DNA from: an uncultured Flavobacteriaceae bacterium
GTDB taxonomy: Bacteria; Bacteroidota; Bacteroidia; Flavobacteriales; Flavobacteriaceae
Direction: 5' to 3'
Length of the DNA: 64,000 bases
Assembly: GCA_905479065.1 (NCBI GenBank)
Contig: CAJQLB010000003.1
Coordinates: 62,001-126,000 of the forward strand
Positions 1-64,000 of this stretch are shown piece by piece. The first letter of the stretch is position 1; every line of letters begins with the position of its first letter. A program made the translations under genes and the position numbers. The notes beneath the pieces were generated by a model that saw nothing but the letters and a program-made list of their open reading frames with translations, searched no databases and was not told the origin of the DNA.

Positions 1-1
1 G

Positions 2-505
2 TTAATTTAATAAACATCTAACCATTTTAAAATCATCCATGATATATCCATTTCCGATGTCAATTACGAGCGATTCAGATTTTTTAAATCCTGATAACTC
101 ATAAAACCTAATAGAATGAATATTATTTTTATTAACCGTTAAGTAAATAGTTTCGCAATTTGCTTGAAATGCAAATGAAACAATAAAGTCAATCGTAATT
201 TTTCCATATCCTTTTCCTCTAAAGTCTTTTAGGATGTAAACTTTACTTAAAAATAATTGAGAATGTTCTTGTCGTATAGAAAAATATCCAATTAATAAGG
301 TGGCAAAATATATTCCATAATAGTGGAAATGTTTTTTAGATATTTGTTCATCAATTGCTTCTTCTGACTGAAATTTATCAAGCATGTAGGTAACTTGATT
401 GGCTCCAATAATTGGAATGTAATGTTCACTCCAAATGGATGTTGCTAGTTTGGAAACTTCGAGAATATTAGTTTGATGTAATATTTTTTTTATTTCTATC
501 ATCAA
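2..505 (-). CDS. GNAT family N-acetyltransferase
   Basis: A complete 167-residue protein with the usual length of a single GNAT domain. The acetyl-CoA binding segment (motif A) is visible at about residues 90-105, where the strand VYILKDFRGKGYGK carries the R/G-x-x-G-x-G/A pattern. The second half has the typical HSIRFYELSGFKKSES element that closes the fold, around residues 129-144. It should transfer an acetyl group from acetyl-CoA to an amine; the substrate cannot be told from the sequence. The start has two adjacent Met codons (MMIEIKK), either of which could be used. It lies only 3 bp downstream of the LETM1-related gene on the same strand, so the two are probably co-transcribed. No signal peptide is seen, so it is cytoplasmic. 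The family call is firm; the function is open. Confidence 0.85.
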   Translation of the reverse strand: MMIEIKKILHQTNILEVSKLATSIWSEHYIPIIGANQVTYMLDKFQSEEAIDEQISKKHFHYYGIYFATLLIGYFSIRQEHSQLFLSKVYILKDFRGKGYGKITIDFIVSFAFQANCETIYLTVNKNNIHSIRFYELSGFKKSESLVIDIGNGYIMDDFKMVRCLLN

Positions 506-508
506 TTA

Positions 509-1681
509 TTAGTTTTCTATACGATTATCATCAAACGCCGAGGGTAAAAGTTTTGGAATGATTTTTATAAACAAAGGAAGTAATAAGGCGCCTCCGGGTA
601 ACAAAAAGATTGCTAAGCTCGGTATTGTTTTAATAATATCAAGAAGTTGTTCTTGTAAACGCTTAGTTTCATCACGGGTTAAATCTCTCACTGTAGATTG
701 ACTGATAAGTATCATCAGTTCTTTACTCTGTCGAAACTCTTTTTGAAGTCTTGTTTTATTTCGTGACACTAATTTATTCACCAATTTACTTGAATTGGTA
801 TAAAAATTTTCTACAATATTTCTAGAACTTAGTAGATCAATATTATTTTTGTTGATACTGTAAAAGGTGTTAACTGAGTTTATTGAACGTTTAATGGTGG
901 TTTTAGGGAGACACAGTTTACTTCCTAAATCAACTAAAAAATGACGTTCTTTTTTATCAATGACTCTATCACTCCATGTGGCCATACAAGCAATATCAAA
1001 CAAATACCATTTTTCATTTAAAGTCACTATGTTTTTAACAGCCTCTTTTTGACTTATGTGAGCGTTGTTTTGAAATCGCATGGATAACTTTAAAAGCGTT
1101 ATGAGGCTTTGGTCATAAGTTGTTTTATTTATTTTTGAATTGAGTACCTCTAGCACATTTTTCTCAATAGATGCTTCTAAATTTTGGATGTAGCTCAAGG
1201 AAATGGAATTGTGCAAAAGAAATTCTTTATAGGCCAGTATGTCTACATAAAGAAGAGCATTTATGACAAAATAATTAAAATTTTTTATTAAAATATTATC
1301 ATCTATTTGAATTCGTTTATGTAATATTTTTTCTAATAAGCTATAGTCTTCTTTGCTATTGAAGATGAAATTAAAAAAGGAGAATTTGTAAACATTAATA
1401 TTTTTATAAAAAGTAATAATACTCTCTAAAAAAGGAATGTTACTGTTCGAATTATTATGGGTAAAGTAAAGTGATAAAAATAAGTTTATTTTACATATTT
1501 CATCATCAGATAATTGTTTAGAATCAATGAAATTAGCCACCGTATTTTTGTTATTACCATAGATAAAACCAGTGGTTCTTAAATTTTCATAGAATGATTG
1601 CTCTGATTGATTCAGAAGTTCTTGATCGTCTGATAATATGTTCAACAGTTTTGCAATCCAACCGCGAGCTGAAGGATTCAT
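509..1681 (-). CDS. LETM1-related protein
   Basis: A 390-residue protein. The N-terminal ~320 residues are helical with no recognised catalytic motif. The last ~45 residues (about 345-385) hold the diagnostic part: a hydrophobic stretch with LLPGGALLLPLFIKIIPKLL followed by PSAF and a short acidic tail, which closely resembles the core of the mitochondrial LETM1 family (Pro-Gly-Gly and Pro-rich amphipathic helix). Flavobacterial proteins of this layout, starting MNPSxxGW, are commonly named LETM1-related biofilm-associated protein. In eukaryotes LETM1 is an inner-membrane protein linked to cation/proton exchange; whether the bacterial protein does this is unknown. No signal peptide is present, and only the C-terminal helix looks membrane-seeking. 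It precedes the GNAT gene by 3 bp. Family identity is likely; molecular role is not established. Confidence 0.75.
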   Translation of the reverse strand: MNPSARGWIAKLLNILSDDQELLNQSEQSFYENLRTTGFIYGNNKNTVANFIDSKQLSDDEICKINLFLSLYFTHNNSNSNIPFLESIITFYKNINVYKFSFFNFIFNSKEDYSLLEKILHKRIQIDDNILIKNFNYFVINALLYVDILAYKEFLLHNSISLSYIQNLEASIEKNVLEVLNSKINKTTYDQSLITLLKLSMRFQNNAHISQKEAVKNIVTLNEKWYLFDIACMATWSDRVIDKKERHFLVDLGSKLCLPKTTIKRSINSVNTFYSINKNNIDLLSSRNIVENFYTNSSKLVNKLVSRNKTRLQKEFRQSKELMILISQSTVRDLTRDETKRLQEQLLDIIKTIPSLAIFLLPGGALLLPLFIKIIPKLLPSAFDDNRIEN

Positions 1682-1794
1682 ATATTATTTTTATTAAAAA
1701 ATATAAAATACATTATTGCAAATGAGTGACATCTTACTATCCATATCAACCATGAGACAGTAATTCATAAAACTTAACGGGTGTTGATCTCAAT

Positions 1795-2394
1795 TTATTG
1801 AATGATTCCTCCGCAACTTATACGACTTCCCGCTGCTCCTGATGGTTGGGATTTAAAGTCGTCAGTTCCTTGATGTACAATAATTGATTTGCCAATAATG
1901 TCTTTCGAGTCATCTCCGCAACCAATACACCATTCTTTGGTCAAAAATGTCACTGTACCAATACCATTTGAATCTGCTGAAAAGTTACCAATGTCACCTT
2001 TGTGATATCCATTTTCATCTCCCCACTTACCGTGTGGTAATGCCATTGGATTCCAGTGTCCACCTGCCGATGAACCATCATCTGATGAACAATCACTTTT
2101 TTCATGCAGATGAACGGCATGCATACCTTCCTCTAATCCAGTAAAAACAGCAGTCATGGAAACGGTGTTAGAACGTTGTCTAAAAACAACATTTCCTTTG
2201 GCAGTACTTTTGCTTTTGGAGTCTAATAAAACACTGAGACTATCAATTACCGTCATGTCATTATTTTTCATAGAATCTGAAGATACAGGCGTCTTCTCAG
2301 TTTCATTAGCTTCTTGTTCTTTAGTTTCATTTTTACAATTTATTAGGGTAATTGAAAATGCTAAAAGGAGTAGTGAAAATTGCAATCTTTTCAT
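1795..2394 (-). CDS. sodC: Superoxide dismutase [Cu-Zn], lipoprotein
   Basis: Dismutates superoxide to oxygen and hydrogen peroxide outside the cytoplasm. The N-terminus is a lipoprotein signal with the lipobox Cys at residue 20 (LINC), so the enzyme is probably anchored to a membrane. All metal ligands can be placed by comparison with SOD1: Cu ligands His95, His97, His174, bridging His113, Zn ligands His121, His131 and Asp134. The structural disulfide pair is Cys102/Cys194, and the active-site Arg is Arg191, three residues before Cys194 as in other Cu,Zn-SODs. Residues 25-60 form a Glu/Lys/Ser-rich linker. An additional Cys156-x-x-Cys159 pair lies in the loop before strand IIVHQG. At 199 residues it is longer than the ~150-170 usual because of the lipoprotein leader and linker. 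It stands alone, convergent with nothing, and divergent from the Crp/Fnr gene. Confidence 0.95.
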   Translation of the reverse strand: MKRLQFSLLLLAFSITLINCKNETKEQEANETEKTPVSSDSMKNNDMTVIDSLSVLLDSKSKSTAKGNVVFRQRSNTVSMTAVFTGLEEGMHAVHLHEKSDCSSDDGSSAGGHWNPMALPHGKWGDENGYHKGDIGNFSADSNGIGTVTFLTKEWCIGCGDDSKDIIGKSIIVHQGTDDFKSQPSGAAGSRISCGGIIQ

Positions 2395-2587
2395 GGTTTT
2401 TTAAGTTTAGTATTGAATGGGAAAGTTAAATGAATAATAGTCAAATTACAAATTTCTTTTGCTCCAGTATACATAAAAGGTTGCGTCCATATATATGCTC
2501 AGTTATATTTATCACAAAAATCACCGATAATCGAAAATTATAATTTGATAGTGATTATCTTTTAATTAAATTGTTTATTTGTAACCT

Positions 2588-3265
2588 ATGGTGAAGTGTG
2601 AACAATGTATCATCCGACAGTTTAATTCTTTAAAATCTTTAACGAAAGATGAACTTTTAAGAATTTCTGGTTGTAAAACAACTAAAATAATAAAGAGAGG
2701 TGAAATAATATTCAATGAAGGGGATATGCTTAATGGAGTTTTTTGTGTTAAGGATGGTATTTGTAAATTATCCAAGCTAAGTGCAAATGGCAAGGACCAA
2801 ATCGTGAAGTTGGTGATAAAAGGAGATTTACTCGGTCAGCATTCATTGGTGTCAGATGAGCGTTCAAATCTTCAGGCAGTTGCTTTAAATGATATGGAGG
2901 TTTGTTTTATTCCAAAAGCAGAAATTATAAACGATTTGAAAAAGAATCCAGCATTCACTTATGACGTTCTTCAAAATATGGCACTTGATTTGCGTGAGGC
3001 TGATGATATTATCGTAAACATGGCTCAAAAAACAGTTCGAAAAAGAATGGCTGAAGTATTGACAAATATTCACAGTAATTACGGAGTTAATCAAGATGGG
3101 ACACTTAGTGTCATTCTATCAAGAGAAGACTTAGCAAGTTTAGTTGGGACAGCTACAGAGTCTGCCATTCGAGTTTTATCTCAATTTAAAAAGGAAGGTC
3201 TGATTTCTACCATAGGGAAGCAAATAAAAATAGAAGACCCATCAGGACTCAAGCATGTTGAATAA
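2588..3265 (+). CDS. Crp/Fnr family transcriptional regulator
   Basis: A 225-residue regulator with the normal two-domain plan. Residues ~20-130 form the cyclic-nucleotide-binding-like beta barrel (GEIIFNEGDMLNGVFCVKDG pattern), followed by a dimerisation helix (~135-160) and a winged helix-turn-helix at about 165-215 with the recognition-helix region SLVGTATESAIRVLSQFKKEG. The N-terminus has Cys4-x-x-Cys7 plus Cys29. This recalls the cysteine cluster of Fnr-type redox sensors, but the spacing is not that of E. coli FNR, so cluster binding is only a possibility. It is transcribed away from sodC across a 193-bp gap. That gap contains a 7-bp inverted repeat, GATAATC at 2526-2532 and GATTATC at 2553-2559. 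No ligand can be assigned from sequence. Confidence 0.9.
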   Translation: MVKCEQCIIRQFNSLKSLTKDELLRISGCKTTKIIKRGEIIFNEGDMLNGVFCVKDGICKLSKLSANGKDQIVKLVIKGDLLGQHSLVSDERSNLQAVALNDMEVCFIPKAEIINDLKKNPAFTYDVLQNMALDLREADDIIVNMAQKTVRKRMAEVLTNIHSNYGVNQDGTLSVILSREDLASLVGTATESAIRVLSQFKKEGLISTIGKQIKIEDPSGLKHVE

Positions 3266-3309
3266 AATTAGTCATGTTCTCTAAGACTTTTTCCTTTTAA
3301 CTGTTATAG

Positions 3310-6300
3310 TTAATTCATTTTAATAACCTCGGTGTTTTTAAAGAAAGTCATGTTAAGACCTTCAATGTCTTTTTTATATGGTGTCCATTCTTTTTGAAAA
3401 AACGCATTTGTTTTCTCTAAGGCACTTTTTAAATCGTTTTCTGCATGATTTATCAGCGTTATTTCTGTTGATGTAATGCCATTTTGTCTTGAGCCTACAT
3501 AACGTCTTGCTTTACCAAGTCTACGCATCACAGTCATTTCTGGATTTCTCGTAATACCTTGACGCTCATCTACTGTTCCAAGATATAATGCAATGAGCTG
3601 CTCTATTTTGTCACTTATATTTTTGGAAGTTTCAATATGTATTTTGTTTTTTGGTTCATCTAATTGAGCTAGTACTTTTGAATACTTTTTTGCAGTAGTT
3701 TGACTTTCAACTAATTGCTTTACGGCATCTGCAGCAAGCTGTTGTAAGTTTTCTAACGATTTTAAGGTCTCAAAAACTTCTGTGACATTATCTAATTCCC
3801 GTTTTATTCTCGGATCATCATTTACGGTAATTGATGTTTCAGAATGTTGATTTCCATAACGCATCACAACTTTATAGACTCCAGGTTTTACGGTGATTCC
3901 TATGGGTTCGATACGACTTGATCTTAATTTTCTTGATGGTCTATCGACTCCTTTTTCGTTCATTCCCCAAATCCACTTATAAACACCTGTCTTTTTTGGA
4001 CTCTTTTTCTTCAAACTCCTAATCAATGTTTTATCAAGAAAAATATCCATATAAATAGAGTCCCATTCAATTTTGTTTACTCCCTTTTCATTTACTGAAG
4101 CTTTTGCACTCTTACTTTTGGTGTTTATAAAATAGGAAAGTTGTGCCCCTCTTTTTCTGTTGGTTCCGTTAAACATAGCATCTGCTCCAAAGCGACTTCC
4201 AGTGGCTTGTTGATAAGCCGCTAAATAAGCGGTTGGGGGATCAAATAGATGTAATTTTTTATTGAGAATAGTACTGGAATTAGCAATGGCTCTGAGCGGG
4301 CGAATATCATCTAAAATCCAGGCAGCACGACCAAACGTCCCTATGATTAAATCATGTTCTCTTGGATGAATCACCATGTCTTTTACCGATACGGTAGGAA
4401 AGCCTTGAGTCCATTTTTTCCAATTTTCACCGGCATCGATAGAAAGGTACAATCCGTCATCAGTACCTAAAAACATTAGATTTGGCTCTTCGATGTCTTC
4501 AATAATTGACAAAGTATAGCTTTGTACGTCTTTTTCATCAACTATTCTAGTCCATGATTTACCATAATTTTTAGTTCGGTATGCATAAGGTGTGTAATTA
4601 AAACGTCTGTAATCATTTGCAATGAGAAGTGCTTCTCCTTTATTTTTGTTTGAAGCTTTTATTTGTGGTATCCAACTTCCCTCAGGTAATCCTTTTAAGT
4701 TTTTCGAGACATCCAACCAGGTTTGACCACCATCTTGCGTTGTGTGTACGCGACCATCATCTGTTCCAACCCATATCATATTTTTTTCAATTGGAGATGG
4801 TTCAATGACAAGTATGGTTGTATGATTTTCTGCGCCTGTTGCATCCATCGTTAAACCACCACTTTCACTTTGCTTTTGTTTCTCAGGATTATTTGTTGTT
4901 AAATCTGGCGATATGATACTCCAAGTTTCTCCTTTGTCTAATGATTTATGAACGAACTGGCTACCAAAATAAACAGTGCTTGATTCAAAAGGATCAGTAT
5001 TGATTGCTGCATTCCAATTAAATCTCAATGTGATGTCGGGATTTGGATGAGTGGGTTGTACACTGTAATTATTCCCAGTTTCCCAATCATATCTACTTAC
5101 TGACCCTTGTTGACTCATCGTCCAACCAAATCTTGAATTGTTTTTGTCAGGAATGACATCAAAACCATCCCCAAAACTAATTTCCTGCCAATAACTATTG
5201 CGAATACCTTGTGCTCTCCAAACATAAGCGGGACCTCGCCACGATCCGTTATCTTGCATACCTCCATACACGTTATATGGAAAATCATTATCTACGTTTA
5301 TGTGATAAAACTGTGCAACTGGAATATTTCCAATAAATCTCCAGGTTTTACCGCCATCTTTGGTAATGTTCATTCCTCCATCGTTTCCGTCCATCATAAA
5401 AAGACTGTTTTCAGGATGAATCCACCAGGCATGGTGGTCGGGATGTACACCATTGGAGACACCATAAGCTGGCATTAATTGGGAGAAAGTGTTACCGCCA
5501 TCTTCGCTAACATTGATGTATGTGAAAACAGAAAATAATCGGTTTTCATTCTCTGAGTCGACATGAATTTCACCGTAATAAAAAGGACGATTTCCAATTT
5601 GATTCATATCATCATTTATTTTTTCCCAACTATCACCACTATTCACGCTGCGATACAGGGCATTTTTTTCTGACTCAATTAAGGCATATATGACAGTCGG
5701 TTTACTTGGAGCGATAGCGACACCTATACGACCTAACTCACCTTTTGGAAGACCATCTTGACTTGTTTTTTTTGTCCAGTTTTCACCTCCATCATAAGTG
5801 ATGTATAGACCTGAGCCTTCCCCACCAGATTTAAAAAACCAGGGATCACGTTTATGTTCCCACATGGTAGCAATAAGTTTGTTCGGATTTGTTGGATCCA
5901 TAATGAGATCGGCAGCACCAGTTTTGTCATTTTTGAATAATATGTTATTCCAAGTCTTACCCCCATCTGTCGTTTTGTATACACCACGATCAGAATGTTC
6001 TCCCCATGGAGACCCTATAGCAGCTACATAAACAACGTTAGGATTTGTTGGATGAATAATTACACGGTGAATATGTCGCGTGTTTTCTAATCCCATTGAC
6101 TTCCATGTCTTACCTGCATCCATGGATTTATAGATTCCAAATCCACTGTTTAAACTATTCCGAGGATTTCCCTCACCTGTTCCAACCCAAAGAACACTTG
6201 GGTTTGATTGTTGAATAGCGATGGAGCCTATGGAAGCTGTCAATTCTTTATCAAAAATAGGATCCCATTTGATGCCCCCAGAGGTAGATTTCCACAACCC

Positions 6301-6489
6301 TCCTGAGGCTGTTCCAACATACATGATATCAGGATTTGCATGAACGGCGTCAATACTTGTAACACGTCCCGACATACCACCTGGACCAATGTTACGCGGC
6401 GCCATATTTTCTAATAAATTCATTGAAATTTCTTGTGCAGAGAGCATGAAAATAGAACAAAGAGCACAAATGAGAGAATATTTTTTCAT
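3310..6489 (-). CDS. Secreted VPS10/BNR-repeat (Asp-box) beta-propeller protein
   Basis: A 1059-residue exported protein. Residues 1-19 form a signal peptide ending SAQ. From about 40 to 720 there are at least ten Asp-box motifs of the S-x-D-x-G-x-T-W type (for example SMDAGKTW, TTDGGKTW, TYDGGENW, TKDGGKTW, SLDKGETW, TQDGGQTW, SIDAGENW), the mark of sialidase/sortilin-type beta-propellers, probably two propellers in tandem. The last ~330 residues differ: a short beta region (VKPGVYKVVMRYG) then charged helices. Such genes are often labelled glycosyl hydrolase, but no catalytic residues of a sialidase can be pointed to, so an enzymatic call is not justified. There is no T9SS sorting domain. 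It may bind protein or glycan at the cell surface or in the periplasm. It is monocistronic, convergent with the Crp/Fnr gene. Confidence 0.85.
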   Translation of the reverse strand: MKKYSLICALCSIFMLSAQEISMNLLENMAPRNIGPGGMSGRVTSIDAVHANPDIMYVGTASGGLWKSTSGGIKWDPIFDKELTASIGSIAIQQSNPSVLWVGTGEGNPRNSLNSGFGIYKSMDAGKTWKSMGLENTRHIHRVIIHPTNPNVVYVAAIGSPWGEHSDRGVYKTTDGGKTWNNILFKNDKTGAADLIMDPTNPNKLIATMWEHKRDPWFFKSGGEGSGLYITYDGGENWTKKTSQDGLPKGELGRIGVAIAPSKPTVIYALIESEKNALYRSVNSGDSWEKINDDMNQIGNRPFYYGEIHVDSENENRLFSVFTYINVSEDGGNTFSQLMPAYGVSNGVHPDHHAWWIHPENSLFMMDGNDGGMNITKDGGKTWRFIGNIPVAQFYHINVDNDFPYNVYGGMQDNGSWRGPAYVWRAQGIRNSYWQEISFGDGFDVIPDKNNSRFGWTMSQQGSVSRYDWETGNNYSVQPTHPNPDITLRFNWNAAINTDPFESSTVYFGSQFVHKSLDKGETWSIISPDLTTNNPEKQKQSESGGLTMDATGAENHTTILVIEPSPIEKNMIWVGTDDGRVHTTQDGGQTWLDVSKNLKGLPEGSWIPQIKASNKNKGEALLIANDYRRFNYTPYAYRTKNYGKSWTRIVDEKDVQSYTLSIIEDIEEPNLMFLGTDDGLYLSIDAGENWKKWTQGFPTVSVKDMVIHPREHDLIIGTFGRAAWILDDIRPLRAIANSSTILNKKLHLFDPPTAYLAAYQQATGSRFGADAMFNGTNRKRGAQLSYFINTKSKSAKASVNEKGVNKIEWDSIYMDIFLDKTLIRSLKKKSPKKTGVYKWIWGMNEKGVDRPSRKLRSSRIEPIGITVKPGVYKVVMRYGNQHSETSITVNDDPRIKRELDNVTEVFETLKSLENLQQLAADAVKQLVESQTTAKKYSKVLAQLDEPKNKIHIETSKNISDKIEQLIALYLGTVDERQGITRNPEMTVMRRLGKARRYVGSRQNGITSTEITLINHAENDLKSALEKTNAFFQKEWTPYKKDIEGLNMTFFKNTEVIKMN

Positions 6490-6606
6490 TGTATTAAATA
6501 TTGTTTATACCAAAGCTTTAAAGTTAGCGAAAAGGTCTAAGAAATTTCTTAATTCGATGTTAATGCACGAAATTCACTTTAAAAAAAGTAGTATTTTTAT
6601 AATGCT

Positions 6607-7731
6607 ATGAAAAAAAAGGTCCTTCAAAAGGGATTTGTATTTAAAAATTACGAAACACCCCATCAGTCTCCCTTCGATAAATTATTCGATATTTTTAAAG
6701 AACTTATCACTCATACCTCAGGTGATTTTGATGAGGCTATTGATTGGTTACGTCAATTAGACGTCGAATACCAATTGACAACCCCCGACTATACAATTGA
6801 TGACTTTATTGAAGATCTTAAAGAAAAAGGATTTATTCAGGAAACACTTCTTCCAAATGGTAAAAAAGGAAATACCATAACAGCCAAAACTGAGCGTGCC
6901 ATAAGACAACAAGCATTAAATCAAATTTTTGGAAATATTAAGCGAAAGGGTTTTGGTAATCATAAAAGTAATGGGTTAGGCAAAGGCGATGAGCACAGCG
7001 GAGACTACAGACCCTATCAATTCGGAGATGCTTTTGATAAGGTAGCGATGACCGAAAGCATTAGAAATTCACAAATTAATAACGGCCTAATTGATTTTCA
7101 GTTAACTGAAGATGATTTGGTTGTTGAGGAAACACAACACAAATCTCAAATGAGTACTGTGCTTATGATCGATATAAGTCACAGTATGATTTTGTATGGT
7201 GAAGACCGTATTACACCAGCAAAAAAAGTTGCTATGGCATTAGCAGAATTAATAACAACCCGCTATCCAAAAGACTCTCTAGATATATTGGTTTTTGGTA
7301 ATGATGCTTGGACAATTAAAATAAAAGATTTACCATATCTCAATGTAGGTCCATATCATACAAATACAGTAGCAGGGCTCCAATTAGCGTTAGATTTACT
7401 TAGACGTAAGCGAAACACTAATAAGCAAATATTTATGATTACTGACGGAAAACCAAGTTGTTTACGGTTACCGGATGGACGTTATTACAAAGACAGTAAT
7501 GGTCTCAACCCACATATCACAAATAAGTGCTATGCTATGGCTCAACAGGCTCGAAAATTACATATGCCTATCACAACTTTCATGATAGCTAAAGATCAAT
7601 ATTTAATGCGTTTTGTAGAAGAATTTACCAAAGCCAATAGGGGTAAGGCATTTTACACTGGAATCAAAGGACTGGGAGAAATGATTTTTGAAGATTATGA
7701 GACAAATAGAAAAAAAAGAATTAAAGGTTAA
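6607..7731 (+). CDS. VWA domain-containing protein, partner of the downstream AAA+ ATPase
   Basis: A 374-residue cytoplasmic protein. The N-terminal ~170 residues are charged, contain a TIDDFIEDLKEKGFI helix and a Gly/Lys-rich linker, and have no known domain that I recognise. Residues ~183-360 form a von Willebrand A domain with a complete MIDAS: D189-x-S191-x-S193 in MIDISHSM, a later Thr in HTNTVAGL, and the Asp in MITDGKPS. VWA proteins encoded next to MoxR/ChlI-like ATPases act as metal-dependent adaptors that present a client to the ATPase (as in magnesium and cobalt chelatases, CbbQO and MoxR systems). The AAA+ gene starts 2 bp after this stop, so the two are co-translated. No signal peptide or membrane segment is seen. 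The client is unknown. Confidence 0.88.
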   Translation: MKKKVLQKGFVFKNYETPHQSPFDKLFDIFKELITHTSGDFDEAIDWLRQLDVEYQLTTPDYTIDDFIEDLKEKGFIQETLLPNGKKGNTITAKTERAIRQQALNQIFGNIKRKGFGNHKSNGLGKGDEHSGDYRPYQFGDAFDKVAMTESIRNSQINNGLIDFQLTEDDLVVEETQHKSQMSTVLMIDISHSMILYGEDRITPAKKVAMALAELITTRYPKDSLDILVFGNDAWTIKIKDLPYLNVGPYHTNTVAGLQLALDLLRRKRNTNKQIFMITDGKPSCLRLPDGRYYKDSNGLNPHITNKCYAMAQQARKLHMPITTFMIAKDQYLMRFVEEFTKANRGKAFYTGIKGLGEMIFEDYETNRKKRIKG

Positions 7732-7733
7732 CT

Positions 7734-9200
7734 ATGAAAACAACGACAATTACAACTTTAGGAGCTCTAAAAGAGATAGGATATCAATCAAAATCAATAA
7801 AAGATGAATTACGAGATAATCTTTTAAAAAAAATGATGAACAAAGAAAATGTGTTTCATGGAGTCCATGGATACGGCGATACTGTTATACCTGAATTGGA
7901 AAGAGCAATTTTATCGAGACATAACATCAACCTTCTTGGTCTTAGAGGTCAAGCCAAAACCCGTTTGGCTAGGTTAATGCTAAATTTATTAGATGAATAT
8001 GTACCAGTGGTTAAAGGCTCAGAAATTAATGACGATCCATTACATCCAATTTCAAGATATGCAATTGAATTAATTAAAAAAGATAAAGACGGCACTGCTA
8101 TAGAGTGGCTGCATAGAAATGATCGTTTTTCTGAAAAACTTGCAACCCCAGATGTGACAGTGGCCGATATTATTGGAGATGTTGACCCGATTAAAGCAGC
8201 CAATTTAAAATTGAGTTATGCTGATGACCGTGTCATTCATTATGGAATGATTCCTCGAGCTAACAGATGTATTTTTGTGATAAATGAATTACCAGATTTA
8301 CAAGCTAGGATTCAAGTGGCTTTGTTTAATATTTTACAAGAAGGGGATATTCAGATCAGAGGATTTAAATTACGATTACCCTTGGATATTCAATTTGTGT
8401 TTACGGCAAATCCAGAAGATTATACCAACAGAGGAAGTATTGTGACGCCATTAAAAGACAGAATTGGTTCTCAAATACTAACACACTATCCCTTAGATAT
8501 TGAAACAGCTCGTACCATAACCCATCAAGAAGCAAATATTTTAAAAAAGCAAAAAGATAACATTGCAGTCCCAGATTTGGCAAAAGATTTATTAGAGCAA
8601 ATTGTCTTTGAGGCTAGAGAGAGTGAATATGTGGATGCTAAGAGTGGTATTAGTGCACGTTTGAGTATTTCTGCTTACGAGAATTTAGTAAGTACTGCCG
8701 AACGTCGGTCCCTATTAAATAATGAGGATAAGACAGTGGTTAGGCTCAGTGATTTCATGGGAGTAATTCCTGCTATTACGGGTAAAATAGAATTGGTTTA
8801 TGAAGGAGAGCAGGAAGGCGCTTCACAGGTGGCGCAAAATTTAATAGGAGAGGCAATCAAACACTTATTTGTAGAATTCTTTCCTAAAATTGAAAAGCTT
8901 CAAAAACAAAGTGAGGAAAGTCCATATGATGATTTGATTTCTTGGGTTTTTAATCAAAAAGAAGGATTTGAGTTGTTGGATGAATTAAGAGATAAGGAGT
9001 ATAAGGCGAAATTAGATGCAATTGTGCCGTTAGATGATTTGATAGGCCAGTATCAGCCCAATTTAGTTGCAACTGAAAGTTATTTTGTGAAAGAATTTAT
9101 ATTATGGGCGTTAGTTGAGTTTAAGCAATTAAGTAAATACCGGTTCACTGAAGGCATTCAATTTAAGGATCCGTATGGTAGTTTTATAAATGACCTGTAA
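7734..9200 (+). CDS. MoxR/magnesium-chelatase-subunit-I-type AAA+ ATPase
   Basis: A 488-residue ATPase of the helix-2-insert clade. Walker A is GLRGQAKT at residues 69-76. The Walker B strand reads CIFVINELPDL (179-189), so the usual Asp before the catalytic Glu is Asn184 while Glu185 is kept. Sensor 1 is the Asn in FTANPED (~226), and an Arg-finger candidate lies in PLKDRIGS (~243). The helix-2 insert is at about 200-215 (GDIQIRGFKLRLPLD). The C-terminal ~200 residues are helical. Genes like this are often labelled magnesium chelatase, but nothing here points to chlorophyll or cobalamin chelation. With the VWA protein directly upstream (2-bp gap) it is best seen as a MoxR-type chaperone pair that remodels or activates an unknown protein. 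The assignment to the AAA+ family is firm. Confidence 0.88.
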   Translation: MKTTTITTLGALKEIGYQSKSIKDELRDNLLKKMMNKENVFHGVHGYGDTVIPELERAILSRHNINLLGLRGQAKTRLARLMLNLLDEYVPVVKGSEINDDPLHPISRYAIELIKKDKDGTAIEWLHRNDRFSEKLATPDVTVADIIGDVDPIKAANLKLSYADDRVIHYGMIPRANRCIFVINELPDLQARIQVALFNILQEGDIQIRGFKLRLPLDIQFVFTANPEDYTNRGSIVTPLKDRIGSQILTHYPLDIETARTITHQEANILKKQKDNIAVPDLAKDLLEQIVFEARESEYVDAKSGISARLSISAYENLVSTAERRSLLNNEDKTVVRLSDFMGVIPAITGKIELVYEGEQEGASQVAQNLIGEAIKHLFVEFFPKIEKLQKQSEESPYDDLISWVFNQKEGFELLDELRDKEYKAKLDAIVPLDDLIGQYQPNLVATESYFVKEFILWALVEFKQLSKYRFTEGIQFKDPYGSFINDL

Positions 9201-9257
9201 ACATCATCAGGTGAAATATAGCTCCAATCAAGATCATTAATTTTTAGTTTCGTGTAT

Positions 9258-10907
9258 TTAATTAACTCTGACAGACTTTATTAAGAAGTTTTCATCAATG
9301 GTAAAAGAGGTTTCTTTTAGATCCAAGTCCTGCCATTCAGCTTTGGGATATATCCATTGGTACCCTTCTTTTAATTTTAACTTGACAGGCATGTCAAAAT
9401 TATTGACAATGTTAGTGTATCGATAGGTGACGTTATCATTATGTAGTTTGTATTCAATTGTCGGTATTCGAACATCCCGAAGATATTGATTAAAGAATGC
9501 AGTTAGGTTTATTTGAGACGTCTTACTTAAGTATTCTTCAATCTCTTTGGTTGTTACCGTTTGATGGTAAAATGTTGTGTTTAGACCACGTAAGATGTTG
9601 CGCCATTTTTCATCATTACCAATAAGTTGCCTCAAGGTATGCAGCATAAAAGCTCCTTTGTTATACATGTCGCTTGAACCCTCGTTATTTACGTTATAAT
9701 GACCAATAATAGGCTTATCATTTCGAATAACTTGACCTTTTCCTACAGCGTATTCATTACCTGCTTTTTTGCCAAAATGATATTCTAAATACAAACTTTC
9801 AATATAGGCAGTAAACCCTTCATGAATCCACATATCAGCGATATCTCGATAGGTGATATTATTTGCAAACCACTCGTGCCCTGCTTCGTGTATTATTATA
9901 AAATCAAATTTTAAACCCCATCCAGTTTTTGATAAATCATTTCCAAGATATCCCTTTAAATATTGATTGCCATAAGTAATAGAACTTTGATGTTCCATAC
10001 CTAAATATGGTACTTCTACTAATTTAAAACCATCTTCATAAAAAGGATAAGGTCCTAACCAAAACTCAAACGCACTCATCATTTTTGGAGCGTCCTTAAA
10101 ATGTAATTTGGCCTTTTTTAAGTTGTCTTTTAATACATAATAGTCTAAGTCTAATGCTCCTTTTTCTCCATTAAAAACTTCAGAAAAGTGAGCATAGTCT
10201 CCAATATTTATATTGACACCGTAGTTATTTATAGGGTTGCTCACAAACCAATGAGAGGTTACTGTGTCGTCATTATGCTGTTCTAAGTCGAGTAGTCTTC
10301 CATTTGAAATATTTGTTAGATTTTTTGGAATATTTACACTAATATGCATACTATCAACTTCATCGTACATATGATCCTTATTTGGCCACCAAATACTCGC
10401 CCCTATGCCTTGACAAGAGGTGGCAATAAAATGATTACCATTGGGGTCTTTTTTCCATGAAACTCCACCATCCCAAGGGGCATTTTTTGCTTCCTGTGGA
10501 TGACCCTCATAGTGTACTTTTAGATAATTAATATCTCCCACGTTTTGAGTTTCAGCAAGGGATATAAAATGAGCACTCCCGACACTCTCCACTGGTAATA
10601 TGATACTATCTTGAGTTACTTTTGTAATAACTAATGGCGCTTGCAAGTCAATTTGCATTTTGGAATGACTTTTCAAAACGGTATACTGAATAGTGTTATG
10701 TCCTGAGATATATTTTTTTTCGGGATCAACCTTAATATCGAGATGGTAATGATTGAGATCCCACCAAGCACGTTCCTCAGTGATGGAGCCTCTTAGGGTA
10801 TCTTGTTTTGTAAAAAGCGTTTTATTTTGAAGTAGCCCTTGTGCTAATATCGCTGAAGAATCAGGCTTTAAAAAAAAAATTAAAATCAAAAAGATGTTTT
10901 TTTTCAT
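9258..10907 (-). CDS. M1 family metallopeptidase (aminopeptidase), exported
   Basis: A zinc aminopeptidase-like protein of about 549 residues. I chose the ATG at 10907 (MKKNIFLILIFF), which gives a clean signal peptide; an upstream ATG at 10922 adds five residues and overlaps the preceding stop as TAATG. Counting from 10922, the zinc site is HEAGH at 345-349 with the third ligand Glu368 in WIHEGFTAY, the canonical HEXXH-x18-E. The substrate-side motif that is GxMEN in most M1 enzymes reads GMEHQS (308-313). The N-terminal domain is the usual beta saddle; the large C-terminal helical domain of full-length aminopeptidase N is mostly absent, as in other short bacterial M1 members. It follows the M28 and M23 genes and is probably in one operon with them, for extracytoplasmic peptide breakdown. 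Confidence 0.92.
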   Translation of the reverse strand: MKKNIFLILIFFLKPDSSAILAQGLLQNKTLFTKQDTLRGSITEERAWWDLNHYHLDIKVDPEKKYISGHNTIQYTVLKSHSKMQIDLQAPLVITKVTQDSIILPVESVGSAHFISLAETQNVGDINYLKVHYEGHPQEAKNAPWDGGVSWKKDPNGNHFIATSCQGIGASIWWPNKDHMYDEVDSMHISVNIPKNLTNISNGRLLDLEQHNDDTVTSHWFVSNPINNYGVNINIGDYAHFSEVFNGEKGALDLDYYVLKDNLKKAKLHFKDAPKMMSAFEFWLGPYPFYEDGFKLVEVPYLGMEHQSSITYGNQYLKGYLGNDLSKTGWGLKFDFIIIHEAGHEWFANNITYRDIADMWIHEGFTAYIESLYLEYHFGKKAGNEYAVGKGQVIRNDKPIIGHYNVNNEGSSDMYNKGAFMLHTLRQLIGNDEKWRNILRGLNTTFYHQTVTTKEIEEYLSKTSQINLTAFFNQYLRDVRIPTIEYKLHNDNVTYRYTNIVNNFDMPVKLKLKEGYQWIYPKAEWQDLDLKETSFTIDENFLIKSVRVN

Positions 10908-10921
10908 GCTTTGTGCTTTCA

Positions 10922-12259
10922 TTAAAATGTTTTATTTGGAAATATAATCAAACTCTCATGGCCGTCTTTTCCGACTGAAGCAACTCCAAAGAAAAAATTA
11001 TCTATAACAATACCTTTGAGTAAAAATTCTGAAATGTCACCAACATACCGACTGTAATCCCAAGTCGGTGATGTTGTGTCTCTCCAGTAGATTTTATAGC
11101 CAACAGCATCTTTAGCTTTATCCCACTTTAACTTTACGGATGGTTCAACAATACCTCCAATTTTTATATTTTTTGGTGCCGGTGGAGCACTCGCTAAGCT
11201 GGCTAAATTGATTGCGTTAACAGCTGTTAGTTTTTTTGCGTAAGCAAAATTCACATGCTCAAACGTATCGCCATAGCCAATGCCATTTTCAACACGTAGA
11301 TCTTGGTGTTGCTGCGTGTAATTTTCGTGTGCTTCCATAATTCTAACTCCTGCATAACCAGCATCATTGAATGGTCTGTGGTGTCCACCACGTCCAAACC
11401 GATCGAGACGATAAACCATTAGAGGATTCATTTCTGGCATATATAATTTTACATTTTTATGGATGTAACGTGCTAATTGTCTTGAAACACCATCAACTTC
11501 ACCACCATAAAAGCGTCTCATTTGTCTTTCTTTTTGTGTTTCTGTGGGTGGTACAGGTTCTGAGAAAATTCTAAAAGTTCTATTATCAATGACTCCGTCA
11601 ATACCTTTTATGTTTCCAATCATATCATTATTCATAATCCCAATTATCTGCCATTTATTTTGTTTAGCAAATTCAGCTAATCCTTTGCCTCCATAAAGTC
11701 CTTGTTCCTCTCCTGATAATCCAACATAAATAATACTATTATCAAAGGTATAGTTACTCAATACTCGCGCAGCTTCAATGGTTCCGGCCATTCCTGAGGC
11801 ATTATCGTTTGCCCCTGGTGAGTCTGATGTGAAATCATTGGGATCTGAGACTCGTGAATCAATATCTCCACTCATAACGATGTAGCGATTTGGAAATTTT
11901 GTTCCTTTTTGAATTGCCAAAACATTGACAATATTAACATCATGAACTATTCGAGGGTTATCACCTTTTTCAACAAAATCTTTTTGATAAAAAACATCCA
12001 AGCACTTATTGCACTGGTCACTTATTTTTTCAAATTCAGTTTTTATCCATCGTCGAGCTGCTCCAATACCTCGTGTGGCGGAAATCGTATCACTGAGTGT
12101 ATGCCGTGTACCAAAATCAGTTAAAGTTTGAACGTCTTGTTGAATACGTTTCTCAGAGACGGCATCAATGATGTTGTACATCATCTGGTCTGTTTGGGCA
12201 GTTACAAGTAATGATAAAACTAAAAATAAATTCACTAGTATTATTTTCTTTGTTGTCAT
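10922..12259 (-). CDS. M28 family peptidase with C-terminal fibronectin-III-like domain, exported
   Basis: About 445 residues from the ATG at 12259 (MTTKKIILVNLFLVLSLLVTAQ gives a good signal peptide; an in-frame Met at 12295 would overlap the upstream gene). The catalytic domain spans ~30-350. Most co-catalytic zinc ligands of M28 are visible: Asp152 in GANDNASG, Glu184-Glu185 in SGEEQG, Asp212 in NNDMIG, and a His in IMEAHENY. The first ligand, normally His in an A-H-x-D motif, is Asp132 here (SGDIDS, 130-135). The last ~90 residues (PPAPKNIKIGG, LKWDKAKDAVGYKIYWR) form a fibronectin type III-like module. It sits between the M23 gene (7-bp gap) and the M1 gene, implying an operon. Aminopeptidase or carboxypeptidase activity cannot be told apart from sequence. 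Confidence 0.88.
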   Translation of the reverse strand: MTTKKIILVNLFLVLSLLVTAQTDQMMYNIIDAVSEKRIQQDVQTLTDFGTRHTLSDTISATRGIGAARRWIKTEFEKISDQCNKCLDVFYQKDFVEKGDNPRIVHDVNIVNVLAIQKGTKFPNRYIVMSGDIDSRVSDPNDFTSDSPGANDNASGMAGTIEAARVLSNYTFDNSIIYVGLSGEEQGLYGGKGLAEFAKQNKWQIIGIMNNDMIGNIKGIDGVIDNRTFRIFSEPVPPTETQKERQMRRFYGGEVDGVSRQLARYIHKNVKLYMPEMNPLMVYRLDRFGRGGHHRPFNDAGYAGVRIMEAHENYTQQHQDLRVENGIGYGDTFEHVNFAYAKKLTAVNAINLASLASAPPAPKNIKIGGIVEPSVKLKWDKAKDAVGYKIYWRDTTSPTWDYSRYVGDISEFLLKGIVIDNFFFGVASVGKDGHESLIIFPNKTF

Positions 12260-12266
12260 AGTGCTG

Positions 12267-12926
12267 TTAATAAGGTAGCGCTTCATAAACTTCATTTTGG
12301 ATTAAACTTTTTGGATTTGCACGTGTATTACTAAATGTAATGGGTAAGGATTGATAGGGATAAGACCCATAAGGCCTGTTATAATCCCAATTGGTTGCAA
12401 TAAAATGTAAATGTGGATATCTTGCATTACCTGACGCCCCGCTATACCCAATTGGATCTCCTGCATAGACGATCTGTCCCTGTTCAACAAGTGCGCCATT
12501 TTGGGTAAGATGCTGGTATTGTAAGAAATAACCATCCTCATCTCTTAAAACAACCACATTATTTAAAGGCTCAAAATCACCTCCAGAATCTTCCACAAAG
12601 ACAATAATTCCTTTTCGAGATGCTGTTACTAAAGTGCCTATATCCATAACAATATCAATGGCAAATTGATCGGGAAGACCAGCGGCATGTTGTGCACCTC
12701 CACAATGGCTCAAACCTATGGCATAAGATTGACCAACGGGGTAAGGAAGCAGGTGTGGTGAAACAGACCAATTTGGATATCCCACATTGTCGCATCCATT
12801 TGGAATTAGAAGACTACCACCTCCACCAGAATTGTTGTCAACGCCGTCGTCTTTAGCACAGGAGAAACTCACTATGAGCATAAAGGCTGTTGCAACAGAG
12901 AAATACTTGGGTAATTGTCTTTGCAT
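12267..12926 (-). CDS. M23 family metallopeptidase-like lipoprotein
   Basis: A 219-residue lipoprotein with lipobox Cys23 (SFSCAK). After a Gly/Asn-rich linker, residues ~85-195 match the LytM/M23 fold: the strand FAIDIVMDIGTLVTAS (where H-x-x-x-D supplies zinc ligands in active enzymes), QYQHLTQNGALVEQGQIV, GDPIGYSGASGNARYP and the closing HLHF motif. The last motif and the G-x-S-G-x-S pattern are typical of M23 endopeptidases that cut peptidoglycan stem peptides or act as their regulators. The first zinc His is not at the usual position (QFAID instead of HxGxD), although a His lies upstream in QHAAG, so activity is uncertain. It is first in a same-strand cluster with M28 and M1 genes. Confidence 0.8.
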   Translation of the reverse strand: MQRQLPKYFSVATAFMLIVSFSCAKDDGVDNNSGGGGSLLIPNGCDNVGYPNWSVSPHLLPYPVGQSYAIGLSHCGGAQHAAGLPDQFAIDIVMDIGTLVTASRKGIIVFVEDSGGDFEPLNNVVVLRDEDGYFLQYQHLTQNGALVEQGQIVYAGDPIGYSGASGNARYPHLHFIATNWDYNRPYGSYPYQSLPITFSNTRANPKSLIQNEVYEALPY

Positions 12927-13023
12927 AATGTAATGTTAAATCGTCTTATTTTTTTTGTGATTATAGATAATGTTGTTTGTAATTTAGTCTCATTATTATG
13001 TCATAGATTCCATTGAACATGGT

Positions 13024-13887
13024 TTATTGTTGTTCTGCAACGATTAATAACTTAGTGTTTTTTGTGTTGGATCTCATTCTTGTGATGTTTAATAGTCCAC
13101 GTGATTTTAAGTCTGTAACTTGTTCCCACTCTGAGCTCTTTCCTAAAGTGTATTTATATAAAACACTATTTTTACTAGTTATGATTGTATTCGTTGTTAA
13201 CCAGTAAATATCTTCTTGATTATTCAAAGTACTTGTAATAATTTGGGCATGTCCATTTATGGGATTGAAAGTTTTTATTTTCCAGTCTTTCTCGTCTTCT
13301 TTTGAAATAAAACTTATCAAGTTTGTTTTTGGAATCTTTTGAAATGAGCGCCCAACACGGTTTTCTAATTTTTGTGATTTACCATTTTTAGTGTTTATAG
13401 TGAATAGATTTAAAGCATCACCCTCTATGACTGCCGACACAATTGTTTCATTGTCAAGCCATGTGTAATAGGCAATGATTAAATTAGTTTTTATACGATA
13501 AGCTTGACCGTCGTTTAGATCAAACGTATAAAAATTTTGTGCTCCATCTGTGTCAAGGCGAATGGCAGATAATTTGTTGCTTTTTGGAATTTTTTGTGGA
13601 GAATATTCGCTTCCATCTGAATTATTAATGAATTGTTTTGAATCATTAAAACGATTATATTTCAAAATATCAGTTTGACCATTACGATTACTAGAGTAGT
13701 AAATAATGGTATCATTTTCAAAAAATGGTTGATTGTCATAGCCGTCATTGTTTGAAATGTTAATCATGTTTGACACTTCTATGTTATCTTGAGCTAATTT
13801 TAAATCAAACATGAATATTTCTGTATTTGACTGAGAGAACAAGACAAACGAGCAAAGAAATATGAGGTAAGTTAAAAGGTGTTTCAA
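13024..13887 (-). CDS. Exported WD40-like (PD40/TolB-type) beta-propeller protein
   Basis: A 287-residue protein with an N-terminal signal peptide (residues 1-19, FVLFSQS). It contains repeated blades of the PD40 type, clearest at about 45-70, where DNQPFFENDTIIYYSSNRNG matches the pattern seen in TolB and in periplasmic C-terminal processing proteins. The chain is shorter than a full TolB (~430 residues) and lacks its N-terminal domain, so it is a small stand-alone propeller. It probably binds a partner protein in the periplasm; no enzyme motif is visible. A 97-bp gap separates it from the M23 gene downstream, and the terminator of the fad operon lies directly upstream. Confidence 0.75.
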   Translation of the reverse strand: MKHLLTYLIFLCSFVLFSQSNTEIFMFDLKLAQDNIEVSNMINISNNDGYDNQPFFENDTIIYYSSNRNGQTDILKYNRFNDSKQFINNSDGSEYSPQKIPKSNKLSAIRLDTDGAQNFYTFDLNDGQAYRIKTNLIIAYYTWLDNETIVSAVIEGDALNLFTINTKNGKSQKLENRVGRSFQKIPKTNLISFISKEDEKDWKIKTFNPINGHAQIITSTLNNQEDIYWLTTNTIITSKNSVLYKYTLGKSSEWEQVTDLKSRGLLNITRMRSNTKNTKLLIVAEQQ

Positions 13888-13916
13888 GGTCCTAATTTTA
13901 CGTAAAGATAATAAAT

Positions 13917-13954
13917 TTAAAAAGCCAATTTTGAATTCAAAATTGGCTTTTTAA
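13917..13954 (-). terminator. Intrinsic terminator after the fad operon
   Basis: A perfect 38-bp palindrome whose arms contain AAAAAGCCAATTTTGAA and its complement, ending in a T run on either strand. It lies 20 bp beyond the fadE stop and upstream of the PD40 gene, both on the minus strand. It therefore most likely ends transcription of marR-fadN-fadA-fadE; symmetry would let it work in both directions. Confidence 0.85.
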
Positions 13955-13973
13955 TAACTTGAAGTAATAAAGA

Positions 13974-15776
13974 TTAAAAACAATATTTATTTTCAGTGGT
14001 CACTTTGCTAGCAATAGCATTTCTTAAATGAACCACATTTGGATAGTTGACGTATTTTGTAAAACGTTTTAATCCCATTAGCATCATTCGTTGTTCATCA
14101 CCCTCGGCAAAAGAAACAATTCCTTCAATACCGTTTTTCTTTATAATTTCTACAGCATTAAATAAATATAATTGCGCCATATGGATGTGTGTCTCTTGCT
14201 CTTTTTCACCAAATCGCTTAACATTTTTTTCAGTTCTTAATAAGGTTGATTCGGCCATGTAAATCTCAATTAAAATATTTGAGGCCGCCATTAAAAGCTG
14301 CTGATGTTGTTCTAGTTGAGGTCCAAATTTTTGAACGGCAGAGCCTGCGACCATCAAAAAAACTTTCTTTAATCTAGAAATCATTTCTTTCTCTTCAGAA
14401 AATAATTTTGAATAATCAGGAGTGTCAAAAGATGGGATACCCATTAGTTCGTCTGATACAGACATAGCTGGACCAAGCAAATCTACATGTCCCTTCATCG
14501 CTTTTTTAACTAACATTCCTACTGATAACATTCGGTTAATTTCATTTGTGCCTTCATAAATCCTAGCAATTCTTGCATCCCTCCATGCCGCTTCCATTGG
14601 TGTGTCTTCTGAAAAGCCCATACCACCAAAAATTTGTATGCCTTCATCTGCACAATTTTGTACATCTTCGGATACAGCAACCTTTAAAATTGAACATTCA
14701 ATTGCGTATTCTTCAACACCTTTCAATTCAGCTTCTTGATGTGTGTTACCAGCTTCAATTCTCAAAGCAATACGATCTTCAATATTTTTTGCTGCTCTGT
14801 AAGAAGCAGATTCTCCTGCATAAGTATTCGTGGCCATCTCGGCGATTTTTGATTTTATGGCACCAAAGTCAGCTATTGGTGTTTTAAATTGTTTACGTTC
14901 AGTGGCGTACTGTACCGCTGTTGTTAAAATTCGTCGCTGTGAGTCTAAGCAGGCTGCAGCAAGTTTTATCCTGCCAACATTCAAGGCGTTCATTGCAATT
15001 TTGAACCCTTCTCCTCGTCCAGCTAGCATATTGTCAACTGGTACCATAGTGTCATTGAAAAACACTTGTCGTGTAGAACTCGCTCTAATTCCCAATTTAT
15101 GTTCTTCCTCTCCAAGTGTAATGCCATTTTTTGTGTCGTTTTCAACAATAAATCCTGTGATATTTTTATCATTTTCAATTCTGGCAAAAACAATAAACAA
15201 CTTACAAAAACCAGCATTAGAGATCCACATTTTTTGACCATTAATTTTAAAATGTTTTCCGTCCTCTGTAAGTGATGCGGTTGTTTTACCAGAGTTGGCA
15301 TCTGAGCCTGCACCTGGTTCTGTTAAACAATATGCACCGAACCACTCACCACTTGCTAATTGAGGGACGTATTTTTGTTTTTGTTCATCGGTTCCATACA
15401 GGGTGATGGGCATTGTTCCAATACCGGTGTGAGCACCAAAGGCGGTACTAAAAGAGCCAGTTCCTGACGATATATAATCACAAACTAACATCGTTGAGAC
15501 AAATCCCATTTCTAGACCACCGTAAGCTTCAGGTACTGCAACACCTAAAAAGCCAAGATCACCTGCTTTTCGCATACAAGCTTCTGTGAAGGCATAATCT
15601 TTTTTCTCAAAGCGGTCTCGATGAGCAATAATTTCACGCTCATTAAATTCCATGACAGCTTCTTTCATCATTTGTTGTTCCTCTGAAAAATCTTCTGGTG
15701 TAAAGATGTCTTCACACTTTGATTCCTTTACTAAAAATTGACCACCTCGTAAAAGTTCTTTATCAATTGTGTTCAT
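13974..15776 (-). CDS. fadE: Acyl-CoA dehydrogenase (fatty acid beta-oxidation)
   Basis: A 600-residue flavoenzyme that introduces the C2-C3 double bond into acyl-CoA. Residues ~25-145 are the N-terminal helical domain, 146-245 the beta domain with AYCLTEPGAGSDA and the FAD-contacting KMWISNAG, and 255-420 the C-terminal helical domain. The catalytic base is Glu408 in IYEGTNEI. A further ~180 residues at the C-terminus are typical of the long acyl-CoA dehydrogenases (very-long-chain type) and exceed the ~380 of short members. It is the last gene of the run marR-fadN-fadA-fadE, with 17 bp between fadA and fadE, and a strong terminator follows. The gene order is the same as the B. subtilis fadNAE operon. 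Chain-length preference is not readable. Confidence 0.93.
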   Translation of the reverse strand: MNTIDKELLRGGQFLVKESKCEDIFTPEDFSEEQQMMKEAVMEFNEREIIAHRDRFEKKDYAFTEACMRKAGDLGFLGVAVPEAYGGLEMGFVSTMLVCDYISSGTGSFSTAFGAHTGIGTMPITLYGTDEQKQKYVPQLASGEWFGAYCLTEPGAGSDANSGKTTASLTEDGKHFKINGQKMWISNAGFCKLFIVFARIENDKNITGFIVENDTKNGITLGEEEHKLGIRASSTRQVFFNDTMVPVDNMLAGRGEGFKIAMNALNVGRIKLAAACLDSQRRILTTAVQYATERKQFKTPIADFGAIKSKIAEMATNTYAGESASYRAAKNIEDRIALRIEAGNTHQEAELKGVEEYAIECSILKVAVSEDVQNCADEGIQIFGGMGFSEDTPMEAAWRDARIARIYEGTNEINRMLSVGMLVKKAMKGHVDLLGPAMSVSDELMGIPSFDTPDYSKLFSEEKEMISRLKKVFLMVAGSAVQKFGPQLEQHQQLLMAASNILIEIYMAESTLLRTEKNVKRFGEKEQETHIHMAQLYLFNAVEIIKKNGIEGIVSFAEGDEQRMMLMGLKRFTKYVNYPNVVHLRNAIASKVTTENKYCF

Positions 15777-15793
15777 TATATTGTTTGTTAAGT

Positions 15794-16984
15794 TTAATTT
15801 AAAAATTCAAAAATTCCGGCAGCGCCTTGACCCGTTCCAACACACATGGTAACCATACCATACTTGTTTTGATGCTCTCTTTTACGCATTTCGTCAAATA
15901 ATTGAACTGAAAGTTTGGCACCTGTACATCCTAGAGGATGACCTAAGGCAACAGCACCACCATTTACATTTATTATTTCGTTATTTAGATCTAATTCGCG
16001 GATGACAGCTAAGGATTGTGAAGCAAAGGCTTCGTTAAGTTCAATTAAATCTATGTCATTTAATGATAAACCGCTTTGCTTCAATGCTTTTGGAACAGCT
16101 GCTACTGGACCAATTCCCATGATTCTTGGTTCAACACCTGCTGCCGCATAACTCGCAAGCCGAGCTATAGGATTCAGATTCAGCTCATTGACCATCGCCT
16201 CACTCATTACCAATACGAAAGCAGCACCATCACTGGTTTGAGACGAATTACCCGCGGTAACAGAACCTCCCTGCGCAAAAACAGGCCTTAACCTTGATAA
16301 CGCTTCTTTACTTGTTCCTTGTCTAGGCCCTTCATCTTTTGTAAAAGTGTAGTTGCGGGCTGATTTTTTACCTTGGTTATTTACAAAAATCTCCTCGACT
16401 TGTATCGGTACAATTTGGTCTTGAAAACGATCATTTTCGAGCGCTTTCAATGCTTTTATGTGAGAATGATATGCGAATTCATCTTGGTCCTTTCTTGAAA
16501 TATTGTATTTGTTTGCTACTGCCTCTGCAGTATTTCCCATTCCCCAATAGTAATCTTCATGCCCGGCTTGAACGATGTTGTAGTTTAATTCTGGTTTAAA
16601 ACCTGTCATAGGAACCGAACTCATACTCTCTGTGCCTCCTGCGATAATACAGTCTGCCATACCTGATTGAATTTTCGCGACTGCCATTGCAATTGTCTCT
16701 AATCCCGAAGAGCAAAATCGATTTACAGTGACACCTGGGACATGTACGGTATCAAGTCCAATTAAGGAAATGATGCGTGCCATATTTAAACCTTGAGCTC
16801 CTTCTGGCATCGCGTTTCCTACGATGACATCATCGATGCGGTTAACGTCAAAATCAGGTAATTTATTCATCATATATTTGATGGTTTCGGCAGCAAGTTC
16901 ATCAGCTCTTTTGAACCTTAGTCCTCCTTTTTTAGATTTGCCAACGGCTGTTCTATACCCTTTTACTATGTATGCTGTTTTCAT
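15794..16984 (-). CDS. fadA: Acetyl-CoA C-acyltransferase (3-ketoacyl-CoA thiolase)
   Basis: A 396-residue thiolase that cleaves 3-ketoacyl-CoA with CoA to give acetyl-CoA and a shortened acyl-CoA. The nucleophile is Cys91 in NRFCSSGLE. The second conserved block is GGAVALGHPLGCTGAKL (His ~353), and the C-terminal proton-shuttle Cys is in MCVGTGQGAAG near residue 383. Length and motifs match degradative thiolases closely. It lies 3 bp after fadN, so the two subunits of the beta-oxidation complex are translated together, and 17 bp before fadE. The nearby MarR operator would control it. Biosynthetic thiolase activity is an alternative, but the operon context argues for fatty acid degradation. 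Confidence 0.95.
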   Translation of the reverse strand: MKTAYIVKGYRTAVGKSKKGGLRFKRADELAAETIKYMMNKLPDFDVNRIDDVIVGNAMPEGAQGLNMARIISLIGLDTVHVPGVTVNRFCSSGLETIAMAVAKIQSGMADCIIAGGTESMSSVPMTGFKPELNYNIVQAGHEDYYWGMGNTAEAVANKYNISRKDQDEFAYHSHIKALKALENDRFQDQIVPIQVEEIFVNNQGKKSARNYTFTKDEGPRQGTSKEALSRLRPVFAQGGSVTAGNSSQTSDGAAFVLVMSEAMVNELNLNPIARLASYAAAGVEPRIMGIGPVAAVPKALKQSGLSLNDIDLIELNEAFASQSLAVIRELDLNNEIINVNGGAVALGHPLGCTGAKLSVQLFDEMRKREHQNKYGMVTMCVGTGQGAAGIFEFLN

Positions 16985-16987
16985 GAT

Positions 16988-19396
16988 TTAATTTCTTAAA
17001 GGTTTACCAGTTTTTAACATGTGTTGAATGCGTTCTAATGTTTTTCGTTCAGTACAAAGACTCAAAAATGCCTCTCTTTCTAAATCCAACAAATACTGCT
17101 CGCTTACTAATGTGGGCTGTGATAAATCACCTCCTGCCATTACATAAGCAAGTTTGTTGGCAATTTTTTGATCATGTTCACTGATGTATCGACTCGCTTC
17201 CATTGCATCAGTACCGACTAAAAACATTCCCAGTGCTTGTTTACCCAATACCTTGACATCTTTACGCCTAACAGGTTGTGTGTACCCGCTGTCTGCCATC
17301 AATCTTGCATGGGCTTTGGCTGTAGCAATTTGTCTGTCTCTATTCACAACAACGATGTCCTTTCCTTTTTGTAAGATTCCCAAATCGAATGCTTCGTAAG
17401 CTGAAGTCGCAACTTTGGCCATTCCAACAGTTAGAAAATAATCTTGTAATACGTTAAGTTCAACATCTCCCGTGTGAAAAGTGTCAGAGGCTCGAAGAGC
17501 CATTTCTTTTGAACCGGCACCGCCAGGAATAACTCCAACGCCAAATTCGACTAAACCTATATATGTTTCCGCAGCAGCAACTACTTTGTCTGCATGCATT
17601 GATAATTCACAAGCTCCACCCAATGATAATCCATGAGGAGCAACAACAGTTGGAATGGAGGAATATCGCATGCGCATGACAGTATCTTGAAAATATTTAA
17701 TGGCCATATTCAACTCATCATATTCTTGTTCTACAGCCATCATAAAAATCATTCCAATATTTGCTCCTACTGAAAAGTTTGATCCTTGATTACCTATAAC
17801 AAGTCCGTCAAAATCTTTTTCAGCAAAATCTACAGCCTTATTCAGACCCGCAAGGACATCTCCGCCAATACTATTCATTTTAGATTGAAACTCACAATTT
17901 AAAATTCCATCACCTAAATCTTCAATTACAACCTCAGAGTTTTTGAAAACTTTATTGGATTCTCTGATATTATCAAGAATGATGAAAGACTCTTGACCAG
18001 GCTGTTTCATTTGCGATTTTGAAGAAATATCATAAAAATAGGTTGCACCATGTTTTATAGTATAAAAGGTCGTAATTCCCTCTTTCAACATATTTAAGAC
18101 CCATGGTGCTGGTTCATGACCTTCTTCCTTCATTAAGGATATCCCTGTTTCGACACCTATTGCGTCCCAAATTTCAAACGGTCCATTTTCCCATCCAAAG
18201 CCAGCTTTCATGGCGTCATCTATACGATATAATTCGTCTGAAATTTCTGGTATTCTATTTTGAACATAAGCGAACATGGCTCCAAAATTTTTCCTATAAA
18301 AAGTACCTGCTTTATCTTTCCCATTAATTAATACACTAAACCTATCAATAGGTTTATCGATTGTTTTGGTTAATTCCAAAGTGGCAAATTTGGCTTTTTT
18401 GGAGGGCCTATATTCCAAAGTGTTTAGATCTAAAGAAAGAATTTCTTTTTTACCTTGTTCATTTACTGATTTTTTGTAGAAGCCTTGACCAGTTTTACTG
18501 CCTAACCATTGGTTGTCCATCATTGTTTTTATAAAATCAGGCAATTTGAATAAATCATGCGCTTCGTCATTGGGACAATTTTGATGTATTCCATTGGCTA
18601 CATGTACCAGGGTGTCTAACCCCACAACATCAACGGTTCTAAAAGTCGCAGACTTCGGCCGTCCAATTACTGGACCTGTCAATTTATCAATTTCTTCCAC
18701 TGTTAAATCGAGTTCATTGACTTGATGGAAAAGACTTTGAATTCCAAATATACCAATCCTGTTACCAATAAATGCAGGGGTGTCTTTTGCTAAAACAGAG
18801 GTTTTTCCCAAAAACTTCTCACCGTACTCCATTAGAAAAGAAGTGATTTCTGGAAGGCAATCAGGACCTGGTACGACCTCAAAAAGTTTTAAATATCGTG
18901 GAGGGTTAAAAAAGTGTGTGACAGCAAAATGTTTTCTGAAATCTTCAGAACGTCCTTCATTCATAAAAGAGATTGGAATTCCTGATGTATTGGACGACAC
19001 TATTGTTCCAGGTTTCCGATATTTCTCTATCTGTTCGAAAACTTGCTGCTTAATATCCAATCGCTCAACAACAACCTCCATAATCCAATCAACATCCTTG
19101 ACTTTCTCAAGGTCATCCTCTAAATTACCTGTTGTAATTCTTGATGTAAATTTTTTACTGTAGATTGGAGATGGTTTTGATTTTAATGCAGTTGTTAACG
19201 CATCATTTACAAGACGGTTTCTAACCATTTTGTCGTTTAGAGTCAGGTTTTTAGCTTTCTCTTTATCCGTTAATTCCCTAGGGACGATGTCCAATAGAAG
19301 TACATCAACGCCTATATTGGCAAAATGACATGCAATACCGCTTCCCATAATTCCAGATCCAACAATGGCTACTTTTTTTATTCTACGCTTACTCAT
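16988..19396 (-). CDS. fadN: Bifunctional 3-hydroxyacyl-CoA dehydrogenase / enoyl-CoA hydratase
   Basis: An 802-residue multidomain enzyme. The NAD-binding Rossmann motif GSGIMG is at 13-18, and the first hydroxyacyl-CoA dehydrogenase half runs to ~310 with catalytic segment THFFNPPRYLKLFEVV. A second 3HCDH C-terminal domain follows (~355-445, GFGWENGPFEIWDAIG). The enoyl-CoA hydratase/crotonase domain lies at ~485-690 with GLSLGGACELSMHADK and LVEFGVGVIPGGAG carrying the two catalytic Glu. This order (dehydrogenase first, hydratase last) is that of B. subtilis FadN, opposite to E. coli FadB. It carries out the hydration and NAD-dependent oxidation steps of beta-oxidation. It sits between marR (17-bp gap) and fadA (3-bp gap) in one operon. 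Confidence 0.93.
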   Translation of the reverse strand: MSKRRIKKVAIVGSGIMGSGIACHFANIGVDVLLLDIVPRELTDKEKAKNLTLNDKMVRNRLVNDALTTALKSKPSPIYSKKFTSRITTGNLEDDLEKVKDVDWIMEVVVERLDIKQQVFEQIEKYRKPGTIVSSNTSGIPISFMNEGRSEDFRKHFAVTHFFNPPRYLKLFEVVPGPDCLPEITSFLMEYGEKFLGKTSVLAKDTPAFIGNRIGIFGIQSLFHQVNELDLTVEEIDKLTGPVIGRPKSATFRTVDVVGLDTLVHVANGIHQNCPNDEAHDLFKLPDFIKTMMDNQWLGSKTGQGFYKKSVNEQGKKEILSLDLNTLEYRPSKKAKFATLELTKTIDKPIDRFSVLINGKDKAGTFYRKNFGAMFAYVQNRIPEISDELYRIDDAMKAGFGWENGPFEIWDAIGVETGISLMKEEGHEPAPWVLNMLKEGITTFYTIKHGATYFYDISSKSQMKQPGQESFIILDNIRESNKVFKNSEVVIEDLGDGILNCEFQSKMNSIGGDVLAGLNKAVDFAEKDFDGLVIGNQGSNFSVGANIGMIFMMAVEQEYDELNMAIKYFQDTVMRMRYSSIPTVVAPHGLSLGGACELSMHADKVVAAAETYIGLVEFGVGVIPGGAGSKEMALRASDTFHTGDVELNVLQDYFLTVGMAKVATSAYEAFDLGILQKGKDIVVVNRDRQIATAKAHARLMADSGYTQPVRRKDVKVLGKQALGMFLVGTDAMEASRYISEHDQKIANKLAYVMAGGDLSQPTLVSEQYLLDLEREAFLSLCTERKTLERIQHMLKTGKPLRN

Positions 19397-19413
19397 TATC
19401 TATGAAATAGGTT

Positions 19414-19848
19414 TTAGTTATAAATTCTTTTGTTAATAATCATGTCGTTGATGGTCTCTGTAACCTCATAAAAATGTTGAAGTTGTTCTTCTGACACTTT
19501 TGATTTTATGGCTTCATTGAAAATAAGGACGCGCTCTCTAGAGTAATCCCTTTTTTCTTTTCCAAAATCAGTTAGGTGAATTAAAACACCCCTTCCATCT
19601 TCAGGATTAGGTTTACGTTCAATCAACCCTTTTTCTTCCATTGTTTTTAAAGTTCGTGACAAACTAGTTGCTTCCATTCCCATTTTTGGCCCCAAGCTCG
19701 TAGAGGGTGTTCCACCGTCAGGATCAATACTTAATAGAGTAAATCCAGTTGCCATAGTCGTGTCAAATTTGGAAGCTTCTTCATTATACATCTTAATTAC
19801 TGCTAACCAAGTGGTTCTCAGTAAATAATCAATGGTTTTATCTTTCAT
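19414..19848 (-). CDS. MarR family transcriptional regulator of the fad operon
   Basis: A 144-residue regulator from the ATG at 19848 (MKDKTIDYLL). The longer frame to 19869 begins with a TTG and would run into the promoter, so I reject it. The winged helix-turn-helix lies around residues 45-100: MGMEATSLSRTLKTMEEKGL is the recognition-helix region, and RKPNPEDGRGVLIHLTDFG is the wing with the Asp-x-Arg pattern typical of MarR. The N- and C-terminal helices form the dimer interface. It is the first gene of marR-fadN-fadA-fadE, the usual place for a local repressor released by acyl-CoA or fatty acid. A 30-bp perfect palindrome just upstream (19877-19906) abuts its own promoter element, which points to autoregulation. 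The ligand is inferred, not seen. Confidence 0.92.
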   Translation of the reverse strand: MKDKTIDYLLRTTWLAVIKMYNEEASKFDTTMATGFTLLSIDPDGGTPSTSLGPKMGMEATSLSRTLKTMEEKGLIERKPNPEDGRGVLIHLTDFGKEKRDYSRERVLIFNEAIKSKVSEEQLQHFYEVTETINDMIINKRIYN

Positions 19849-19866
19849 GTTCGTAATTATATGACA

Positions 19867-19874
19867 CAAAGATA
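19867..19874 (-). promoter_or_regulatory. Bacteroidota -7 promoter element of the marR-fad operon
   Basis: TATCTTTG on the minus strand, a perfect match to the Bacteroidota consensus TAnnTTTG. A transcript start about 7 bases downstream (near 19860) leaves a ~12-base leader before the marR ATG at 19848. A clear -33 TTTG is not seen at the expected distance, because the palindrome occupies that place. Confidence 0.6.
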
Positions 19875-19876
19875 CT

Positions 19877-19906
19877 AAAAAATACTATGCATGCATAGTA
19901 TTTTTT
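19877..19906. promoter_or_regulatory. Candidate MarR operator (30-bp perfect palindrome)
   Basis: A core of TACTATGCA/TGCATAGTA flanked by six A and six T bases, symmetric with no loop. It begins 2 bp upstream of the -7 element and covers the spacer and -33 region of the marR promoter, so a bound dimer would block RNA polymerase. MarR proteins bind palindromes of about this size. Because of the A and T tracts it could also act as a terminator for the acyl-CoA ligase gene, which ends 38 bp away. Confidence 0.65.
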
Positions 19907-19943
19907 AAATTATAATAATGAGTGTGGTGTAGAAAGTTGTTGT

Positions 19944-21716
19944 TTAAGGACGGTAAATAGCTTCGATTAGTGTAGCGTATTTTTCTTTGATAACTTTACG
20001 TTTCATTTTCATTGTAGGAGTGAGGTGACCCTCATCGATTGACCAAATTTCAGGTGTGAGTTTGAATTTTTTAATTTGCTCCCATTTGCCAAAGTTTTGA
20101 TTACAAACATCAATTTCTCTTTGAATTCGGTCAACGATAATTTGAGAATTGGTGATGTCTGTAAAATGTGTACCAATAGATTGTTGTTTTTTAGCAATCC
20201 ATCCCTCTATGAATTCAAAATTTGGTTGAATTAAAGCAGCAGGCATTTTTTCACCTTCACCAATAACTAAAATTTGTTCGATAAAACGGGATTGTTTCAA
20301 TTGATTTTCCAACAATGACGGAACGACGTACTTACCTCCTGATGTTTTAAACATATCTTTTTTCCTGTCTGTAATTTTAAGAAAACCATCTTCACAAATT
20401 TCTCCAATGTCACCCGTGTGAAAATAGCCATCAGATATCACTTCTGCGGTCTTATCCTTGTCTTTAAAATAACCTTGCATAACATTTGGTCCTTTCACTA
20501 ATATTTCTCCATCATCAGCAATTTTAACAGTAACATTATCGATAACGCGACCAACACTTCCAACTTTAAACCCGCCATTTCTTTGATCATTGACCGAGAC
20601 CACAGGTGAGGTTTCTGTTAAGCCATACCCTTCCATAATTGGCATTTCTGCAGCAGCAAAAACACGTGTTAATCGTGTTTGTAGGGCGGCACTTCCTGAA
20701 ACCATTAAATCCAGATTACCTCCTAAGCCTTCTTTCCATTTACTAAAAATAAGTTTTCGAGCTAATGCTAATTGTCGCTCATAGAACCATCCGTTTTGAC
20801 CATAAGGTTCATACTTTAAACCCAAGCTAACAGCCCAAAAAAATAATAGTTTTTTAATGCCTTTTAATTCACTTCCTTTAGCGACAATTTTGTCATATAC
20901 TTTTTCGTAAAGCCTTGGAACAGCGGTCATTACGTTTGGCTTTATTTCTTTTAAATTATCACTCATCTTATCAATGGATTCTGCAAAATAAATTTCAACA
21001 CCGCAGTATTGATATAAGTATAAAATCATGCGTTCAAATACATGACAAACTGGTAAAAAACTTAAAGCCTTAGAATTTCCGTGATCAAAAGGAACACGTT
21101 TTTCACTTTCTAATACGTTCGAAACAATGTTATCATGTGATAACATAACACCTTTTGGTTTTCCCGTTGTACCTGATGTGTAGATGAGAGTTGCAAGATC
21201 ATTGGGTTTAACTTTCTTTTTTTGAGTATCAACCTCAGATTGATTACCCGTATCTAATCCAAGTTTCAAAACGTCACTCCAACTTTTTTCATTAGCAATA
21301 TCATTGAAAGTAAAGACTTCTTTTAAGGTCGTTTTTCCCTTAATTGCATTGAGTTTTGTCAGGATATCTTGATCAGATACAAAGCAATATGAGGCTTCAG
21401 AGTGATTCAAGATATACTCGTAGTCCTCTTTTGATATCGTGGGATAAATGGGAACATTTTGTGCACCAATTTGTAAAATTCCGATATCCACAATATTCCA
21501 TTCAGTTCTGTTAGTAGATGAAATGACAGCAATTTTATCATTTGCTTTGACTCCAAGCCTCAGTAAGCCTCTACTTATCGTATTTGCTAAATCAATGTAT
21601 TCTTGAGTAGAAGTAGATTTCCATTTCCCTCCGTGTTTTGTTATAAATGCATTTTTAAGGTTGTAGGTGTTAAGTTGGTAATATGGAAAATCAAATATGC
21701 GCGTAATCTTCATCAC
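19944..21716 (-). CDS. fadD: Long-chain fatty acid-CoA ligase (AMP-forming)
   Basis: A 590-residue member of the adenylate-forming enzymes, which activates fatty acids to acyl-CoA with ATP. The P-loop-like AMP-binding motif is IYTSGTTGKPKGVMLSH at about 177-193, followed by LPVCHVFERM (linker), the A5 motif EGYGLTETSP and the hinge segment HTGDIGEICEDGFLKITDRKKDM, all in the expected order. There is no signal peptide; such ligases are cytoplasmic or peripheral to the inner membrane. It is directly upstream of marR-fadNAE on the same strand and supplies their substrate, but the palindrome and promoter between them suggest the fad operon has its own start. The FACS call is strong; chain length is not readable. 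Confidence 0.92.
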   Translation of the reverse strand: MMKITRIFDFPYYQLNTYNLKNAFITKHGGKWKSTSTQEYIDLANTISRGLLRLGVKANDKIAVISSTNRTEWNIVDIGILQIGAQNVPIYPTISKEDYEYILNHSEASYCFVSDQDILTKLNAIKGKTTLKEVFTFNDIANEKSWSDVLKLGLDTGNQSEVDTQKKKVKPNDLATLIYTSGTTGKPKGVMLSHDNIVSNVLESEKRVPFDHGNSKALSFLPVCHVFERMILYLYQYCGVEIYFAESIDKMSDNLKEIKPNVMTAVPRLYEKVYDKIVAKGSELKGIKKLLFFWAVSLGLKYEPYGQNGWFYERQLALARKLIFSKWKEGLGGNLDLMVSGSAALQTRLTRVFAAAEMPIMEGYGLTETSPVVSVNDQRNGGFKVGSVGRVIDNVTVKIADDGEILVKGPNVMQGYFKDKDKTAEVISDGYFHTGDIGEICEDGFLKITDRKKDMFKTSGGKYVVPSLLENQLKQSRFIEQILVIGEGEKMPAALIQPNFEFIEGWIAKKQQSIGTHFTDITNSQIIVDRIQREIDVCNQNFGKWEQIKKFKLTPEIWSIDEGHLTPTMKMKRKVIKEKYATLIEAIYRP

Positions 21717-21798
21717 TATGAATTATGAAAGTTATAGAATGTGCAAAGTATGAAAATTATGATGTATATCAAACAACATTAAAAGACGACACTTTAAA

Positions 21799-24234
21799 TT
21801 ATTGTTTTATAATTTTAAAGCTTTGAACCTCCTTGTCAGTCTTAAGTTTTAAGAGGTAAACTCCAGAGGCTAGTGTTGAACAATTTATTGCTGTGTTATG
21901 TGATTGCCCTTTCGAGTTTAATACTAATTGTCCACTAAGATTATATATGTCAATGTCAAAATCCTTTACCGAACTATCAATAAATAACAATTCTTTTAAG
22001 GGATTCGGATACAACCTAAATTTCGTACCCAGTGATGCGTCCAAACTTAGTGTGTTTTGGAGAAGATTAATTTTTAAATCATCAAAATAAAAGCCATCTC
22101 CTGTGACACCGAAATCTGAAATTAGTGAGAACCGAAGAAGTATTGACTCTCCAATGTAACCTTTTAAATCAATAAATTCTGAAACCCATGTACTTTGTGA
22201 GCCGTCGTAAAGTGGTTCACCGCTCGCATTACTCTGGTTAGTGACGCCTTCATTGGTAAAGTTTCCACATTGAGGAATCCAAGAATTACCGTTATCTATG
22301 GACACCTCAATTTGAACATAATCGTAATTAGATTCAATATCCCATTTTGCTTGAAAAGTTAAATTGGCGTCGGTTACTCCAAATAAGTCAATTGAATTAG
22401 ACAGCGTTAAGTAACTATTTTCCCCGTTGGCATAATTTGATCCAGGAGAATCTGTTATAGAACTAAACGTTGAAACGTAGTCCTCCGTTGTTGTTGACCA
22501 CGATGTCGTTGTCCAATTTGTGTTGGTATCATCACCTGGATCGTTCAAAAATATTGATGGTTCACCATATGTTTTGGTCAGTGTTTGTTTTTCAGAAAAC
22601 AAACCGTTGTCAATTATGAGGTCATAGGTGTATGTGTCTCCAGTAAGTATTGCTGGATTTAAATTGATCGCTATGCTGCCATCAATTGTTTCCAAATAAC
22701 TCAAATTATTAAAAGTCGCAGCGCTACCTACTGCTAAAATATTATCACTCACAGGGGTAACGTTTACTGTGAAAACTCCTGGCTCGCTCAACCCAATTCT
22801 TTTTAAACGGAATTGTGCATCGGTCACAATATCATTGGTGTAGTTGGACGATAAATCTGTTAATGCTGCATAATTCCCGACAAATTTTGCCGCACTCAAA
22901 TTATGAAACACCATCTCTTTACAGATGCTTTCAATGGAAGAAGCTGCTGGCCAAAAACTAGCTCCTATTTCAGGAGTCATGGCATAAATTTTTTCTCTTG
23001 TTCCTCCATTTTCCGTTTCCAAAAGACCATACATGAAATCATCGCTATCCCCTGCTGCAGGGTACAAGTCGGAGGCTATAATATTAGCATATCCGTTCTG
23101 TGATACCATCGTCTTTGATAATGCAACGAAGGTATCGTTGTCTTCGGTAGGTTGGTTGAAATCGTATCCAAAAGGATATAGAAGTAATTGACTGTAGGAA
23201 TGATTATTTAACGCAATTTTAAATTCATGCAATTCAATAAAATAACGAACTGCCTTACTTTCTGGCTCTGAAAATGGCATGGTTCCCGCATAGGTGTTAT
23301 CAGAAGTGTTATTAGATGTTCCAGCAGTGTTCCATACTTCTTCTCCCTCTGGTGTAACGTATGAATAATTTCTATTTAAATCGACACCATAACTTCCATT
23401 TTGGTTGTCTTTTCTGTTTTTCCTCCACAACCCGCCTCCAAAAGGGTTGGTTGTTTCATTGTAAATGTAGCCGTCAGGATTGACTATCGGGATAAAAAAT
23501 AATTCTGTGTTATCAATTATCGCTTTTACATCGGTATCGGTATCGTAATTTTCTAAAAGGTACCACATGTAAAAAATTAATTGTTGAAGTGATGCGGGTT
23601 CTCGTGCGTGGTGAATCGCTGTATAAAGAATTTGCGATTCTTCCTCACTTGTTTCAGGATTGTCAGAAATTTTGACCCATTGTAAATAACGTCCCTCTTG
23701 GGTTTGATGTTTGTGAGGTAATGAGGTATCTAAAGGGTCTTTAATGTCAGCTCTGGTGGTGATTAAATTAGGGTACTGAGTTTTCATGTCATCTAACTCT
23801 TGAAGCATCTCTGAATAGGTGTAAAAGCCACCAAAATCATTTGGGTCTTTGATATCGTAATTGAAAGGTGTAACATAATCTGCAGATGTTGTATTACAAG
23901 AAGAATTTTTAGTTCTGTCTAGCGTCACAAAATTATTGTAATCAGATTTATTTCTTGCAACATAGTAGGATTTGACATCTTCAATAACAATTTCTACGGT
24001 ATATCCCATAGATTGTGCTTTTTCGATTTCTTTTTCAGAAAAGTCTGATTCAAATGAGTTGTTTTTTTTGTGGAAACCATGATCTAACGAAATCCCTTGA
24101 GACTCTAAAAATTCGACATCAGAGGGTTGGTCATAGTAAATTTTTGCTCTGTGGTATATTTCTGAAATACTCTGGGCATTTAGGTTAAAGGCCGAGATCA
24201 TTATTATAATGAAAATAGAAAGTATTTTTTTCAT
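21799..24234 (-). CDS. M14 family zinc carboxypeptidase with T9SS sorting domain
   Basis: An 811-residue exported enzyme. Signal peptide residues 1-20 (FNLNAQ). The carboxypeptidase domain spans ~130-450: zinc motif HHAREPAS near 205 (His and Glu ligands), VNPDGY, DLNRNYSY, a third His in NNHSYSQLLLYPFG, and the catalytic Glu in AMTPEIGASFWP near 420. Next comes a beta-rich segment (~460-560), a lectin/MAM-like domain with NDPGDDTNTNWTTTSW and DGFYFDDLKI (~565-725), and the C-terminal ~75 residues with FRLYPNPLKELLFID and IYNLSGQLV, a type A T9SS sorting signal. It should be secreted across the outer membrane by the type IX system and cleave C-terminal residues from extracellular peptides. 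It is monocistronic. Confidence 0.92.
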   Translation of the reverse strand: MKKILSIFIIIMISAFNLNAQSISEIYHRAKIYYDQPSDVEFLESQGISLDHGFHKKNNSFESDFSEKEIEKAQSMGYTVEIVIEDVKSYYVARNKSDYNNFVTLDRTKNSSCNTTSADYVTPFNYDIKDPNDFGGFYTYSEMLQELDDMKTQYPNLITTRADIKDPLDTSLPHKHQTQEGRYLQWVKISDNPETSEEESQILYTAIHHAREPASLQQLIFYMWYLLENYDTDTDVKAIIDNTELFFIPIVNPDGYIYNETTNPFGGGLWRKNRKDNQNGSYGVDLNRNYSYVTPEGEEVWNTAGTSNNTSDNTYAGTMPFSEPESKAVRYFIELHEFKIALNNHSYSQLLLYPFGYDFNQPTEDNDTFVALSKTMVSQNGYANIIASDLYPAAGDSDDFMYGLLETENGGTREKIYAMTPEIGASFWPAASSIESICKEMVFHNLSAAKFVGNYAALTDLSSNYTNDIVTDAQFRLKRIGLSEPGVFTVNVTPVSDNILAVGSAATFNNLSYLETIDGSIAINLNPAILTGDTYTYDLIIDNGLFSEKQTLTKTYGEPSIFLNDPGDDTNTNWTTTSWSTTTEDYVSTFSSITDSPGSNYANGENSYLTLSNSIDLFGVTDANLTFQAKWDIESNYDYVQIEVSIDNGNSWIPQCGNFTNEGVTNQSNASGEPLYDGSQSTWVSEFIDLKGYIGESILLRFSLISDFGVTGDGFYFDDLKINLLQNTLSLDASLGTKFRLYPNPLKELLFIDSSVKDFDIDIYNLSGQLVLNSKGQSHNTAINCSTLASGVYLLKLKTDKEVQSFKIIKQ

Positions 24235-24344
24235 AACAGGTCACTTTTTTGCGAAGGTATGTTTTTTTATGTTAATCTTGAATGTATTTCACGAGTTGAA
24301 AACCACAAAATTTCATGCATTATCGCAGTAATTTGTGCTCATTA

Positions 24345-27300
24345 TTATTTTGTGGAGTCATGATATTCAATCCATTCTCGGGCATTTACAAAAGCTTCAA
24401 TCCAAGGTGAGACGTCATCGTTTCTTTGTCCAGGATAATTTGCCCAATTCCACTGAAATGTAGAACGTTCTATGTGGGGCATTGTCACGAGGTGTCTTCC
24501 CGAGTTATCACACATCATTGCAACATTGAAATCTGATCCGTTTGGATTTGAAGGATACTCATCATACCCATAAGTTGCTACGATATTATAGGATTCTCTT
24601 GCAAGTGGTAAATCAAACTTTCCCTCACCATGTGATATCCATACACCTAAAGTAGCTCCTGATAATGAAGATAACATGACTGATTTGTTGTCTTCTATTT
24701 TCACAGAGGTAAAAGCACTTTCATGTTTTCCTGAGTCATTGAATGTTAGTTTTCCGTGCTGAGCATGACTTGGGTTTATCAATTCCAATTCCATCCATAG
24801 CTGTGCACCATTGCAAATTCCAACGGATAATGTGTCTTGTCGTTCAAAGAACTTTTGAAGTGCGTTTTTCGCATTGTCATTATATCTAAAAACCCCAGCC
24901 CATCCCTTAGCAGACCCTAAGACATCTGAATTTGAAAATCCACCAACAGCACCAATAAATTGAATGTCTTCAAGTGTTTCTCGTCCTGATATCAAATCTG
25001 TCATGTGTACATCTTTAACATCAAAACCAGCGAGATACATAGCATTTGCCATTTCACGTTCTGAATTACTTCCTTTTTCACGTAAGATGGCTGCTTTTGG
25101 TTTTTTTGATGAAATAAGAGGTAGCTTTCCTGTAAAATGTTTAGGAAACTTAAAAACCAAAGGTTGTCTATGATAGTTCTCAAACCTCGTCTTTGCTAGG
25201 TTATTTTTAGTTTGTTGTTGATCGAGTAAAAATGATGTTTTATACCACGTGTCTCTTAATTCTGATATGATTAACTTGTGGTCAGTGGCATAATTTTTTA
25301 GGTGTAATTGATTGTTTGTGGTTACATTACCAATGTTAATTGCTTCAATTCCTTTTTTAGAAAAAACAGATTCAATTTGATCATTTGTTGATTGAATTAC
25401 AACCCCAACATTTTCTGCAAACAATACTTTGATAGCATCTGTTTCTTGTAATGCTGTCAAATCGATATTAGCACCAATATTATTGTTCGAAAAGCACATT
25501 TCAAGAAGGGTAGTTACCAATCCTCCCGACGCGATGTCATGCCCTGCAACAATTTGTTTTTCTATAATTAAATGTTGGAGGGTATTAAAAACATTTTTCA
25601 GATAACTAGCGCTTTTAACATTGGGGACATCATTACCAATTTTGTTCATTACTTGACCGAACGCACTTCCTCCTAATTTAAATTTTTCTTGAGAAATATT
25701 GATGTAGTAAATACTACCACCACACTCCTGAAATACCGGTTCGATTGTTTTGGAAATGTCATGACAATTAGCTGCAGCAGATATGATAACTGTTCCAGGA
25801 GCGATAACTTCCTCATCTGGATATTTTTGTTTCATTGACAGTGAATCTTTTCCTGTCGGAATATTGATTCCTAAGTCAATTGCAAATTCTGAAATTGCTT
25901 CAACTGCTTCATACAGTCGTGCGTCTTCACCTTCATTTTTACAAGGCCACATCCAATTCGCTGACAATGAGACACTTTTCAAGCCTTCCTTCAGGGGAGC
26001 CCAAACAATGTTGGTTAAGGCCTCAGCAATAGAGTTTCGACTTCCGGCCGTTGGGTTTATGAGAGCTGAAATTGGTGAATGTCCAATGGAAGTGGCAACT
26101 CCCTCTTTCCCTTTAAAGTCTAAAGCCATCACGCCAAGGTTATTTAATGGTAATTGCAAAGTTCCAGCACACTGTTGTTTTGCAACTTTACCACCAACAC
26201 ATCGATCTACCTTATTAGTTAGCCAATCTTTGCAAGCCACAGACTCTAATTGTAAAACTTGCTTTAAGTAATGGTCAAAGTTTTCGCTATTATAATAAAT
26301 GGGGTCATAATTTCTAGAAATAACAACATCATTCATGATTGTTTTTGGAGAACTACCAAACATGTCACTGAGCTCTAAATCCATTGGTTTTTCACCTCTT
26401 GATTTAGATTTAAAGGTAAATCGGTGATCTCCGGTGACATCTCCGACGACGTATATGGGTGCTCGTTCACGATTTGCAATTCTGTTGAGTGTGTCAATAT
26501 TTTTGTCTGAAATAACCAATCCCATGCGCTCCTGAGACTCATTTCCTATAATTTCTTTGGCAGAAAGTGTTGGATCCCCAACGGGTAATTGGTCCAAATC
26601 AATTAAACCACCTGTTTCCTCAACGAGTTCTGACAAGCAATTCAGATGTCCACCTGCACCGTGATCGTGAATTGATACAATATTATTCTCTTTACTTTCT
26701 ACCATACCTCTAATGGCGTTAGCAGCACGTTTCTGCATTTCAGGGTTAGAACGTTGTACCGCATTTAATTCAATACCTGAAGCAAATTCGCCAGTATCAG
26801 CTGAGGATACTGCCGCTCCCCCCATACCAATTCGATAGTTGTCTCCTCCTAATATGACGATTTTGTCATAATTTTGAGGTTTGTCTTTTAGCGCTTGATT
26901 TGCCTTACCATAACCGATCCCACCTGCCTGCATAATTACTTTGTCATAACCCAGTTTTCTATTCTCTTCCTCATGTTCAAAGGTTAGCACAGACCCACAG
27001 ATTAGAGGTTGGCCAAATTTATTACCAAAATCAGAAGCACCGTTAGACGCTTTTATCAAGATATCCATAGGTGTTTGATATAACCAAGTCCGTTCGCTTA
27101 ATTTTTTCTCCCATGCTCTATGTTCTTCTAAACGAGGGTATGAGGTCATGTAAACGGCTGTGCCTGCCAAAGGCAATGAACCTTTTCCTCCAGCCAATCG
27201 ATCTCTTATTTCTCCTCCAGAGCCTGTAGCAGCGCCATTGAAAGGTTCGACTGTTGTTGGAAAATTGTGAGTTTCTGCTTTTACAGAAATGACAGAGTCA

Positions 27301-28013
27301 AATGTTTCTGTTTTGTAATAATCAGGGATGTCTGCGCGCTTTGGAGCAAATTGTTCGATTTTTGGACCTTTTAAAAATGCGACATTATCCTTGTAGGCAG
27401 ACACGATACTGTTCGGGTGTGCTTTGGAAGTTTCTTTTATGAGTCCAAATAATGATTTTGGCTTTTCTTTACCATCAATGATGAAAGTGCCATTAAAAAT
27501 TTTATGGCGGCAATGTTCTGAATTTACTTGAGAGAAGCCAAATACTTCAGAATCTGTTAAAGGTCTTCCTATCTTGTTCGAAATCGTACTTAAATAGGCA
27601 ACTTCTTCCTTATTAAGTGCGAGTCCTTCCTTTTTGTTGTAAGCAGCAATATCAGTAATATTAATGATATTATCTGGAGTACTATTGGTGTGAAATATTT
27701 TTTGATTTAAAGTGTTGTATTTTTGAAACAACATCGTGTCAAAATCAGAAAAATCTGATACAGCTCTCTTAAACTCTTCAATTCTTACAATGCCTTTGAT
27801 TCCCATGTTTTGGGTAATTTCAACTGCGTTAGTACTCCAAGGAGTGACCATGGATGCCCTTGGTCCAACAAAAAAAGCATCTATCGATGCTTGTTCAATT
27901 TTTGGGTTATTTCCAAATAACCAAGATAGTTTTTCAATTGTTTCGTTTGACAATTTAGCTGTCATGTAAACAGCATAAACAGAATGCTTTGCGTTTCCGA
28001 AGAAATGAATCAT
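24345..28013 (-). CDS. purL: Phosphoribosylformylglycinamidine synthase
   Basis: The single-chain FGAM synthase of purine synthesis: FGAR + glutamine + ATP give FGAM. I chose the ATG at 28013 (MIHFFGNAKHSVYAV); an upstream Met at 28034 lacks support. The order is the N-terminal PurS-like domain (1-~160), linker (NSEHCRHKIF), two AIRS-type synthase halves with KAETHNFPT and GGAAVSSADTGEFASG (~200-970), and a C-terminal class I glutamine amidotransferase with nucleophile Cys in GICNGAQLW (~1065) and the His/Glu pair in PHIERSTF (~1180). At 1222 residues it fits the large PurL of Bacteroidota and enterobacteria, not the PurSQL three-part form. It is transcribed alone, divergent from the P-domain protein gene. 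Confidence 0.97.
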   Translation of the reverse strand: MIHFFGNAKHSVYAVYMTAKLSNETIEKLSWLFGNNPKIEQASIDAFFVGPRASMVTPWSTNAVEITQNMGIKGIVRIEEFKRAVSDFSDFDTMLFQKYNTLNQKIFHTNSTPDNIINITDIAAYNKKEGLALNKEEVAYLSTISNKIGRPLTDSEVFGFSQVNSEHCRHKIFNGTFIIDGKEKPKSLFGLIKETSKAHPNSIVSAYKDNVAFLKGPKIEQFAPKRADIPDYYKTETFDSVISVKAETHNFPTTVEPFNGAATGSGGEIRDRLAGGKGSLPLAGTAVYMTSYPRLEEHRAWEKKLSERTWLYQTPMDILIKASNGASDFGNKFGQPLICGSVLTFEHEEENRKLGYDKVIMQAGGIGYGKANQALKDKPQNYDKIVILGGDNYRIGMGGAAVSSADTGEFASGIELNAVQRSNPEMQKRAANAIRGMVESKENNIVSIHDHGAGGHLNCLSELVEETGGLIDLDQLPVGDPTLSAKEIIGNESQERMGLVISDKNIDTLNRIANRERAPIYVVGDVTGDHRFTFKSKSRGEKPMDLELSDMFGSSPKTIMNDVVISRNYDPIYYNSENFDHYLKQVLQLESVACKDWLTNKVDRCVGGKVAKQQCAGTLQLPLNNLGVMALDFKGKEGVATSIGHSPISALINPTAGSRNSIAEALTNIVWAPLKEGLKSVSLSANWMWPCKNEGEDARLYEAVEAISEFAIDLGINIPTGKDSLSMKQKYPDEEVIAPGTVIISAAANCHDISKTIEPVFQECGGSIYYINISQEKFKLGGSAFGQVMNKIGNDVPNVKSASYLKNVFNTLQHLIIEKQIVAGHDIASGGLVTTLLEMCFSNNNIGANIDLTALQETDAIKVLFAENVGVVIQSTNDQIESVFSKKGIEAINIGNVTTNNQLHLKNYATDHKLIISELRDTWYKTSFLLDQQQTKNNLAKTRFENYHRQPLVFKFPKHFTGKLPLISSKKPKAAILREKGSNSEREMANAMYLAGFDVKDVHMTDLISGRETLEDIQFIGAVGGFSNSDVLGSAKGWAGVFRYNDNAKNALQKFFERQDTLSVGICNGAQLWMELELINPSHAQHGKLTFNDSGKHESAFTSVKIEDNKSVMLSSLSGATLGVWISHGEGKFDLPLARESYNIVATYGYDEYPSNPNGSDFNVAMMCDNSGRHLVTMPHIERSTFQWNWANYPGQRNDDVSPWIEAFVNAREWIEYHDSTK

Positions 28014-28044
28014 TTGACCTGATTTGAAATTCAAATTAAAGAGG

Positions 28045-28052
28045 CAAATTTA
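28045..28052 (-). promoter_or_regulatory. Candidate -7 promoter element of purL
   Basis: TAAATTTG on the minus strand, a full match to TAnnTTTG, 31 bp upstream of the chosen purL ATG; a start near 28038 would leave a ~25-base leader. No TTTG is seen at the -33 position. Confidence 0.45.
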
Positions 28053-28174
28053 TGATAAATAATAGAACTTTAATGATGATTTTAATAAGTTCAAGTCGAA
28101 TTTATTAACAATATTATGTATTAAAAAACAAAAAAAATGTCTTATTCTTGCATAAAAATTAAAATCCCCCGGAT

Positions 28175-31081
28175 ATGAAAAAGTTTTTAGTTCTTATTTG
28201 TCTTACAATAGGATGGATCACGAATGCTCAAAAATCAGAACCAACGTATTTATCAAATGCAACTTATTTAGGTGTTTCCCAACCTTTGAGAGATTTGCCG
28301 AAGGTTGTGCCAACACACAACAATGATCCAGCTAATTTTAAATTTGGAAATAACGAAATGCGTTATCCAAAAAAGTTTAATCAAAATGCCTTGCCACTAA
28401 ATGGCGAGACAAAAGCACAGCGTGATTTTGGAGGTATCCATTCATACGCTCTTGAAGAAAATTTTGAAGGAACGAATATAGGCGAAACACAAGGTTTTGT
28501 GCCACCAGATCCAACAGGTGCGGTGGGACCAAATCATTACGTGCACGCTGTCAATTCTGCTTTTAAAATTTTTGACAAATCAGGAAACGTTTTAGCAGGT
28601 CCTTCAAATTTAGGATCATTATTTTCAGGAGTTAATGACGGTGATCCAATTATTTTATACGATCAGTTAGCTGACCGTTGGTTTATCAGTGAATTTAGAC
28701 AAGCAACAAATGGGTTATTGATTGCAATTTCTACAACACCTGATCCTACAGGAACATATAACACATGGGAATTCCCATTAGATTCATTTCCTGACTATCC
28801 GCATTACACTATCTGGCATGATGCTTATTTTCTCACTGCCAATAAAAGCGGGAACAGTACGTATGCCATAGATCGTCAAGCATTAATTGACGGAGCTTCA
28901 AGTCCGGCGATTGTAGGATTCACGTTACCAGGAATTGTCAATAATACGAATACTGTTTTCAGTCCTGAACCAGCTAATTTGCTTGGGTCCTTGTATGACG
29001 CTGAAACTCCTGGTTACATCATTTATTTACAAGATGATGGTTGGTCAGGTGCTATATCGGAAGATCATTTAAAAATTTGGGAAATTGAAATGGATTGGGT
29101 TACTACAAGTAATTCAACTATTTCAACAGTGCCATTAGAATTACCCACAGTGCCCTTCGAGTCTACATTTGCTCCATTTGGAACAGGTGATGTTGAACAA
29201 CCGGGTACTGGTCAGAAAATAGATATGATAGGAGGTGTGGTTTCTTACATGGTTAATTACAGAAAATTTGCAAGTCATAACTCCATGATAATTACCTTTA
29301 ATGTGGATGTTGATGGAAATGACACATCCGGAGTGAGATGGTTTGAATTACGAAATAACGCAACAGACCCTTGGAGTATCTATCAAGAGGGTACTTATGC
29401 TCCCGATGATGGACACAGTCGATTTATGGGTAGTGCAGCCATAGATGTTCAGGGTAATATTGGACTCGGTTTTAGCATTGCAAGTGCTACTTTGGAGCCA
29501 GGAATTAGATATACAGGTAGGTATTTTGATGACCCTCTTGGGACTATGACTGTAGAAGAAACAACGATCATTGAAGGACAAGGTGTTCAAAATTTTTCAA
29601 ATCGATTTGGAGATTACTCCCACTTGACAATGGATCCAGATGATTTTACTTTTTGGCATACTGCAGAATATTTTAATGCACTAAATTCTTGGTCAACGCG
29701 AGTTGCATCATTTAGTCTTTCGGGTGGTTTTGAAAATGACCTTGGAGTTGCAGAAATTATATCACCAAGTGATGCGACTCTCGGAGCATCTGAAATTGTT
29801 CAAGTGCGTGTTAAAAATTATGGTGTTTTAGACCAGAGTAACTTTGACTTAGAATTATATGTTGATGAGGTTTTAATGGCTACAGAAACATACACAGGAA
29901 CACTGACCGCTGGTACGTCAGATAATTTTACATTTTCAGAAGTAATTGATTTATCAACAGGTGGCCAAACGTATACATTGAAAGCGAAAACCTTGTTAGG
30001 TTCTGATGAATTTGTTACAAATGACGAAATTGAAAAAAGTGTTCGTAATGTTTTTCCTGATGATTTAGGTGTCCTTGACATTGTTACTCCAAATACTGGG
30101 GAAGGCCTATCATCTGAAATAGTTACAGTGGTAATTAGTAACTTCGGAACTGCTGACCAATCCAATTTTGACGTTAATTATAGCATAAACGGAGCGTCTC
30201 CTGTGGTTGAAACCGTTACTGAAACCTTATCCGCTGGCGATAAAATCACTTATTCTTTTAATACTTTAGCGAATATCTCTGGATCTGGTAATTATAATTT
30301 CACATCGTCTACCGACTTACGAGATGATGGTGACACGTCAAATGATGCATCCTCAAAACTTGTAGAAAATTTTGATTGTACTTCTGATGAAAATACAGCT
30401 AATGTCCTCATTAGAGCAGGTTCTCCTGCTGAATCAATTATAAACGTTGCAGAGAACAAAATAATTTCAGATATTAATGTAACGCTCAATATACAACACA
30501 TAGATGTTGGTGATTTGGAAGTTAAATTGGTCAGTCCAAACAACACTGAAGTTATTTTGTCAAATGCTAATGGAGGTAATGGCGATAATTATATAGATAC
30601 TATTTTTGATGATGATGCAGATTCTAATATTGGTTCAGACATTGCGCCTTTTACAGGTTCATATATACCAGATGGTGATTTGAATGATTTTAATGGTGAA
30701 TCATCATTAGGTGATTGGTCCCTTGTGGTTACAAATGTAGGAGGTAGTGGAGCAATCGGTTTTATATTGGATTGGAATATTCAAATTTGCGCCGGGCTCG
30801 CCTTGAGTGTTACTGATTTAATTGTAGATACAGATTTGATTGTTGTCTATCAAAACAATGGTAATTATTTAGTCAAACTGCCAACAACTTCCATAACTGA
30901 AGATTTAAAATTAACGGTAATGAATTCTTTAGGTCAAATGATTTATTTGAAAACACTATCAAATAAAAATGGACAAGGCTATGAGTACAACCTTAACATG
31001 GCTGCAGCATCCTCAGGGGTGTATTTTGTTCGAATAGGAAATAATAGAGCAGGGAATATGAAACGTATCATTGTAGATTAA
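28175..31081 (+). CDS. Secreted P-domain / CARDB-repeat protein with T9SS sorting domain
   Basis: A 968-residue exported protein. Signal peptide 1-18 (WITNAQ). The N-terminal ~500 residues form a conserved beta-rich region (GFVPPDPTGAVGPNHYVHAV, DGDPIILYDQLADRWFISEF), widespread in marine bacterial secreted proteins, with no clear catalytic residues. Two tandem CARDB-like Ig modules follow at ~520-620 and ~625-725, starting DLGVAEIISPSDATLG and DLGVLDIVTPNTGEGL. A proprotein-convertase P-domain is at ~730-870 (ISDINVTLNIQHIDVGDLEV, LGDWSLVVTN), and the last ~80 residues (MNSLGQMIYLKTL, SGVYFVRI) are a T9SS type A signal, although the usual YPNP start is not obvious. It is likely to be a cell-surface or released adhesin or hydrolase accessory. 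It is monocistronic with a strong terminator. Confidence 0.85.
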   Translation: MKKFLVLICLTIGWITNAQKSEPTYLSNATYLGVSQPLRDLPKVVPTHNNDPANFKFGNNEMRYPKKFNQNALPLNGETKAQRDFGGIHSYALEENFEGTNIGETQGFVPPDPTGAVGPNHYVHAVNSAFKIFDKSGNVLAGPSNLGSLFSGVNDGDPIILYDQLADRWFISEFRQATNGLLIAISTTPDPTGTYNTWEFPLDSFPDYPHYTIWHDAYFLTANKSGNSTYAIDRQALIDGASSPAIVGFTLPGIVNNTNTVFSPEPANLLGSLYDAETPGYIIYLQDDGWSGAISEDHLKIWEIEMDWVTTSNSTISTVPLELPTVPFESTFAPFGTGDVEQPGTGQKIDMIGGVVSYMVNYRKFASHNSMIITFNVDVDGNDTSGVRWFELRNNATDPWSIYQEGTYAPDDGHSRFMGSAAIDVQGNIGLGFSIASATLEPGIRYTGRYFDDPLGTMTVEETTIIEGQGVQNFSNRFGDYSHLTMDPDDFTFWHTAEYFNALNSWSTRVASFSLSGGFENDLGVAEIISPSDATLGASEIVQVRVKNYGVLDQSNFDLELYVDEVLMATETYTGTLTAGTSDNFTFSEVIDLSTGGQTYTLKAKTLLGSDEFVTNDEIEKSVRNVFPDDLGVLDIVTPNTGEGLSSEIVTVVISNFGTADQSNFDVNYSINGASPVVETVTETLSAGDKITYSFNTLANISGSGNYNFTSSTDLRDDGDTSNDASSKLVENFDCTSDENTANVLIRAGSPAESIINVAENKIISDINVTLNIQHIDVGDLEVKLVSPNNTEVILSNANGGNGDNYIDTIFDDDADSNIGSDIAPFTGSYIPDGDLNDFNGESSLGDWSLVVTNVGGSGAIGFILDWNIQICAGLALSVTDLIVDTDLIVVYQNNGNYLVKLPTTSITEDLKLTVMNSLGQMIYLKTLSNKNGQGYEYNLNMAAASSGVYFVRIGNNRAGNMKRIIVD

Positions 31082-31110
31082 TTCAGTTCTATTATAGTTT
31101 TAATACTATA

Positions 31111-31148
31111 AAATAAAAAAGCGCAATAATTATTGCGCTTTTTTATTT
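31111..31148. terminator. Bidirectional intrinsic terminator between convergent genes
   Basis: A perfect 38-bp palindrome with GCGCAATAA/TTATTGCGC as the stem and A and T tracts on the two sides. It lies 30 bp after the P-domain gene (plus strand) and 14 bp after the symporter stop (minus strand), so it serves both. Confidence 0.9.
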
Positions 31149-31162
31149 ATGTAAATATATCT

Positions 31163-32878
31163 TTATATGTTTCTCAGGTTGTTATCTACTGATTGTATAA
31201 TCATTGCTAAGGTCATGACGATGGCACAGCCAACAAAATTTAACCATAAATAAGGGAGGTTGATGTATTCGTATTTATCTAAAAGAAATAATCCAATAAT
31301 AATAAATTGAGTCATTAATGCTGCCTTAAAAACGGAGTTTCCATTTATATTTTTCACAAAGAATGCTAAAAGAAAAATCCCCAAAACGTTTCCATAAAAA
31401 ATAGATCCTATAATGTTAACTAACTGAATTAAATTTTCCGCAAGGTTGGCAACACAGGCAATGCCAATGGCTAGTATTCCCCATCCCAAAGTGAACCATT
31501 TAGACATGGTAACCATCTCTAATTCAGATTTATTGGGATTACTCTTTTTGTATAAATCTATAGTTGTCGTTGACGCCAGCGCATTCAGTTCACTAGAGGT
31601 ACTCGACATAGCGGCACTTAAAATAACAGCAAGTAGTAATCCGATTAACCCTCGTGGCAAATTATTTAAAATGAAGTTGATAAACACATAATCCATGTCA
31701 TTTGTTTCAACCTTTAACTTTTCTAATGTCACTGCCTTTTCTATAAGCTTCTTTGCCTTAGATCTTAATGTGTCATTTGTTTGATTAGCTAAAGCAATTG
31801 CACGAGATGTTTCTTCAGAGTTTGAACTGACAAAATCTGAAATTAGTAATTGTTTGTCTTGGAAAAGTTTCTTGTGCTCGTATTCAAGTGTTTTATAATC
31901 ATCACTAAATTGTGATTTTAAAACAATCTCTGAGGCTTTTGGATTGAAATTTAATGGAGATTCATTAAACTGGTAAAAAACAAAAACCATGATTCCTACA
32001 AATAAAATAAAAAATTGCATGGGTATTTTGAATAAGCCATTAAATAGTAAGCCTAGCTGCATTTCTTTTAGAGATTTACCCGATAAATACCGCTGTACTT
32101 GACTTTGATCTGTTCCAAAATAAGAAAGTGCCAAAAAAGTACCACCAATAATTCCACTCCAAAATGTATAACGATTTTCTAGACTAAAGGAAAAATCTAA
32201 GACATTCATTTTACCACTTGCTCCTGCAATTTCAATTGCTTTTGAAAATGTGATATCGTCTGGAAGTTTATTAACAATTATTACAAACGCAATGACCATT
32301 CCAGAAAGAATGACAATCATTTGGTGTTTTTGAGTAACATTTACTGCTTGAGTTCCTCCTGAAACAGTGTAAATGATTACTAATAAACCAATAATAATAT
32401 TGAGCAATAATAAATTCCAACCAAGGACTACCGATAAGATGATGGCCGGTGCAAAAATTGTAATTCCTGCAGATAGTCCGCGCTGAATCAAAAAGAGAGA
32501 GGCTGTTAAAGTTCTAGTTTTTTTATCAAATCTTTCTTCAAGAAACTGATAAGCTGTATACACTTTTAAACGGTGATACATGGGAATAAAAACCATACAA
32601 ATGATAACAATGGCAATAGGGACACCGAAATAAAATTGAACAAATCCCATACCATTATTGAAGGCCTCACCTGGAGTGGATAAAAATGTGATCGCACTCG
32701 CTTGTGTTGCCATGACAGAAAGTCCAATGGTCCACCATTTAGATTGATTACCTCCTTTTAGATAGTCTTGAACATTTTTGTTTTTTCTTGTTTTGTAAGT
32801 GCCGTATAAGACAATGATTAGTAACGTGGCTACTAAGATGACCCAATCAATGGTTGCTAATTCTTTAAAATTATTCAT
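31163..32878 (-). CDS. Sodium:solute symporter (SSS / SLC5 family)
   Basis: A 571-residue inner-membrane transporter, with about 13 hydrophobic segments by eye. Family marks include the early GLSVMATQASAITFLSTPGEA and GMGFVQFYFG (TM1-TM2), QRGLSAGITIFAPAI, YTVSGGTQAVNVT, SYFGTDQSQVQRYLSGKS and LLAVILSAAMSSTSSELNALAS, the last holding the Ser/Thr residues that bind Na+ in this family. A hydrophilic insert of ~75 residues (about 315-390, FSDDYKTLEYEHKKL) interrupts the membrane region and looks coiled-coil-like. The substrate cannot be read directly. It is the last gene of an operon with a secreted PIG-L deacetylase and a 37-residue membrane ORF that ends one base before its ATG, which suggests uptake of a product, for example a sugar or amino sugar. 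Confidence 0.92.
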   Translation of the reverse strand: MNNFKELATIDWVILVATLLIIVLYGTYKTRKNKNVQDYLKGGNQSKWWTIGLSVMATQASAITFLSTPGEAFNNGMGFVQFYFGVPIAIVIICMVFIPMYHRLKVYTAYQFLEERFDKKTRTLTASLFLIQRGLSAGITIFAPAIILSVVLGWNLLLLNIIIGLLVIIYTVSGGTQAVNVTQKHQMIVILSGMVIAFVIIVNKLPDDITFSKAIEIAGASGKMNVLDFSFSLENRYTFWSGIIGGTFLALSYFGTDQSQVQRYLSGKSLKEMQLGLLFNGLFKIPMQFFILFVGIMVFVFYQFNESPLNFNPKASEIVLKSQFSDDYKTLEYEHKKLFQDKQLLISDFVSSNSEETSRAIALANQTNDTLRSKAKKLIEKAVTLEKLKVETNDMDYVFINFILNNLPRGLIGLLLAVILSAAMSSTSSELNALASTTTIDLYKKSNPNKSELEMVTMSKWFTLGWGILAIGIACVANLAENLIQLVNIIGSIFYGNVLGIFLLAFFVKNINGNSVFKAALMTQFIIIGLFLLDKYEYINLPYLWLNFVGCAIVMTLAMIIQSVDNNLRNI

Positions 32879-32879
32879 T

Positions 32880-32993
32880 TTAGTTATATGACATTGTTAG
32901 AAGGTAAAATATGACAAAATATATCATGTTAGCTACAAGCACGAATGTATACCATGATTTCCATTGAAGATCTTTAATTTTTAAATGTTTCAT
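32880..32993 (-). CDS. 37-residue single-pass membrane microprotein, upstream of the symporter
   Basis: A short ORF with ATG at 32991-32993 and TAA at 32880-32882. The N-terminal 14 residues are charged (MKHLKIKDLQWKSW), and residues 15-34 form one uninterrupted hydrophobic helix (YTFVLVANMIYFVIFYLL); a few polar residues end it. It starts 10 bp after the PIG-L stop and its stop is one base before the symporter ATG (TAAAATG), so it is almost certainly translated with the symporter. Small membrane partners encoded directly before SSS transporters are known for other members (for example YhdT with PanF), though those are longer. The amphipathic start plus one helix fits an accessory subunit. 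There is no other coding frame here. Too short for most gene finders. Confidence 0.65.
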   Translation of the reverse strand: MKHLKIKDLQWKSWYTFVLVANMIYFVIFYLLTMSYN

Positions 32994-33003
32994 AGATAGT
33001 AAA

Positions 33004-35520
33004 TTAATTTTTTTTCAGACTTTCATGATTTTTACCTATAGATAGCATATTTGCAAATAGTCGAAATGCACCAGGAACACCAGCTGGGAATTCTCTAAAG
33101 AAACTTAATCCAGTGTAGATATAATATCCTTTTCCATGTTTGGCAACCAAAAGACTTCCTGTCTTCGGAGCTTCTCCTTTATCATTGAGAGCCAAAAGAG
33201 GCATGAAATTTTCGCTCCATTCTCCTGGAAAATAAAGTCCTCTTTCTTGAGTCCAACCTTTAAAATCTTCTTGTGTTATCTTATTTGGGAAGTTTAATAA
33301 TTCATGGTTGGGTTGTATGATACGAACTTCCGAATTTTCATCGGTAACTCTATCTCTAGAAAGTTTTAAAGGATAAGGTGCCAATTGTGCTACTTTAATA
33401 CCACGATTGGTGTTATATTGTACAATCATGTTGCCTCCTTTTTCAACATAATCAAATAACAACTGTTGTTTAAATTTTAATTCATCGAGAACGTTGTAAG
33501 CGCGAATACCTAGAACAACTGCATCAAACCTCGACAGTGATTTAGCACTAATATCTTCAGGTTTTAATTTAACAACTTGATAACCTATTTGTTGTAAACT
33601 TTCAGGAACCACATCACCAGCACCTTCAATATAGGCAATGTTTTCTCCGCGTTTTTCTAAATTTATACGGACAACTTTACTTTGACTCGGCAACAATACT
33701 GTTTGAAACGGAATATGCTCGTAGCTAATCTCCACCAACTCTTTTGTATAAATATTATCACCAACAGAAACTATGGGTGTTATGTAACCTTCACTTTGAT
33801 TTTTAGGTGGGATAATGGTAAATGTTAGTAATTGTTCTTCATCCTTATTGTTGAGTTTAATTCTTTGCTTGTTAGGATATGTGGTCCATCCCTCTGGATA
33901 TGCAAGCTGAATATGGCCATCGACACCATCTTTACCTGCCCTCACTTTTACTTGAATATTTTGTTGTTGGTCGTTGTCAAAAATGATCACTTTTTCTGTA
34001 ATGCTTGCTGACACCTCTGGAATGATTTCAAGTGGTCTATAAAGTTCACCTTTGTCTGGTTTAGAATATCTGTAAACAACATCTTTTTTAAATGATATAG
34101 GCATGTTATTTATTCGTAAATTGAAAGTTACATGGATGTCTCGTGGTGTTTCTGGTTGTCCAATTAAAACCCTATCATCAACTTCATACATGCCTAATGT
34201 CCCTTTTTTATTTAACCAATATGGAGTGGTGTAATTGGCATTGGTTAAATTTAAGGATTCTTCAAAATTGAATTTATTATTGGATAGTAACTTTATATTC
34301 TTTTGAATGCTTTCTTCGATGGTAGACATGTTGTAAGAGACTAGATTACAAGAGATGTCACTTCTATTTAAGACCTCAAGTTTTAGTGAAATTTCACCTG
34401 AATTACTCACGGTTGGAGTATTTGAGGAGGCCTCAAGGTAAAGCCCAGTACAAGCCTCAATAATTGTTTTAATCTCTTCTGTTTTAATGATTTTCCAATG
34501 CGTGTTTTTGAGTGTTGTAATAAGTTGATATGCCCTCATTAAATCATTTACATGGCTTGATGGATTTTCAAAATTGAAATTAGTTTCTACGTCTTTTAGT
34601 ATTTTTCCTATTTCTCGACCTCCTTCGATGCGATGCCATGACGTGTCAATCCCAGAAAATAAATTATTTTGGTCTTCCGGAAAATCACCCTTCAGAAATT
34701 TGATGTATTCCTCTTGTGAGCCACGTTGTGTTAACCTACCAAACCCTTGGCATAGATGTTGACTACTCGCCAAGGACGCAACTTCATTGTTGGACAGTCC
34801 TTTCAATGGGTAATAAACACCGATGTCCATTTTTAGCATATCAGATTTATCTGCTTTATTAAAATTTTCTTGACTTCCGTAAAACCACCAACTTGTATTA
34901 AAGAACAGACGTGTAGGCTGCCATGTCTCAACATATTTTAATTGATCTGAAAATTTTGTTTTATCACTTACCAAGTCAAAGGCTTCCATACTTAACAAAG
35001 CAGAACTCGTGTGATGTCCATGAGTTTTGCCTGCACTCTCATGATCAAATCTATTAATAATGACATCTGGTTTAAATGATCTAATTGCCCATACAACGTC
35101 ACTTAGCACACTTTCTTTATCCCAAATTTCTAATGTTTCATCAGGATGCTTTGAATAACCAAAGTCATTGGCTCTGGTAAATATTTGACTACCTCCGTCA
35201 ATGCTTCTTGCCGCGAGTAATTCTTGCGTGCGCAATACTCCTAGCAATTCTCTAAGTTCAGGACCTATTAGATTTTGTCCTCCATCACCTCTAGTTAGTG
35301 ATAAGTATGCGGTTCTTGCCTTAATTTCGTTTGAAAAATATGAAATTAATCGTGTGTTTTCATCATCAGGATGCGCAGCAACATAAAGTACTGAACCTAA
35401 AAAATTTAATTTTTGTATGGACTCATAAATCTGAGTTGCATTTAATTTCTTTGGCTTTTGGGAGTGCAGTAATAAAGTAAATGACGTCGCAAAAAACAGA
35501 GCTAGTATAGTTCGTAACAT
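33004..35520 (-). CDS. Secreted PIG-L (LmbE-like) deacetylase with C-terminal GATase-like domain
   Basis: An 838-residue exported protein with a signal peptide to about residue 20. The PIG-L zinc deacetylase domain (~38-290) has the motif AHPDDE at 49-54 and the third zinc His in HGHHTSS near 168; family members remove N-acetyl groups from GlcNAc-type sugars. The middle (~330-600) is two beta-sandwich segments, and the C-terminal ~220 residues (YIEGAGDVVPESLQQIGYQV, RFDAVVLGIRAYN, GGNMIVQYNTN) resemble the class I glutamine-amidotransferase-like fold without a visible Cys nucleophile. It is first in an operon with the microprotein (10 bp) and symporter genes. I infer periplasmic deacetylation of an amino-sugar compound followed by uptake. 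Confidence 0.88.
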   Translation of the reverse strand: MLRTILALFFATSFTLLLHSQKPKKLNATQIYESIQKLNFLGSVLYVAAHPDDENTRLISYFSNEIKARTAYLSLTRGDGGQNLIGPELRELLGVLRTQELLAARSIDGGSQIFTRANDFGYSKHPDETLEIWDKESVLSDVVWAIRSFKPDVIINRFDHESAGKTHGHHTSSALLSMEAFDLVSDKTKFSDQLKYVETWQPTRLFFNTSWWFYGSQENFNKADKSDMLKMDIGVYYPLKGLSNNEVASLASSQHLCQGFGRLTQRGSQEEYIKFLKGDFPEDQNNLFSGIDTSWHRIEGGREIGKILKDVETNFNFENPSSHVNDLMRAYQLITTLKNTHWKIIKTEEIKTIIEACTGLYLEASSNTPTVSNSGEISLKLEVLNRSDISCNLVSYNMSTIEESIQKNIKLLSNNKFNFEESLNLTNANYTTPYWLNKKGTLGMYEVDDRVLIGQPETPRDIHVTFNLRINNMPISFKKDVVYRYSKPDKGELYRPLEIIPEVSASITEKVIIFDNDQQQNIQVKVRAGKDGVDGHIQLAYPEGWTTYPNKQRIKLNNKDEEQLLTFTIIPPKNQSEGYITPIVSVGDNIYTKELVEISYEHIPFQTVLLPSQSKVVRINLEKRGENIAYIEGAGDVVPESLQQIGYQVVKLKPEDISAKSLSRFDAVVLGIRAYNVLDELKFKQQLLFDYVEKGGNMIVQYNTNRGIKVAQLAPYPLKLSRDRVTDENSEVRIIQPNHELLNFPNKITQEDFKGWTQERGLYFPGEWSENFMPLLALNDKGEAPKTGSLLVAKHGKGYYIYTGLSFFREFPAGVPGAFRLFANMLSIGKNHESLKKN

Positions 35521-35542
35521 TAAATGAGAATTTGTTCTTGCT

Positions 35543-35550
35543 CAAATATA
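35543..35550 (-). promoter_or_regulatory. Candidate -7 promoter element of the PIG-L/symporter operon
   Basis: TATATTTG on the minus strand, a perfect TAnnTTTG match 23 bp upstream of the PIG-L ATG at 35520. A -33 TTTG is not evident. Confidence 0.5.
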
Positions 35551-35578
35551 GGAAAGAAAGGTATTTACATCATTTTAT

Positions 35579-36178
35579 TTAGGTTTTTTTTAAGGAGGTA
35601 AGATCTAGTAAATTCTTGTAAACAAGATCAATGGGTAATCCCATAACATTAAAATATGAACCTTCAATTTTTACAATACCAATTTGACCTATCCAGTCTT
35701 GAATGCCATAAGCACCTGCCTTATCCATAGGGTTGTACTTCGTAACATAATACCAAATTTCGTCATCAGATAACTCCTTAAACTTTACTTTGGTAACACT
35801 ATTAATGGTTTTTTGTGTATTGTATGTTGTGAAACATACAGAGGTAATGACTTCATGTGTTTGATGACTTAATGACTTAAGCATGTCGATAGCTTCTTGT
35901 TGAGTTGTAGGTTTACCTAATGCTTTGTTGTTGTGCCAAACAATGGTATCGCTCGTAATTAAAATTTCCTTTGACTTTAAGTCGTTAATAAAAGGCCTCG
36001 ATTTTAAAACTGCTAAAAAATCACTTATTTCGTGATGACATAAATAATCGGGAAAGTTCTCTTTTACAGGTTTTAATCGAACTTCAAAATCAATATTTAA
36101 TGATGTTAATAACTCTTGTCTTCTTGGCGAAGAAGATGCTAAAATAATCGTGTAGTTCGCTAATTGTTCTTTGAGCAT
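35579..36178 (-). CDS. maf: Maf family nucleotide pyrophosphatase (dTTP/UTP type)
   Basis: A 199-residue cytoplasmic house-cleaning enzyme that hydrolyses non-canonical or excess nucleoside triphosphates to monophosphates. The start shows ILASSSPRRQELL (residues 12-24), the nucleotide-binding signature, followed by the SDTIVWHNNKALGKP block with the catalytic Asp and the DKAGAYGIQDWIGQIGIVKIEGSYFNVMGLPI block at the end, all in order. The C-terminal block with G-S-Y-x-N-V-M-G-L-P fits the YhdE (dTTP/UTP) subgroup. Its ATG overlaps the stop of the prenyltransferase gene by one base, as the last gene of a four-gene, tightly packed operon. Confidence 0.95.
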   Translation of the reverse strand: MLKEQLANYTIILASSSPRRQELLTSLNIDFEVRLKPVKENFPDYLCHHEISDFLAVLKSRPFINDLKSKEILITSDTIVWHNNKALGKPTTQQEAIDMLKSLSHQTHEVITSVCFTTYNTQKTINSVTKVKFKELSDDEIWYYVTKYNPMDKAGAYGIQDWIGQIGIVKIEGSYFNVMGLPIDLVYKNLLDLTSLKKT

Positions 36179-37098
36179 TATGGTTTGATGATAAATGGAT
36201 ACAATAATAGGGATAAAACACCAAAAAACATGATTATTTTGAGTAACGAAGATAACGAAACAAGGTCTTTATTTGACACTGGTTTTAATAGCTTTAAAGA
36301 AAAATAGAGTAGGGGTCCTAGTAAAAATAGTAAAAAATAACCAACAGCTAGATTGTAGTTATATAAGTAAATGACGATGTAATAAATAACTGCCATTATG
36401 GGAAGACACGAAATAAAAAAAACAATCTTGAGCGTGCGGTCAACACCTATGGCAATTGGTAAGGTGATCATATTTGCCTTATGATCACCATTAATATCTT
36501 GAATATCTTTGATGATTTCTCGCAATAAGTTTATGAGAAATGCAAATAAAGCGTAATCAATGATTATAAAAAAAAATGTTGATTGAGTCACTTGGTTTTT
36601 CACGGTTATTGCTGGGAATAAATCAAATACTCCTACAATTAGCACACTGGATGCTACTAGAATTGAGATAATGATATTTCCAACAAGAATGGTTCTTTTA
36701 AGTTGAACAGCATATAAATACAAAAGAACAGAAACAATCACAAATATTGACGATAGTGTATTTTGATTTATAAGATTTGATACGTAAAACCCCAAAATTA
36801 CTCCGATGGAAGTAAAGGTTACATATGCACTGAAAGCTAATTTTTCCGAAATTTTTCTTCCAACAATGACTTTTGTTGGTTTATTGATGGTATCAGTTTC
36901 AATATCAAAAATATCATTTATAATATATCCTGCTGCTGCTATAAGTAGCGTGGCGGTAACGAGTAGACAGAAAGTAAATGTGTTTAATGTAAAATTTACA
37001 ACACCAAAAGGCTCTATCAGTGCGTATTTAACTAAAATTTGAGAAAGGGCTATTAGAAATAAATTTTTCCAACGAATTAGTTTTAAAAAACTAATCAT
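36178..37098 (-). CDS. UbiA family prenyltransferase (GGGP geranylgeranyltransferase-like)
   Basis: About 306 residues from MISFLKL at 37098 (two Met codons 12 and 9 bp upstream are also possible). There are eight or nine hydrophobic segments and the two Asp-rich motifs of UbiA enzymes: NDIFDIETD at 61-69 and the second, REIIKDIQDINGD, in the cytoplasmic loop around residue 190. These bind prenyl diphosphate through Mg2+. Bacteroidota proteins of this group are often named geranylgeranylglycerol-phosphate geranylgeranyltransferase after the archaeal enzyme; whether they make an archaeal-like lipid in bacteria or prenylate something else is open. It overlaps kdsC at its start and maf at its end. 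Confidence 0.85.
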   Translation of the reverse strand: MISFLKLIRWKNLFLIALSQILVKYALIEPFGVVNFTLNTFTFCLLVTATLLIAAAGYIINDIFDIETDTINKPTKVIVGRKISEKLAFSAYVTFTSIGVILGFYVSNLINQNTLSSIFVIVSVLLYLYAVQLKRTILVGNIIISILVASSVLIVGVFDLFPAITVKNQVTQSTFFFIIIDYALFAFLINLLREIIKDIQDINGDHKANMITLPIAIGVDRTLKIVFFISCLPIMAVIYYIVIYLYNYNLAVGYFLLFLLGPLLYFSLKLLKPVSNKDLVSLSSLLKIIMFFGVLSLLLYPFIIKP

Positions 37099-37621
37099 AA
37101 TTCGCATCAAAATTTTTTGCCCACTTACCTTGAACTTTCATAACCTGTTCAAGGATATCTCTTACTGCTCCCTGACCTCCATTTTTATGAGAAATGTAAT
37201 TGCAAACAGCTTTAATTTCCGGAATAGCGTCTTGAGGACAACATGGTAAACCAACCTTTTGTATCACCTGTAAATCAGGAATATCGTCTCCCATATAAAC
37301 AATATTTTTAGTGGCAATAGCATGAGCATTTGTAAATGTTTCTAAGCATTTTACTTTATCACGAACTCCGAGATAAATATGCTGTATTCCTAGGCCTTGT
37401 AAACGTATTTTGACACCTTCATTTTTACCACCAGAAATGATGCATATGTGATAACCTAACTTGATTGCTGTTTTTAAGGCATAACCATCCTTAACGTTCA
37501 TTGTTCTCAGTAGTTCTCCAGAAGAGGTAACATGTACGGTCCCATCTGTAAGAACGCCATCGATATCGAGGATAAAGGTTGTTATGGTGCTCAATAATTG
37601 TTTATAACTTTTAGACTCCAT
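37091..37621 (-). CDS. kdsC: KdsC-like HAD-IIIA phosphatase (KDO-8-phosphate phosphatase)
   Basis: A 176-residue HAD phosphatase of the capless C0 type. Catalytic Asp19 and Asp21 in ILDIDGVLTDG, a second motif in CIISGGKNEG, and the Asp-rich third motif in YMGDDIPDLQVIQ. The length (~170-190) and the following GQGAVRDILEQVM tail match KdsC, which removes phosphate from 3-deoxy-manno-octulosonate-8-phosphate in LPS inner-core synthesis. YrbI-like enzymes for other ulosonic acids (for example N-acylneuraminate-9-phosphate phosphatase) look similar. It overlaps the DUF2520 gene by 11 bp and the prenyltransferase by about 8 bp. Confidence 0.88.
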   Translation of the reverse strand: MESKSYKQLLSTITTFILDIDGVLTDGTVHVTSSGELLRTMNVKDGYALKTAIKLGYHICIISGGKNEGVKIRLQGLGIQHIYLGVRDKVKCLETFTNAHAIATKNIVYMGDDIPDLQVIQKVGLPCCPQDAIPEIKAVCNYISHKNGGQGAVRDILEQVMKVQGKWAKNFDANYD

Positions 37622-38366
37622 GTGTTTTTTTTATTGCTTTGGTTAATAACTCGTAAATTGACTTATGCATATTTTCGTCTAATAATTCTAAATGTTTTTT
37701 AATCGTTGTTTCATCTCCTCTCAATGCCGGCCCTGTTTGAGCCATGTAGGGAGAAAGGTATTGTATTTTTTTTGCTGTTTCAGATATTAGAGGCTTTAAA
37801 ATGTCAAAATCTACTCCTTGGGCTTCTGTAATTTCATGAGCCACTCGAAATAATTGATTTGTGAAATTATTGACAAAAACAGCAGCAAGATGTAAAGCAG
37901 CACGCTGATCAGAGTTAATTCTCAAAGTTTGGCCACCCAATTCCAAAGCTAATGTTTTGACAATGTTATAATCAGATTTTCGTTCAACTTCAATACAAAC
38001 AGGAACATCTTTAAAGTCTAGTTTTGAGTTTTCTGTGAATGTTTGTAAAGGATAAAAAACTCCACGATGATTTTTTTTGTCCAAATGGTGCATATTGATA
38101 CTGCCGGACGTATGAAGGGTTAATTTATCAGAAAATAATAGTTTTTTCGATATGTCAACAATTGCATCATCACTCACAGAAATGATAAAAATATCTGCAT
38201 CGTTTAACTCGGATAAATTATTAGTAATTTGTACGTCATTTTTATAACATTCAATACGTTTTAAATCTCTATTAAACCATTGGTGAATAAGAACCTTTTG
38301 AGAAATTGAAAATGCCTTGAATAAATGTTGAGCCACGTTACCGGCACCAATTAGAGTCACTGAAAT
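37611..38366 (-). CDS. Rossmann-like and DUF2520 domain protein (putative NAD(P)-dependent reductase)
   Basis: About 251 residues from the ATG at 38366 (MISVTLIGAGNVAQHL); the longer frame to 38414 adds 16 residues with no support. Residues 1-120 form a Rossmann fold with the nucleotide-binding loop G8-A-G10-N-V-A13, and the helical DUF2520 domain follows at ~125-245 (INSDQRAALHLAAVFVNNFTNQL). The architecture is like F420/NADP oxidoreductases and pyrroline-5-carboxylate reductases, hence frequent names such as F420-dependent NADP reductase, but no function is proven. It heads the four-gene run with kdsC, ubiA and maf, all overlapping by a few bases. Confidence 0.85.
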   Translation of the reverse strand: MSVTLIGAGNVAQHLFKAFSISQKVLIHQWFNRDLKRIECYKNDVQITNNLSELNDADIFIISVSDDAIVDISKKLLFSDKLTLHTSGSINMHHLDKKNHRGVFYPLQTFTENSKLDFKDVPVCIEVERKSDYNIVKTLALELGGQTLRINSDQRAALHLAAVFVNNFTNQLFRVAHEITEAQGVDFDILKPLISETAKKIQYLSPYMAQTGPALRGDETTIKKHLELLDENMHKSIYELLTKAIKKTHGV

Positions 38367-38528
38367 CATATTGCTAAAGTAAGCAAGTAAACAATAAATT
38401 AAAAACTTCGCCAAGTTCTTTATCGAGATTGTCCAATAAAATGAGTGTGATAAAGAAGTGTGATTTTAGAGTTTATGAATTTACTGTTAAAAGATGGTTT
38501 TTAAAATAAATTTTTGAACAAAAAGCAT

Positions 38529-38536
38529 TAAATTTG
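38529..38536 (+). promoter_or_regulatory. Candidate -7 promoter element of ccsBA
   Basis: TAAATTTG, a perfect TAnnTTTG match, 26 bp before the chosen ccsBA ATG at 38563. A start near 38543 leaves a ~20-base leader. The longer reading frame that begins at a TTG (38551) would lie inside that leader. Confidence 0.5.
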
Positions 38537-38562
38537 CACGACTTTAAAAGTTGCTTGTTACG

Positions 38563-41500
38563 ATGCTTAAAAAACTCCTCAATATTCTTTTTTCAACAAG
38601 ACTAACAGCCACCTTATTTATAGTGTATGCGTTTGCAATGGCTGTTGGTACATTTATAGATGCAGGACAAGAGACCTCACCAACCCCTTATTCGAGAGCT
38701 CTAATTTACAATGCTTGGTGGTTTGAAGCTATTATGGTCATGTTTGTCTTAAATTTTACGGGAAATATTTTTCGATATAAATTGTTGCGAAAAGAAAAAT
38801 GGGCCACATTAACCATGCATCTTGCTTTTATTTTCATTTTGTTGGGGGCTTTTGTAACACGTTACATCGGTTTTGAAGGAATGATGGCCATAAGAGAGGG
38901 TGCAACAGAGCAAACATTTTTGTCACAAAAAACTTATGTGACCACCTACATTGATGGTGATTATATGGTTAATAATCAAGTGCAGCGTTTGGTAAGAAAT
39001 GATGAGGTAGATTTTTCCAAAAGATTGAATAACTCATATAGTTATGAAACAGACTACAACGGTCAAGATATAAAAGTTGAATTAATCGATTTTATATCAG
39101 GAGCAGAGGAAGACATTGTACCTGACGAATCAGGAGAGAGGTATCTCAAACTGGTGGAAGCAGGAGCAGGAGTTCCGCACAACCATTTTTTAAAAGAAGG
39201 TCAAGTTCAAAGCATTCATAATGTTTTATTTACATTAAACAAGCCAACAGATGGTGCTGTCAATATTCGGTTTACAGATTCTACTTTGACAATTCAGTCT
39301 CCTTTTAAAGGAGAGTATTTGACGATGGCCACGGGGGAACAAGGAAAGGTGTCGGTAGATAGCATTCAACCTTTGATGTTGCGTTCAAGGTACATCATTG
39401 GAAATCAAGCGTTAGTGTTTCCAAAACCTGTAATTAAAGGTAAATTTGATGTTGTAAAAAAATCAGAATTACTTAAAGGTGATGAGGATGGGATTGCACT
39501 CAAAGTAACAGCTAACGAGGAAACAAAAATTATTAAATTATTAGGAGGTAAGGGAATGAATAACGCCTTTAAGCAAGAGACAGTTGGCGGTTTAGACTTT
39601 GCATTTAAGTATGGTTCAAAAGTCCTTGAATTACCTTTTAGTATTAAGTTAAATGATTTTATTGCAGAGCGATATCCAGGTACTGAAAATAGCTATTCAT
39701 CCTTTGCAAGTGAGGTAACTCTTATTGATGATAAGAATGGAAGCTTTGACTACCGAATTTTCATGAATAATATTCTTGATCATGAAGGGTACAGATTTTT
39801 TCAGGCATCTTTTGATCCCGATGAACTTGGAACTATTTTATCTGTAAATCATGATAGTTTAGGAACAAATTTGACGTATCTCGGATATTTTTTACTTTAC
39901 TTTGGGATGATGGCAATTCTATTCGCAAAGCGCACGCGGTTTGATGACTTAAGAAATAAATTAAGAAAGATTAAATTTCAAAAGGCAAAGTTGTTTACAT
40001 TAATCGCATTATCATTGTCAATGACAACTGTGGCACAGGTGATACATGAAGAGGGTGATGGTCACGATCACAGTAAACCTACAAAATATCAAATAGATTC
40101 TATTTTAACTTTAAATGTTGCACCAAAAGCAGAAGCCAACAAATTTGGAAAATTGGTAATTCAAGATCTTGATGGTCGAATGAAACCTATCAATACCTAT
40201 GCTTCAGAATTTTTACGAAAGTTAAGTAAACGAGATACTTATGAATCACTTAATGCGAATCAAGTGTTTCTTTCAGTTCATGAAAGTCCCTTTTTGTGGT
40301 ATAATGTTCCCGTGATTTATTTGAAACCAAAAAAAGCGGATTCCATACGTTCAATCATTGGAATTTCCAAAGACCAGAAATATGCAAGCTTGGCTGACTT
40401 CTTAACACCGCGAGGAGATTATAAATTAGCTCCTTACCTTGAAGAGGCTTATAAAGCTCAGGTACCAAATTCTTATCAAAAAGAATTCAAAGAAGCAGAT
40501 CAACGCGTTAATTTGATATATCGTGCAGTCAACGGAGAGGCCATTAATATTTTTCCTATTCCTGATGAGATCAATAACAAATGGATAACTCCGTACGCAT
40601 ATAGAGAGGGAGCTTATCCAGTAAAAGATTCTTTGTATGGAAATTTTATTAATACTGGTTTTAAAGCCTATCTCTACATGCTCAATCAAGGAAAGCAATC
40701 AGGAGATTTTACCGAAAGTGATAAGTTGCTTGATGCGATAAAAAAATCACAACAGAAAGTTGGAGCTGCAGTGATGTTATCTGATGATAAAATTGAAGCT
40801 GAAATTTTGTACAATAAATACGATGTTTTCAAAAAATTATTCAGTTGGTACATGTACGCAGGGACATTAATGTTTGTGTTGTTAATCATTCAAATCTTTA
40901 AAGATAAAAGTCGATTAATTGATTCATCAATTAAATTTTTTAAGTATGTGATATTAGGTTTATTTATTTTGCATACGATGGGCTTAGTCGCTCGATGGTA
41001 TATTTCCGGTCATGCTCCATGGAGTGATGCCTATGAGTCTATGATTTATGTTGCCTGGGCAACCATGTTATTTGGTTTGTTATTTGGTAAAAAAAGTGAT
41101 ATTACGTTTGCAGCTACTGCTTTTGTTACATCCATGATTTTAATGATTGCGCATTGGAATTGGATGGACCCTGCTATTGCAAATTTGCAACCTGTTCTCG
41201 ATAGTTATTGGCTAATGATTCATGTAGCAGTCATTGTTGGAAGCTATGGTCCCTTCACTTTGGCTATGATTTTAGGCGTTGTTAGTCTGTTACTAATGGT
41301 ATTGACCAACAAACGAAATAAAAAGAAGATGTGGCTGAACATAAAAGAACTCACCTTGGTGAATGAAATGGCAATGACTGTTGGTCTTGTAATGTTAACA
41401 ATTGGAAATTTTCTTGGAGGTATGTGGGCTAATGAAAGTTGGGGACGTTATTGGGGCTGGGATCCTAAAGAGACATGGGCTTTGATAAGCATTATGGTAT

Positions 41501-41754
41501 ATGCGTTTGTTTTACATATACGATTGGTGCCCGGATTACGAGGTCGTTTTTTATTTAATTTACTTTCTATTTATGCTTTCGCAAGTATTCTCATGACGTA
41601 CTTTGGTGTCAACTTTTATTTAGCAGGATTACATAGTTATGCAAAAGACGATCAAGAGGTAAGTGTTTATTTTATTTTGGGATCAGTACTTGTCATTGCT
41701 ATATTGGGGATTTTCTCTCATCGTAATTACGTCAAATACTTTAAAAATTCTTAA
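38563..41754 (+). CDS. ccsBA: ResB-CcsA fusion, cytochrome c heme lyase (System II)
   Basis: A 1063-residue membrane protein that exports heme and ligates it to apocytochrome c. The ATG at 38563 (MLKKLLNILFST) is chosen over a TTG four codons upstream. The N-terminal half is ResB/CcsB-like: TM segments at ~12-30, 50-65, 80-95 and a periplasmic domain of ~330 residues, then a TM near 445. After a His-rich segment (HEEGDGHDHSK, ~500), a second periplasmic stretch leads to the CcsA half (~770-1060). There GHAPWSDAYESMIYVAW (~815) is followed by the tryptophan-rich heme-handling WWD motif GRYWGWDPKETW (~960) and flanking His residues. Such one-piece CcsBA proteins are usual in Bacteroidota. Two tiny membrane ORFs follow closely. 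Confidence 0.95.
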   Translation: MLKKLLNILFSTRLTATLFIVYAFAMAVGTFIDAGQETSPTPYSRALIYNAWWFEAIMVMFVLNFTGNIFRYKLLRKEKWATLTMHLAFIFILLGAFVTRYIGFEGMMAIREGATEQTFLSQKTYVTTYIDGDYMVNNQVQRLVRNDEVDFSKRLNNSYSYETDYNGQDIKVELIDFISGAEEDIVPDESGERYLKLVEAGAGVPHNHFLKEGQVQSIHNVLFTLNKPTDGAVNIRFTDSTLTIQSPFKGEYLTMATGEQGKVSVDSIQPLMLRSRYIIGNQALVFPKPVIKGKFDVVKKSELLKGDEDGIALKVTANEETKIIKLLGGKGMNNAFKQETVGGLDFAFKYGSKVLELPFSIKLNDFIAERYPGTENSYSSFASEVTLIDDKNGSFDYRIFMNNILDHEGYRFFQASFDPDELGTILSVNHDSLGTNLTYLGYFLLYFGMMAILFAKRTRFDDLRNKLRKIKFQKAKLFTLIALSLSMTTVAQVIHEEGDGHDHSKPTKYQIDSILTLNVAPKAEANKFGKLVIQDLDGRMKPINTYASEFLRKLSKRDTYESLNANQVFLSVHESPFLWYNVPVIYLKPKKADSIRSIIGISKDQKYASLADFLTPRGDYKLAPYLEEAYKAQVPNSYQKEFKEADQRVNLIYRAVNGEAINIFPIPDEINNKWITPYAYREGAYPVKDSLYGNFINTGFKAYLYMLNQGKQSGDFTESDKLLDAIKKSQQKVGAAVMLSDDKIEAEILYNKYDVFKKLFSWYMYAGTLMFVLLIIQIFKDKSRLIDSSIKFFKYVILGLFILHTMGLVARWYISGHAPWSDAYESMIYVAWATMLFGLLFGKKSDITFAATAFVTSMILMIAHWNWMDPAIANLQPVLDSYWLMIHVAVIVGSYGPFTLAMILGVVSLLLMVLTNKRNKKKMWLNIKELTLVNEMAMTVGLVMLTIGNFLGGMWANESWGRYWGWDPKETWALISIMVYAFVLHIRLVPGLRGRFLFNLLSIYAFASILMTYFGVNFYLAGLHSYAKDDQEVSVYFILGSVLVIAILGIFSHRNYVKYFKNS

Positions 41755-41811
41755 TTTTTTTATTGTTTATTAAAGGGTAAATTTATTATATTACAGTCTT
41801 AAATAGTCAAT

Positions 41812-42000
41812 ATGAAATTTCTGAAAAAATTAGGTGTTCCATATCTCGTCATGTTATTTGTATGTGCGTTGATTATCATAGTTTCCGAATCTTTATTTCT
41901 GTCAGGAAATAAATTGCACGGTATCTTCATAGGACTTTGGGCGCCAATGCTTCTAGGGTTAATAATCTTATTTAAACTCGTGGACAATGGAAGCAAATGA
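41812..42000 (+). CDS. 62-residue two-helix membrane protein of unknown function
   Basis: A short protein with a basic N-terminus (MKFLKKLG) and two hydrophobic helices, about 10-29 (YLVMLFVCALIIIVSESLFL) and 37-56 (GIFIGLWAPMLLGLIILF), joined by a short polar loop. It starts 58 bp after ccsBA on the same strand, and its end overlaps the next small ORF by 14 bp in another frame (ATGGAAGCAAATGA). The clean transmembrane pattern and coupling with the next ORF favour a real gene over chance. The position after ccsBA hints at a respiratory or cytochrome-assembly role, but I do not recognise the family. Confidence 0.65.
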   Translation: MKFLKKLGVPYLVMLFVCALIIIVSESLFLSGNKLHGIFIGLWAPMLLGLIILFKLVDNGSK

Positions 42001-42094
42001 TATCGTACTTTATTTTTCGATTTTTATTGCCGTTTGTGTTACGATCTGGGCAATTGTAATAATAAGAGCGTACGATGCTATTGATAAAAAATAG
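41987..42094 (+). CDS. 35-residue single-pass membrane microprotein
   Basis: ATG at 41987, TAG at 42092. The start is acidic (MEAND), followed by one hydrophobic helix of about 22 residues (IVLYFSIFIAVCVTIWAIVII) and a short tail with Arg, Asp and two Lys (RAYDAIDKK). It overlaps the preceding 62-residue ORF by 14 bp in the +1 frame, which suggests translational coupling. The layout (few acidic residues, helix, basic tail) predicts N-out/C-in. Tiny single-helix subunits of this size exist in terminal oxidases (CydX-like, CcoQ-like), which is suggestive given the ccsBA neighbour, but no sequence link can be shown by eye. Confidence 0.5.
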   Translation: MEANDIVLYFSIFIAVCVTIWAIVIIRAYDAIDKK

Positions 42095-42468
42095 TATTAT
42101 TTTTTGTTTTCATTTTGTTACTTTTTGTTGGATGTGATAATAACGTAGGGAAGGTTGTTAGCGTAATCAGTTTAAATTGATACATTTCAAGGTTTTTTTA
42201 TGTTAAATAAACCATTAAATCCCTTAACGAATGATCTAAAAGGGATTGTCTAAAGATTAGAAAGTTAGATTATAGCACTCAATAAATTTTATTATACTTC
42301 TTTACAGATTGAAATTATTGTTTGATTAAATCCTTGTTTGGGGTTCCTTGCGGATAATAAAAAGGCTGTCAAAACATACAATTTAGACCTTGTACTATTA
42401 TTATAATCCAAGATTATATAGGTAAAGAGGGCATCTTTCTATCTCTGTTCGCCAAATGGATAATAGGA
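42095..42468. other. Intergenic stretch of 374 bp, no gene found
   Basis: Between the microprotein and the HAD gene. No ORF above ~20 codons looks credible on either strand. It holds one 8-bp inverted repeat, AATCCCTT at 42218-42225 and AAGGGATT at 42240-42247 with a 14-base loop, which is not followed by a T run and so is not a standard terminator. No tRNA or known riboswitch pattern was seen. Confidence 0.5.
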
Positions 42469-43125
42469 TTATATGAGTGTGATGATATTATCATACGTAA
42501 CATCTTTAAAATCATCAATAACGAGGTCTGCTAAGTGATAATTTTGGTTTTTAGAGTTTGGACTTTTAAATCCTATACAGTAAATATTAGCAGCTTTTGC
42601 TGCTTTGATGCCATTGGTCGAATCTTCAATAACAATGCATTCATTGATATCACATGATATAGATTGTGCTGCTTTAATAAAAATTTCTGGATGTGGTTTT
42701 GATGCTGTTAGGTCTGCCCCTGATAATTTTGTACGAAAAAATGATTCCAGATGAAAACGCTTAAAGACATTATCAATTGTATCCATTGATGCAGAGGATG
42801 CTAGGACTAATAATAGGCCATTATTGACATAATTATTAATACAATCCAATACGCCATCAATGAGTTGCAAATCTTTGTCTGTTTCAAAAAGTTCTTGAAA
42901 AAACTGTCGTTTTATAGCAACTAAATTTTCAGGAGTATCCGATAGATTAAATTTTGTTACTAAAGCTTTACAAATATTTATGGTTGATTGACCTGTAAAT
43001 GACTCATAAAGTTTCTTTGTAACGTGTATGTCAACCACATCAAACATTAATTGATATGCTTTTCGGTGTAGGGGCTCTGTGTCTACAATCACCCCATCCA
43101 TATCAAAAATCACTGCTCTTAACAT
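42469..43125 (-). CDS. HAD superfamily phosphatase, beta-phosphoglucomutase-like
   Basis: A 218-residue HAD subfamily IA hydrolase. Motif I is FDMDGVIVDTE with nucleophile Asp8 and acid/base Asp10; the helical cap lies at ~18-90, motif II is the Ser in LVLASSASMD, the Lys is in TASKPHPEIF, and motif III is VIEDSTNGIKAA. The D-x-D-G-V-x-x-D-T-E start, the KPHPEIF and EDSTNGI blocks and the length are those of beta-phosphoglucomutases and related sugar-phosphate phosphatases (YcjU, GphB-like). The exact substrate cannot be read. It stands alone, with a 117-bp gap to the downstream pseudouridine synthase gene on the same strand. Confidence 0.9.
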   Translation of the reverse strand: MLRAVIFDMDGVIVDTEPLHRKAYQLMFDVVDIHVTKKLYESFTGQSTINICKALVTKFNLSDTPENLVAIKRQFFQELFETDKDLQLIDGVLDCINNYVNNGLLLVLASSASMDTIDNVFKRFHLESFFRTKLSGADLTASKPHPEIFIKAAQSISCDINECIVIEDSTNGIKAAKAANIYCIGFKSPNSKNQNYHLADLVIDDFKDVTYDNIITLI

Positions 43126-43242
43126 TTTTTTTGTGAAGATAAATAAAACACGATGTAATATCTATAGTTTCATTATATTTTTGACAGCTTTTAGCGTTTA
43201 GTGATGTCGTAGCAATATGTTAAATACGATACTTTACCTTAG

Positions 43243-43827
43243 TTACTCTAATGCAAACTGGTTAACTTGTATTACTTCTCCTGCACCTAGCGTCAATATT
43301 GTAGACCCAATCCTAACCCTTATTAATCTTAAGGTTGGAAAATTAACCGCGGCGGTCATTTTTCTAATTTGTCTGAATTTCCCTTCTTTCAGAGTAATTG
43401 AAATCCAAGAAGTTGGGCCATGACGGTCAGCTCTCACAAACCGTTTTTCAAAGGGGAATGTCTCTAAATTCTTTAATAAATTAACGCGACATTTTTTAGT
43501 TGTATACATGTGACCATGTATTGAAATAGTAACACCTAACCGTAATTTTTCAATTGCTTGTTCGTTAATCAAACCGTCTACTTGCACATAATATTCTTTT
43601 TCTATTTTCTGACTTGAAACGTAGGCACTCAATTTACCATTAGTGGTCAATAACAACAGTCCTTCAGAGGTTTCATCTAATCGTCCAATAGCCATGGTTC
43701 CTTGGGCAAATTCATAAAGGTCCCCAAGTAGTTTTTTATTTTTTCGTTTACTCTGATTATTTATAAATTGACTGAGATAGCGAAAAGGCTTGTGTAAAAT
43801 GTAATGGGAATGTTTTTCTTGTCTCAT
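43243..43827 (-). CDS. Pseudouridine synthase, RsuA/RluB/E/F family (RluE-like)
   Basis: A 194-residue enzyme that isomerises a uridine in rRNA. The catalytic Asp is Asp51 in MAIGRLDETSEGLLLLT; downstream blocks KEYYVQVDG, KEGKFRQIRKM and LRLIRVRIGS follow in the family order. There is no N-terminal S4 domain, and the length is close to E. coli RluE (~217), which modifies 23S rRNA U2457; hence RluE-like rather than RsuA or RluB. The frame could extend no further upstream than the first Met at 43827. It faces the divergent trans-sulfuration gene across 56 bp. Confidence 0.9.
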   Translation of the reverse strand: MRQEKHSHYILHKPFRYLSQFINNQSKRKNKKLLGDLYEFAQGTMAIGRLDETSEGLLLLTTNGKLSAYVSSQKIEKEYYVQVDGLINEQAIEKLRLGVTISIHGHMYTTKKCRVNLLKNLETFPFEKRFVRADRHGPTSWISITLKEGKFRQIRKMTAAVNFPTLRLIRVRIGSTILTLGAGEVIQVNQFALE

Positions 43828-43842
43828 TTGGAGAACAATGTA

Positions 43843-43872
43843 TTGCTTTTTTTTATATTTAAGGTATCTTTA
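43843..43872 (+). promoter_or_regulatory. Candidate promoter of the trans-sulfuration gene
   Basis: TTG at 43843-43845, then exactly 19 bp, then TATCTTTA at 43865-43872, one base off TAnnTTTG. The spacing matches the Bacteroidota rule, and the start codon at 43884 is close, so the leader would be very short. Confidence 0.4.
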
Positions 43873-43883
43873 AATGAAGTACT

Positions 43884-45041
43884 ATGGCATCACACAAAAA
43901 CTCGGGTCAAAAAACGATTTGTGTTCACACAGGAGAAACACCAGACAAGCAATTTAGAGGAGCGATTTCACCCATTTATATGGCCTCATCGTATGAGTTC
44001 ATGGAAGTCGATGTAAAGCGTTATCCACGGTATTTTAATACACCAAATCAAGAATTTTTATCCAAAAAAATTGCTCAATTAGAACATTCTGAAGGTGCTA
44101 TGATTTTTAGTTCAGGAATGGCGGCTATTAGTACAACACTGTTAGCATTTTTAGGGTCAGGTGACCATATTGTACTTCAAAAAGACATTTACGGCGGAAC
44201 ACGTAATCTTGTTGAGGAGCAGTTTAATCGTTACGGTATTAAATATACCTTTACATCAGGGCTTTGTGTAAATGATTTTGAATGTTGTATTCAGCAAAAC
44301 ACAAAACTTATTTACATAGAGACACCTTCAAATCCATTATTGAAAATAGTAGATATTGCGGCAATTGCAAATCTTGCAAAGTCTCATAATATCCTATCAG
44401 TAATTGACAATACTTTTGCAACCCCAATTATTCAGAGACCTATTGATTTTGGTATTGATATTGTTTTACATAGTGCCACAAAATATTTTGGTGGACATAG
44501 TGATATAAGTGCTGGAGCTTTAGCCGCGAAACAAGAACACATTGATACGGTGTGGAATTTAGGAAAAAATCTTGGAGGAAACCTCAGTGATTTTATGGTT
44601 TGGATGCTAGAACGTAGCATGAAAACCTTAAGTGTGCGTGTAAAGGCACAGCAAAAAAACGCCAAAAAGTTGGCGAAAAAACTTCAAAAGAACAAGTACG
44701 TTGATACTGTTTATTACCCGGGTCTAAAATCACATCCAAATTATGAATTGGCGAAAAAACAAATGAATGGGTTTGGAGCAATGTTGTCGTTTAAATTTAT
44801 TGATGGTATTGATTCAGAGCAATTTTTAAAAGCTTTAAAACTTATCAAACCGTCAATGAGCTTAGCAGGAATTGAAAGCACCATGCTTTTGCCATCACTT
44901 ACATCACATGCATTATTGTCTCCTGAGGAACGTGCTGATCAAGGTATTAGTGATGGATTAATTCGTTTTTCTGTAGGAATGGAAAATAGTGATGATTTAT
45001 TAATTGATATAAACAATGCATTGCACAAGACAATTGGATAA
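43884..45041 (+). CDS. Trans-sulfuration family PLP enzyme (cystathionine gamma-synthase/beta-lyase or methionine gamma-lyase like)
   Basis: A 385-residue cytoplasmic PLP enzyme of the Cys/Met metabolism family. PLP is bound by Lys200 in SATKYFGGHSD. The N-terminal YPRYFNTPN (phosphate clamp), HSEGAMIFSSGMAAIS, YIETPSNPLLKIVD and LPSLTSHALLSPEERA (active-site Arg/Ser region) are all in place. Family members make cystathionine from O-acylhomoserine, split cystathionine, or release methanethiol from methionine; the motifs do not separate these. It is monocistronic, just upstream of bshB1 in the same direction, a setting that would suit cysteine supply for bacillithiol, but 86 bp separate the two genes. 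Confidence 0.9.
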   Translation: MASHKNSGQKTICVHTGETPDKQFRGAISPIYMASSYEFMEVDVKRYPRYFNTPNQEFLSKKIAQLEHSEGAMIFSSGMAAISTTLLAFLGSGDHIVLQKDIYGGTRNLVEEQFNRYGIKYTFTSGLCVNDFECCIQQNTKLIYIETPSNPLLKIVDIAAIANLAKSHNILSVIDNTFATPIIQRPIDFGIDIVLHSATKYFGGHSDISAGALAAKQEHIDTVWNLGKNLGGNLSDFMVWMLERSMKTLSVRVKAQQKNAKKLAKKLQKNKYVDTVYYPGLKSHPNYELAKKQMNGFGAMLSFKFIDGIDSEQFLKALKLIKPSMSLAGIESTMLLPSLTSHALLSPEERADQGISDGLIRFSVGMENSDDLLIDINNALHKTIG

Positions 45042-45127
45042 GGTGTGTGTATTTAGAAATATAAATAGCGATTAACCGTATGAACCATAACCTTATTTAG
45101 TGTTTTTGAAGATTTAAATTTTATTGT

Positions 45128-45850
45128 ATGAAACTAGATATATTAGCGATAGGGGCGCACCCAGATGATGTTGAATTAGGATGTGGCGCCAGCATAGCCA
45201 AAGAAATATCACGAGGAAAGAAGATAGGTATTATAGATTTAACAAGAGGAGAGTTAGGAACACGCGGCACGGCTGAGACTCGAGATTTAGAGGCTGCCGA
45301 TGCTGCGAATATTTTAGGGGTTACTATCCGCGAAAATATGCAGTTTGCAGATGGGTTTTTCATAAATGACAAGGAGCATCAATTAGCACTGATAACAAAG
45401 ATTAGAAAATATCAACCTGATATTGTATTATGTAATGCGATTAAAGATCGGCATATTGATCATGGAAAAGGGAGTAAATTAGTGAGTAATGCTTGTTTCC
45501 TAAGTGGTTTAATAAAAGTAAAAACACGATCAGAAAGTGAAAAAACATGGCAAAAACCATGGCGACCAAAACATGTTTTTCATTACATACAATGGCAACA
45601 CATAGAACCTGATTTTGTTTTAGATGTAACTGGTTTTATGAGTCAAAAGATGAAGGCGATTGAAGCATATAAAACTCAATTTTTTGACCCTCAAAGTAAT
45701 GAGCCTAAAACCCCAATATCTAATAAGAATTTTAAGGATAGTGTCGCCTATAGAGCTCGTGATTTGGGAAGACTCATTCATGTTGATTACGCAGAAGGCT
45801 TTACAACAGAACGACATATTGCGATTGCTTCTTTTGATGATTTAAAATAA
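45128..45850 (+). CDS. bshB1: Bacillithiol biosynthesis deacetylase BshB1
   Basis: A 240-residue LmbE/PIG-L deacetylase that removes acetyl from GlcNAc-malate, the second step of bacillithiol synthesis. Zinc motif HPDDVE at 11-16, followed by LTRGELGTRGTAETRDLEA, the BshB1-specific block, and the third ligand region DRHIDHGKGSKL. The length and the C-terminal IDVDY-like segment (RLIHVDYAEGF) match BshB1 closely rather than the secreted PIG-L proteins such as the one at 33-35.5 kb. The cytoplasmic location is consistent with no signal peptide. bshA and bshC are not in this window. A tRNA-His with its own promoter follows. Confidence 0.95.
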   Translation: MKLDILAIGAHPDDVELGCGASIAKEISRGKKIGIIDLTRGELGTRGTAETRDLEAADAANILGVTIRENMQFADGFFINDKEHQLALITKIRKYQPDIVLCNAIKDRHIDHGKGSKLVSNACFLSGLIKVKTRSESEKTWQKPWRPKHVFHYIQWQHIEPDFVLDVTGFMSQKMKAIEAYKTQFFDPQSNEPKTPISNKNFKDSVAYRARDLGRLIHVDYAEGFTTERHIAIASFDDLK

Positions 45851-45866
45851 TTATTTACAAAAAATC

Positions 45867-45897
45867 TTTGTTTAAAAATCGAAATAAATTACATTTG
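45867..45897 (+). promoter_or_regulatory. Consensus Bacteroidota promoter of tRNA-His
   Basis: TTTG at 45867-45870, exactly 19 bp, then TACATTTG at 45890-45897: a perfect TTTG-N19-TAnnTTTG promoter. The tRNA begins 25 bases further on. Confidence 0.85.
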
Positions 45898-45921
45898 CAA
45901 TCGCATTTTGAGCAATAAAAT

Positions 45922-45996
45922 GGTGGTTGTAGCTCAGTTGGTTAGAGCATCGGTTTGTGGTACCGAGGGTCGTGGGTTCGAATCCCATCTTCCACC
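45922..45996 (+). tRNA. tRNA-His (anticodon GTG)
   Basis: A cloverleaf can be drawn directly. The extra 5' G(-1) typical of tRNA-His is 45922 opposite discriminator C at 45996. D arm GCTC..GAGC; anticodon stem TCGGT/ACCGA with loop TTGTGGT giving GTG; variable GGGTC; T arm GTGGG-TTCGAAT-CCCAT. The acceptor 7-mers GTGGTTG and CTTCCAC pair at five positions, leaving two U-U oppositions (5-68 and 6-67). The CCA end is not encoded. A hairpin terminator follows. Confidence 0.95.
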
Positions 45997-45997
45997 C

Positions 45998-46033
45998 AAA
46001 AAAAAGCTTCTCTATTCTAAGAGAAGCTTTTTT
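45998..46033. terminator. Bidirectional terminator after tRNA-His
   Basis: Stem AGCTTCTCT (46005-46013) and AGAGAAGCT (46020-46028) with a 6-base loop, A run before and T run after. It lies between the tRNA (plus strand) and the end of the M28 gene (minus strand, stop at 46062) and can serve both. Confidence 0.85.
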
Positions 46034-46061
46034 GATTAGTACTGGTTAGTTGAATTAATAC

Positions 46062-47642
46062 TTATTTACTTGTTTTATCAACCTTAATGCGCTCTTCCCG
46101 ATTTGCTAATTCCCAAGCAGTGTAGAATATTAAGCGTGATCTGTTCTCTAATAAATCATATTCTATTTTATCTGGTGTATCACCAATTTGATGATAGTCT
46201 TCATGAGTACCATTGAAATAAAAAATAATGGGGACATTGTTTTTTGCAAAATTGTAATGATCCGAACGGTAGTAAAAGCGATTTGGGTCATTATCATCAT
46301 TAAACGTATAATCAAATTCAATATTAGAATACTTTTGATTGACAGTTTCAGATATAGTATGTAATTCTGAACTCAACTTATCGCTTCCTATCAGATATAA
46401 GTAATTTCTTTTACCTTCTCTTTTTGGATCGATTCTACCAATCATATCAATATTTAAATTGGCAACGGTGTTGGCTAGTGGGACTAATGGTTCAATATCT
46501 GTGTAGTATTGTGATCCAAGGAGACCTTTCTCCTCTCCTGTAACATGCAAGAAAATAATGGATCGGCGAGGCGCTAAACCTCGAGACTCCGCAATTTTGA
46601 AGGCTTCGGCTATTTCTAAAATAGCAACAGATCCAGAACCATCATCGTCAGCGCCATTATAAACTTCTCCATCACCATTGACACCGACATGATCTGAATG
46701 TGCACTTATGATAATGTATTCGTTAGGAAACTCTGAGCCTCTTATAATACTAGCTACATTATTTGAAACTATAGCGGTACTTTTATTTTTTTGATTTAAG
46801 GAAATGTCAGCTTTGATAGACTGTGGGATATTTGACTGCATTAAATTTGAATCAATGGACGATAGCACCGATTCCGATAGTAACATGAAGGGCATATCAT
46901 CCTTTACTGTGCTGCCATCACCAAGGGATAGGCCTATAGATGCGTTATTTTCTGAACGTTGTCTGTAGGCGTATGAATAATATTTGAAGGCAGCATTATC
47001 CACAAACAAAAGTGCTTTTGCTCCCATACGTTTAGCTGCATCCTGCTTTGATCTTCGACCTTGTCGTCCGTTTGACCATTTAGATTTTTCTTTTGTTCCG
47101 GAGACTAAAAATACACCGTCATCACTTTGTGGTTCTCCAGCTTTGGCAATGAGAATTTTACCTTTGACATTAATATTATTAAAATCACTATAATTTGGGT
47201 CATCAATGCCATATCCAACATAAAACAACTCATCACTTGACATACTTGCAGACATTGCAGGAGATAAAGAAATAATGTCATCAAATGTCTTTAGTGTAGT
47301 TCCATTAATAGTAGTACTAACCTTAGGCACGAATAGCTGTTGAAATGTAACTTCTTGAAAATAATCACCACTAGACTGCAATGGCGCAATTGATTTTGAA
47401 CTGTAAAAATCTTTGATGTAATTGACTGCTTTTTCATGACCAGGTTCTCCAGTTTCTCTTCCTTCAAAAGCATCTGAAGCATAAACATAGAGCATGTCCT
47501 TTAATTCGTCTTGGGTGATAGTAGAACCAAACTCTATAATATCAATTGGAGTTGTTTTGGCTTCTTTTACTGTAGAGGACTCTTTCGGAGTTCCACAACT
47601 AAGACAGAACAATGTAGAAACAAGAATAAATATATTTTTCAT
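46062..47642 (-). CDS. M28 family peptidase lipoprotein with PA domain
   Basis: A 526-residue zinc peptidase. Lipobox Cys16 (LSCGTPK). The N-terminal ASDAFEGRETGEPGHEKAV is the lid region common to the family; a ~180-residue protease-associated (PA) insertion at ~110-290 follows (KGKILIAKAGEPQSDDG, KRMGAKALLFVDN). The catalytic core then shows SAHSDHVG, YNGADDDGSGS, HVTGEEKGLLGS, LNIDMIGRI and YRSDHYNFA, so all five zinc/catalytic positions are present. An aminopeptidase role on periplasmic peptides is likely. It is followed upstream by a shorter M28 paralogue on the same strand (87-bp gap), with which it shares the whole core but not the PA insertion. Confidence 0.92.
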   Translation of the reverse strand: MKNIFILVSTLFCLSCGTPKESSTVKEAKTTPIDIIEFGSTITQDELKDMLYVYASDAFEGRETGEPGHEKAVNYIKDFYSSKSIAPLQSSGDYFQEVTFQQLFVPKVSTTINGTTLKTFDDIISLSPAMSASMSSDELFYVGYGIDDPNYSDFNNINVKGKILIAKAGEPQSDDGVFLVSGTKEKSKWSNGRQGRRSKQDAAKRMGAKALLFVDNAAFKYYSYAYRQRSENNASIGLSLGDGSTVKDDMPFMLLSESVLSSIDSNLMQSNIPQSIKADISLNQKNKSTAIVSNNVASIIRGSEFPNEYIIISAHSDHVGVNGDGEVYNGADDDGSGSVAILEIAEAFKIAESRGLAPRRSIIFLHVTGEEKGLLGSQYYTDIEPLVPLANTVANLNIDMIGRIDPKREGKRNYLYLIGSDKLSSELHTISETVNQKYSNIEFDYTFNDDNDPNRFYYRSDHYNFAKNNVPIIFYFNGTHEDYHQIGDTPDKIEYDLLENRSRLIFYTAWELANREERIKVDKTSK

Positions 47643-47729
47643 GGGTATTATTTTTAAATTACGATATTACAAAAAGCAAGAGTTCTTTCTTCTTATGTTC
47701 AACCTTTTAACAAACTTTTATAATTTCAA

Positions 47730-48770
47730 TTAATTATCAATTATTAATCGATTTTTCTGATTAGCCAGCTGCCAAGCAGTTACGAAGATTAACTTGGTTC
47801 TTTTTTCTAATAAAGTGTAAATGATTTTATCAGGGGTATCTGTTGTTTTATGATAATCATCATGTTTTCCATTAAAATAAAAAATAATTGGAATACCATT
47901 TTTTGCAAAATTATAATGATCTGAGCGATAATAATAGCGATTACTGTCTGATTCATCGTTGTATTTATAGTCTAAATTTAAATTGATAAATTTTGAATTA
48001 ACGGCTTCTGATATCCAATGTAATTCTCTGCTCAATCTATCAGAACCAATGAGATAAATATAATTTGGATCAAATTCGTGTCTATTATCAATACGACCAA
48101 TCATATCTGCGTTCAAATTAGATACTGTCTTCTCGAGTGGGAAAATAGGATTATTTACATAGAATTCAGAACCACGAAGATTTTTTTCTTCTGCAGTAAA
48201 ATGTATAAAAAGAAGTGAACGTTTGGGGCCAAAACCATCATTTTTTGCTTTTTGAAAAGCTTGAGCTATCTCAAGTAGAGCAGCGGTTCCAGAAGCATTA
48301 TCATCCGCTCCTTGAAAAACATCTCCGGAGTCATCAATACCGATATGATCCATATGAGCCGATATAATTATTATTTCTTCAGCTTTCTCACTTCCTTCAA
48401 TAAAAGCTACGACGTTATTCGAGGAGTCAAATTTCTTACCATCGTATTTGAAAGAAGGAATAGCTTGATAATAAATACTATCATTAATTGGTGACGGGAT
48501 GTTTTGTGAGATATAATAATCACGGAGATAATTTGAAGCTTTTTTGTGTCCGGAATTACCAACATTTCTTCCTTCAAAATCTGTTGATGCAAATTGGTAA
48601 AGATGGTTATTGAGTTCTCTAGCCGTAATAGTATTTGCGTAAGAGACGATTTGACTCGGTTGGTTAATAATAATACTATTTTTAATATTCTCAATCTTTT
48701 CTTTATGACTCAACGTTGCGCAGGAGCCAATAAAAGATAAAATAGATGCAACGATGTAAAACTTCATCAA
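47730..48770 (-). CDS. M28 family peptidase lipoprotein, short paralogue without PA domain
   Basis: A 346-residue lipoprotein with lipobox Cys17 (IGSCATL). It is clearly a duplicate of the neighbouring 526-residue M28 enzyme: FASTDFEGRNVGNSGHKKAS, SAHMDHIG, FQGADDNASGT, HFTAEEKNLRGSEFY, LNADMIGRI and YRSDHYNFAKNGIPIIFYFN align throughout. The stretch between the lid region and the first zinc motif is only ~50 residues instead of ~230, so the PA domain is missing. All metal ligands are kept, so it should be active. It follows the 108-residue membrane protein by 39 bp. Confidence 0.92.
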   Translation of the reverse strand: MMKFYIVASILSFIGSCATLSHKEKIENIKNSIIINQPSQIVSYANTITARELNNHLYQFASTDFEGRNVGNSGHKKASNYLRDYYISQNIPSPINDSIYYQAIPSFKYDGKKFDSSNNVVAFIEGSEKAEEIIIISAHMDHIGIDDSGDVFQGADDNASGTAALLEIAQAFQKAKNDGFGPKRSLLFIHFTAEEKNLRGSEFYVNNPIFPLEKTVSNLNADMIGRIDNRHEFDPNYIYLIGSDRLSRELHWISEAVNSKFINLNLDYKYNDESDSNRYYYRSDHYNFAKNGIPIIFYFNGKHDDYHKTTDTPDKIIYTLLEKRTKLIFVTAWQLANQKNRLIIDN

Positions 48771-48809
48771 ACTGTTTTTAGATAGTTCATAAATAACGTG
48801 AAAATTTCA

Positions 48810-49136
48810 TTAATTTTCAATCTCAAGATTTTCTAATTCTTCTAAAGTCTCTATATCATTTTGTTTTTCTATTTCTGATGCTTCATCAGCGTTGACAATT
48901 GTATTAGGCCTAAACGTATTGTAGAGCGTTAAACAACTAGAGCACACAAAAACAGCAATAATGAGCTGAATAAAAATTAGTTTTTTACCATCACTCAAGG
49001 TTTTTTTGTAACAAACCCAACTAAGTGTTAATCCGATGGCAATTGGGATGAAAGCAATTAAACCAAAAGGAAGGACCGACAGGGCTGTGCTAATAAAAGC
49101 TAATAAGCACGATGCGAATAATAATATAAATCTCAT
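48810..49136 (-). CDS. Small membrane protein with acidic tail, unknown function
   Basis: A 108-residue protein with three hydrophobic segments, about 4-22, 24-44 and 53-72, connected by short loops (the second contains KKTLSDGKK), and a C-terminal ~30-residue tail very rich in Glu and Asp (EASEIEKQNDIETLEELENL). I do not recognise a family with certainty. It begins 3 bp after the DUF3108 gene and so is in its operon. The acidic tail faces a metal- or protein-binding possibility only; nothing specific can be said. Confidence 0.75.
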   Translation of the reverse strand: MRFILLFASCLLAFISTALSVLPFGLIAFIPIAIGLTLSWVCYKKTLSDGKKLIFIQLIIAVFVCSSCLTLYNTFRPNTIVNADEASEIEKQNDIETLEELENLEIEN

Positions 49137-49139
49137 AGA

Positions 49140-49919
49140 TTAGAATTTTAAACCAGTTGCATGTTGAATTTTGAGTTCCCCATTTCCTACAGGCACTTTA
49201 AACTTCACATATACTGGCACTTTATTTTTGTCGGCTGTTAACCAGATAACATTATCGTTATCGTTATTTAGAATTTCAGAGTTTTGCAACGAAACACCCA
49301 CTTTATAACATTTGATCATACCAAGTTTTGTGTCTATTGTTTCAATAGCGATTAAAGCTATCGTAATTTCTGTTTCTTTGTTGTCAAACAAAACGGTTAT
49401 GCGATCCTTAGTTCCAATTTTAGCTTTATGAATGTCTGAATTTCGTAGTGCATAGAGGGTGGTTATGATGTCCTTTGTTTGCTCACTTACTCGAAAGGTG
49501 TTTTTTTCATCCCAGAAAGTTCCGTCTTTTCTACGTTTAGTTTTGATACTTTTAACAGATTGAGATTTACTGTCAAAGTTGTACTGCATTTTTTTGAAAT
49601 AACCACCTTCATTAATCTGTCTTTTATGTATGTAAGGCTCTAAATTAGTTGGATTAACAAAAGTTTCATAAGTATCGTTGATCGCAAAAAATTGATTCCA
49701 TTTCTCATAGGTTTGTGCTTTACATCGCAGACGTAAAAATTCAGATTTAGAGGTTTTAAATGTAGTTGTCTCCATAGTGATTTGCGCAAAATCGGTCAAT
49801 AATCCAGACATGTTATAGGAGGCTGTAAATGTTAATTTTTCACCAGGGGCAATGGTATTATTTTGACCACTTATAACAAAACTGATAAGACCTAATACTA
49901 TTATAATGAATCGATTCAT
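49140..49919 (-). CDS. DUF3108 domain-containing exported protein
   Basis: A 259-residue protein with a signal peptide (residues 1-18, VISGQ). The mature part begins APGEKLTFTASYNMSGLLTDFA, the usual opening of DUF3108, and carries the alternating beta pattern of the family to the end (KVPVYVKFKVPVGNGELKI). DUF3108 proteins are periplasmic or outer-membrane-associated and of unknown function; a lipocalin-like or LolB-like barrel has been suggested for such folds, which I cannot test here. It is the first gene of a same-strand run with the 108-residue membrane protein and the two M28 lipoproteins. Confidence 0.85.
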   Translation of the reverse strand: MNRFIIIVLGLISFVISGQNNTIAPGEKLTFTASYNMSGLLTDFAQITMETTTFKTSKSEFLRLRCKAQTYEKWNQFFAINDTYETFVNPTNLEPYIHKRQINEGGYFKKMQYNFDSKSQSVKSIKTKRRKDGTFWDEKNTFRVSEQTKDIITTLYALRNSDIHKAKIGTKDRITVLFDNKETEITIALIAIETIDTKLGMIKCYKVGVSLQNSEILNNDNDNVIWLTADKNKVPVYVKFKVPVGNGELKIQHATGLKF

Positions 49920-49964
49920 ACACTTTTTATTTCAACAATCTTTAGAATGCTTCTATGTTTAAGG

Positions 49965-49972
49965 CAAAAATA
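49965..49972 (-). promoter_or_regulatory. Candidate -7 promoter element of the DUF3108 gene
   Basis: TATTTTTG on the minus strand (TAnnTTTG), 45 bp upstream of the DUF3108 ATG. No -33 TTTG was found at 19 bp. Confidence 0.35.
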
Positions 49973-50069
49973 CGTTTAAAGATTTTATTTTACTAGCATA
50001 ATCTTTTAAGTGACTTATATCATAAATTCTTATGACGTTTTGAGGTAATTTAGAGGAATAATTCGTCAT

Positions 50070-50912
50070 ATGAAAGGAATATTACTACCGACAGATTTTT
50101 CCAATAATTCTTTAAATGCAATTGATGGGGCGATGCAAATTTTTGCCAAAAGCAAGTGTACTTTTTTTATTTTGAATGTGCAGAAAGCTACATCGTTTAT
50201 TTCTGACGATTTGATGACAGCTACCCCTTCGATGAATCTTTATCAATCCCTAATTCAAACCTCTAAAAAGTCCATAGACAATTTAATAATAACACTAAAA
50301 TCAAAGTATTTAAATCTAAATCATAAGTTTATATCCATTGTAGATTTTGATAATTTTATAGATGCCACAAATCAGTTATGCACGTTGAATAAAATTGATT
50401 TAGTCGTCTTGGGAACAAAAGGAGTGTCAGGCCTTAATCAAGTTATTTTTGGGAGTAATACGATAAAGTTAATTCGTCGCGGTGTATGCCCGATGATGGT
50501 AATTCCTAATAATTATCATTTTCAAGAGTTCAAAAAATCAGTCTATTTAACGGATTATTCAACAGCAATTATAGAGAATGAATTTAAGCCGCTAACCAGT
50601 ATTTTGAAGACTCATGATTCGAGCCTTCAGTTACTGCACATTTCTAAAAAAGACAAACTTTCGTTTATACAAAAGAAAAACAGAGATTCACTAAAAGGAC
50701 ATCTCACTAATGAAACATCTACTAATTTTTTTGAATTACAAGATTCAAGATTTTTAGAGTCTATTCATGAATTCTGTACATTTAATAAAGTTGACTTTTT
50801 AGCAATTACTCAAAAAAAACGTTCGTTTTTTAACCGTTTGTTACTTGGTAATGTTTCAGAAAATTTAACGCAACAGATCTCTATTCCACTACTTATATTA
50901 AGATCAAAGTAA
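50070..50912 (+). CDS. Universal stress protein, tandem UspA domains
   Basis: A 280-residue protein made of two Usp domains. The first (1-~147) begins KGILLPTDFSNNSLNAID and keeps the nucleotide-binding pattern at its end (GTKGVSGLNQVIFGSNT, G-x2-G-x9-G-S). The second (~150-280) has YLTDYSTAIIENEF but the equivalent loop reads TQKKRSFFNRLLLGNVSE, so the first Gly pair is lost and only the last Gly-x-x-Ser remains; it has probably lost nucleotide binding and helps dimerisation. It is cytoplasmic. It is alone on the plus strand between two minus-strand runs; a weak link to stress or low-oxygen response follows from family only. Confidence 0.9.
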   Translation: MKGILLPTDFSNNSLNAIDGAMQIFAKSKCTFFILNVQKATSFISDDLMTATPSMNLYQSLIQTSKKSIDNLIITLKSKYLNLNHKFISIVDFDNFIDATNQLCTLNKIDLVVLGTKGVSGLNQVIFGSNTIKLIRRGVCPMMVIPNNYHFQEFKKSVYLTDYSTAIIENEFKPLTSILKTHDSSLQLLHISKKDKLSFIQKKNRDSLKGHLTNETSTNFFELQDSRFLESIHEFCTFNKVDFLAITQKKRSFFNRLLLGNVSENLTQQISIPLLILRSK

Positions 50913-50944
50913 TTTTAAAAAGAGACAGATTAAATAACCATTTA

Positions 50945-51331
50945 TTAAGGTTTGAATTCTTCAACACTAGTCATGATGTAGTTTGTGTCTCCAAGCCAAG
51001 GCATGGTGCGATATCTTTCTTTGTAATAGAGTTTTACGCGTTTACCTTCAAAATCCTTTAGACTATTAATAAGGTCTTCATTTAGGATTGTAAATGACCA
51101 AATATTGCCTTCTAGTCCTTCAGTCATGCGCACACCGCCTAGATTAAGTTCTCCCTCATAGGTTTTGAAAACAACTCCTTTTTTTGAAACCTTAATAAGA
51201 TTTCCAGAACGTGTGCCTTCAGAGTAAGTCCAAGAACATGCCCATAGGAAAAGAGCTAGTACGGCGATGCTAATAATGAGGAATTTTATAAGTATTTTTT
51301 GTACTTTTTGTTGAAGAGAGGTTGCTGTCAT
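50945..51331 (-). CDS. Conserved small membrane-anchored protein, unknown function
   Basis: A 128-residue protein with one N-terminal membrane helix at about 14-33 (FLIISIAVLALFLWACSW) followed by a beta-rich soluble part (SGNLIKVSKKGVVFKTYEGE, GKRVKLYYKERYRTMPW). Similar flavobacterial proteins carry the mistaken name 6-phosphogluconate dehydrogenase; it has no Rossmann motif and is far too short for that enzyme. Its ATG overlaps the stop of the upstream beta-barrel gene by 4 bp (ATGA), so the two are coupled. The soluble part should lie outside the cytoplasm. Confidence 0.75.
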   Translation of the reverse strand: MTATSLQQKVQKILIKFLIISIAVLALFLWACSWTYSEGTRSGNLIKVSKKGVVFKTYEGELNLGGVRMTEGLEGNIWSFTILNEDLINSLKDFEGKRVKLYYKERYRTMPWLGDTNYIMTSVEEFKP

Positions 51332-52065
51332 AGAAAGAGTGTTGTTCCAATTCTAAAGGTACTGATATCATTGGTGAAATTTGGGAAATAACCGAAGTTA
51401 ATTTTTAATTTATTTGGTGTAATCATGTAATTAAAATTTAATTCACCAGTCCAAATGGTTTTTGAAAGAAAGGTTACAATTGGATTGATGAAAAGAAAGG
51501 CTCGTTTAGAAAAACTAACACTCATGTTTGTCTGAATATTTAAACCATTTTGCGAACTGCCAGCGTACTTGTTTGGATCTGTAATATGGACATAACCAAT
51601 TCCTGGAAACATTGATATTTTTGGAGAAACCAAGTATCCTGCAACCAAACCTGCGGTGACTGACCAAACATCGCTACCTAGCCCTTTGGTGAAAGATCCT
51701 GAAGGAATTGTGACATCAGCAAATGGAGCAATCGCAATAAATCGAGATGTTATATTTCTTTTCACCACATGAAAATATCTAACCCGAGTATCTGATATCC
51801 CAAAGGATTTAGAGTTGTCATTATAAAGTAAAGGAACTTCCACAAGTAATAAATTATCAGGATTAAACGCGTATTGTATGTTAATACGTGTTCCAAATAA
51901 ATGTGTCCCATTTTTGAGTGATTGGTATTCAAAAGCACTATTAATTTGCGTGTATAAGTTTGTGGGTTTTGAGGCATCTACTGAGGCGTCCTCCGTTTTT
52001 TGTGCCGACAGTTGAACTACGGTTAAACACATCGATAAAATAAAGTAGTATCTAAATAGTTTCAT
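51328..52065 (-). CDS. Putative outer-membrane beta-barrel protein
   Basis: A 245-residue exported protein with signal peptide 1-21 (VQLSAQ). From residue ~35 on there are about ten alternating amphipathic strands with aromatic belts (NIQYAFNPDNLLLVEVPLLY, RFIAIAPFADVTIPSG, AFLFINPIVTFL, LKINFGYFPNF), and the chain ends in the hydrophobic IGTTLFL, as outer-membrane barrels do. The segment PSGSFTKGLGSDVWSVTAGLVAGY is typical of the transporter-like barrel family found beside efflux or phenol-degradation genes. No partner is visible here other than the 128-residue membrane protein coupled downstream. Barrel assignment is likely, substrate unknown. Confidence 0.7.
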   Translation of the reverse strand: MKLFRYYFILSMCLTVVQLSAQKTEDASVDASKPTNLYTQINSAFEYQSLKNGTHLFGTRINIQYAFNPDNLLLVEVPLLYNDNSKSFGISDTRVRYFHVVKRNITSRFIAIAPFADVTIPSGSFTKGLGSDVWSVTAGLVAGYLVSPKISMFPGIGYVHITDPNKYAGSSQNGLNIQTNMSVSFSKRAFLFINPIVTFLSKTIWTGELNFNYMITPNKLKINFGYFPNFTNDISTFRIGTTLFL

Positions 52066-52130
52066 ATTTTTTGGTTTATTGTTTTAGTAACTGTAAAATG
52101 ATTTCTTTGTTCTATAAAAAGTTTGCGTTA

Positions 52131-52520
52131 CTATTGATTAATGAGAGGTTTTATAGGTGTAAATGTTGTTATTTGTTTTTCATTTTTCGTATTTACGTAA
52201 ATTTGTGTTGTCCAGTGCTCTCCATTATCTAAAATTATAACAAATCTGTAATTCATCCCGCTAACCAATTGTTTTTCTATGTTCACGATGGTACGAATTG
52301 GATAGGGAATATTATTTTCTTTGACTACTAATTTTGCTAAATTTTCAATGGTTTCATTTTTCTCCATTGAAACCCAGTTTCCAACAAGATTTTGTTTTTT
52401 TTGTCCAAAGTTTTCCTCAAATTTCTTGTTTTTGCTTTTAGAGACTGTATTGTTTCGACATTGTGTAAAACAGAAACTAATTGTAATTAACAGGCTATAA
52501 ATTTGAATTTTTTTTAACAT
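52131..52520 (-). CDS. Small lipoprotein of unknown function
   Basis: A 129-residue protein with a lipoprotein signal, lipobox Cys21 (FTQCRNN). The mature part is short, with a Lys-rich linker (SKSKNKKFEENFGQKK) and a single small alpha/beta region (IRTIVNIEKQLVSGMNYRFV, NGEHWTTQIYVNTKNEKQIT). The strand-turn pattern around QLVSGMNYRF recalls cystatin-like proteins, where Q-x-V-x-G is the binding loop (here KQLVSGMNY). This is a weak but real resemblance. It lies 11 bp downstream of the amidohydrolase gene and is probably in its operon. Confidence 0.7.
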   Translation of the reverse strand: MLKKIQIYSLLITISFCFTQCRNNTVSKSKNKKFEENFGQKKQNLVGNWVSMEKNETIENLAKLVVKENNIPYPIRTIVNIEKQLVSGMNYRFVIILDNGEHWTTQIYVNTKNEKQITTFTPIKPLINQ

Positions 52521-52531
52521 GATAATTTTAA

Positions 52532-54292
52532 TTACTGGATATTGTCAATATTATTTTTATCAAAAATGACTTGACCATTTTTATAAGTATTAATAATATT
52601 TAAATTTTCAATCTCTAAGGGATCTATTTTTAAGGGATTTTTATCTAAAACCACAAAATCTGCAACCTTTCCGACTTCTATAGTTCCTTTGCTATCTTCT
52701 TCAAAATGCTGATAAGCAGCCCAATCTGTTAATGTTTTTAATCCGACATAGGCAGATACCCGTTCATCTGGGCCAATAACATCTCCACTCCTGGAGCGAC
52801 GTGTGACAGTCGCAGATAGAACTCGAATTGAACTCGGTAATGCTACTGGTGCATCGTGATGAGAAGTGAATTTTAGGCCTAGTTTTAGGGCTGTGTTTGT
52901 GGGTGATATTTTATAAGCTCTATCTTTTCCCAAAACAGAGTTTACATGCCAGTCTCCCCAATAAAAAGTATGCATCGGGAAAAATGAAGGAAAGATATCT
53001 TGCTCTACAAAGCTTTTTACTTGATCTTCTCTAGCAGTTTGTGCATGAATAATTACGATTCTTCTATCGTCATTACCAAATTCTTTGTTAGCTTTTGATA
53101 TGGCCTTAACATATTGATCTATCGCGGCATCACCATTACAATGCGACATGAGTTGCCAATTGTTTTGGTAGGCGTCAGCAACATGTTTGTAAGCATCTTC
53201 ATCACTCATGCTTGAGTATCCGTGATAGTCTTTATTCTCACCATCAGGAGGAACGTGATAAGCATGTGTTAGCCAAGCTGTTTTTCCTTGAGGAGAACCA
53301 TCTAAATTTAACTTTACTCCACCAATTCTATACCCATTATAATACTTGTTTCCATGGTACTTAGAGGTTGCTGCTTTTCTATTACTTAAAATATCAGGAT
53401 ATGACACGACGTCTAAAATCAGAGCATCACTTTCTGATGCTCTCTCTAGCGCAGCCGTGCCATCAGGTGTCGTCCTTCCTTCTTGGGCAGTTGTATAGCC
53501 AAATGAAGCATATAAGTTTTGTCCTTTCAATAACATGTTGTCTTGTAACTCTGTCGTTACTTTAGGTAAAAAATCTCTAATTAATACTGTAAAATGCGCA
53601 ATTTCCTCTAAGATTCCATTTGGTTCCTGAGAGCCAAGTACTCTTCTAATTTTACCTCCTTTTGGATCTTTTGTTTCAGCGGTGTATCCTGCAATCTCTA
53701 GGCCTTTAGAATTTAAAACATTTAGATGTCCTGATTGATGAATGATTATAACAGGGTAGTCTGTTGTTACAGCATCTAAATCTTCTTTTGTTGGATATCT
53801 GTCTAATTGTGAATCATCATAACCAAAACCAATTACCCAACCTGTTTTTTCAATAAAATCCTTATTTTTTAATATCCAATCTCTCAAAAGTCGTTGTAAA
53901 TCACTGACAGTATTACCTTCGCCGTCTGGTGCTGGTAACATATTTGCAGATAAAGCTTGCAACCCTACATTGAACACGTGGCCATGGCCGTCAATAAACC
54001 CTGGAACCATTGTTTTACCTTCCAAGTTAACCTCAAGGGCTTTACCTCCAAATCTTGCTATTGCCTCTTCTTTGGAACCTGTAAATACTATTTTGCCTTC
54101 TCTTTGAACTACGGCATCAACGTAATTTGGAATATCGCCAGCCATGGTAATGATGTCACCACCATGATAAATAGTTTGTTGTAATTTATAAAGGCCTGTA
54201 GTTGAATTTTCTTTGTTTGTTTTCTCTAGTTGATTACAACTGAATGTAAATATTAATATTACGATAGTGGTGACTAATTTTAGTGTTTTCAT
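52532..54292 (-). CDS. YtcJ-like metal-dependent amidohydrolase, lipoprotein
   Basis: A 586-residue amidohydrolase superfamily enzyme (subgroup amidohydro_3). Lipobox Cys19 (FSCNQLE) puts it on the membrane outside the cytoplasm, unlike most YtcJ proteins. The first metal site is DGHGHV at ~100, followed by IIHQSGHLNVLNS, SHCNGDAAIDQ, IHAQTAREDQ and the catalytic Asp in TSHHDAPVALPSS, all in order. The composite beta domain that flanks the barrel is visible at both ends (GGDIITMAGDIPNYVDAVVQ and VGKVADFVVLDKNPL). Substrates of this subgroup are amides or ureas that are poorly known. The small lipoprotein gene follows. Confidence 0.88.
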   Translation of the reverse strand: MKTLKLVTTIVILIFTFSCNQLEKTNKENSTTGLYKLQQTIYHGGDIITMAGDIPNYVDAVVQREGKIVFTGSKEEAIARFGGKALEVNLEGKTMVPGFIDGHGHVFNVGLQALSANMLPAPDGEGNTVSDLQRLLRDWILKNKDFIEKTGWVIGFGYDDSQLDRYPTKEDLDAVTTDYPVIIIHQSGHLNVLNSKGLEIAGYTAETKDPKGGKIRRVLGSQEPNGILEEIAHFTVLIRDFLPKVTTELQDNMLLKGQNLYASFGYTTAQEGRTTPDGTAALERASESDALILDVVSYPDILSNRKAATSKYHGNKYYNGYRIGGVKLNLDGSPQGKTAWLTHAYHVPPDGENKDYHGYSSMSDEDAYKHVADAYQNNWQLMSHCNGDAAIDQYVKAISKANKEFGNDDRRIVIIHAQTAREDQVKSFVEQDIFPSFFPMHTFYWGDWHVNSVLGKDRAYKISPTNTALKLGLKFTSHHDAPVALPSSIRVLSATVTRRSRSGDVIGPDERVSAYVGLKTLTDWAAYQHFEEDSKGTIEVGKVADFVVLDKNPLKIDPLEIENLNIINTYKNGQVIFDKNNIDNIQ

Positions 54293-54699
54293 AAAATTTT
54301 GTTTAAGGATTTATGCTATGTACTGACAACAAAACATTTATAAGTCAAATTTGAAAGGGACAATATAAAAATAGAAAGTAGTTGCTGAAGTTTAATAGAC
54401 ATCTGTATTCTTTGTCGTGAATTAGATGTTTTTGGAACTTTTTTTAAAAGATTAACATCAAAATTGGAGCAGTACAAAAAAAATACCATTAAAAAATACC
54501 ATACCTCACCTGAAAAAATAATTTGAATGCTGTAGCATAACATCATGAGTGCCTTTAGCATCATTAAAATTTAAGAAAAACAAGCGCTAAGAACATATGA
54601 ATTATTACAATATCATTAAATTTATGGTTAATATTTTAGTTTTTAATTTGATTATTTAGAGACTTAAGCAAAACACAAAGACCATAAAAATTATTAATA
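54293..54699. other. Intergenic stretch of 407 bp, no gene supported
   Basis: Lies between the divergent amidohydrolase and galactokinase genes. The only open frame (82 codons, minus strand, 54316-54564) has no family resemblance and no good start context. I see no TAnnTTTG at suitable distance from galK, and no RNA gene. Confidence 0.5.
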
Positions 54700-55827
54700 A
54701 TGTTAGCTGTAAATTCTTTTGTAAGTGAGGTAGTTGTTCAATCACCCGGTAGGATAAATTTTATTGGAGAACATCTTGACTATAATGGTGGTCACGTACT
54801 TCCTGCCGCTATGAATCAAAAAATCACATTAAAATTTAGGAAAAATAATAGTCATATGTGCCATGTGACATCTATCCTATTGAAGAATGATTTTAAAATT
54901 GATTTAAATAATTTAGTCAAAACCGATACGCAATGGCATAACTTTATTCTCGGGGTGTTATTTCATATTAACGTACTTAAACCAAATATCTTAAAAGGTT
55001 TTGATTGCATCATAGAAAGTGATTTAGCATTAGGAGCTGGTTTAAGCTCATCAGCAGCATTGGAATGTGGTTTAGCAAAAGGGATTAATGAGTTATTTAA
55101 AATTGGATTAACTGACACAGAACTCATTGAGCTATCAAGAGATACTGAGCATACCTTTATTGGTGCCAAATGTGGAATAATGGATCAATTTGCAGTTATT
55201 AAAGGGAAAAAAAATCATCTTTTATTTTTAAATTGTGAGACCTTAGCGTACGATTTAATAGAAGTTGATTTTAAACCTTACATCATCGTGTTATTAAATT
55301 CAAATGTGTCACACAACTTAGCTAATAGTGCATACAATAGGAGAAGAGATGAATGTTCCATTGCACTGACAATTATCAAGAAAAAATACCCCAACTATAA
55401 GTTTTTATCAAAAGTTCCTCTAGAAATTTTAAATGAATTTGAACATGTGCTTTCAGACGAAATATACCATCGGGCATTGTATGTCATTGAAGAAAACAAA
55501 AGGTCAATAAATGCAGTAGCTCACCTAAAAAACTTTGACTTTATAAATTTCGGAAATTGTTTGTATCAATCGCATTACGGTCTACAACAACACTATGAGG
55601 TGAGTTGTGAGGAACTTGATTTTTTAGTGGAACTTACTAAAGGTTTAGATTATGTTTTGGGATCTCGAATGATGGGTGGGGGATTTGGTGGTTGCACGAT
55701 TAATATAGTTCATTCAACTCATGTTGATCAGTTTATTGAGGACACCAAAGGAGCTTACAGGAAAACATACAACAAAGAATTGTCTGCGATAATAACAACA
55801 ATTGATGATGGCGCATGCATTGTTTAA
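54700..55827 (+). CDS. galK: Galactokinase (GHMP kinase family)
   Basis: A 375-residue cytoplasmic enzyme that phosphorylates galactose at C1 with ATP. The galactokinase signature GRINFIGEHLDY is at 17-28, the GHMP ATP-binding loop LGAGLSSSAALE at 111-122, the catalytic Asp162 in CGIMDQFAV, and the third motif GGGFGGC near 331-337. The EHLDY form (where many have EHTDY) and length 375 are within family range. No galT, galE or galM is adjacent, so this is an isolated galK. A small ORF starts one base after its stop. N-acetylgalactosamine kinase is a close alternative, but the EHxDY signature suits both. Confidence 0.92.
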   Translation: MLAVNSFVSEVVVQSPGRINFIGEHLDYNGGHVLPAAMNQKITLKFRKNNSHMCHVTSILLKNDFKIDLNNLVKTDTQWHNFILGVLFHINVLKPNILKGFDCIIESDLALGAGLSSSAALECGLAKGINELFKIGLTDTELIELSRDTEHTFIGAKCGIMDQFAVIKGKKNHLLFLNCETLAYDLIEVDFKPYIIVLLNSNVSHNLANSAYNRRRDECSIALTIIKKKYPNYKFLSKVPLEILNEFEHVLSDEIYHRALYVIEENKRSINAVAHLKNFDFINFGNCLYQSHYGLQQHYEVSCEELDFLVELTKGLDYVLGSRMMGGGFGGCTINIVHSTHVDQFIEDTKGAYRKTYNKELSAIITTIDDGACIV

Positions 55828-55828
55828 A

Positions 55829-55957
55829 ATGATTGTCACATTAGAGCAACATCAAAACAATCTTAATTTTCTTGGTTTAAAATCGGAACAAACAAAAGTG
55901 ATAGTCAAAGAACATATTGCAAGTTATTTAAGTTCGTTTAGGGTATATTTTTTATGA
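55829..55957 (+). CDS. Possible 42-residue ORF directly after galK
   Basis: ATG at 55829, one base after the galK stop (TAAAATG), TGA at 55955. The protein is helical and charged (MIVTLEQHQNNLNFLGL, then KVIVKEHIASYLSSF), with no membrane helix and no family I know. The coupled position is the main support. It might be a chance frame or a worn remnant of a longer gene. Confidence 0.25.
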   Translation: MIVTLEQHQNNLNFLGLKSEQTKVIVKEHIASYLSSFRVYFL

Positions 55958-55972
55958 TACGTTAATAAATAC

Positions 55973-56006
55973 AAAAAGCTCACAAACATTGTGTCTGTGA
56001 GCTTTT
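55973..56006 (-). terminator. Terminator of tRNA-Ser
   Basis: Stem AAAAGCTCACA (55974-55984) and TGTGAGCTTTT (55996-56006) with an 11-base loop, followed on the minus strand by a T run. It is 23 bp beyond the 3' end of tRNA-Ser and can also stop transcription from galK. Confidence 0.75.
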
Positions 56007-56028
56007 ATTAAAAGAGTAACTCTTTTCG

Positions 56029-56113
56029 CGGAGAAAGAGGGATTCGAACCCCCGGAGGTGTGACCCTCAACAGTTTTCAAGACTGCCGCATTCGACCACT
56101 CTGCCATTTCTCC
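56029..56113 (-). tRNA. tRNA-Ser (anticodon TGA)
   Basis: An 85-base class II tRNA. Acceptor GGAGAAA pairs fully with TTTCTCC, discriminator G at 56029. The anticodon stem GCAGT/ACTGT encloses loop CTTGAAA, giving TGA. A long variable arm (TTGAGGGTCACACCTC region) and T loop TTCGAAT identify the serine isoacceptor. CCA is not encoded. Confidence 0.95.
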
Positions 56114-56124
56114 GATTGCGGTTG

Positions 56125-56156
56125 CAAATATAGAACCCTTTTTTATTTCATTCAAA
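56125..56156 (-). promoter_or_regulatory. Promoter of tRNA-Ser
   Basis: On the minus strand TTTG (56153-56156), 20 bp, then TATATTTG (56125-56132), close to the TTTG-N19-TAnnTTTG consensus. The tRNA starts 12 bases downstream. Confidence 0.75.
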
Positions 56157-56298
56157 TTAAAATCTAATTTTTTGAAACATTTTTGTGGAAAACACCCCTA
56201 TTCATGGTATGCTTTAATTCATAAGAGGTATTAAAATTTTATTAAAATGACCTTACACAGAATTAAACGGTTGTACTTTCGCTATTAAAAAGTTAATT

Positions 56299-56928
56299 AT
56301 GGATGTTATTGATCAATTACAGTGGCGTTATGCTACAAAAAAGTTTGATGAAACACTGCTTCTGTCTAAAGAAAAAATAGCAACATTAAAAGAGGCATTT
56401 AATCTAACTGCCACTTCATATGGTCTTCAACCAGTAAAATTAGTGATACTTAGTAACAAGGAACTTCAATGCCAATTGGTGCCACATACAATGAATCAGC
56501 AGCAAGTAGCTCAGGCATCCCATGTCTTAATTTTTTGTATTGAAGAGCAGATTGATCAAGCCTACATTGCCTCTTACTTTAATCGTGTGAAAGGTATTAG
56601 ACAGACTCCAGACAGAGTTTTACAGCCATTCAAACAATTTTTAATAAACGATTTTGAAAAATTAAATCAAAATCAAATAGAGTTATGGGCTATGAAACAA
56701 GCTTATTTGACTATGGGTAATCTGTTAACGGTATGTGCAGTTGAGCGTATTGACGCTTGTCCAATGGAAGGGTTTGATCCCGATCAATATGACCAACTTC
56801 TTGAGTTAAATAAACGAGGTCTGAAGTCGGTGTTAGTGATGCCAGTAGGTCACCGTGCAGCTGATGATGCTTTTGCTGATTTGAAAAAAGTAAGAAAAGA
56901 GCTAAAAAATAGTGTTATCGATTTATAA
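56299..56928 (+). CDS. NAD(P)H-dependent oxidoreductase, nitroreductase family (NfsB-like)
   Basis: A 209-residue FMN flavoprotein. The N-terminal WRYATKKFDE segment carries the FMN-phosphate-binding Arg/Lys pattern of nitroreductases; TATSYGLQPVKLVIL, HTMNQQQVAQASHVLIFC, WAMKQAYLTMGNLL and CPMEGFDPDQYDQLL follow, each diagnostic for the NfsB/FRP subfamily. These enzymes use NAD(P)H to reduce quinones, nitro compounds or flavin. It is cytoplasmic and single. Substrate is not readable. A 303-bp gap follows. Confidence 0.92.
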   Translation: MDVIDQLQWRYATKKFDETLLLSKEKIATLKEAFNLTATSYGLQPVKLVILSNKELQCQLVPHTMNQQQVAQASHVLIFCIEEQIDQAYIASYFNRVKGIRQTPDRVLQPFKQFLINDFEKLNQNQIELWAMKQAYLTMGNLLTVCAVERIDACPMEGFDPDQYDQLLELNKRGLKSVLVMPVGHRAADDAFADLKKVRKELKNSVIDL

Positions 56929-57231
56929 TTTTAAGAATACATCATACAATAAAGCATTTTATTTGTAGACCTATCATTATTCGTCTTTATAGATAGCAAT
57001 TAGTTTACTAACTAGTGATTAACTAATTTTTTTTAAAGAATAATTATTTTTTACGAAATAAGCTTCGATTAGCGCAGAGATTGTAGGATGATCCATACAC
57101 TATAAAATTAATAGGAAACAAATTTTGTGGTGACACATCTGCAATCATTTCACAAATGATTGAAAGAACAAATAGGGCCATATTCATTAGGCCAAATTTC
57201 CAATGAGATTCCGTGCTATAGAGTTTGATAA
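56929..57231. other. Intergenic stretch of 303 bp with a possible terminator and a possible small ORF
   Basis: Convergent space between the nitroreductase and DASS genes. A weak hairpin TTAGTT (57000-57005) with AACTAA (57021-57026) followed by eight T bases could end the nitroreductase transcript. The minus strand holds a 47-codon frame at 57044-57187, listed separately. Confidence 0.45.
57044..57187 (-). CDS. Possible 47-residue ORF after the DASS transporter gene
   Basis: ATG at 57187, TAA at 57044. The frame is in fact open further upstream into the end of the transporter gene, without a Met. It begins with a moderately hydrophobic run (MNMALFVLSIICEMIADV) and ends in a basic tail (LFRKK). 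No family is recognised. It would be the last cistron of the hydrolase-dehydrogenase-transporter operon. Confidence 0.22.
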   Translation of the reverse strand: MNMALFVLSIICEMIADVSPQNLFPINFIVYGSSYNLCANRSLFRKK

Positions 57232-58707
57232 TTACCCTAATGATGCTATAAACTCAAATACTAAAGGGTCAAAGCCCCATAAAAAGGGCAATAGAAAATA
57301 AACAAAAAGGGTCAATAAAATAATAGATAATATGTTCATCCATATCCCTGTTTTCATCATATCAGGAATGCGCAAATAACCTGAGCCAAAAACAACCGCG
57401 TTTGGAGGGGTCGCTACAGGTAACATAAAAGCACACGAAGCAGCAACGGTTGCCGCAACCATCAAAACGAATGGATGTACATTAATGACCTCTGCCATGG
57501 GATATAAAATAGGTAATAACATAGCTGTTGTTGCCAGATTAGAAGTAATTTCTGTAAGAAAATTAACAGAAGTTATCAAAACAAAAACTAATAAAAGAAG
57601 TGAAATACCGTCCAGTAAAGTCATTTGAGAACCGATCCACAGAGCTAAGCCACTCTCTTTAAAACCTGAAGCTAATGCCATTCCTCCACCAAATAATAAT
57701 AAAATTCCCCAAGGTAATTTGACAGCCTCTTTCCAATTTAACAGGCGCCTATCCTTATTCTTGGTAGGTAATAAAAAAAGTATGAGAGCACTTATTAAAC
57801 CAATAATTGTGTCATCAATCGCCGGCATAATAGAATTTAGAAAAAAGGAGCGACTAATCCAGGCCAGTGCCGTTAAGGTAAAAACTCCTGCCACCAATCT
57901 CTCTTCATAGCTAATTGGACCTAATGCCTTTAATTGTTTCGTAATATCTGCTCGCCCATCAGGAAAAGATTTTTGTTTAAATTTAAAGGAAATACTCGTT
58001 AAGTATTTCCAGCATAGAAATAATAATACTACGGAGATAGGAAAGCCAAATTTAAACCATTGGGCAAAAGTAATTTCATATCCAAAGGTCTCTTCAACGA
58101 CGCCTGCGAGTACCAAATTAGGGGGTGTTCCAATCAAAGTACTCATGCCTCCAATGGTAGCACTATAGGCAATTGCCAACATCAAGGCTTTTCCAAAAAT
58201 CTGATTTTCATCTTCTATAGTCTTTGGATTATCTCTTAATTGTGCCACGATTGCCATACCGATTGGCAACATCATAACAGTCGTAGCCGTATTGGAAATC
58301 CACATCGACATAAATGCAGTTGCCACCATAAAACCGAGTATGATATTAACGATATTGGTGCCGATGAAATTAATGATATTTAAAGCTATGCGTTTGTGTA
58401 AATTCCATTTTTCTATGGCAATGGCAATGATAAAGCCTCCTACATACAGAAAGACATATTTGTGACCAAAGGAGGCGGTGGTGTTTGACAAATCTAAGCC
58501 ACCTGTTAAAGGAAACAAAATAATGGGCAATAAGGCAGTTACAGCAATAGGAATAGCCTCTGTAATCCACCAAATTGCTATCCATGATGTAGATGCTAAA
58601 ATGGCATTTGCTCTGGGACTTAAACCTTCAGGATGAAAGAAAAGTAGAATTATTAGGAATGTCAAAGGACCTGAAATTAAGCCGATATTTTTTGAATTGA
58701 TAGTCAT
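57232..58707 (-). CDS. DASS/SLC13 family anion (dicarboxylate):sodium symporter
   Basis: About 491 residues from the ATG at 58707 (MTINSKNIG); the upstream Met at 58746 would overlap the dehydrogenase gene. About 11-12 membrane segments. The family marks are the SNT motif in MWISNTATTVMMLPIGMA, a second SNLATTAM repeat in EITSNLATTAMLLPILYP, and MLPVATPPNAVVFGSG near the C-terminus. The two S-N-x/A-T-T repeats bind Na+ and the carboxylate substrate in VcINDY-like transporters, so succinate, malate, tartrate or similar acids are the expected load. It follows the tartrate/malate dehydrogenase gene (gap of 16 bp with this start), which fits uptake of the dehydrogenase substrate. Confidence 0.93.
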   Translation of the reverse strand: MTINSKNIGLISGPLTFLIILLFFHPEGLSPRANAILASTSWIAIWWITEAIPIAVTALLPIILFPLTGGLDLSNTTASFGHKYVFLYVGGFIIAIAIEKWNLHKRIALNIINFIGTNIVNIILGFMVATAFMSMWISNTATTVMMLPIGMAIVAQLRDNPKTIEDENQIFGKALMLAIAYSATIGGMSTLIGTPPNLVLAGVVEETFGYEITFAQWFKFGFPISVVLLFLCWKYLTSISFKFKQKSFPDGRADITKQLKALGPISYEERLVAGVFTLTALAWISRSFFLNSIMPAIDDTIIGLISALILFLLPTKNKDRRLLNWKEAVKLPWGILLLFGGGMALASGFKESGLALWIGSQMTLLDGISLLLLVFVLITSVNFLTEITSNLATTAMLLPILYPMAEVINVHPFVLMVAATVAASCAFMLPVATPPNAVVFGSGYLRIPDMMKTGIWMNILSIILLTLFVYFLLPFLWGFDPLVFEFIASLG

Positions 58708-58723
58708 ATTCGATTGGTTAAAA

Positions 58724-59782
58724 TTAGGACTGAGCAATTTGCTCAATAATCGCTTTCGTAACGTCTTGTGTGCCAGCAGTACCTCCTAAATCTCTTGTTA
58801 AAATATCTCCTTTTTCGGTTATATTTTCAATTGCATTTACTATCAATTTAGCGCCTTCCGTTTCTCCCAAATGATCTAACATCATTGCGGCTGTCCAAAT
58901 ACAAGCAATTGGGTTGGCTAATTTTTTTCCTGCTATATCTGGTGCACTTCCGTGAACGGGTTCAAACATGCTAGGGAATTCTTTCTCAGGGTTTATATTT
59001 GCACCTGGTGCGATTCCCATTCCTCCAACAACAGCAGGTCCTAAATCTGATAAAATATCTCCAAATAAATTACTAGCTACCACCACATCAAACCAGTCAG
59101 GATGTTGAACAAAATGTGCTGCTAATATATCAATATGAAATTGGTCAGTAAACACGTCAGGGTATTTTATACTCATAGCTTTATAACGTTCATCCCAATA
59201 AGGCATTGTGTGGATGATCCCATTCGATTTGGTAGCACTCGTTAATTTTTTACCTCTTTTATTAGCTAATTCAAAGGCATATTTCATAACTCTGTCAACA
59301 CCTCGTCTAGTAAAAATACTTTCTTGTACCGCCAATTCGTGATCTGTTCCCTCATATAATCGCCCACCAATGGAAGAATATTCTCCTTCATTATTTTCCC
59401 GTACAATGTAAAAATCTACAGGGCCTGGGTTTTTTAATGGAGATGCTACTCCTTTCAATAATTTAACTGGTCGTAGATTAACATACTGTTGAAAATTTCT
59501 TCTAATTGGAATTAATAAACCCCACAAAGATATATGATCTGGTACACCCGGATAGCCAACTGCTCCTAAAAAAATACTATCACTATCTCTTAACCGCTCC
59601 AAACCGTCTTCAGGCATCATTTTGCCGTATTTCTTAAAATACTCGCAAGAATAGTCGTGATTTTTAAATTTTAGTTGGAAACCGCATTTAGCAGCTATAG
59701 CGTTTAAAATCTTTACTGATTCCGGAATGACTTCTTTACCAATTCCATCTCCAGGAATAGTAGCAATTTGATAGGTATTCAT
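58724..59782 (-). CDS. Tartrate dehydrogenase / D-malate dehydrogenase (decarboxylating)
   Basis: A 352-residue enzyme of the isocitrate/isopropylmalate dehydrogenase family. The N-terminal ATIPGDGIGKEVIP, the substrate-Arg region GLLIPIRRNFQQYVNLRPVK, the VRENNEGEYSSIGGRLYEGT block, catalytic SATKSNG and metal-binding Asp residues in NLFGDILSDLGP are all in place. The G-E-Y-S-S-x-G-G form is that of the tartrate dehydrogenase/D-malate decarboxylase group (TtuC/DmlA), not of leucine synthesis LeuB. Known activities of the group are oxidation of tartrate to oxaloglycolate, decarboxylation of meso-tartrate to D-glycerate and of D-malate to pyruvate, with NAD+. It lies between the hydrolase (18 bp) and the DASS transporter, and a glycerate kinase is 1.6 kb away. 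Confidence 0.9.
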   Translation of the reverse strand: MNTYQIATIPGDGIGKEVIPESVKILNAIAAKCGFQLKFKNHDYSCEYFKKYGKMMPEDGLERLRDSDSIFLGAVGYPGVPDHISLWGLLIPIRRNFQQYVNLRPVKLLKGVASPLKNPGPVDFYIVRENNEGEYSSIGGRLYEGTDHELAVQESIFTRRGVDRVMKYAFELANKRGKKLTSATKSNGIIHTMPYWDERYKAMSIKYPDVFTDQFHIDILAAHFVQHPDWFDVVVASNLFGDILSDLGPAVVGGMGIAPGANINPEKEFPSMFEPVHGSAPDIAGKKLANPIACIWTAAMMLDHLGETEGAKLIVNAIENITEKGDILTRDLGGTAGTQDVTKAIIEQIAQS

Positions 59783-59800
59783 TTGATTTAAATTAAAAAT

Positions 59801-60670
59801 TTACAAAAAAGAAAGCAAAGCAGCTAAAGTCTCTTTTGGTGCTTCCTCTGGCAAATAATGACCACAAGATAGGCTATAACCACTAACATTTGTTGCCCAT
59901 TTTTTCCATTCTGCTATGACATCATATTTATTTCCCACGAAACCTTTTGTACCCCAAATTGCCAGCACAGGGCAGGCTATTTTATGCCCATTATCTAAAT
60001 CAATTTGGTCGTGGTCTAAGTCTATTGAAGCAGAAGCGCGATAATCTTCGCAACTTGCATGGATGGTCTCTGGTGTCAAACAGCGCAGATATTCTGCAAA
60101 GGCAGTTTTCGTAAATGCACCATTATCTCTTCCCCATTGACCAAATTTTTTATTGAGAAAATACATGGGGTCTGCGTTAATCATCCGCTCAGGAATATCT
60201 GCGGGCTGAATTAGAAAAAACCAATGATAATAGGCTTTTGCAAAATCCATATCCGTTGTTTTGTACATGGTATAGGTCGGTGCGATATCCATTACCACTA
60301 ATTTCTCAACACTTTCAGGATAGTCTAATGCTAAACGATGTCCCACTCTCCCTCCTCGGTCGTGGCCGATCAGTAAAAACCTATCAAACCCCAAATTTTT
60401 CATTAATTGAACTTGGTCCTCAGCCATTGCTCTTTTTGAATAAGGTTCGTGCTTTTTATCTGTAGGAGGTTTACTACTATCGCCGTAGCCTCTAAGATCA
60501 CTTGCAACAACCGTATATTTTGTAGCTAAAGTAGGTGCAATTTTATGCCAAATAATATGAGTTTGTGGATACCCATGTAATAGCAGTAATGGTGGACCAC
60601 TTCCACCGATAACATAAGTGATATTGACATTATTAACCTTAGCAAATGACTTTTTAAAGCTTTTAAACAT
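59801..60670 (-). CDS. Haloacetate/fluoroacetate dehalogenase-type alpha/beta hydrolase
   Basis: 289 residues from the ATG at 60670 (MFKSFKKSF); the longer frame to 60748 crosses the regulator promoter and is rejected. The fold shows the oxyanion motif HGYPQT and the nucleophile elbow GHDRGGR, with Asp104 as nucleophile instead of Ser. Compared with fluoroacetate dehalogenase RPA1163 (Asp110, Arg111, Arg114, Asp134, His155, Trp156, Tyr219, His280), every position has a match at constant offset: Asp104, Arg105, Arg108, Asp128, His149, Trp150, Tyr210, His271. These are the nucleophile, carboxylate clamp, halide pocket and charge relay. It should hydrolyse a 2-halo acid (or open an epoxide acid) by ester formation on Asp. 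It is first in an operon with a tartrate/malate dehydrogenase and a DASS carrier. Confidence 0.88.
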   Translation of the reverse strand: MFKSFKKSFAKVNNVNITYVIGGSGPPLLLLHGYPQTHIIWHKIAPTLATKYTVVASDLRGYGDSSKPPTDKKHEPYSKRAMAEDQVQLMKNLGFDRFLLIGHDRGGRVGHRLALDYPESVEKLVVMDIAPTYTMYKTTDMDFAKAYYHWFFLIQPADIPERMINADPMYFLNKKFGQWGRDNGAFTKTAFAEYLRCLTPETIHASCEDYRASASIDLDHDQIDLDNGHKIACPVLAIWGTKGFVGNKYDVIAEWKKWATNVSGYSLSCGHYLPEEAPKETLAALLSFL

Positions 60671-60693
60671 CTGTAAATTATTTATAACTTTGT

Positions 60694-60718
60694 ACTTATA
60701 AGACGAAAGTCTCACAAA
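60694..60718. promoter_or_regulatory. Operator-like repeat 1 (TetR site candidate)
   Basis: First of two 25-bp copies that match at 22 of 25 positions; both end in AAAGTCTCACAAA. Weak dyad symmetry (TTATAAGA and TCTCACAA halves). It overlaps the start region and the -7 element of the divergent hydrolase promoter. Confidence 0.6.
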
Positions 60719-60722
60719 TATA
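60715..60722 (-). promoter_or_regulatory. -7 promoter element of the hydrolase-dehydrogenase-transporter operon
   Basis: TATATTTG on the minus strand, a perfect TAnnTTTG match, 45 bp upstream of the hydrolase ATG at 60670. It sits between the two operator-like repeats. No TTTG at 19 bp was found. Confidence 0.5.
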
Positions 60723-60726
60723 TAAA

Positions 60727-60751
60727 ACTTATGAGAAAAAAGTCTCACAAA
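60727..60751. promoter_or_regulatory. Operator-like repeat 2 (TetR site candidate)
   Basis: Second copy, exactly 33 bp from the first (about three helical turns, same face). Better dyad: TTATGAGA and TCTCACAA around six central bases. It covers the -33 region of the hydrolase promoter and the regulator's own start codon at 60731, so binding would block both. Confidence 0.6.
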
Positions 60752-61342
60752 GAGGAAGATTATTTAGAATCAGGACGTATAGGTCAGAAAAGAAAAACGC
60801 GTGAGTTACTATTGGCAACTGCTAAGAAGATGTTAGTTAAGGGTGAAAATATTAGTGTAGAGCAAGTGGCTCTAGTGGCGGGTATATCTAAGGCAACAGC
60901 ATATCGCTATTTTTCAAATAAGGATATCTTATTAAAAGAAGCGTCTTTACAAAGAGGCTTGATGGATAAAGATGATTTGTTTGGTGATATTGATGTATGC
61001 AATTTAAATGCACGGATTGAAAAATTAATTGATTATCATTTTGAGGTTTTGACTACAAATGAAGATGTATTTCGATTATATTTAGGTGCAATAATGCAGA
61101 ATTCCGTTCGAGATAAGAAAAATTATTCGAGAGGAGGAAAAAGAATTCTATTGATAGCCGAGGCACTTCTACCTTTAAAAAAAGAGATTTCAAAAGAAAC
61201 ATTTGATAAAATGGTTAACGCAATAAGTCTTTTAATGGGCATAGAATCTGTTTCCATATTAAAAGATATTTGTGGTTTAGAAAATGGAAGTATTCAAGAA
61301 ATGTGGAAATGGATGATTCAAAAGATAATTACAAACCCATAG
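60731..61342 (+). CDS. TetR/AcrR family regulator of the hydrolase operon
   Basis: A 203-residue repressor. After a basic arm (MRKKSHKEEDYLESGRIGQK), the DNA-binding domain at ~20-68 shows TRELLLATAKKMLVKG, SVEQVALVAGISKATAYRYF (helix-turn-helix) and SNKDILLKEAS, a classic TetR pattern. The C-terminal ligand domain (~75-203) is helical and not specific. It is divergent from the hydrolase operon across a 60-bp shared promoter region that carries two matched 25-bp repeats, the usual arrangement for a local repressor. The second repeat covers the ATG, so a start further downstream is possible but no good Met lies near. The inducer is probably an acid handled by the operon (inference). Confidence 0.92.
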   Translation: MRKKSHKEEDYLESGRIGQKRKTRELLLATAKKMLVKGENISVEQVALVAGISKATAYRYFSNKDILLKEASLQRGLMDKDDLFGDIDVCNLNARIEKLIDYHFEVLTTNEDVFRLYLGAIMQNSVRDKKNYSRGGKRILLIAEALLPLKKEISKETFDKMVNAISLLMGIESVSILKDICGLENGSIQEMWKWMIQKIITNP

Positions 61343-61417
61343 TTTATGTCATTACTTGGGTAAAGGTTAGTAATACTAGATGTAAAAAAATGGCTAAGCT
61401 TCTAAATAAAGTTAAAG

Positions 61418-62557
61418 ATGAAAATTTTAATTTCTCCCGATAAATTTAAAGGTTCTTTAAGCGCTATCGAAGTTTGTAATGCCCTTGCAAAAGGACTGAA
61501 AAAGAGTAACTCTAGTCTAGACATTACAGCTTGTCCGATGGCAGATGGGGGAGATGGTTCATTACAAACAATAAATTATTATTTAAATTTAAAGCCTGTT
61601 GAACTACTTGTAAATGACCCTTTATTTCGCCCCATAAAATCAACTTATTATCGTTCTCAAAAGATAGCTTATATTGAAATGTCATCTGCATCTGGCTTGG
61701 TTTTATTAAAGGAAGAAGAGCGTAATTGCATGTTTACGTCTTCTTTTGGTACGGGTGAATTAATTGCTGATGCCATACAAAAAGGAGCAACAACCATTAA
61801 TCTATTTATCGGTGGAAGTGCAACAAATGACGGAGGAATTGGCATAGCCTCAGCTTTAGGGTATCGATTTTTTGATGCCTGCGAAAATTTACTATCACCT
61901 ATAGGGCAAAATCTTTTATTAATTAACCGAATAGATGACAGTGAGGTGCTTTTTAAGACTAAAGAAGTCCAAGTGAAAGTAATTTGTGATGTCAATACCT
62001 TATTGTATGGTAAAAATGGGGCAGCTTATATTTATGGTGTTCAAAAAGGTGCAAGTTCAATTGAAATTGAACAATTAAACCAAGGTTTAGTCAATTTATC
62101 ATCAAAATTACTTGAACATGATTTGCCTAATATTTCTGATATCCCTGGAGCAGGTGCAGCCGGTGGAGTTGGTGGAGGCGCTTTTGCTTTTCTCGGGGCA
62201 CAATTACTTTCAGGTATTCAAAACTTCATAGAAATTACTCAATTAGAAACATTGATTAAGGAGTGTGATTTAGTGATAACAGGGGAAGGGAAATTAGATA
62301 TTCAAACAGAAGAAGGTAAAGTCATCAGTGGTGTTTGTCAACTAGCTAAAAAAAATAAAAAACCAATTATTGCAGTGTGTGGTGATGTTGATTTACCTAT
62401 TTCAAAGTCACTTGAACTTAAAAAAGTTTATACAGTTTTGAGTAAATCAAAATCTGTTGAGGAAGCTATAGCCAAAGCAGCAGAAAAGTTAGTATTAATT
62501 GGTCATGAAATCGGTGTAAAATTTTGCAAGCATGCAAAAAAACCATCAATTCAATAA
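61418..62557 (+). CDS. glxK: Glycerate kinase, type I (GarK/GlxK family)
   Basis: A 379-residue kinase of the glycerate kinase I family, which phosphorylates D-glycerate to 2-phosphoglycerate with ATP. The start KILISPDKFKGSLSAIEV, the block PMADGGDGSLQTI, GGSATNDGGIGIASALG, PGAGAAGGVGGGAFAF and TGEGKLDIQTEEGKV are all diagnostic and in order; the length is exactly that of GarK (~380). It follows the TetR gene by 75 bp on the same strand, so it may be in its transcript or have its own promoter (none recognised). With the tartrate dehydrogenase, whose products can include D-glycerate, it links the neighbouring operon to lower glycolysis. Confidence 0.95.
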   Translation: MKILISPDKFKGSLSAIEVCNALAKGLKKSNSSLDITACPMADGGDGSLQTINYYLNLKPVELLVNDPLFRPIKSTYYRSQKIAYIEMSSASGLVLLKEEERNCMFTSSFGTGELIADAIQKGATTINLFIGGSATNDGGIGIASALGYRFFDACENLLSPIGQNLLLINRIDDSEVLFKTKEVQVKVICDVNTLLYGKNGAAYIYGVQKGASSIEIEQLNQGLVNLSSKLLEHDLPNISDIPGAGAAGGVGGGAFAFLGAQLLSGIQNFIEITQLETLIKECDLVITGEGKLDIQTEEGKVISGVCQLAKKNKKPIIAVCGDVDLPISKSLELKKVYTVLSKSKSVEEAIAKAAEKLVLIGHEIGVKFCKHAKKPSIQ

Positions 62558-62694
62558 AAAATATTGGACAGAAGAAAATTCCATTTGAGAATTATTAAAT
62601 AGGTCATATGAAAAAATTACAAAATTATAGAGATTAAGTCCATGAAAAATAGTTTTAAAATTATGCCCTACTTTAAAGGTGTTAACAGTCATTT

Positions 62695-63423
62695 TCAAAC
62701 TGTTTTTTTCTTATGAACAAAAACTTCAGATCCATTGAATAAGTTGATTGAGTGAGGTTCAACATTTGTCAAATACTTAAATTCATCCCCAAAAACGGTA
62801 TTAAAATCAAAAGTTATTTTTGAGCTAATAACCTTATGCGATTCCCAGTCAGTATGATCAATCTTGTAAATGGTACAAGAATTAGGATTAATTTTAGAAG
62901 TACCCCAAAAATGCTTAGAAAAAAAATGTTCAGAGGTGTTTAAATTAATTGGATTACTTTTTTTTGTGCTCACAAGCTCAAAATCATGCCAGCGGTTTTT
63001 CTTTAGCCCATATGATGTGAATAATTCATGATTATTCTCAGACCATTCGTGTCTCATTTTTTTTGTTTCATAGTTCTCTTTATAGATGTATTTAGCTACA
63101 AGAGTAAGTGCTGTTTTTGGAAAAAATAATTTGGTGAAAGCAACTTCGGATCTCCAGTTTCCGGGAGTAATTTCTCTTTTCACATAAAAACGTAAGTTGA
63201 TCTCCTCAAAAATGTTATGATATGGTACACGAACATTTAGAAGGCGCGTCTCACAATATCTAAATGCCACAAGGCTCACATAGTGTTTACCATTATATGC
63301 CTCTAGGATTGTACCCTTAGGTATGTGTTTTTTAAGTATTTCAGGATCAACAATATAATTGGCAGATGCTAGCCTTAACCAATTAGCTCTCAAAAATATT
63401 CTGTTTTGATTAAGTTTTAGCAT
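62695..63423 (-). CDS. YqjF family protein (DUF2071)
   Basis: A 242-residue protein of the YqjF/DUF2071 family. The opening ANWLRLASANYIVDPEILKKH and YVSLVAFRYCETRLLNVRVP, followed by NLRFYVKREI and the FAKYIYKE-like strand region, are the family pattern (W-x3-L...D...L...P). The fold is related to acetoacetate decarboxylase, but no Schiff-base Lys can be assigned, and the function of the family is unknown. No signal peptide. It is convergent with the glycerate kinase gene and single. The 137-bp gap between them holds nothing clear. Confidence 0.85.
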   Translation of the reverse strand: MLKLNQNRIFLRANWLRLASANYIVDPEILKKHIPKGTILEAYNGKHYVSLVAFRYCETRLLNVRVPYHNIFEEINLRFYVKREITPGNWRSEVAFTKLFFPKTALTLVAKYIYKENYETKKMRHEWSENNHELFTSYGLKKNRWHDFELVSTKKSNPINLNTSEHFFSKHFWGTSKINPNSCTIYKIDHTDWESHKVISSKITFDFNTVFGDEFKYLTNVEPHSINLFNGSEVFVHKKKTV

Positions 63424-63572
63424 GTCTGGTATAAATACTTCTTATCGTAGGTAAAGAGTGTTGTTTATTGGAATCTATCGGAATCACATTCTGTTTAAAG
63501 TTAGCTATTAATTATTCCTTTTATTAAGCATTAAATCATTACGACCTATAATAATGGCTCCACTGTATTTAT

Positions 63573-64000
63573 TTACAAATCTTTTGCAAGACATATACTG
63601 TCAGGAATGTCCTTGAGCTTACCGTATTTATCAGTAGAACCATAATTGTTTCTTTGATAGAGTTTACTTGCTTCAGGTTGTTTTGATCCCATAAAAAGCA
63701 CGCACCTAGAATTTCCTAACTCTTTAGACCAGTTTTCTAATTCATATAAAATCTTATCACCAACTCTTTGACCTCTTGCCTCGGGAGAAACGTACATTCT
63801 TTTAATCTCCATGGAATTAAAATTATGTTTGGAGATTGCTCCGCAACCAATTACTTTGCTTTTCATCAATGCTAAAACAACATAATTTAAATTAGAAATA
63901 TCATTAAATTCTGCTAAAAGATGAGTTGCTCCATCTCTGCCTGCGAGATCTAAATTTAGTGATTTCACAAGTTTTTTAAATTCTAAATGCTGAGAATTTG
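63573..64000 (-). CDS. GNAT family N-acetyltransferase, 5' end cut by the window edge
   Basis: The C-terminal part of a GNAT protein, with at least 142 residues visible. The frame stays open to the last base (…HLEFKKLVKSLNLDLAGRDGA), so the apparent GTG start at 63968 is not the true one and the gene begins beyond 64000. Motif A is at RMYVSPEARGQRVGDKILYEL (R/Q-x-x-G-x-G/A form is degenerate: RGQRVG), followed by SRCVLFMGSKQPEASKLYQRNNY, the family closing element. It acetylates an unknown amine. It resembles YitI/PhnO-like small GNATs, not the one at the left end. Confidence 0.85.
   Translation of the reverse strand, partial: NSQHLEFKKLVKSLNLDLAGRDGATHLLAEFNDISNLNYVVLALMKSKVIGCGAISKHNFNSMEIKRMYVSPEARGQRVGDKILYELENWSKELGNSRCVLFMGSKQPEASKLYQRNNYGSTDKYGKLKDIPDSICLAKDL

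What the first reader, a model, noticed from the sequence alone, without database searches (positions are those of the whole stretch)
57232..62557. A regulated halo-acid / dicarboxylate catabolic cassette: dehalogenase, tartrate/malate dehydrogenase, DASS carrier, TetR, glycerate kinase
Seen: a fluoroacetate-dehalogenase-type hydrolase, a TtuC/DmlA-type dehydrogenase and an SLC13 carrier are in one minus-strand run (18-bp and 16-bp gaps), divergent from a TetR gene followed by glycerate kinase. Known: such dehydrogenases can give D-glycerate from meso-tartrate or pyruvate from D-malate; glycerate kinase makes 2-phosphoglycerate; SLC13 carriers import dicarboxylates. Inference: the hydrolase frees a hydroxy acid (for example from a halo- or epoxy-succinate, giving malate or tartrate), then dehydrogenation and kinase steps feed glycolysis. 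I know of no described pathway with this exact set. The Asp nucleophile of this family can open either C-halide or epoxide, so an epoxysuccinate route is equally possible.
Basis: partly seen in the sequence, partly recalled or inferred. Interest (0 to 1): 0.72.

Follow-up and report, generated by a model that had tools for sequence, protein, structure and literature searches.

The report
Paired hydrolase and tartrate dehydrogenase cassette
A bacterium of the Flavobacteriaceae carries a small gene cluster, rare but kept together in distant relatives, that probably takes in an unusual four-carbon acid, opens it with a dehalogenase-like enzyme and feeds the product into central metabolism; the exact substrate has not been shown.

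Summary
The hydrolase has the full fluoroacetate-dehalogenase active site; the dehydrogenase passes the tartrate dehydrogenase cut-off. What is conserved is narrower than proposed: hydrolase plus tartrate-type dehydrogenase, adjacent on one strand in 11 of 11 other Bacteroidota loci found with the hydrolase. Starting from the dehydrogenase, 4 of 4 matching Flavobacteriaceae genomes (window included) have the hydrolase beside it. Families mix in the hydrolase tree, so I infer that the pair moves between lineages. A Ruegeria plasmid has a pairing with a different hydrolase subclade. The carrier is beside the pair in 5 of 13 cassettes, an intact glycerate kinase and this TetR only in the window. 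Yet glycerate kinase occurs in 11 of 12 cassette genomes tested against 62 of 296 Bacteroidota. A duplicated 25-bp site between the divergent genes may be the operator. Best reading: an epoxy- or halo-C4-diacid gives meso-tartrate, then D-glycerate, then 2-phosphoglycerate; trans-epoxysuccinate fits with fewest extra steps. Halosuccinate to D-malate stays open. The substrate is inference.

The parts
57232..58707 (-). DASS/SLC13 sodium-coupled anion carrier, 491 aa, third gene of the minus-strand run
   Evidence: TIGR00785 325.8 bits over cut-off 198.6; nearest solved: SLC13A2, SLC13A3 and SLC13A5, then VcINDY; SNTATT and SNLATT motifs visible in the translation
58724..59782 (-). Tartrate dehydrogenase/decarboxylase-type (TtuC/DmlA) dehydrogenase, 352 aa
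   Evidence: TIGR02089 563.7 over 470.4 and NF006048 537.1 over 501; 3flk 3.8e-131; 11 other cassette copies 75-85% identical to it
59801..60673 (-). Fluoroacetate-dehalogenase-family alpha/beta hydrolase, 290 aa, first gene of the run
   Evidence: 58% identical to Alr0039; D105, R106, R109, D129, H150, W151, Y211, H272 in 12 of 12 cassette copies aligned; AF2 model pLDDT 93.7
60694..60718 (.). Candidate operator copy 1 (25-bp direct repeat); starts 2 bp after the tetR -7-like box and overlaps the hydrolase -7-like box
   Evidence: the 16-bp core occurs only twice in the genome at up to 1 mismatch, both here
60727..60751 (.). Candidate operator copy 2, 33 bp from copy 1, overlapping the TetR start codon
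   Evidence: 88% identical to copy 1; holds TTATGAGA-N6-TCTCACAA, 7 of 8 pairs
60715..60722 (-). TATATTTG, Bacteroidota-type -7-like box (TAnnTTTG, recalled motif) for the hydrolase run
   Evidence: only such box on the minus strand in 60640-60770; 35 in 64 kb; no TTG 17-23 bp upstream
60685..60692 (+). TAACTTTG, -7-like box for tetR
   Evidence: only such box on the plus strand in 60640-60770; 53 in 64 kb; no TTG 17-23 bp upstream
60731..61342 (+). TetR-family regulator, 203 aa, divergent from the run
   Evidence: PF00440 29.3 bits over cut-off 24
61418..62557 (+). Glycerate kinase (PF02595 family), 379 aa, 75 bp after tetR on the same strand
   Evidence: TIGR00045 384.3 over 168.45; no match in 3 congeneric genomes at E 0.001, one of them 62% complete

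Best explanation
A laterally transferred catabolic cassette with a two-enzyme core. A carboxylate is taken up by the DASS carrier (inferred). The hydrolase's Asp105 attacks the carbon next to a carboxylate, opening an epoxide or expelling a halide, and His272 frees the product by hydrolysis of the ester intermediate (inferred from conserved residues). The product is a 2-hydroxy- or 2,3-dihydroxy-succinate that the adjacent tartrate-type dehydrogenase decarboxylates with NAD and a divalent metal (inferred from family). I commit to this version: trans-epoxysuccinate (or a halomalate) gives meso-tartrate, which the dehydrogenase turns without net redox change into D-glycerate, and glycerate kinase turns that into 2-phosphoglycerate. 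TetR binds the duplicated 25-bp site and represses both divergent transcripts until the substrate appears. Shown: gene identities, intact active sites, conserved pairing, correlated divergence, patchy spread, a duplicated site found nowhere else in the genome, an excess of glycerate kinase in cassette genomes. Inferred: transfer, substrate, stereochemistry, regulation.
For: Hydrolase and dehydrogenase adjacent in 11 of 11 other Bacteroidota loci found by the hydrolase, at gaps of 1-24 bp (with the L039 and L041 starts corrected from the translations), and in 4 of 4 genomes found by the dehydrogenase (window included, two others repeat loci, one is new). Pairwise divergence of the two proteins is correlated, Mantel r 0.78, p 2e-4, 12 cassettes. 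Cassette hydrolases form one clade, 12 of 12, support 100/97, with families mixed. In Ruegeria the order is reversed and the hydrolase is of another subclade. Glycerate kinase at E<=1e-20 in 10 of 11 other cassette genomes against 61 of 295 others (binomial 1.3e-6, not corrected for kinship); in L034 a truncated kinase follows the pair. DASS of 64% identity or more in 10 of 11 other cassette genomes, in 3 of them the one beside the pair, against 8 of 39 relatives. Core of the repeat at up to 1 mismatch: 2 sites in the genome, both here. Cif-type epoxide hydrolases use a His-Tyr pair, and FAcD is called closely related to them (PMC8244358, passages). trans-Epoxysuccinate is made from fumarate by enzymes of fungi and of a cyanobacterium (PMC12568646, abstract and passages).
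Against: No assay. The closest characterised relative, Alr0039, is listed with fluoroacetate and difluoroacetate among its substrates, and the Trp said to be needed for C-F cleavage is kept (PMC11022551, section 5 part 1). Glycerate kinase is beside the pair in only 1 intact and 1 truncated case of 13. The dehydrogenase family also acts on D-malate (recalled), so meso-tartrate is not required. Outside Bacteroidota the hydrolase had no such dehydrogenase beside it in 0 of 50 loci, i.e. none. The core pattern with 2 mismatches reached two or more matches in 19 of 100 shuffled windows, and the repeat could be a plain 33-bp tandem duplication. No paper in the library names a trans-epoxysuccinate hydrolase, so there is no sequence to compare.
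Confidence: 0.42

Rival explanations
1. Halosuccinate route: the hydrolase turns an L-2-halosuccinate into D-malate with inversion, and the dehydrogenase acts as D-malate dehydrogenase giving pyruvate. Glycerate kinase belongs to other metabolism.
For: Intact halide pocket; nearest characterised relative dehalogenates; the TIGR02089 family also holds D-malate enzymes (recalled), and three E. coli records listed hold a 60% identical protein; the kinase is adjacent and intact only in the window.
Against: Does not explain the excess of glycerate kinase in cassette genomes or its place in the window and, truncated, in L034.
Confidence: 0.25
2. Haloacetate or fluoroacetate dehalogenation giving glycolate, with the dehydrogenase doing something unrelated.
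For: 58% identity to Alr0039 and complete FAcD active site; crcB in 11 of 12 cassette genomes; 5 of 12 have a full-length glcD-like match, though under the cut-off.
Against: The dehydrogenase is beside the hydrolase in all 13 Bacteroidota cassettes found and cannot use glycolate (family knowledge). crcB is common (10 of 14 controls) and not in the cassette, unlike the fluoroacetate cluster of Caballeronia S22, which has crcB, a thioesterase and an aconitate methyltransferase (PMC11812338, part 1 of 2 of the text). No genome of 12 has glcD over the cut-off, but only 2 of 14 controls do, so this is weak.
Confidence: 0.13
3. The hydrolase acts on another 2-substituted or 2,3-epoxy acid (for example a C5-C6 diacid), and the dehydrogenase on the matching 3-substituted malate.
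For: Related hydrolases on a Klebsiella and a Pantoea plasmid sit with leuC/leuD-like dehydratases, and one in Phyllobacterium sits among dehydrogenases and MmgE/PrpD proteins, so the wider family may serve several acids. Four cassettes follow a TonB receptor and an AEC permease.
Against: The dehydrogenase passes the tartrate cut-offs and fails those for isopropylmalate, homoisocitrate and isocitrate, one isopropylmalate model only just (390.4 against 393).
Confidence: 0.15

Closest known systems
Fluoroacetate dehalogenases (FAc-DEX FA1, RPA1163, Alr0039/NOS0089)
   Same: Fold family, triad, two carboxylate-binding Arg, His-Trp-Tyr halide pocket; 58% identity to Alr0039
   Different: Here beside a tartrate-type dehydrogenase and, in some genomes, a dicarboxylate-type carrier; no fluoride or fluoroacetyl-CoA defence gene in the cassette; activity untested
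Tartrate catabolism by TtuC-type dehydrogenase plus glycerate utilisation (Agrobacterium vitis, Pseudomonas putida; recalled)
   Same: Dehydrogenase family, a transporter, route to glycerate
   Different: An extra hydrolase, DASS carrier, PF02595 glycerate kinase, Bacteroidota host
cis-Epoxysuccinate hydrolases used to make tartaric acid (PMC6429283, passages)
   Same: Proposed reaction type: epoxysuccinate to tartrate
   Different: Those enzymes are of other protein families (recalled); this is an alpha/beta hydrolase
trans-Epoxysuccinate hydrolase, EC 3.3.2.4 (tartrate epoxidase of Pseudomonas putida; recalled)
   Same: Proposed reaction giving meso-tartrate
   Different: No paper of the library holds its names (0 papers), so no sequence could be compared; that it lacks a gene is recalled
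Cif-like epoxide hydrolases (PMC8244358, passages)
   Same: Asp-His-Asp/Glu triad, His-Tyr pair, alpha/beta hydrolase
   Different: The hydrolase here matches Cif-type chains at about 1e-23 to 1e-27, FAcD chains at about 1e-79 to 1e-97

Membership tests
Fluoroacetate dehalogenase (FAcD) family | Asp-His-Asp triad | tested here: met
   D105, H272, D129 in 12 of 12 cassette copies; FA1 counterparts named
Fluoroacetate dehalogenase (FAcD) family | Two carboxylate-binding Arg and His-Trp-Tyr halide pocket | tested here: met
   R106, R109, H150, W151, Y211 in 12 of 12
Fluoroacetate dehalogenase (FAcD) family | Hydrolysis of fluoroacetate | not testable with these tools
   needs an assay
Tartrate dehydrogenase (TIGR02089) | Score over the curated cut-off | tested here: met
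   563.7 against 470.4; NF006048 537.1 against 501
Tartrate dehydrogenase (TIGR02089) | Not over the cut-off of isopropylmalate or isocitrate dehydrogenase models | tested here: met
   leuB 247.6 against 353.2; NF002898 390.4 against 393 (just under); isocitrate models all under
Tartrate dehydrogenase (TIGR02089) | Activity on tartrate or D-malate | not testable with these tools
   needs an assay
DASS/SLC13 carrier | TIGR00785 cut-off | tested here: met
   325.8 against 198.6
Glycerate kinase PF02595/TIGR00045 | Score over cut-off | tested here: met
   399.4 against 23.3 and 384.3 against 168.45; the 2-kinase and 3-kinase equivalog cut-offs are not reached
Known fluoroacetate-utilisation cluster (Caballeronia S22) | Dehalogenase beside crcB, fluoroacetyl-CoA thioesterase, aconitate methyltransferase | tested here: not met
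   none among the genes of 57232-62557; the genome's crcB lies on another contig
trans-Epoxysuccinate hydrolase EC 3.3.2.4 | Hydrolysis of trans-epoxysuccinate to meso-tartrate | not testable with these tools
   no sequence to compare, no assay

The most novel reading that the evidence does not exclude
The hydrolase is a trans-epoxysuccinate hydrolase: a gene for an activity described decades ago without a sequence (recalled), recruited from the fluoroacetate-dehalogenase family and joined in an operon to tartrate catabolism, so that these Bacteroidota can eat an epoxy acid made by fungi and cyanobacteria.
Probability: 0.25. Interest if true: 0.68.

Novelty: new variant of a known kind. Interest (0 to 1): 0.5.

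Why it matters
Members of the fluoroacetate-dehalogenase family are named for a rare poison, while the everyday substrates of most of them are not established (my own knowledge of the field). A stable partnership with a tartrate-type dehydrogenase gives a concrete natural role to test, and the test is cheap: two soluble enzymes and a few commercial acids. It could give a gene to an epoxysuccinate-to-tartrate activity, or show a natural halo-diacid route.

Tried and rejected
Rejected: haloacetate detoxification as the whole story (the dehydrogenase is there in all 13 Bacteroidota cassettes found); the idea that the five-gene set is a conserved unit (only the pair is); the 5 other Bacteroidota dehydrogenases at 45-50% as members of the same pathway: 4 of 5 lie with a cyclase-like protein, a four-carbon acid-sugar-kinase-like protein, an MFS-like carrier and a Gfo/Idh-like protein, and 1 of 5 in what looks like leucine biosynthesis (names from reading the sequence, not from a family search).

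Led nowhere: clustering the neighbourhoods of the 50 non-Bacteroidota loci gave no dicarboxylate gene that I recognised among the 60 clusters printed; many of these are shadow frames in G+C-rich DNA. Cassette-specific residues include several Lys, but without coordinates they could not be placed in the pocket. Third-position G+C: DASS 0.325 and glycerate kinase 0.195 lie outside 13 long window ORFs picked by hand (mean 0.270, sd 0.020), hydrolase 0.299, dehydrogenase 0.241 and TetR 0.245 less so; this fits foreign origin only weakly. crcB and glcD searches discriminate poorly. None of the papers listed by the ten searches was seen to describe the pair or a gene for the trans-epoxysuccinate enzyme; most were seen as listings only. 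No fold search was run, since sequence already settled the families.

Rows dropped or partial: L070 (212 aa) was left out of the tree, and L043, L088 and L062 were cut to their last 300 residues there. The alignment (used for the model) holds 26 of 62 available hydrolases. Of 361 plasmid records with a hydrolase match only the listed rows were seen, likewise of 454 with a dehydrogenase match. Ten plasmid neighbourhoods were opened; those of Ruegeria and Phyllobacterium were chosen because the two matches lay close, so they are no rate. The other 8 show no dehydrogenase of this kind beside the hydrolase.
Full report
What is there. The window, 57232-62557, holds a minus-strand run of hydrolase, dehydrogenase and DASS carrier, with gaps of 18 and 16 bp, divergent from a TetR gene and a glycerate kinase. 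Family scores pass the curated cut-offs for tartrate dehydrogenase (TIGR02089 and NF006048), DASS and glycerate kinase; the TetR match is modest but over its cut-off. The dehydrogenase comes close to one isopropylmalate dehydrogenase model (NF002898, 390.4 against 393) without reaching it. The hydrolase's best solved relatives are Alr0039, the chain 4nvr (of Salmonella, recalled) and fluoroacetate dehalogenases.

Active sites. The FA1 residues named in PMC11022551 (section 5, part 1 read), Asp104, Arg105, Arg108, Asp128, His149, Trp150, Tyr212 and His271, correspond to D105, R106, R109, D129, H150, W151, Y211 and H272 here (my reading of the alignment), and all are kept in 12 of 12 cassette hydrolases. 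So the enzyme can plausibly act by the Asp-ester mechanism. That does not fix the bond cleaved: Cif-type epoxide hydrolases also use a His-Tyr pair, and their authors call FAcD closely related (PMC8244358, passages). The 11 other cassette dehydrogenases are 75-85% identical to the window's, with 84% mean column identity. The hydrolase model is confident (pLDDT 93.7, pTM 0.93), but no coordinates were available to inspect the pocket.

What is conserved. One scan of species genomes with the window hydrolase gave 61 loci. The 11 from Bacteroidota (71-78% identical) all have the dehydrogenase directly after the hydrolase on the same strand, at gaps of 1-24 bp once two starts mis-set (L039, L041) are read at their ATG (translations). 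None of the other 50 loci, by their titles Pseudomonadota and one actinobacterium, shows such a dehydrogenase at E 1e-5 within the DNA held; some of these stretches are short. Starting instead from the dehydrogenase at E<=1e-120, 4 of 349 Flavobacteriaceae genomes match, and all 4 have the hydrolase beside it: one is the window, two repeat L031 and L040, and one (L174), of the same genus label as the Leeuwenhoekiella genome, is new. That gives 13 distinct cassettes, window included. The DASS carrier is beside the pair in 5 of 13: after it in the window, before it in two Aquimarina, L. aestuarii and L174. In those four an AEC-type permease and a TonB receptor precede the carrier; FecR is there in all four, cut by the end of the stretch in L174, and the sigma factor in the three where that DNA is held (families scanned for L035; the others by similarity to L035). 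This TetR is in none of the other 12. Glycerate kinase follows the pair in L034, but its frame stops after 142 residues.

Rarity and transfer. At E<=1e-60 the hydrolase is in 1 of 395 Bacteroidota genomes drawn across the phylum, the window's own; in 39 relatives the best match is 4.6e-29 at 32% identity. The cassette hydrolases form one clade (12 of 12, 100/97) in which Saprospiraceae, Flammeovirgaceae and Flavobacteriaceae members mix; Alr0039 and four SAR116-type alphaproteobacterial hydrolases fall nearest, with weak support (90/71). Distances of the two proteins are correlated (Mantel r 0.78, p 2e-4, 12 cassettes). I infer joint transfer of the pair.

Pairing elsewhere. A Ruegeria conchae plasmid has the two genes with no gap and in reversed order. 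Its hydrolase belongs to another subclade and has Trp in place of the pocket His. In Phyllobacterium zundukense the hydrolase lies among three dehydrogenases of the Iso_dh family. These two were opened because the matches lay close, so they show that the link exists elsewhere, not how often; 8 other plasmid neighbourhoods opened lack it.

Which branch. Among the 11 other cassette genomes tested, 10 have a glycerate kinase at E<=1e-20 and the eleventh a broken-looking one at 1.2e-16; the phylum draw has 62 of 296, window included. The binomial value of 1.3e-6 ignores kinship, genome quality and size. A DASS of at least 64% identity is in 10 of 11, in 3 of them the copy beside the pair, against 8 of 39 relatives. 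In one Aquimarina a second DASS and a glycerate kinase are neighbours (L154). This favours a product that becomes glycerate. From family knowledge (recalled), tartrate dehydrogenase of Pseudomonas putida turns meso-tartrate into D-glycerate without net redox change and D-malate into pyruvate. Hence trans-epoxysuccinate or a halomalate giving meso-tartrate explains hydrolase, dehydrogenase and kinase with no missing enzyme. trans-Epoxysuccinate is made from fumarate by enzymes of fungi and of a cyanobacterium (PMC12568646, abstract and passages). For haloacids in marine Bacteroidota, PMC8490876 (passages) shows haloacetate dehalogenation by an enzyme of another family in Zobellia. No paper of the library holds 'tartrate epoxidase', 'tartrate epoxydase' or 'trans-epoxysuccinate'.

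Against. The closest characterised relative dehalogenates fluoroacetate, the kinase is beside the pair intact only in the window, and the dehydrogenase family takes D-malate too (recalled). crcB is in 11 of 12 cassette genomes, but also in 10 of 14 controls. Five of 12 genomes have a full-length glcD-like match under the cut-off, none over it; only 2 of 14 controls are over it.

Regulation. Between the divergent genes lie two copies of a 25-bp sequence, 88% identical and 33 bp apart. The 16-bp core pattern occurs twice in the genome at up to one mismatch, both here, with one hit for the reversed control. In the window alone, two or more matches at up to two mismatches occurred in 19 of 100 shuffles, so the core is not rare by itself; the tight pairing is what stands out (2 of 300 resampled regions reach the same repeat). 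One TAnnTTTG box (recalled Bacteroidota -7 motif) lies on each strand beside copy 1, without a TTG at 17-23 bp. A tandem duplication without function is not excluded.

Judgement. The substrate stays open: I give 0.42 to the tartrate/glycerate version, with halosuccinate next.

Noticed in passing
L136 (NZ_MN543582.1) and L137 (NZ_CP106661.1): A Klebsiella and a Pantoea plasmid carry a related hydrolase with Trp-Trp in the pocket, beside leuC/leuD-like dehydratase genes and a LysR regulator; the chain 4nvr groups with them. Their role is unknown to me.
   Followed up: partly
L134 (NZ_CP104969.1): Phyllobacterium region with three Iso_dh-family dehydrogenases, a PdxA-like protein, two MmgE/PrpD proteins and a tripartite tricarboxylate transporter around a divergent relative of the hydrolase.
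   Followed up: partly
L035 2581-8521, L037, L040, L174: FecR, STN-TonB receptor and AEC permease (and a sigma factor where the DNA is held) directly before DASS-hydrolase-dehydrogenase in Aquimarina and Leeuwenhoekiella; suggests dedicated outer-membrane uptake.
   Followed up: partly
L032 11984-13120: A DUF819 membrane protein follows the pair after 32 bp where no DASS is beside it; possibly a replacement carrier.
   Followed up: no
L154 5526-8204: In one Aquimarina genome a second DASS (55% identical) and a glycerate kinase are neighbours on one strand, away from the pair.
   Followed up: no
L143, L144, L145, L146: Bacteroidota operons with a 48-50% identical dehydrogenase, a cyclase-like protein, a four-carbon acid-sugar-kinase-like protein, MFS-like and Gfo/Idh-like proteins: apparently another acid-sugar route.
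   Followed up: no
window 54700-55827 and 56299-56928: Galactokinase and nitroreductase genes between the amidohydrolase and the cassette; no link to the cassette seen.
   Followed up: no
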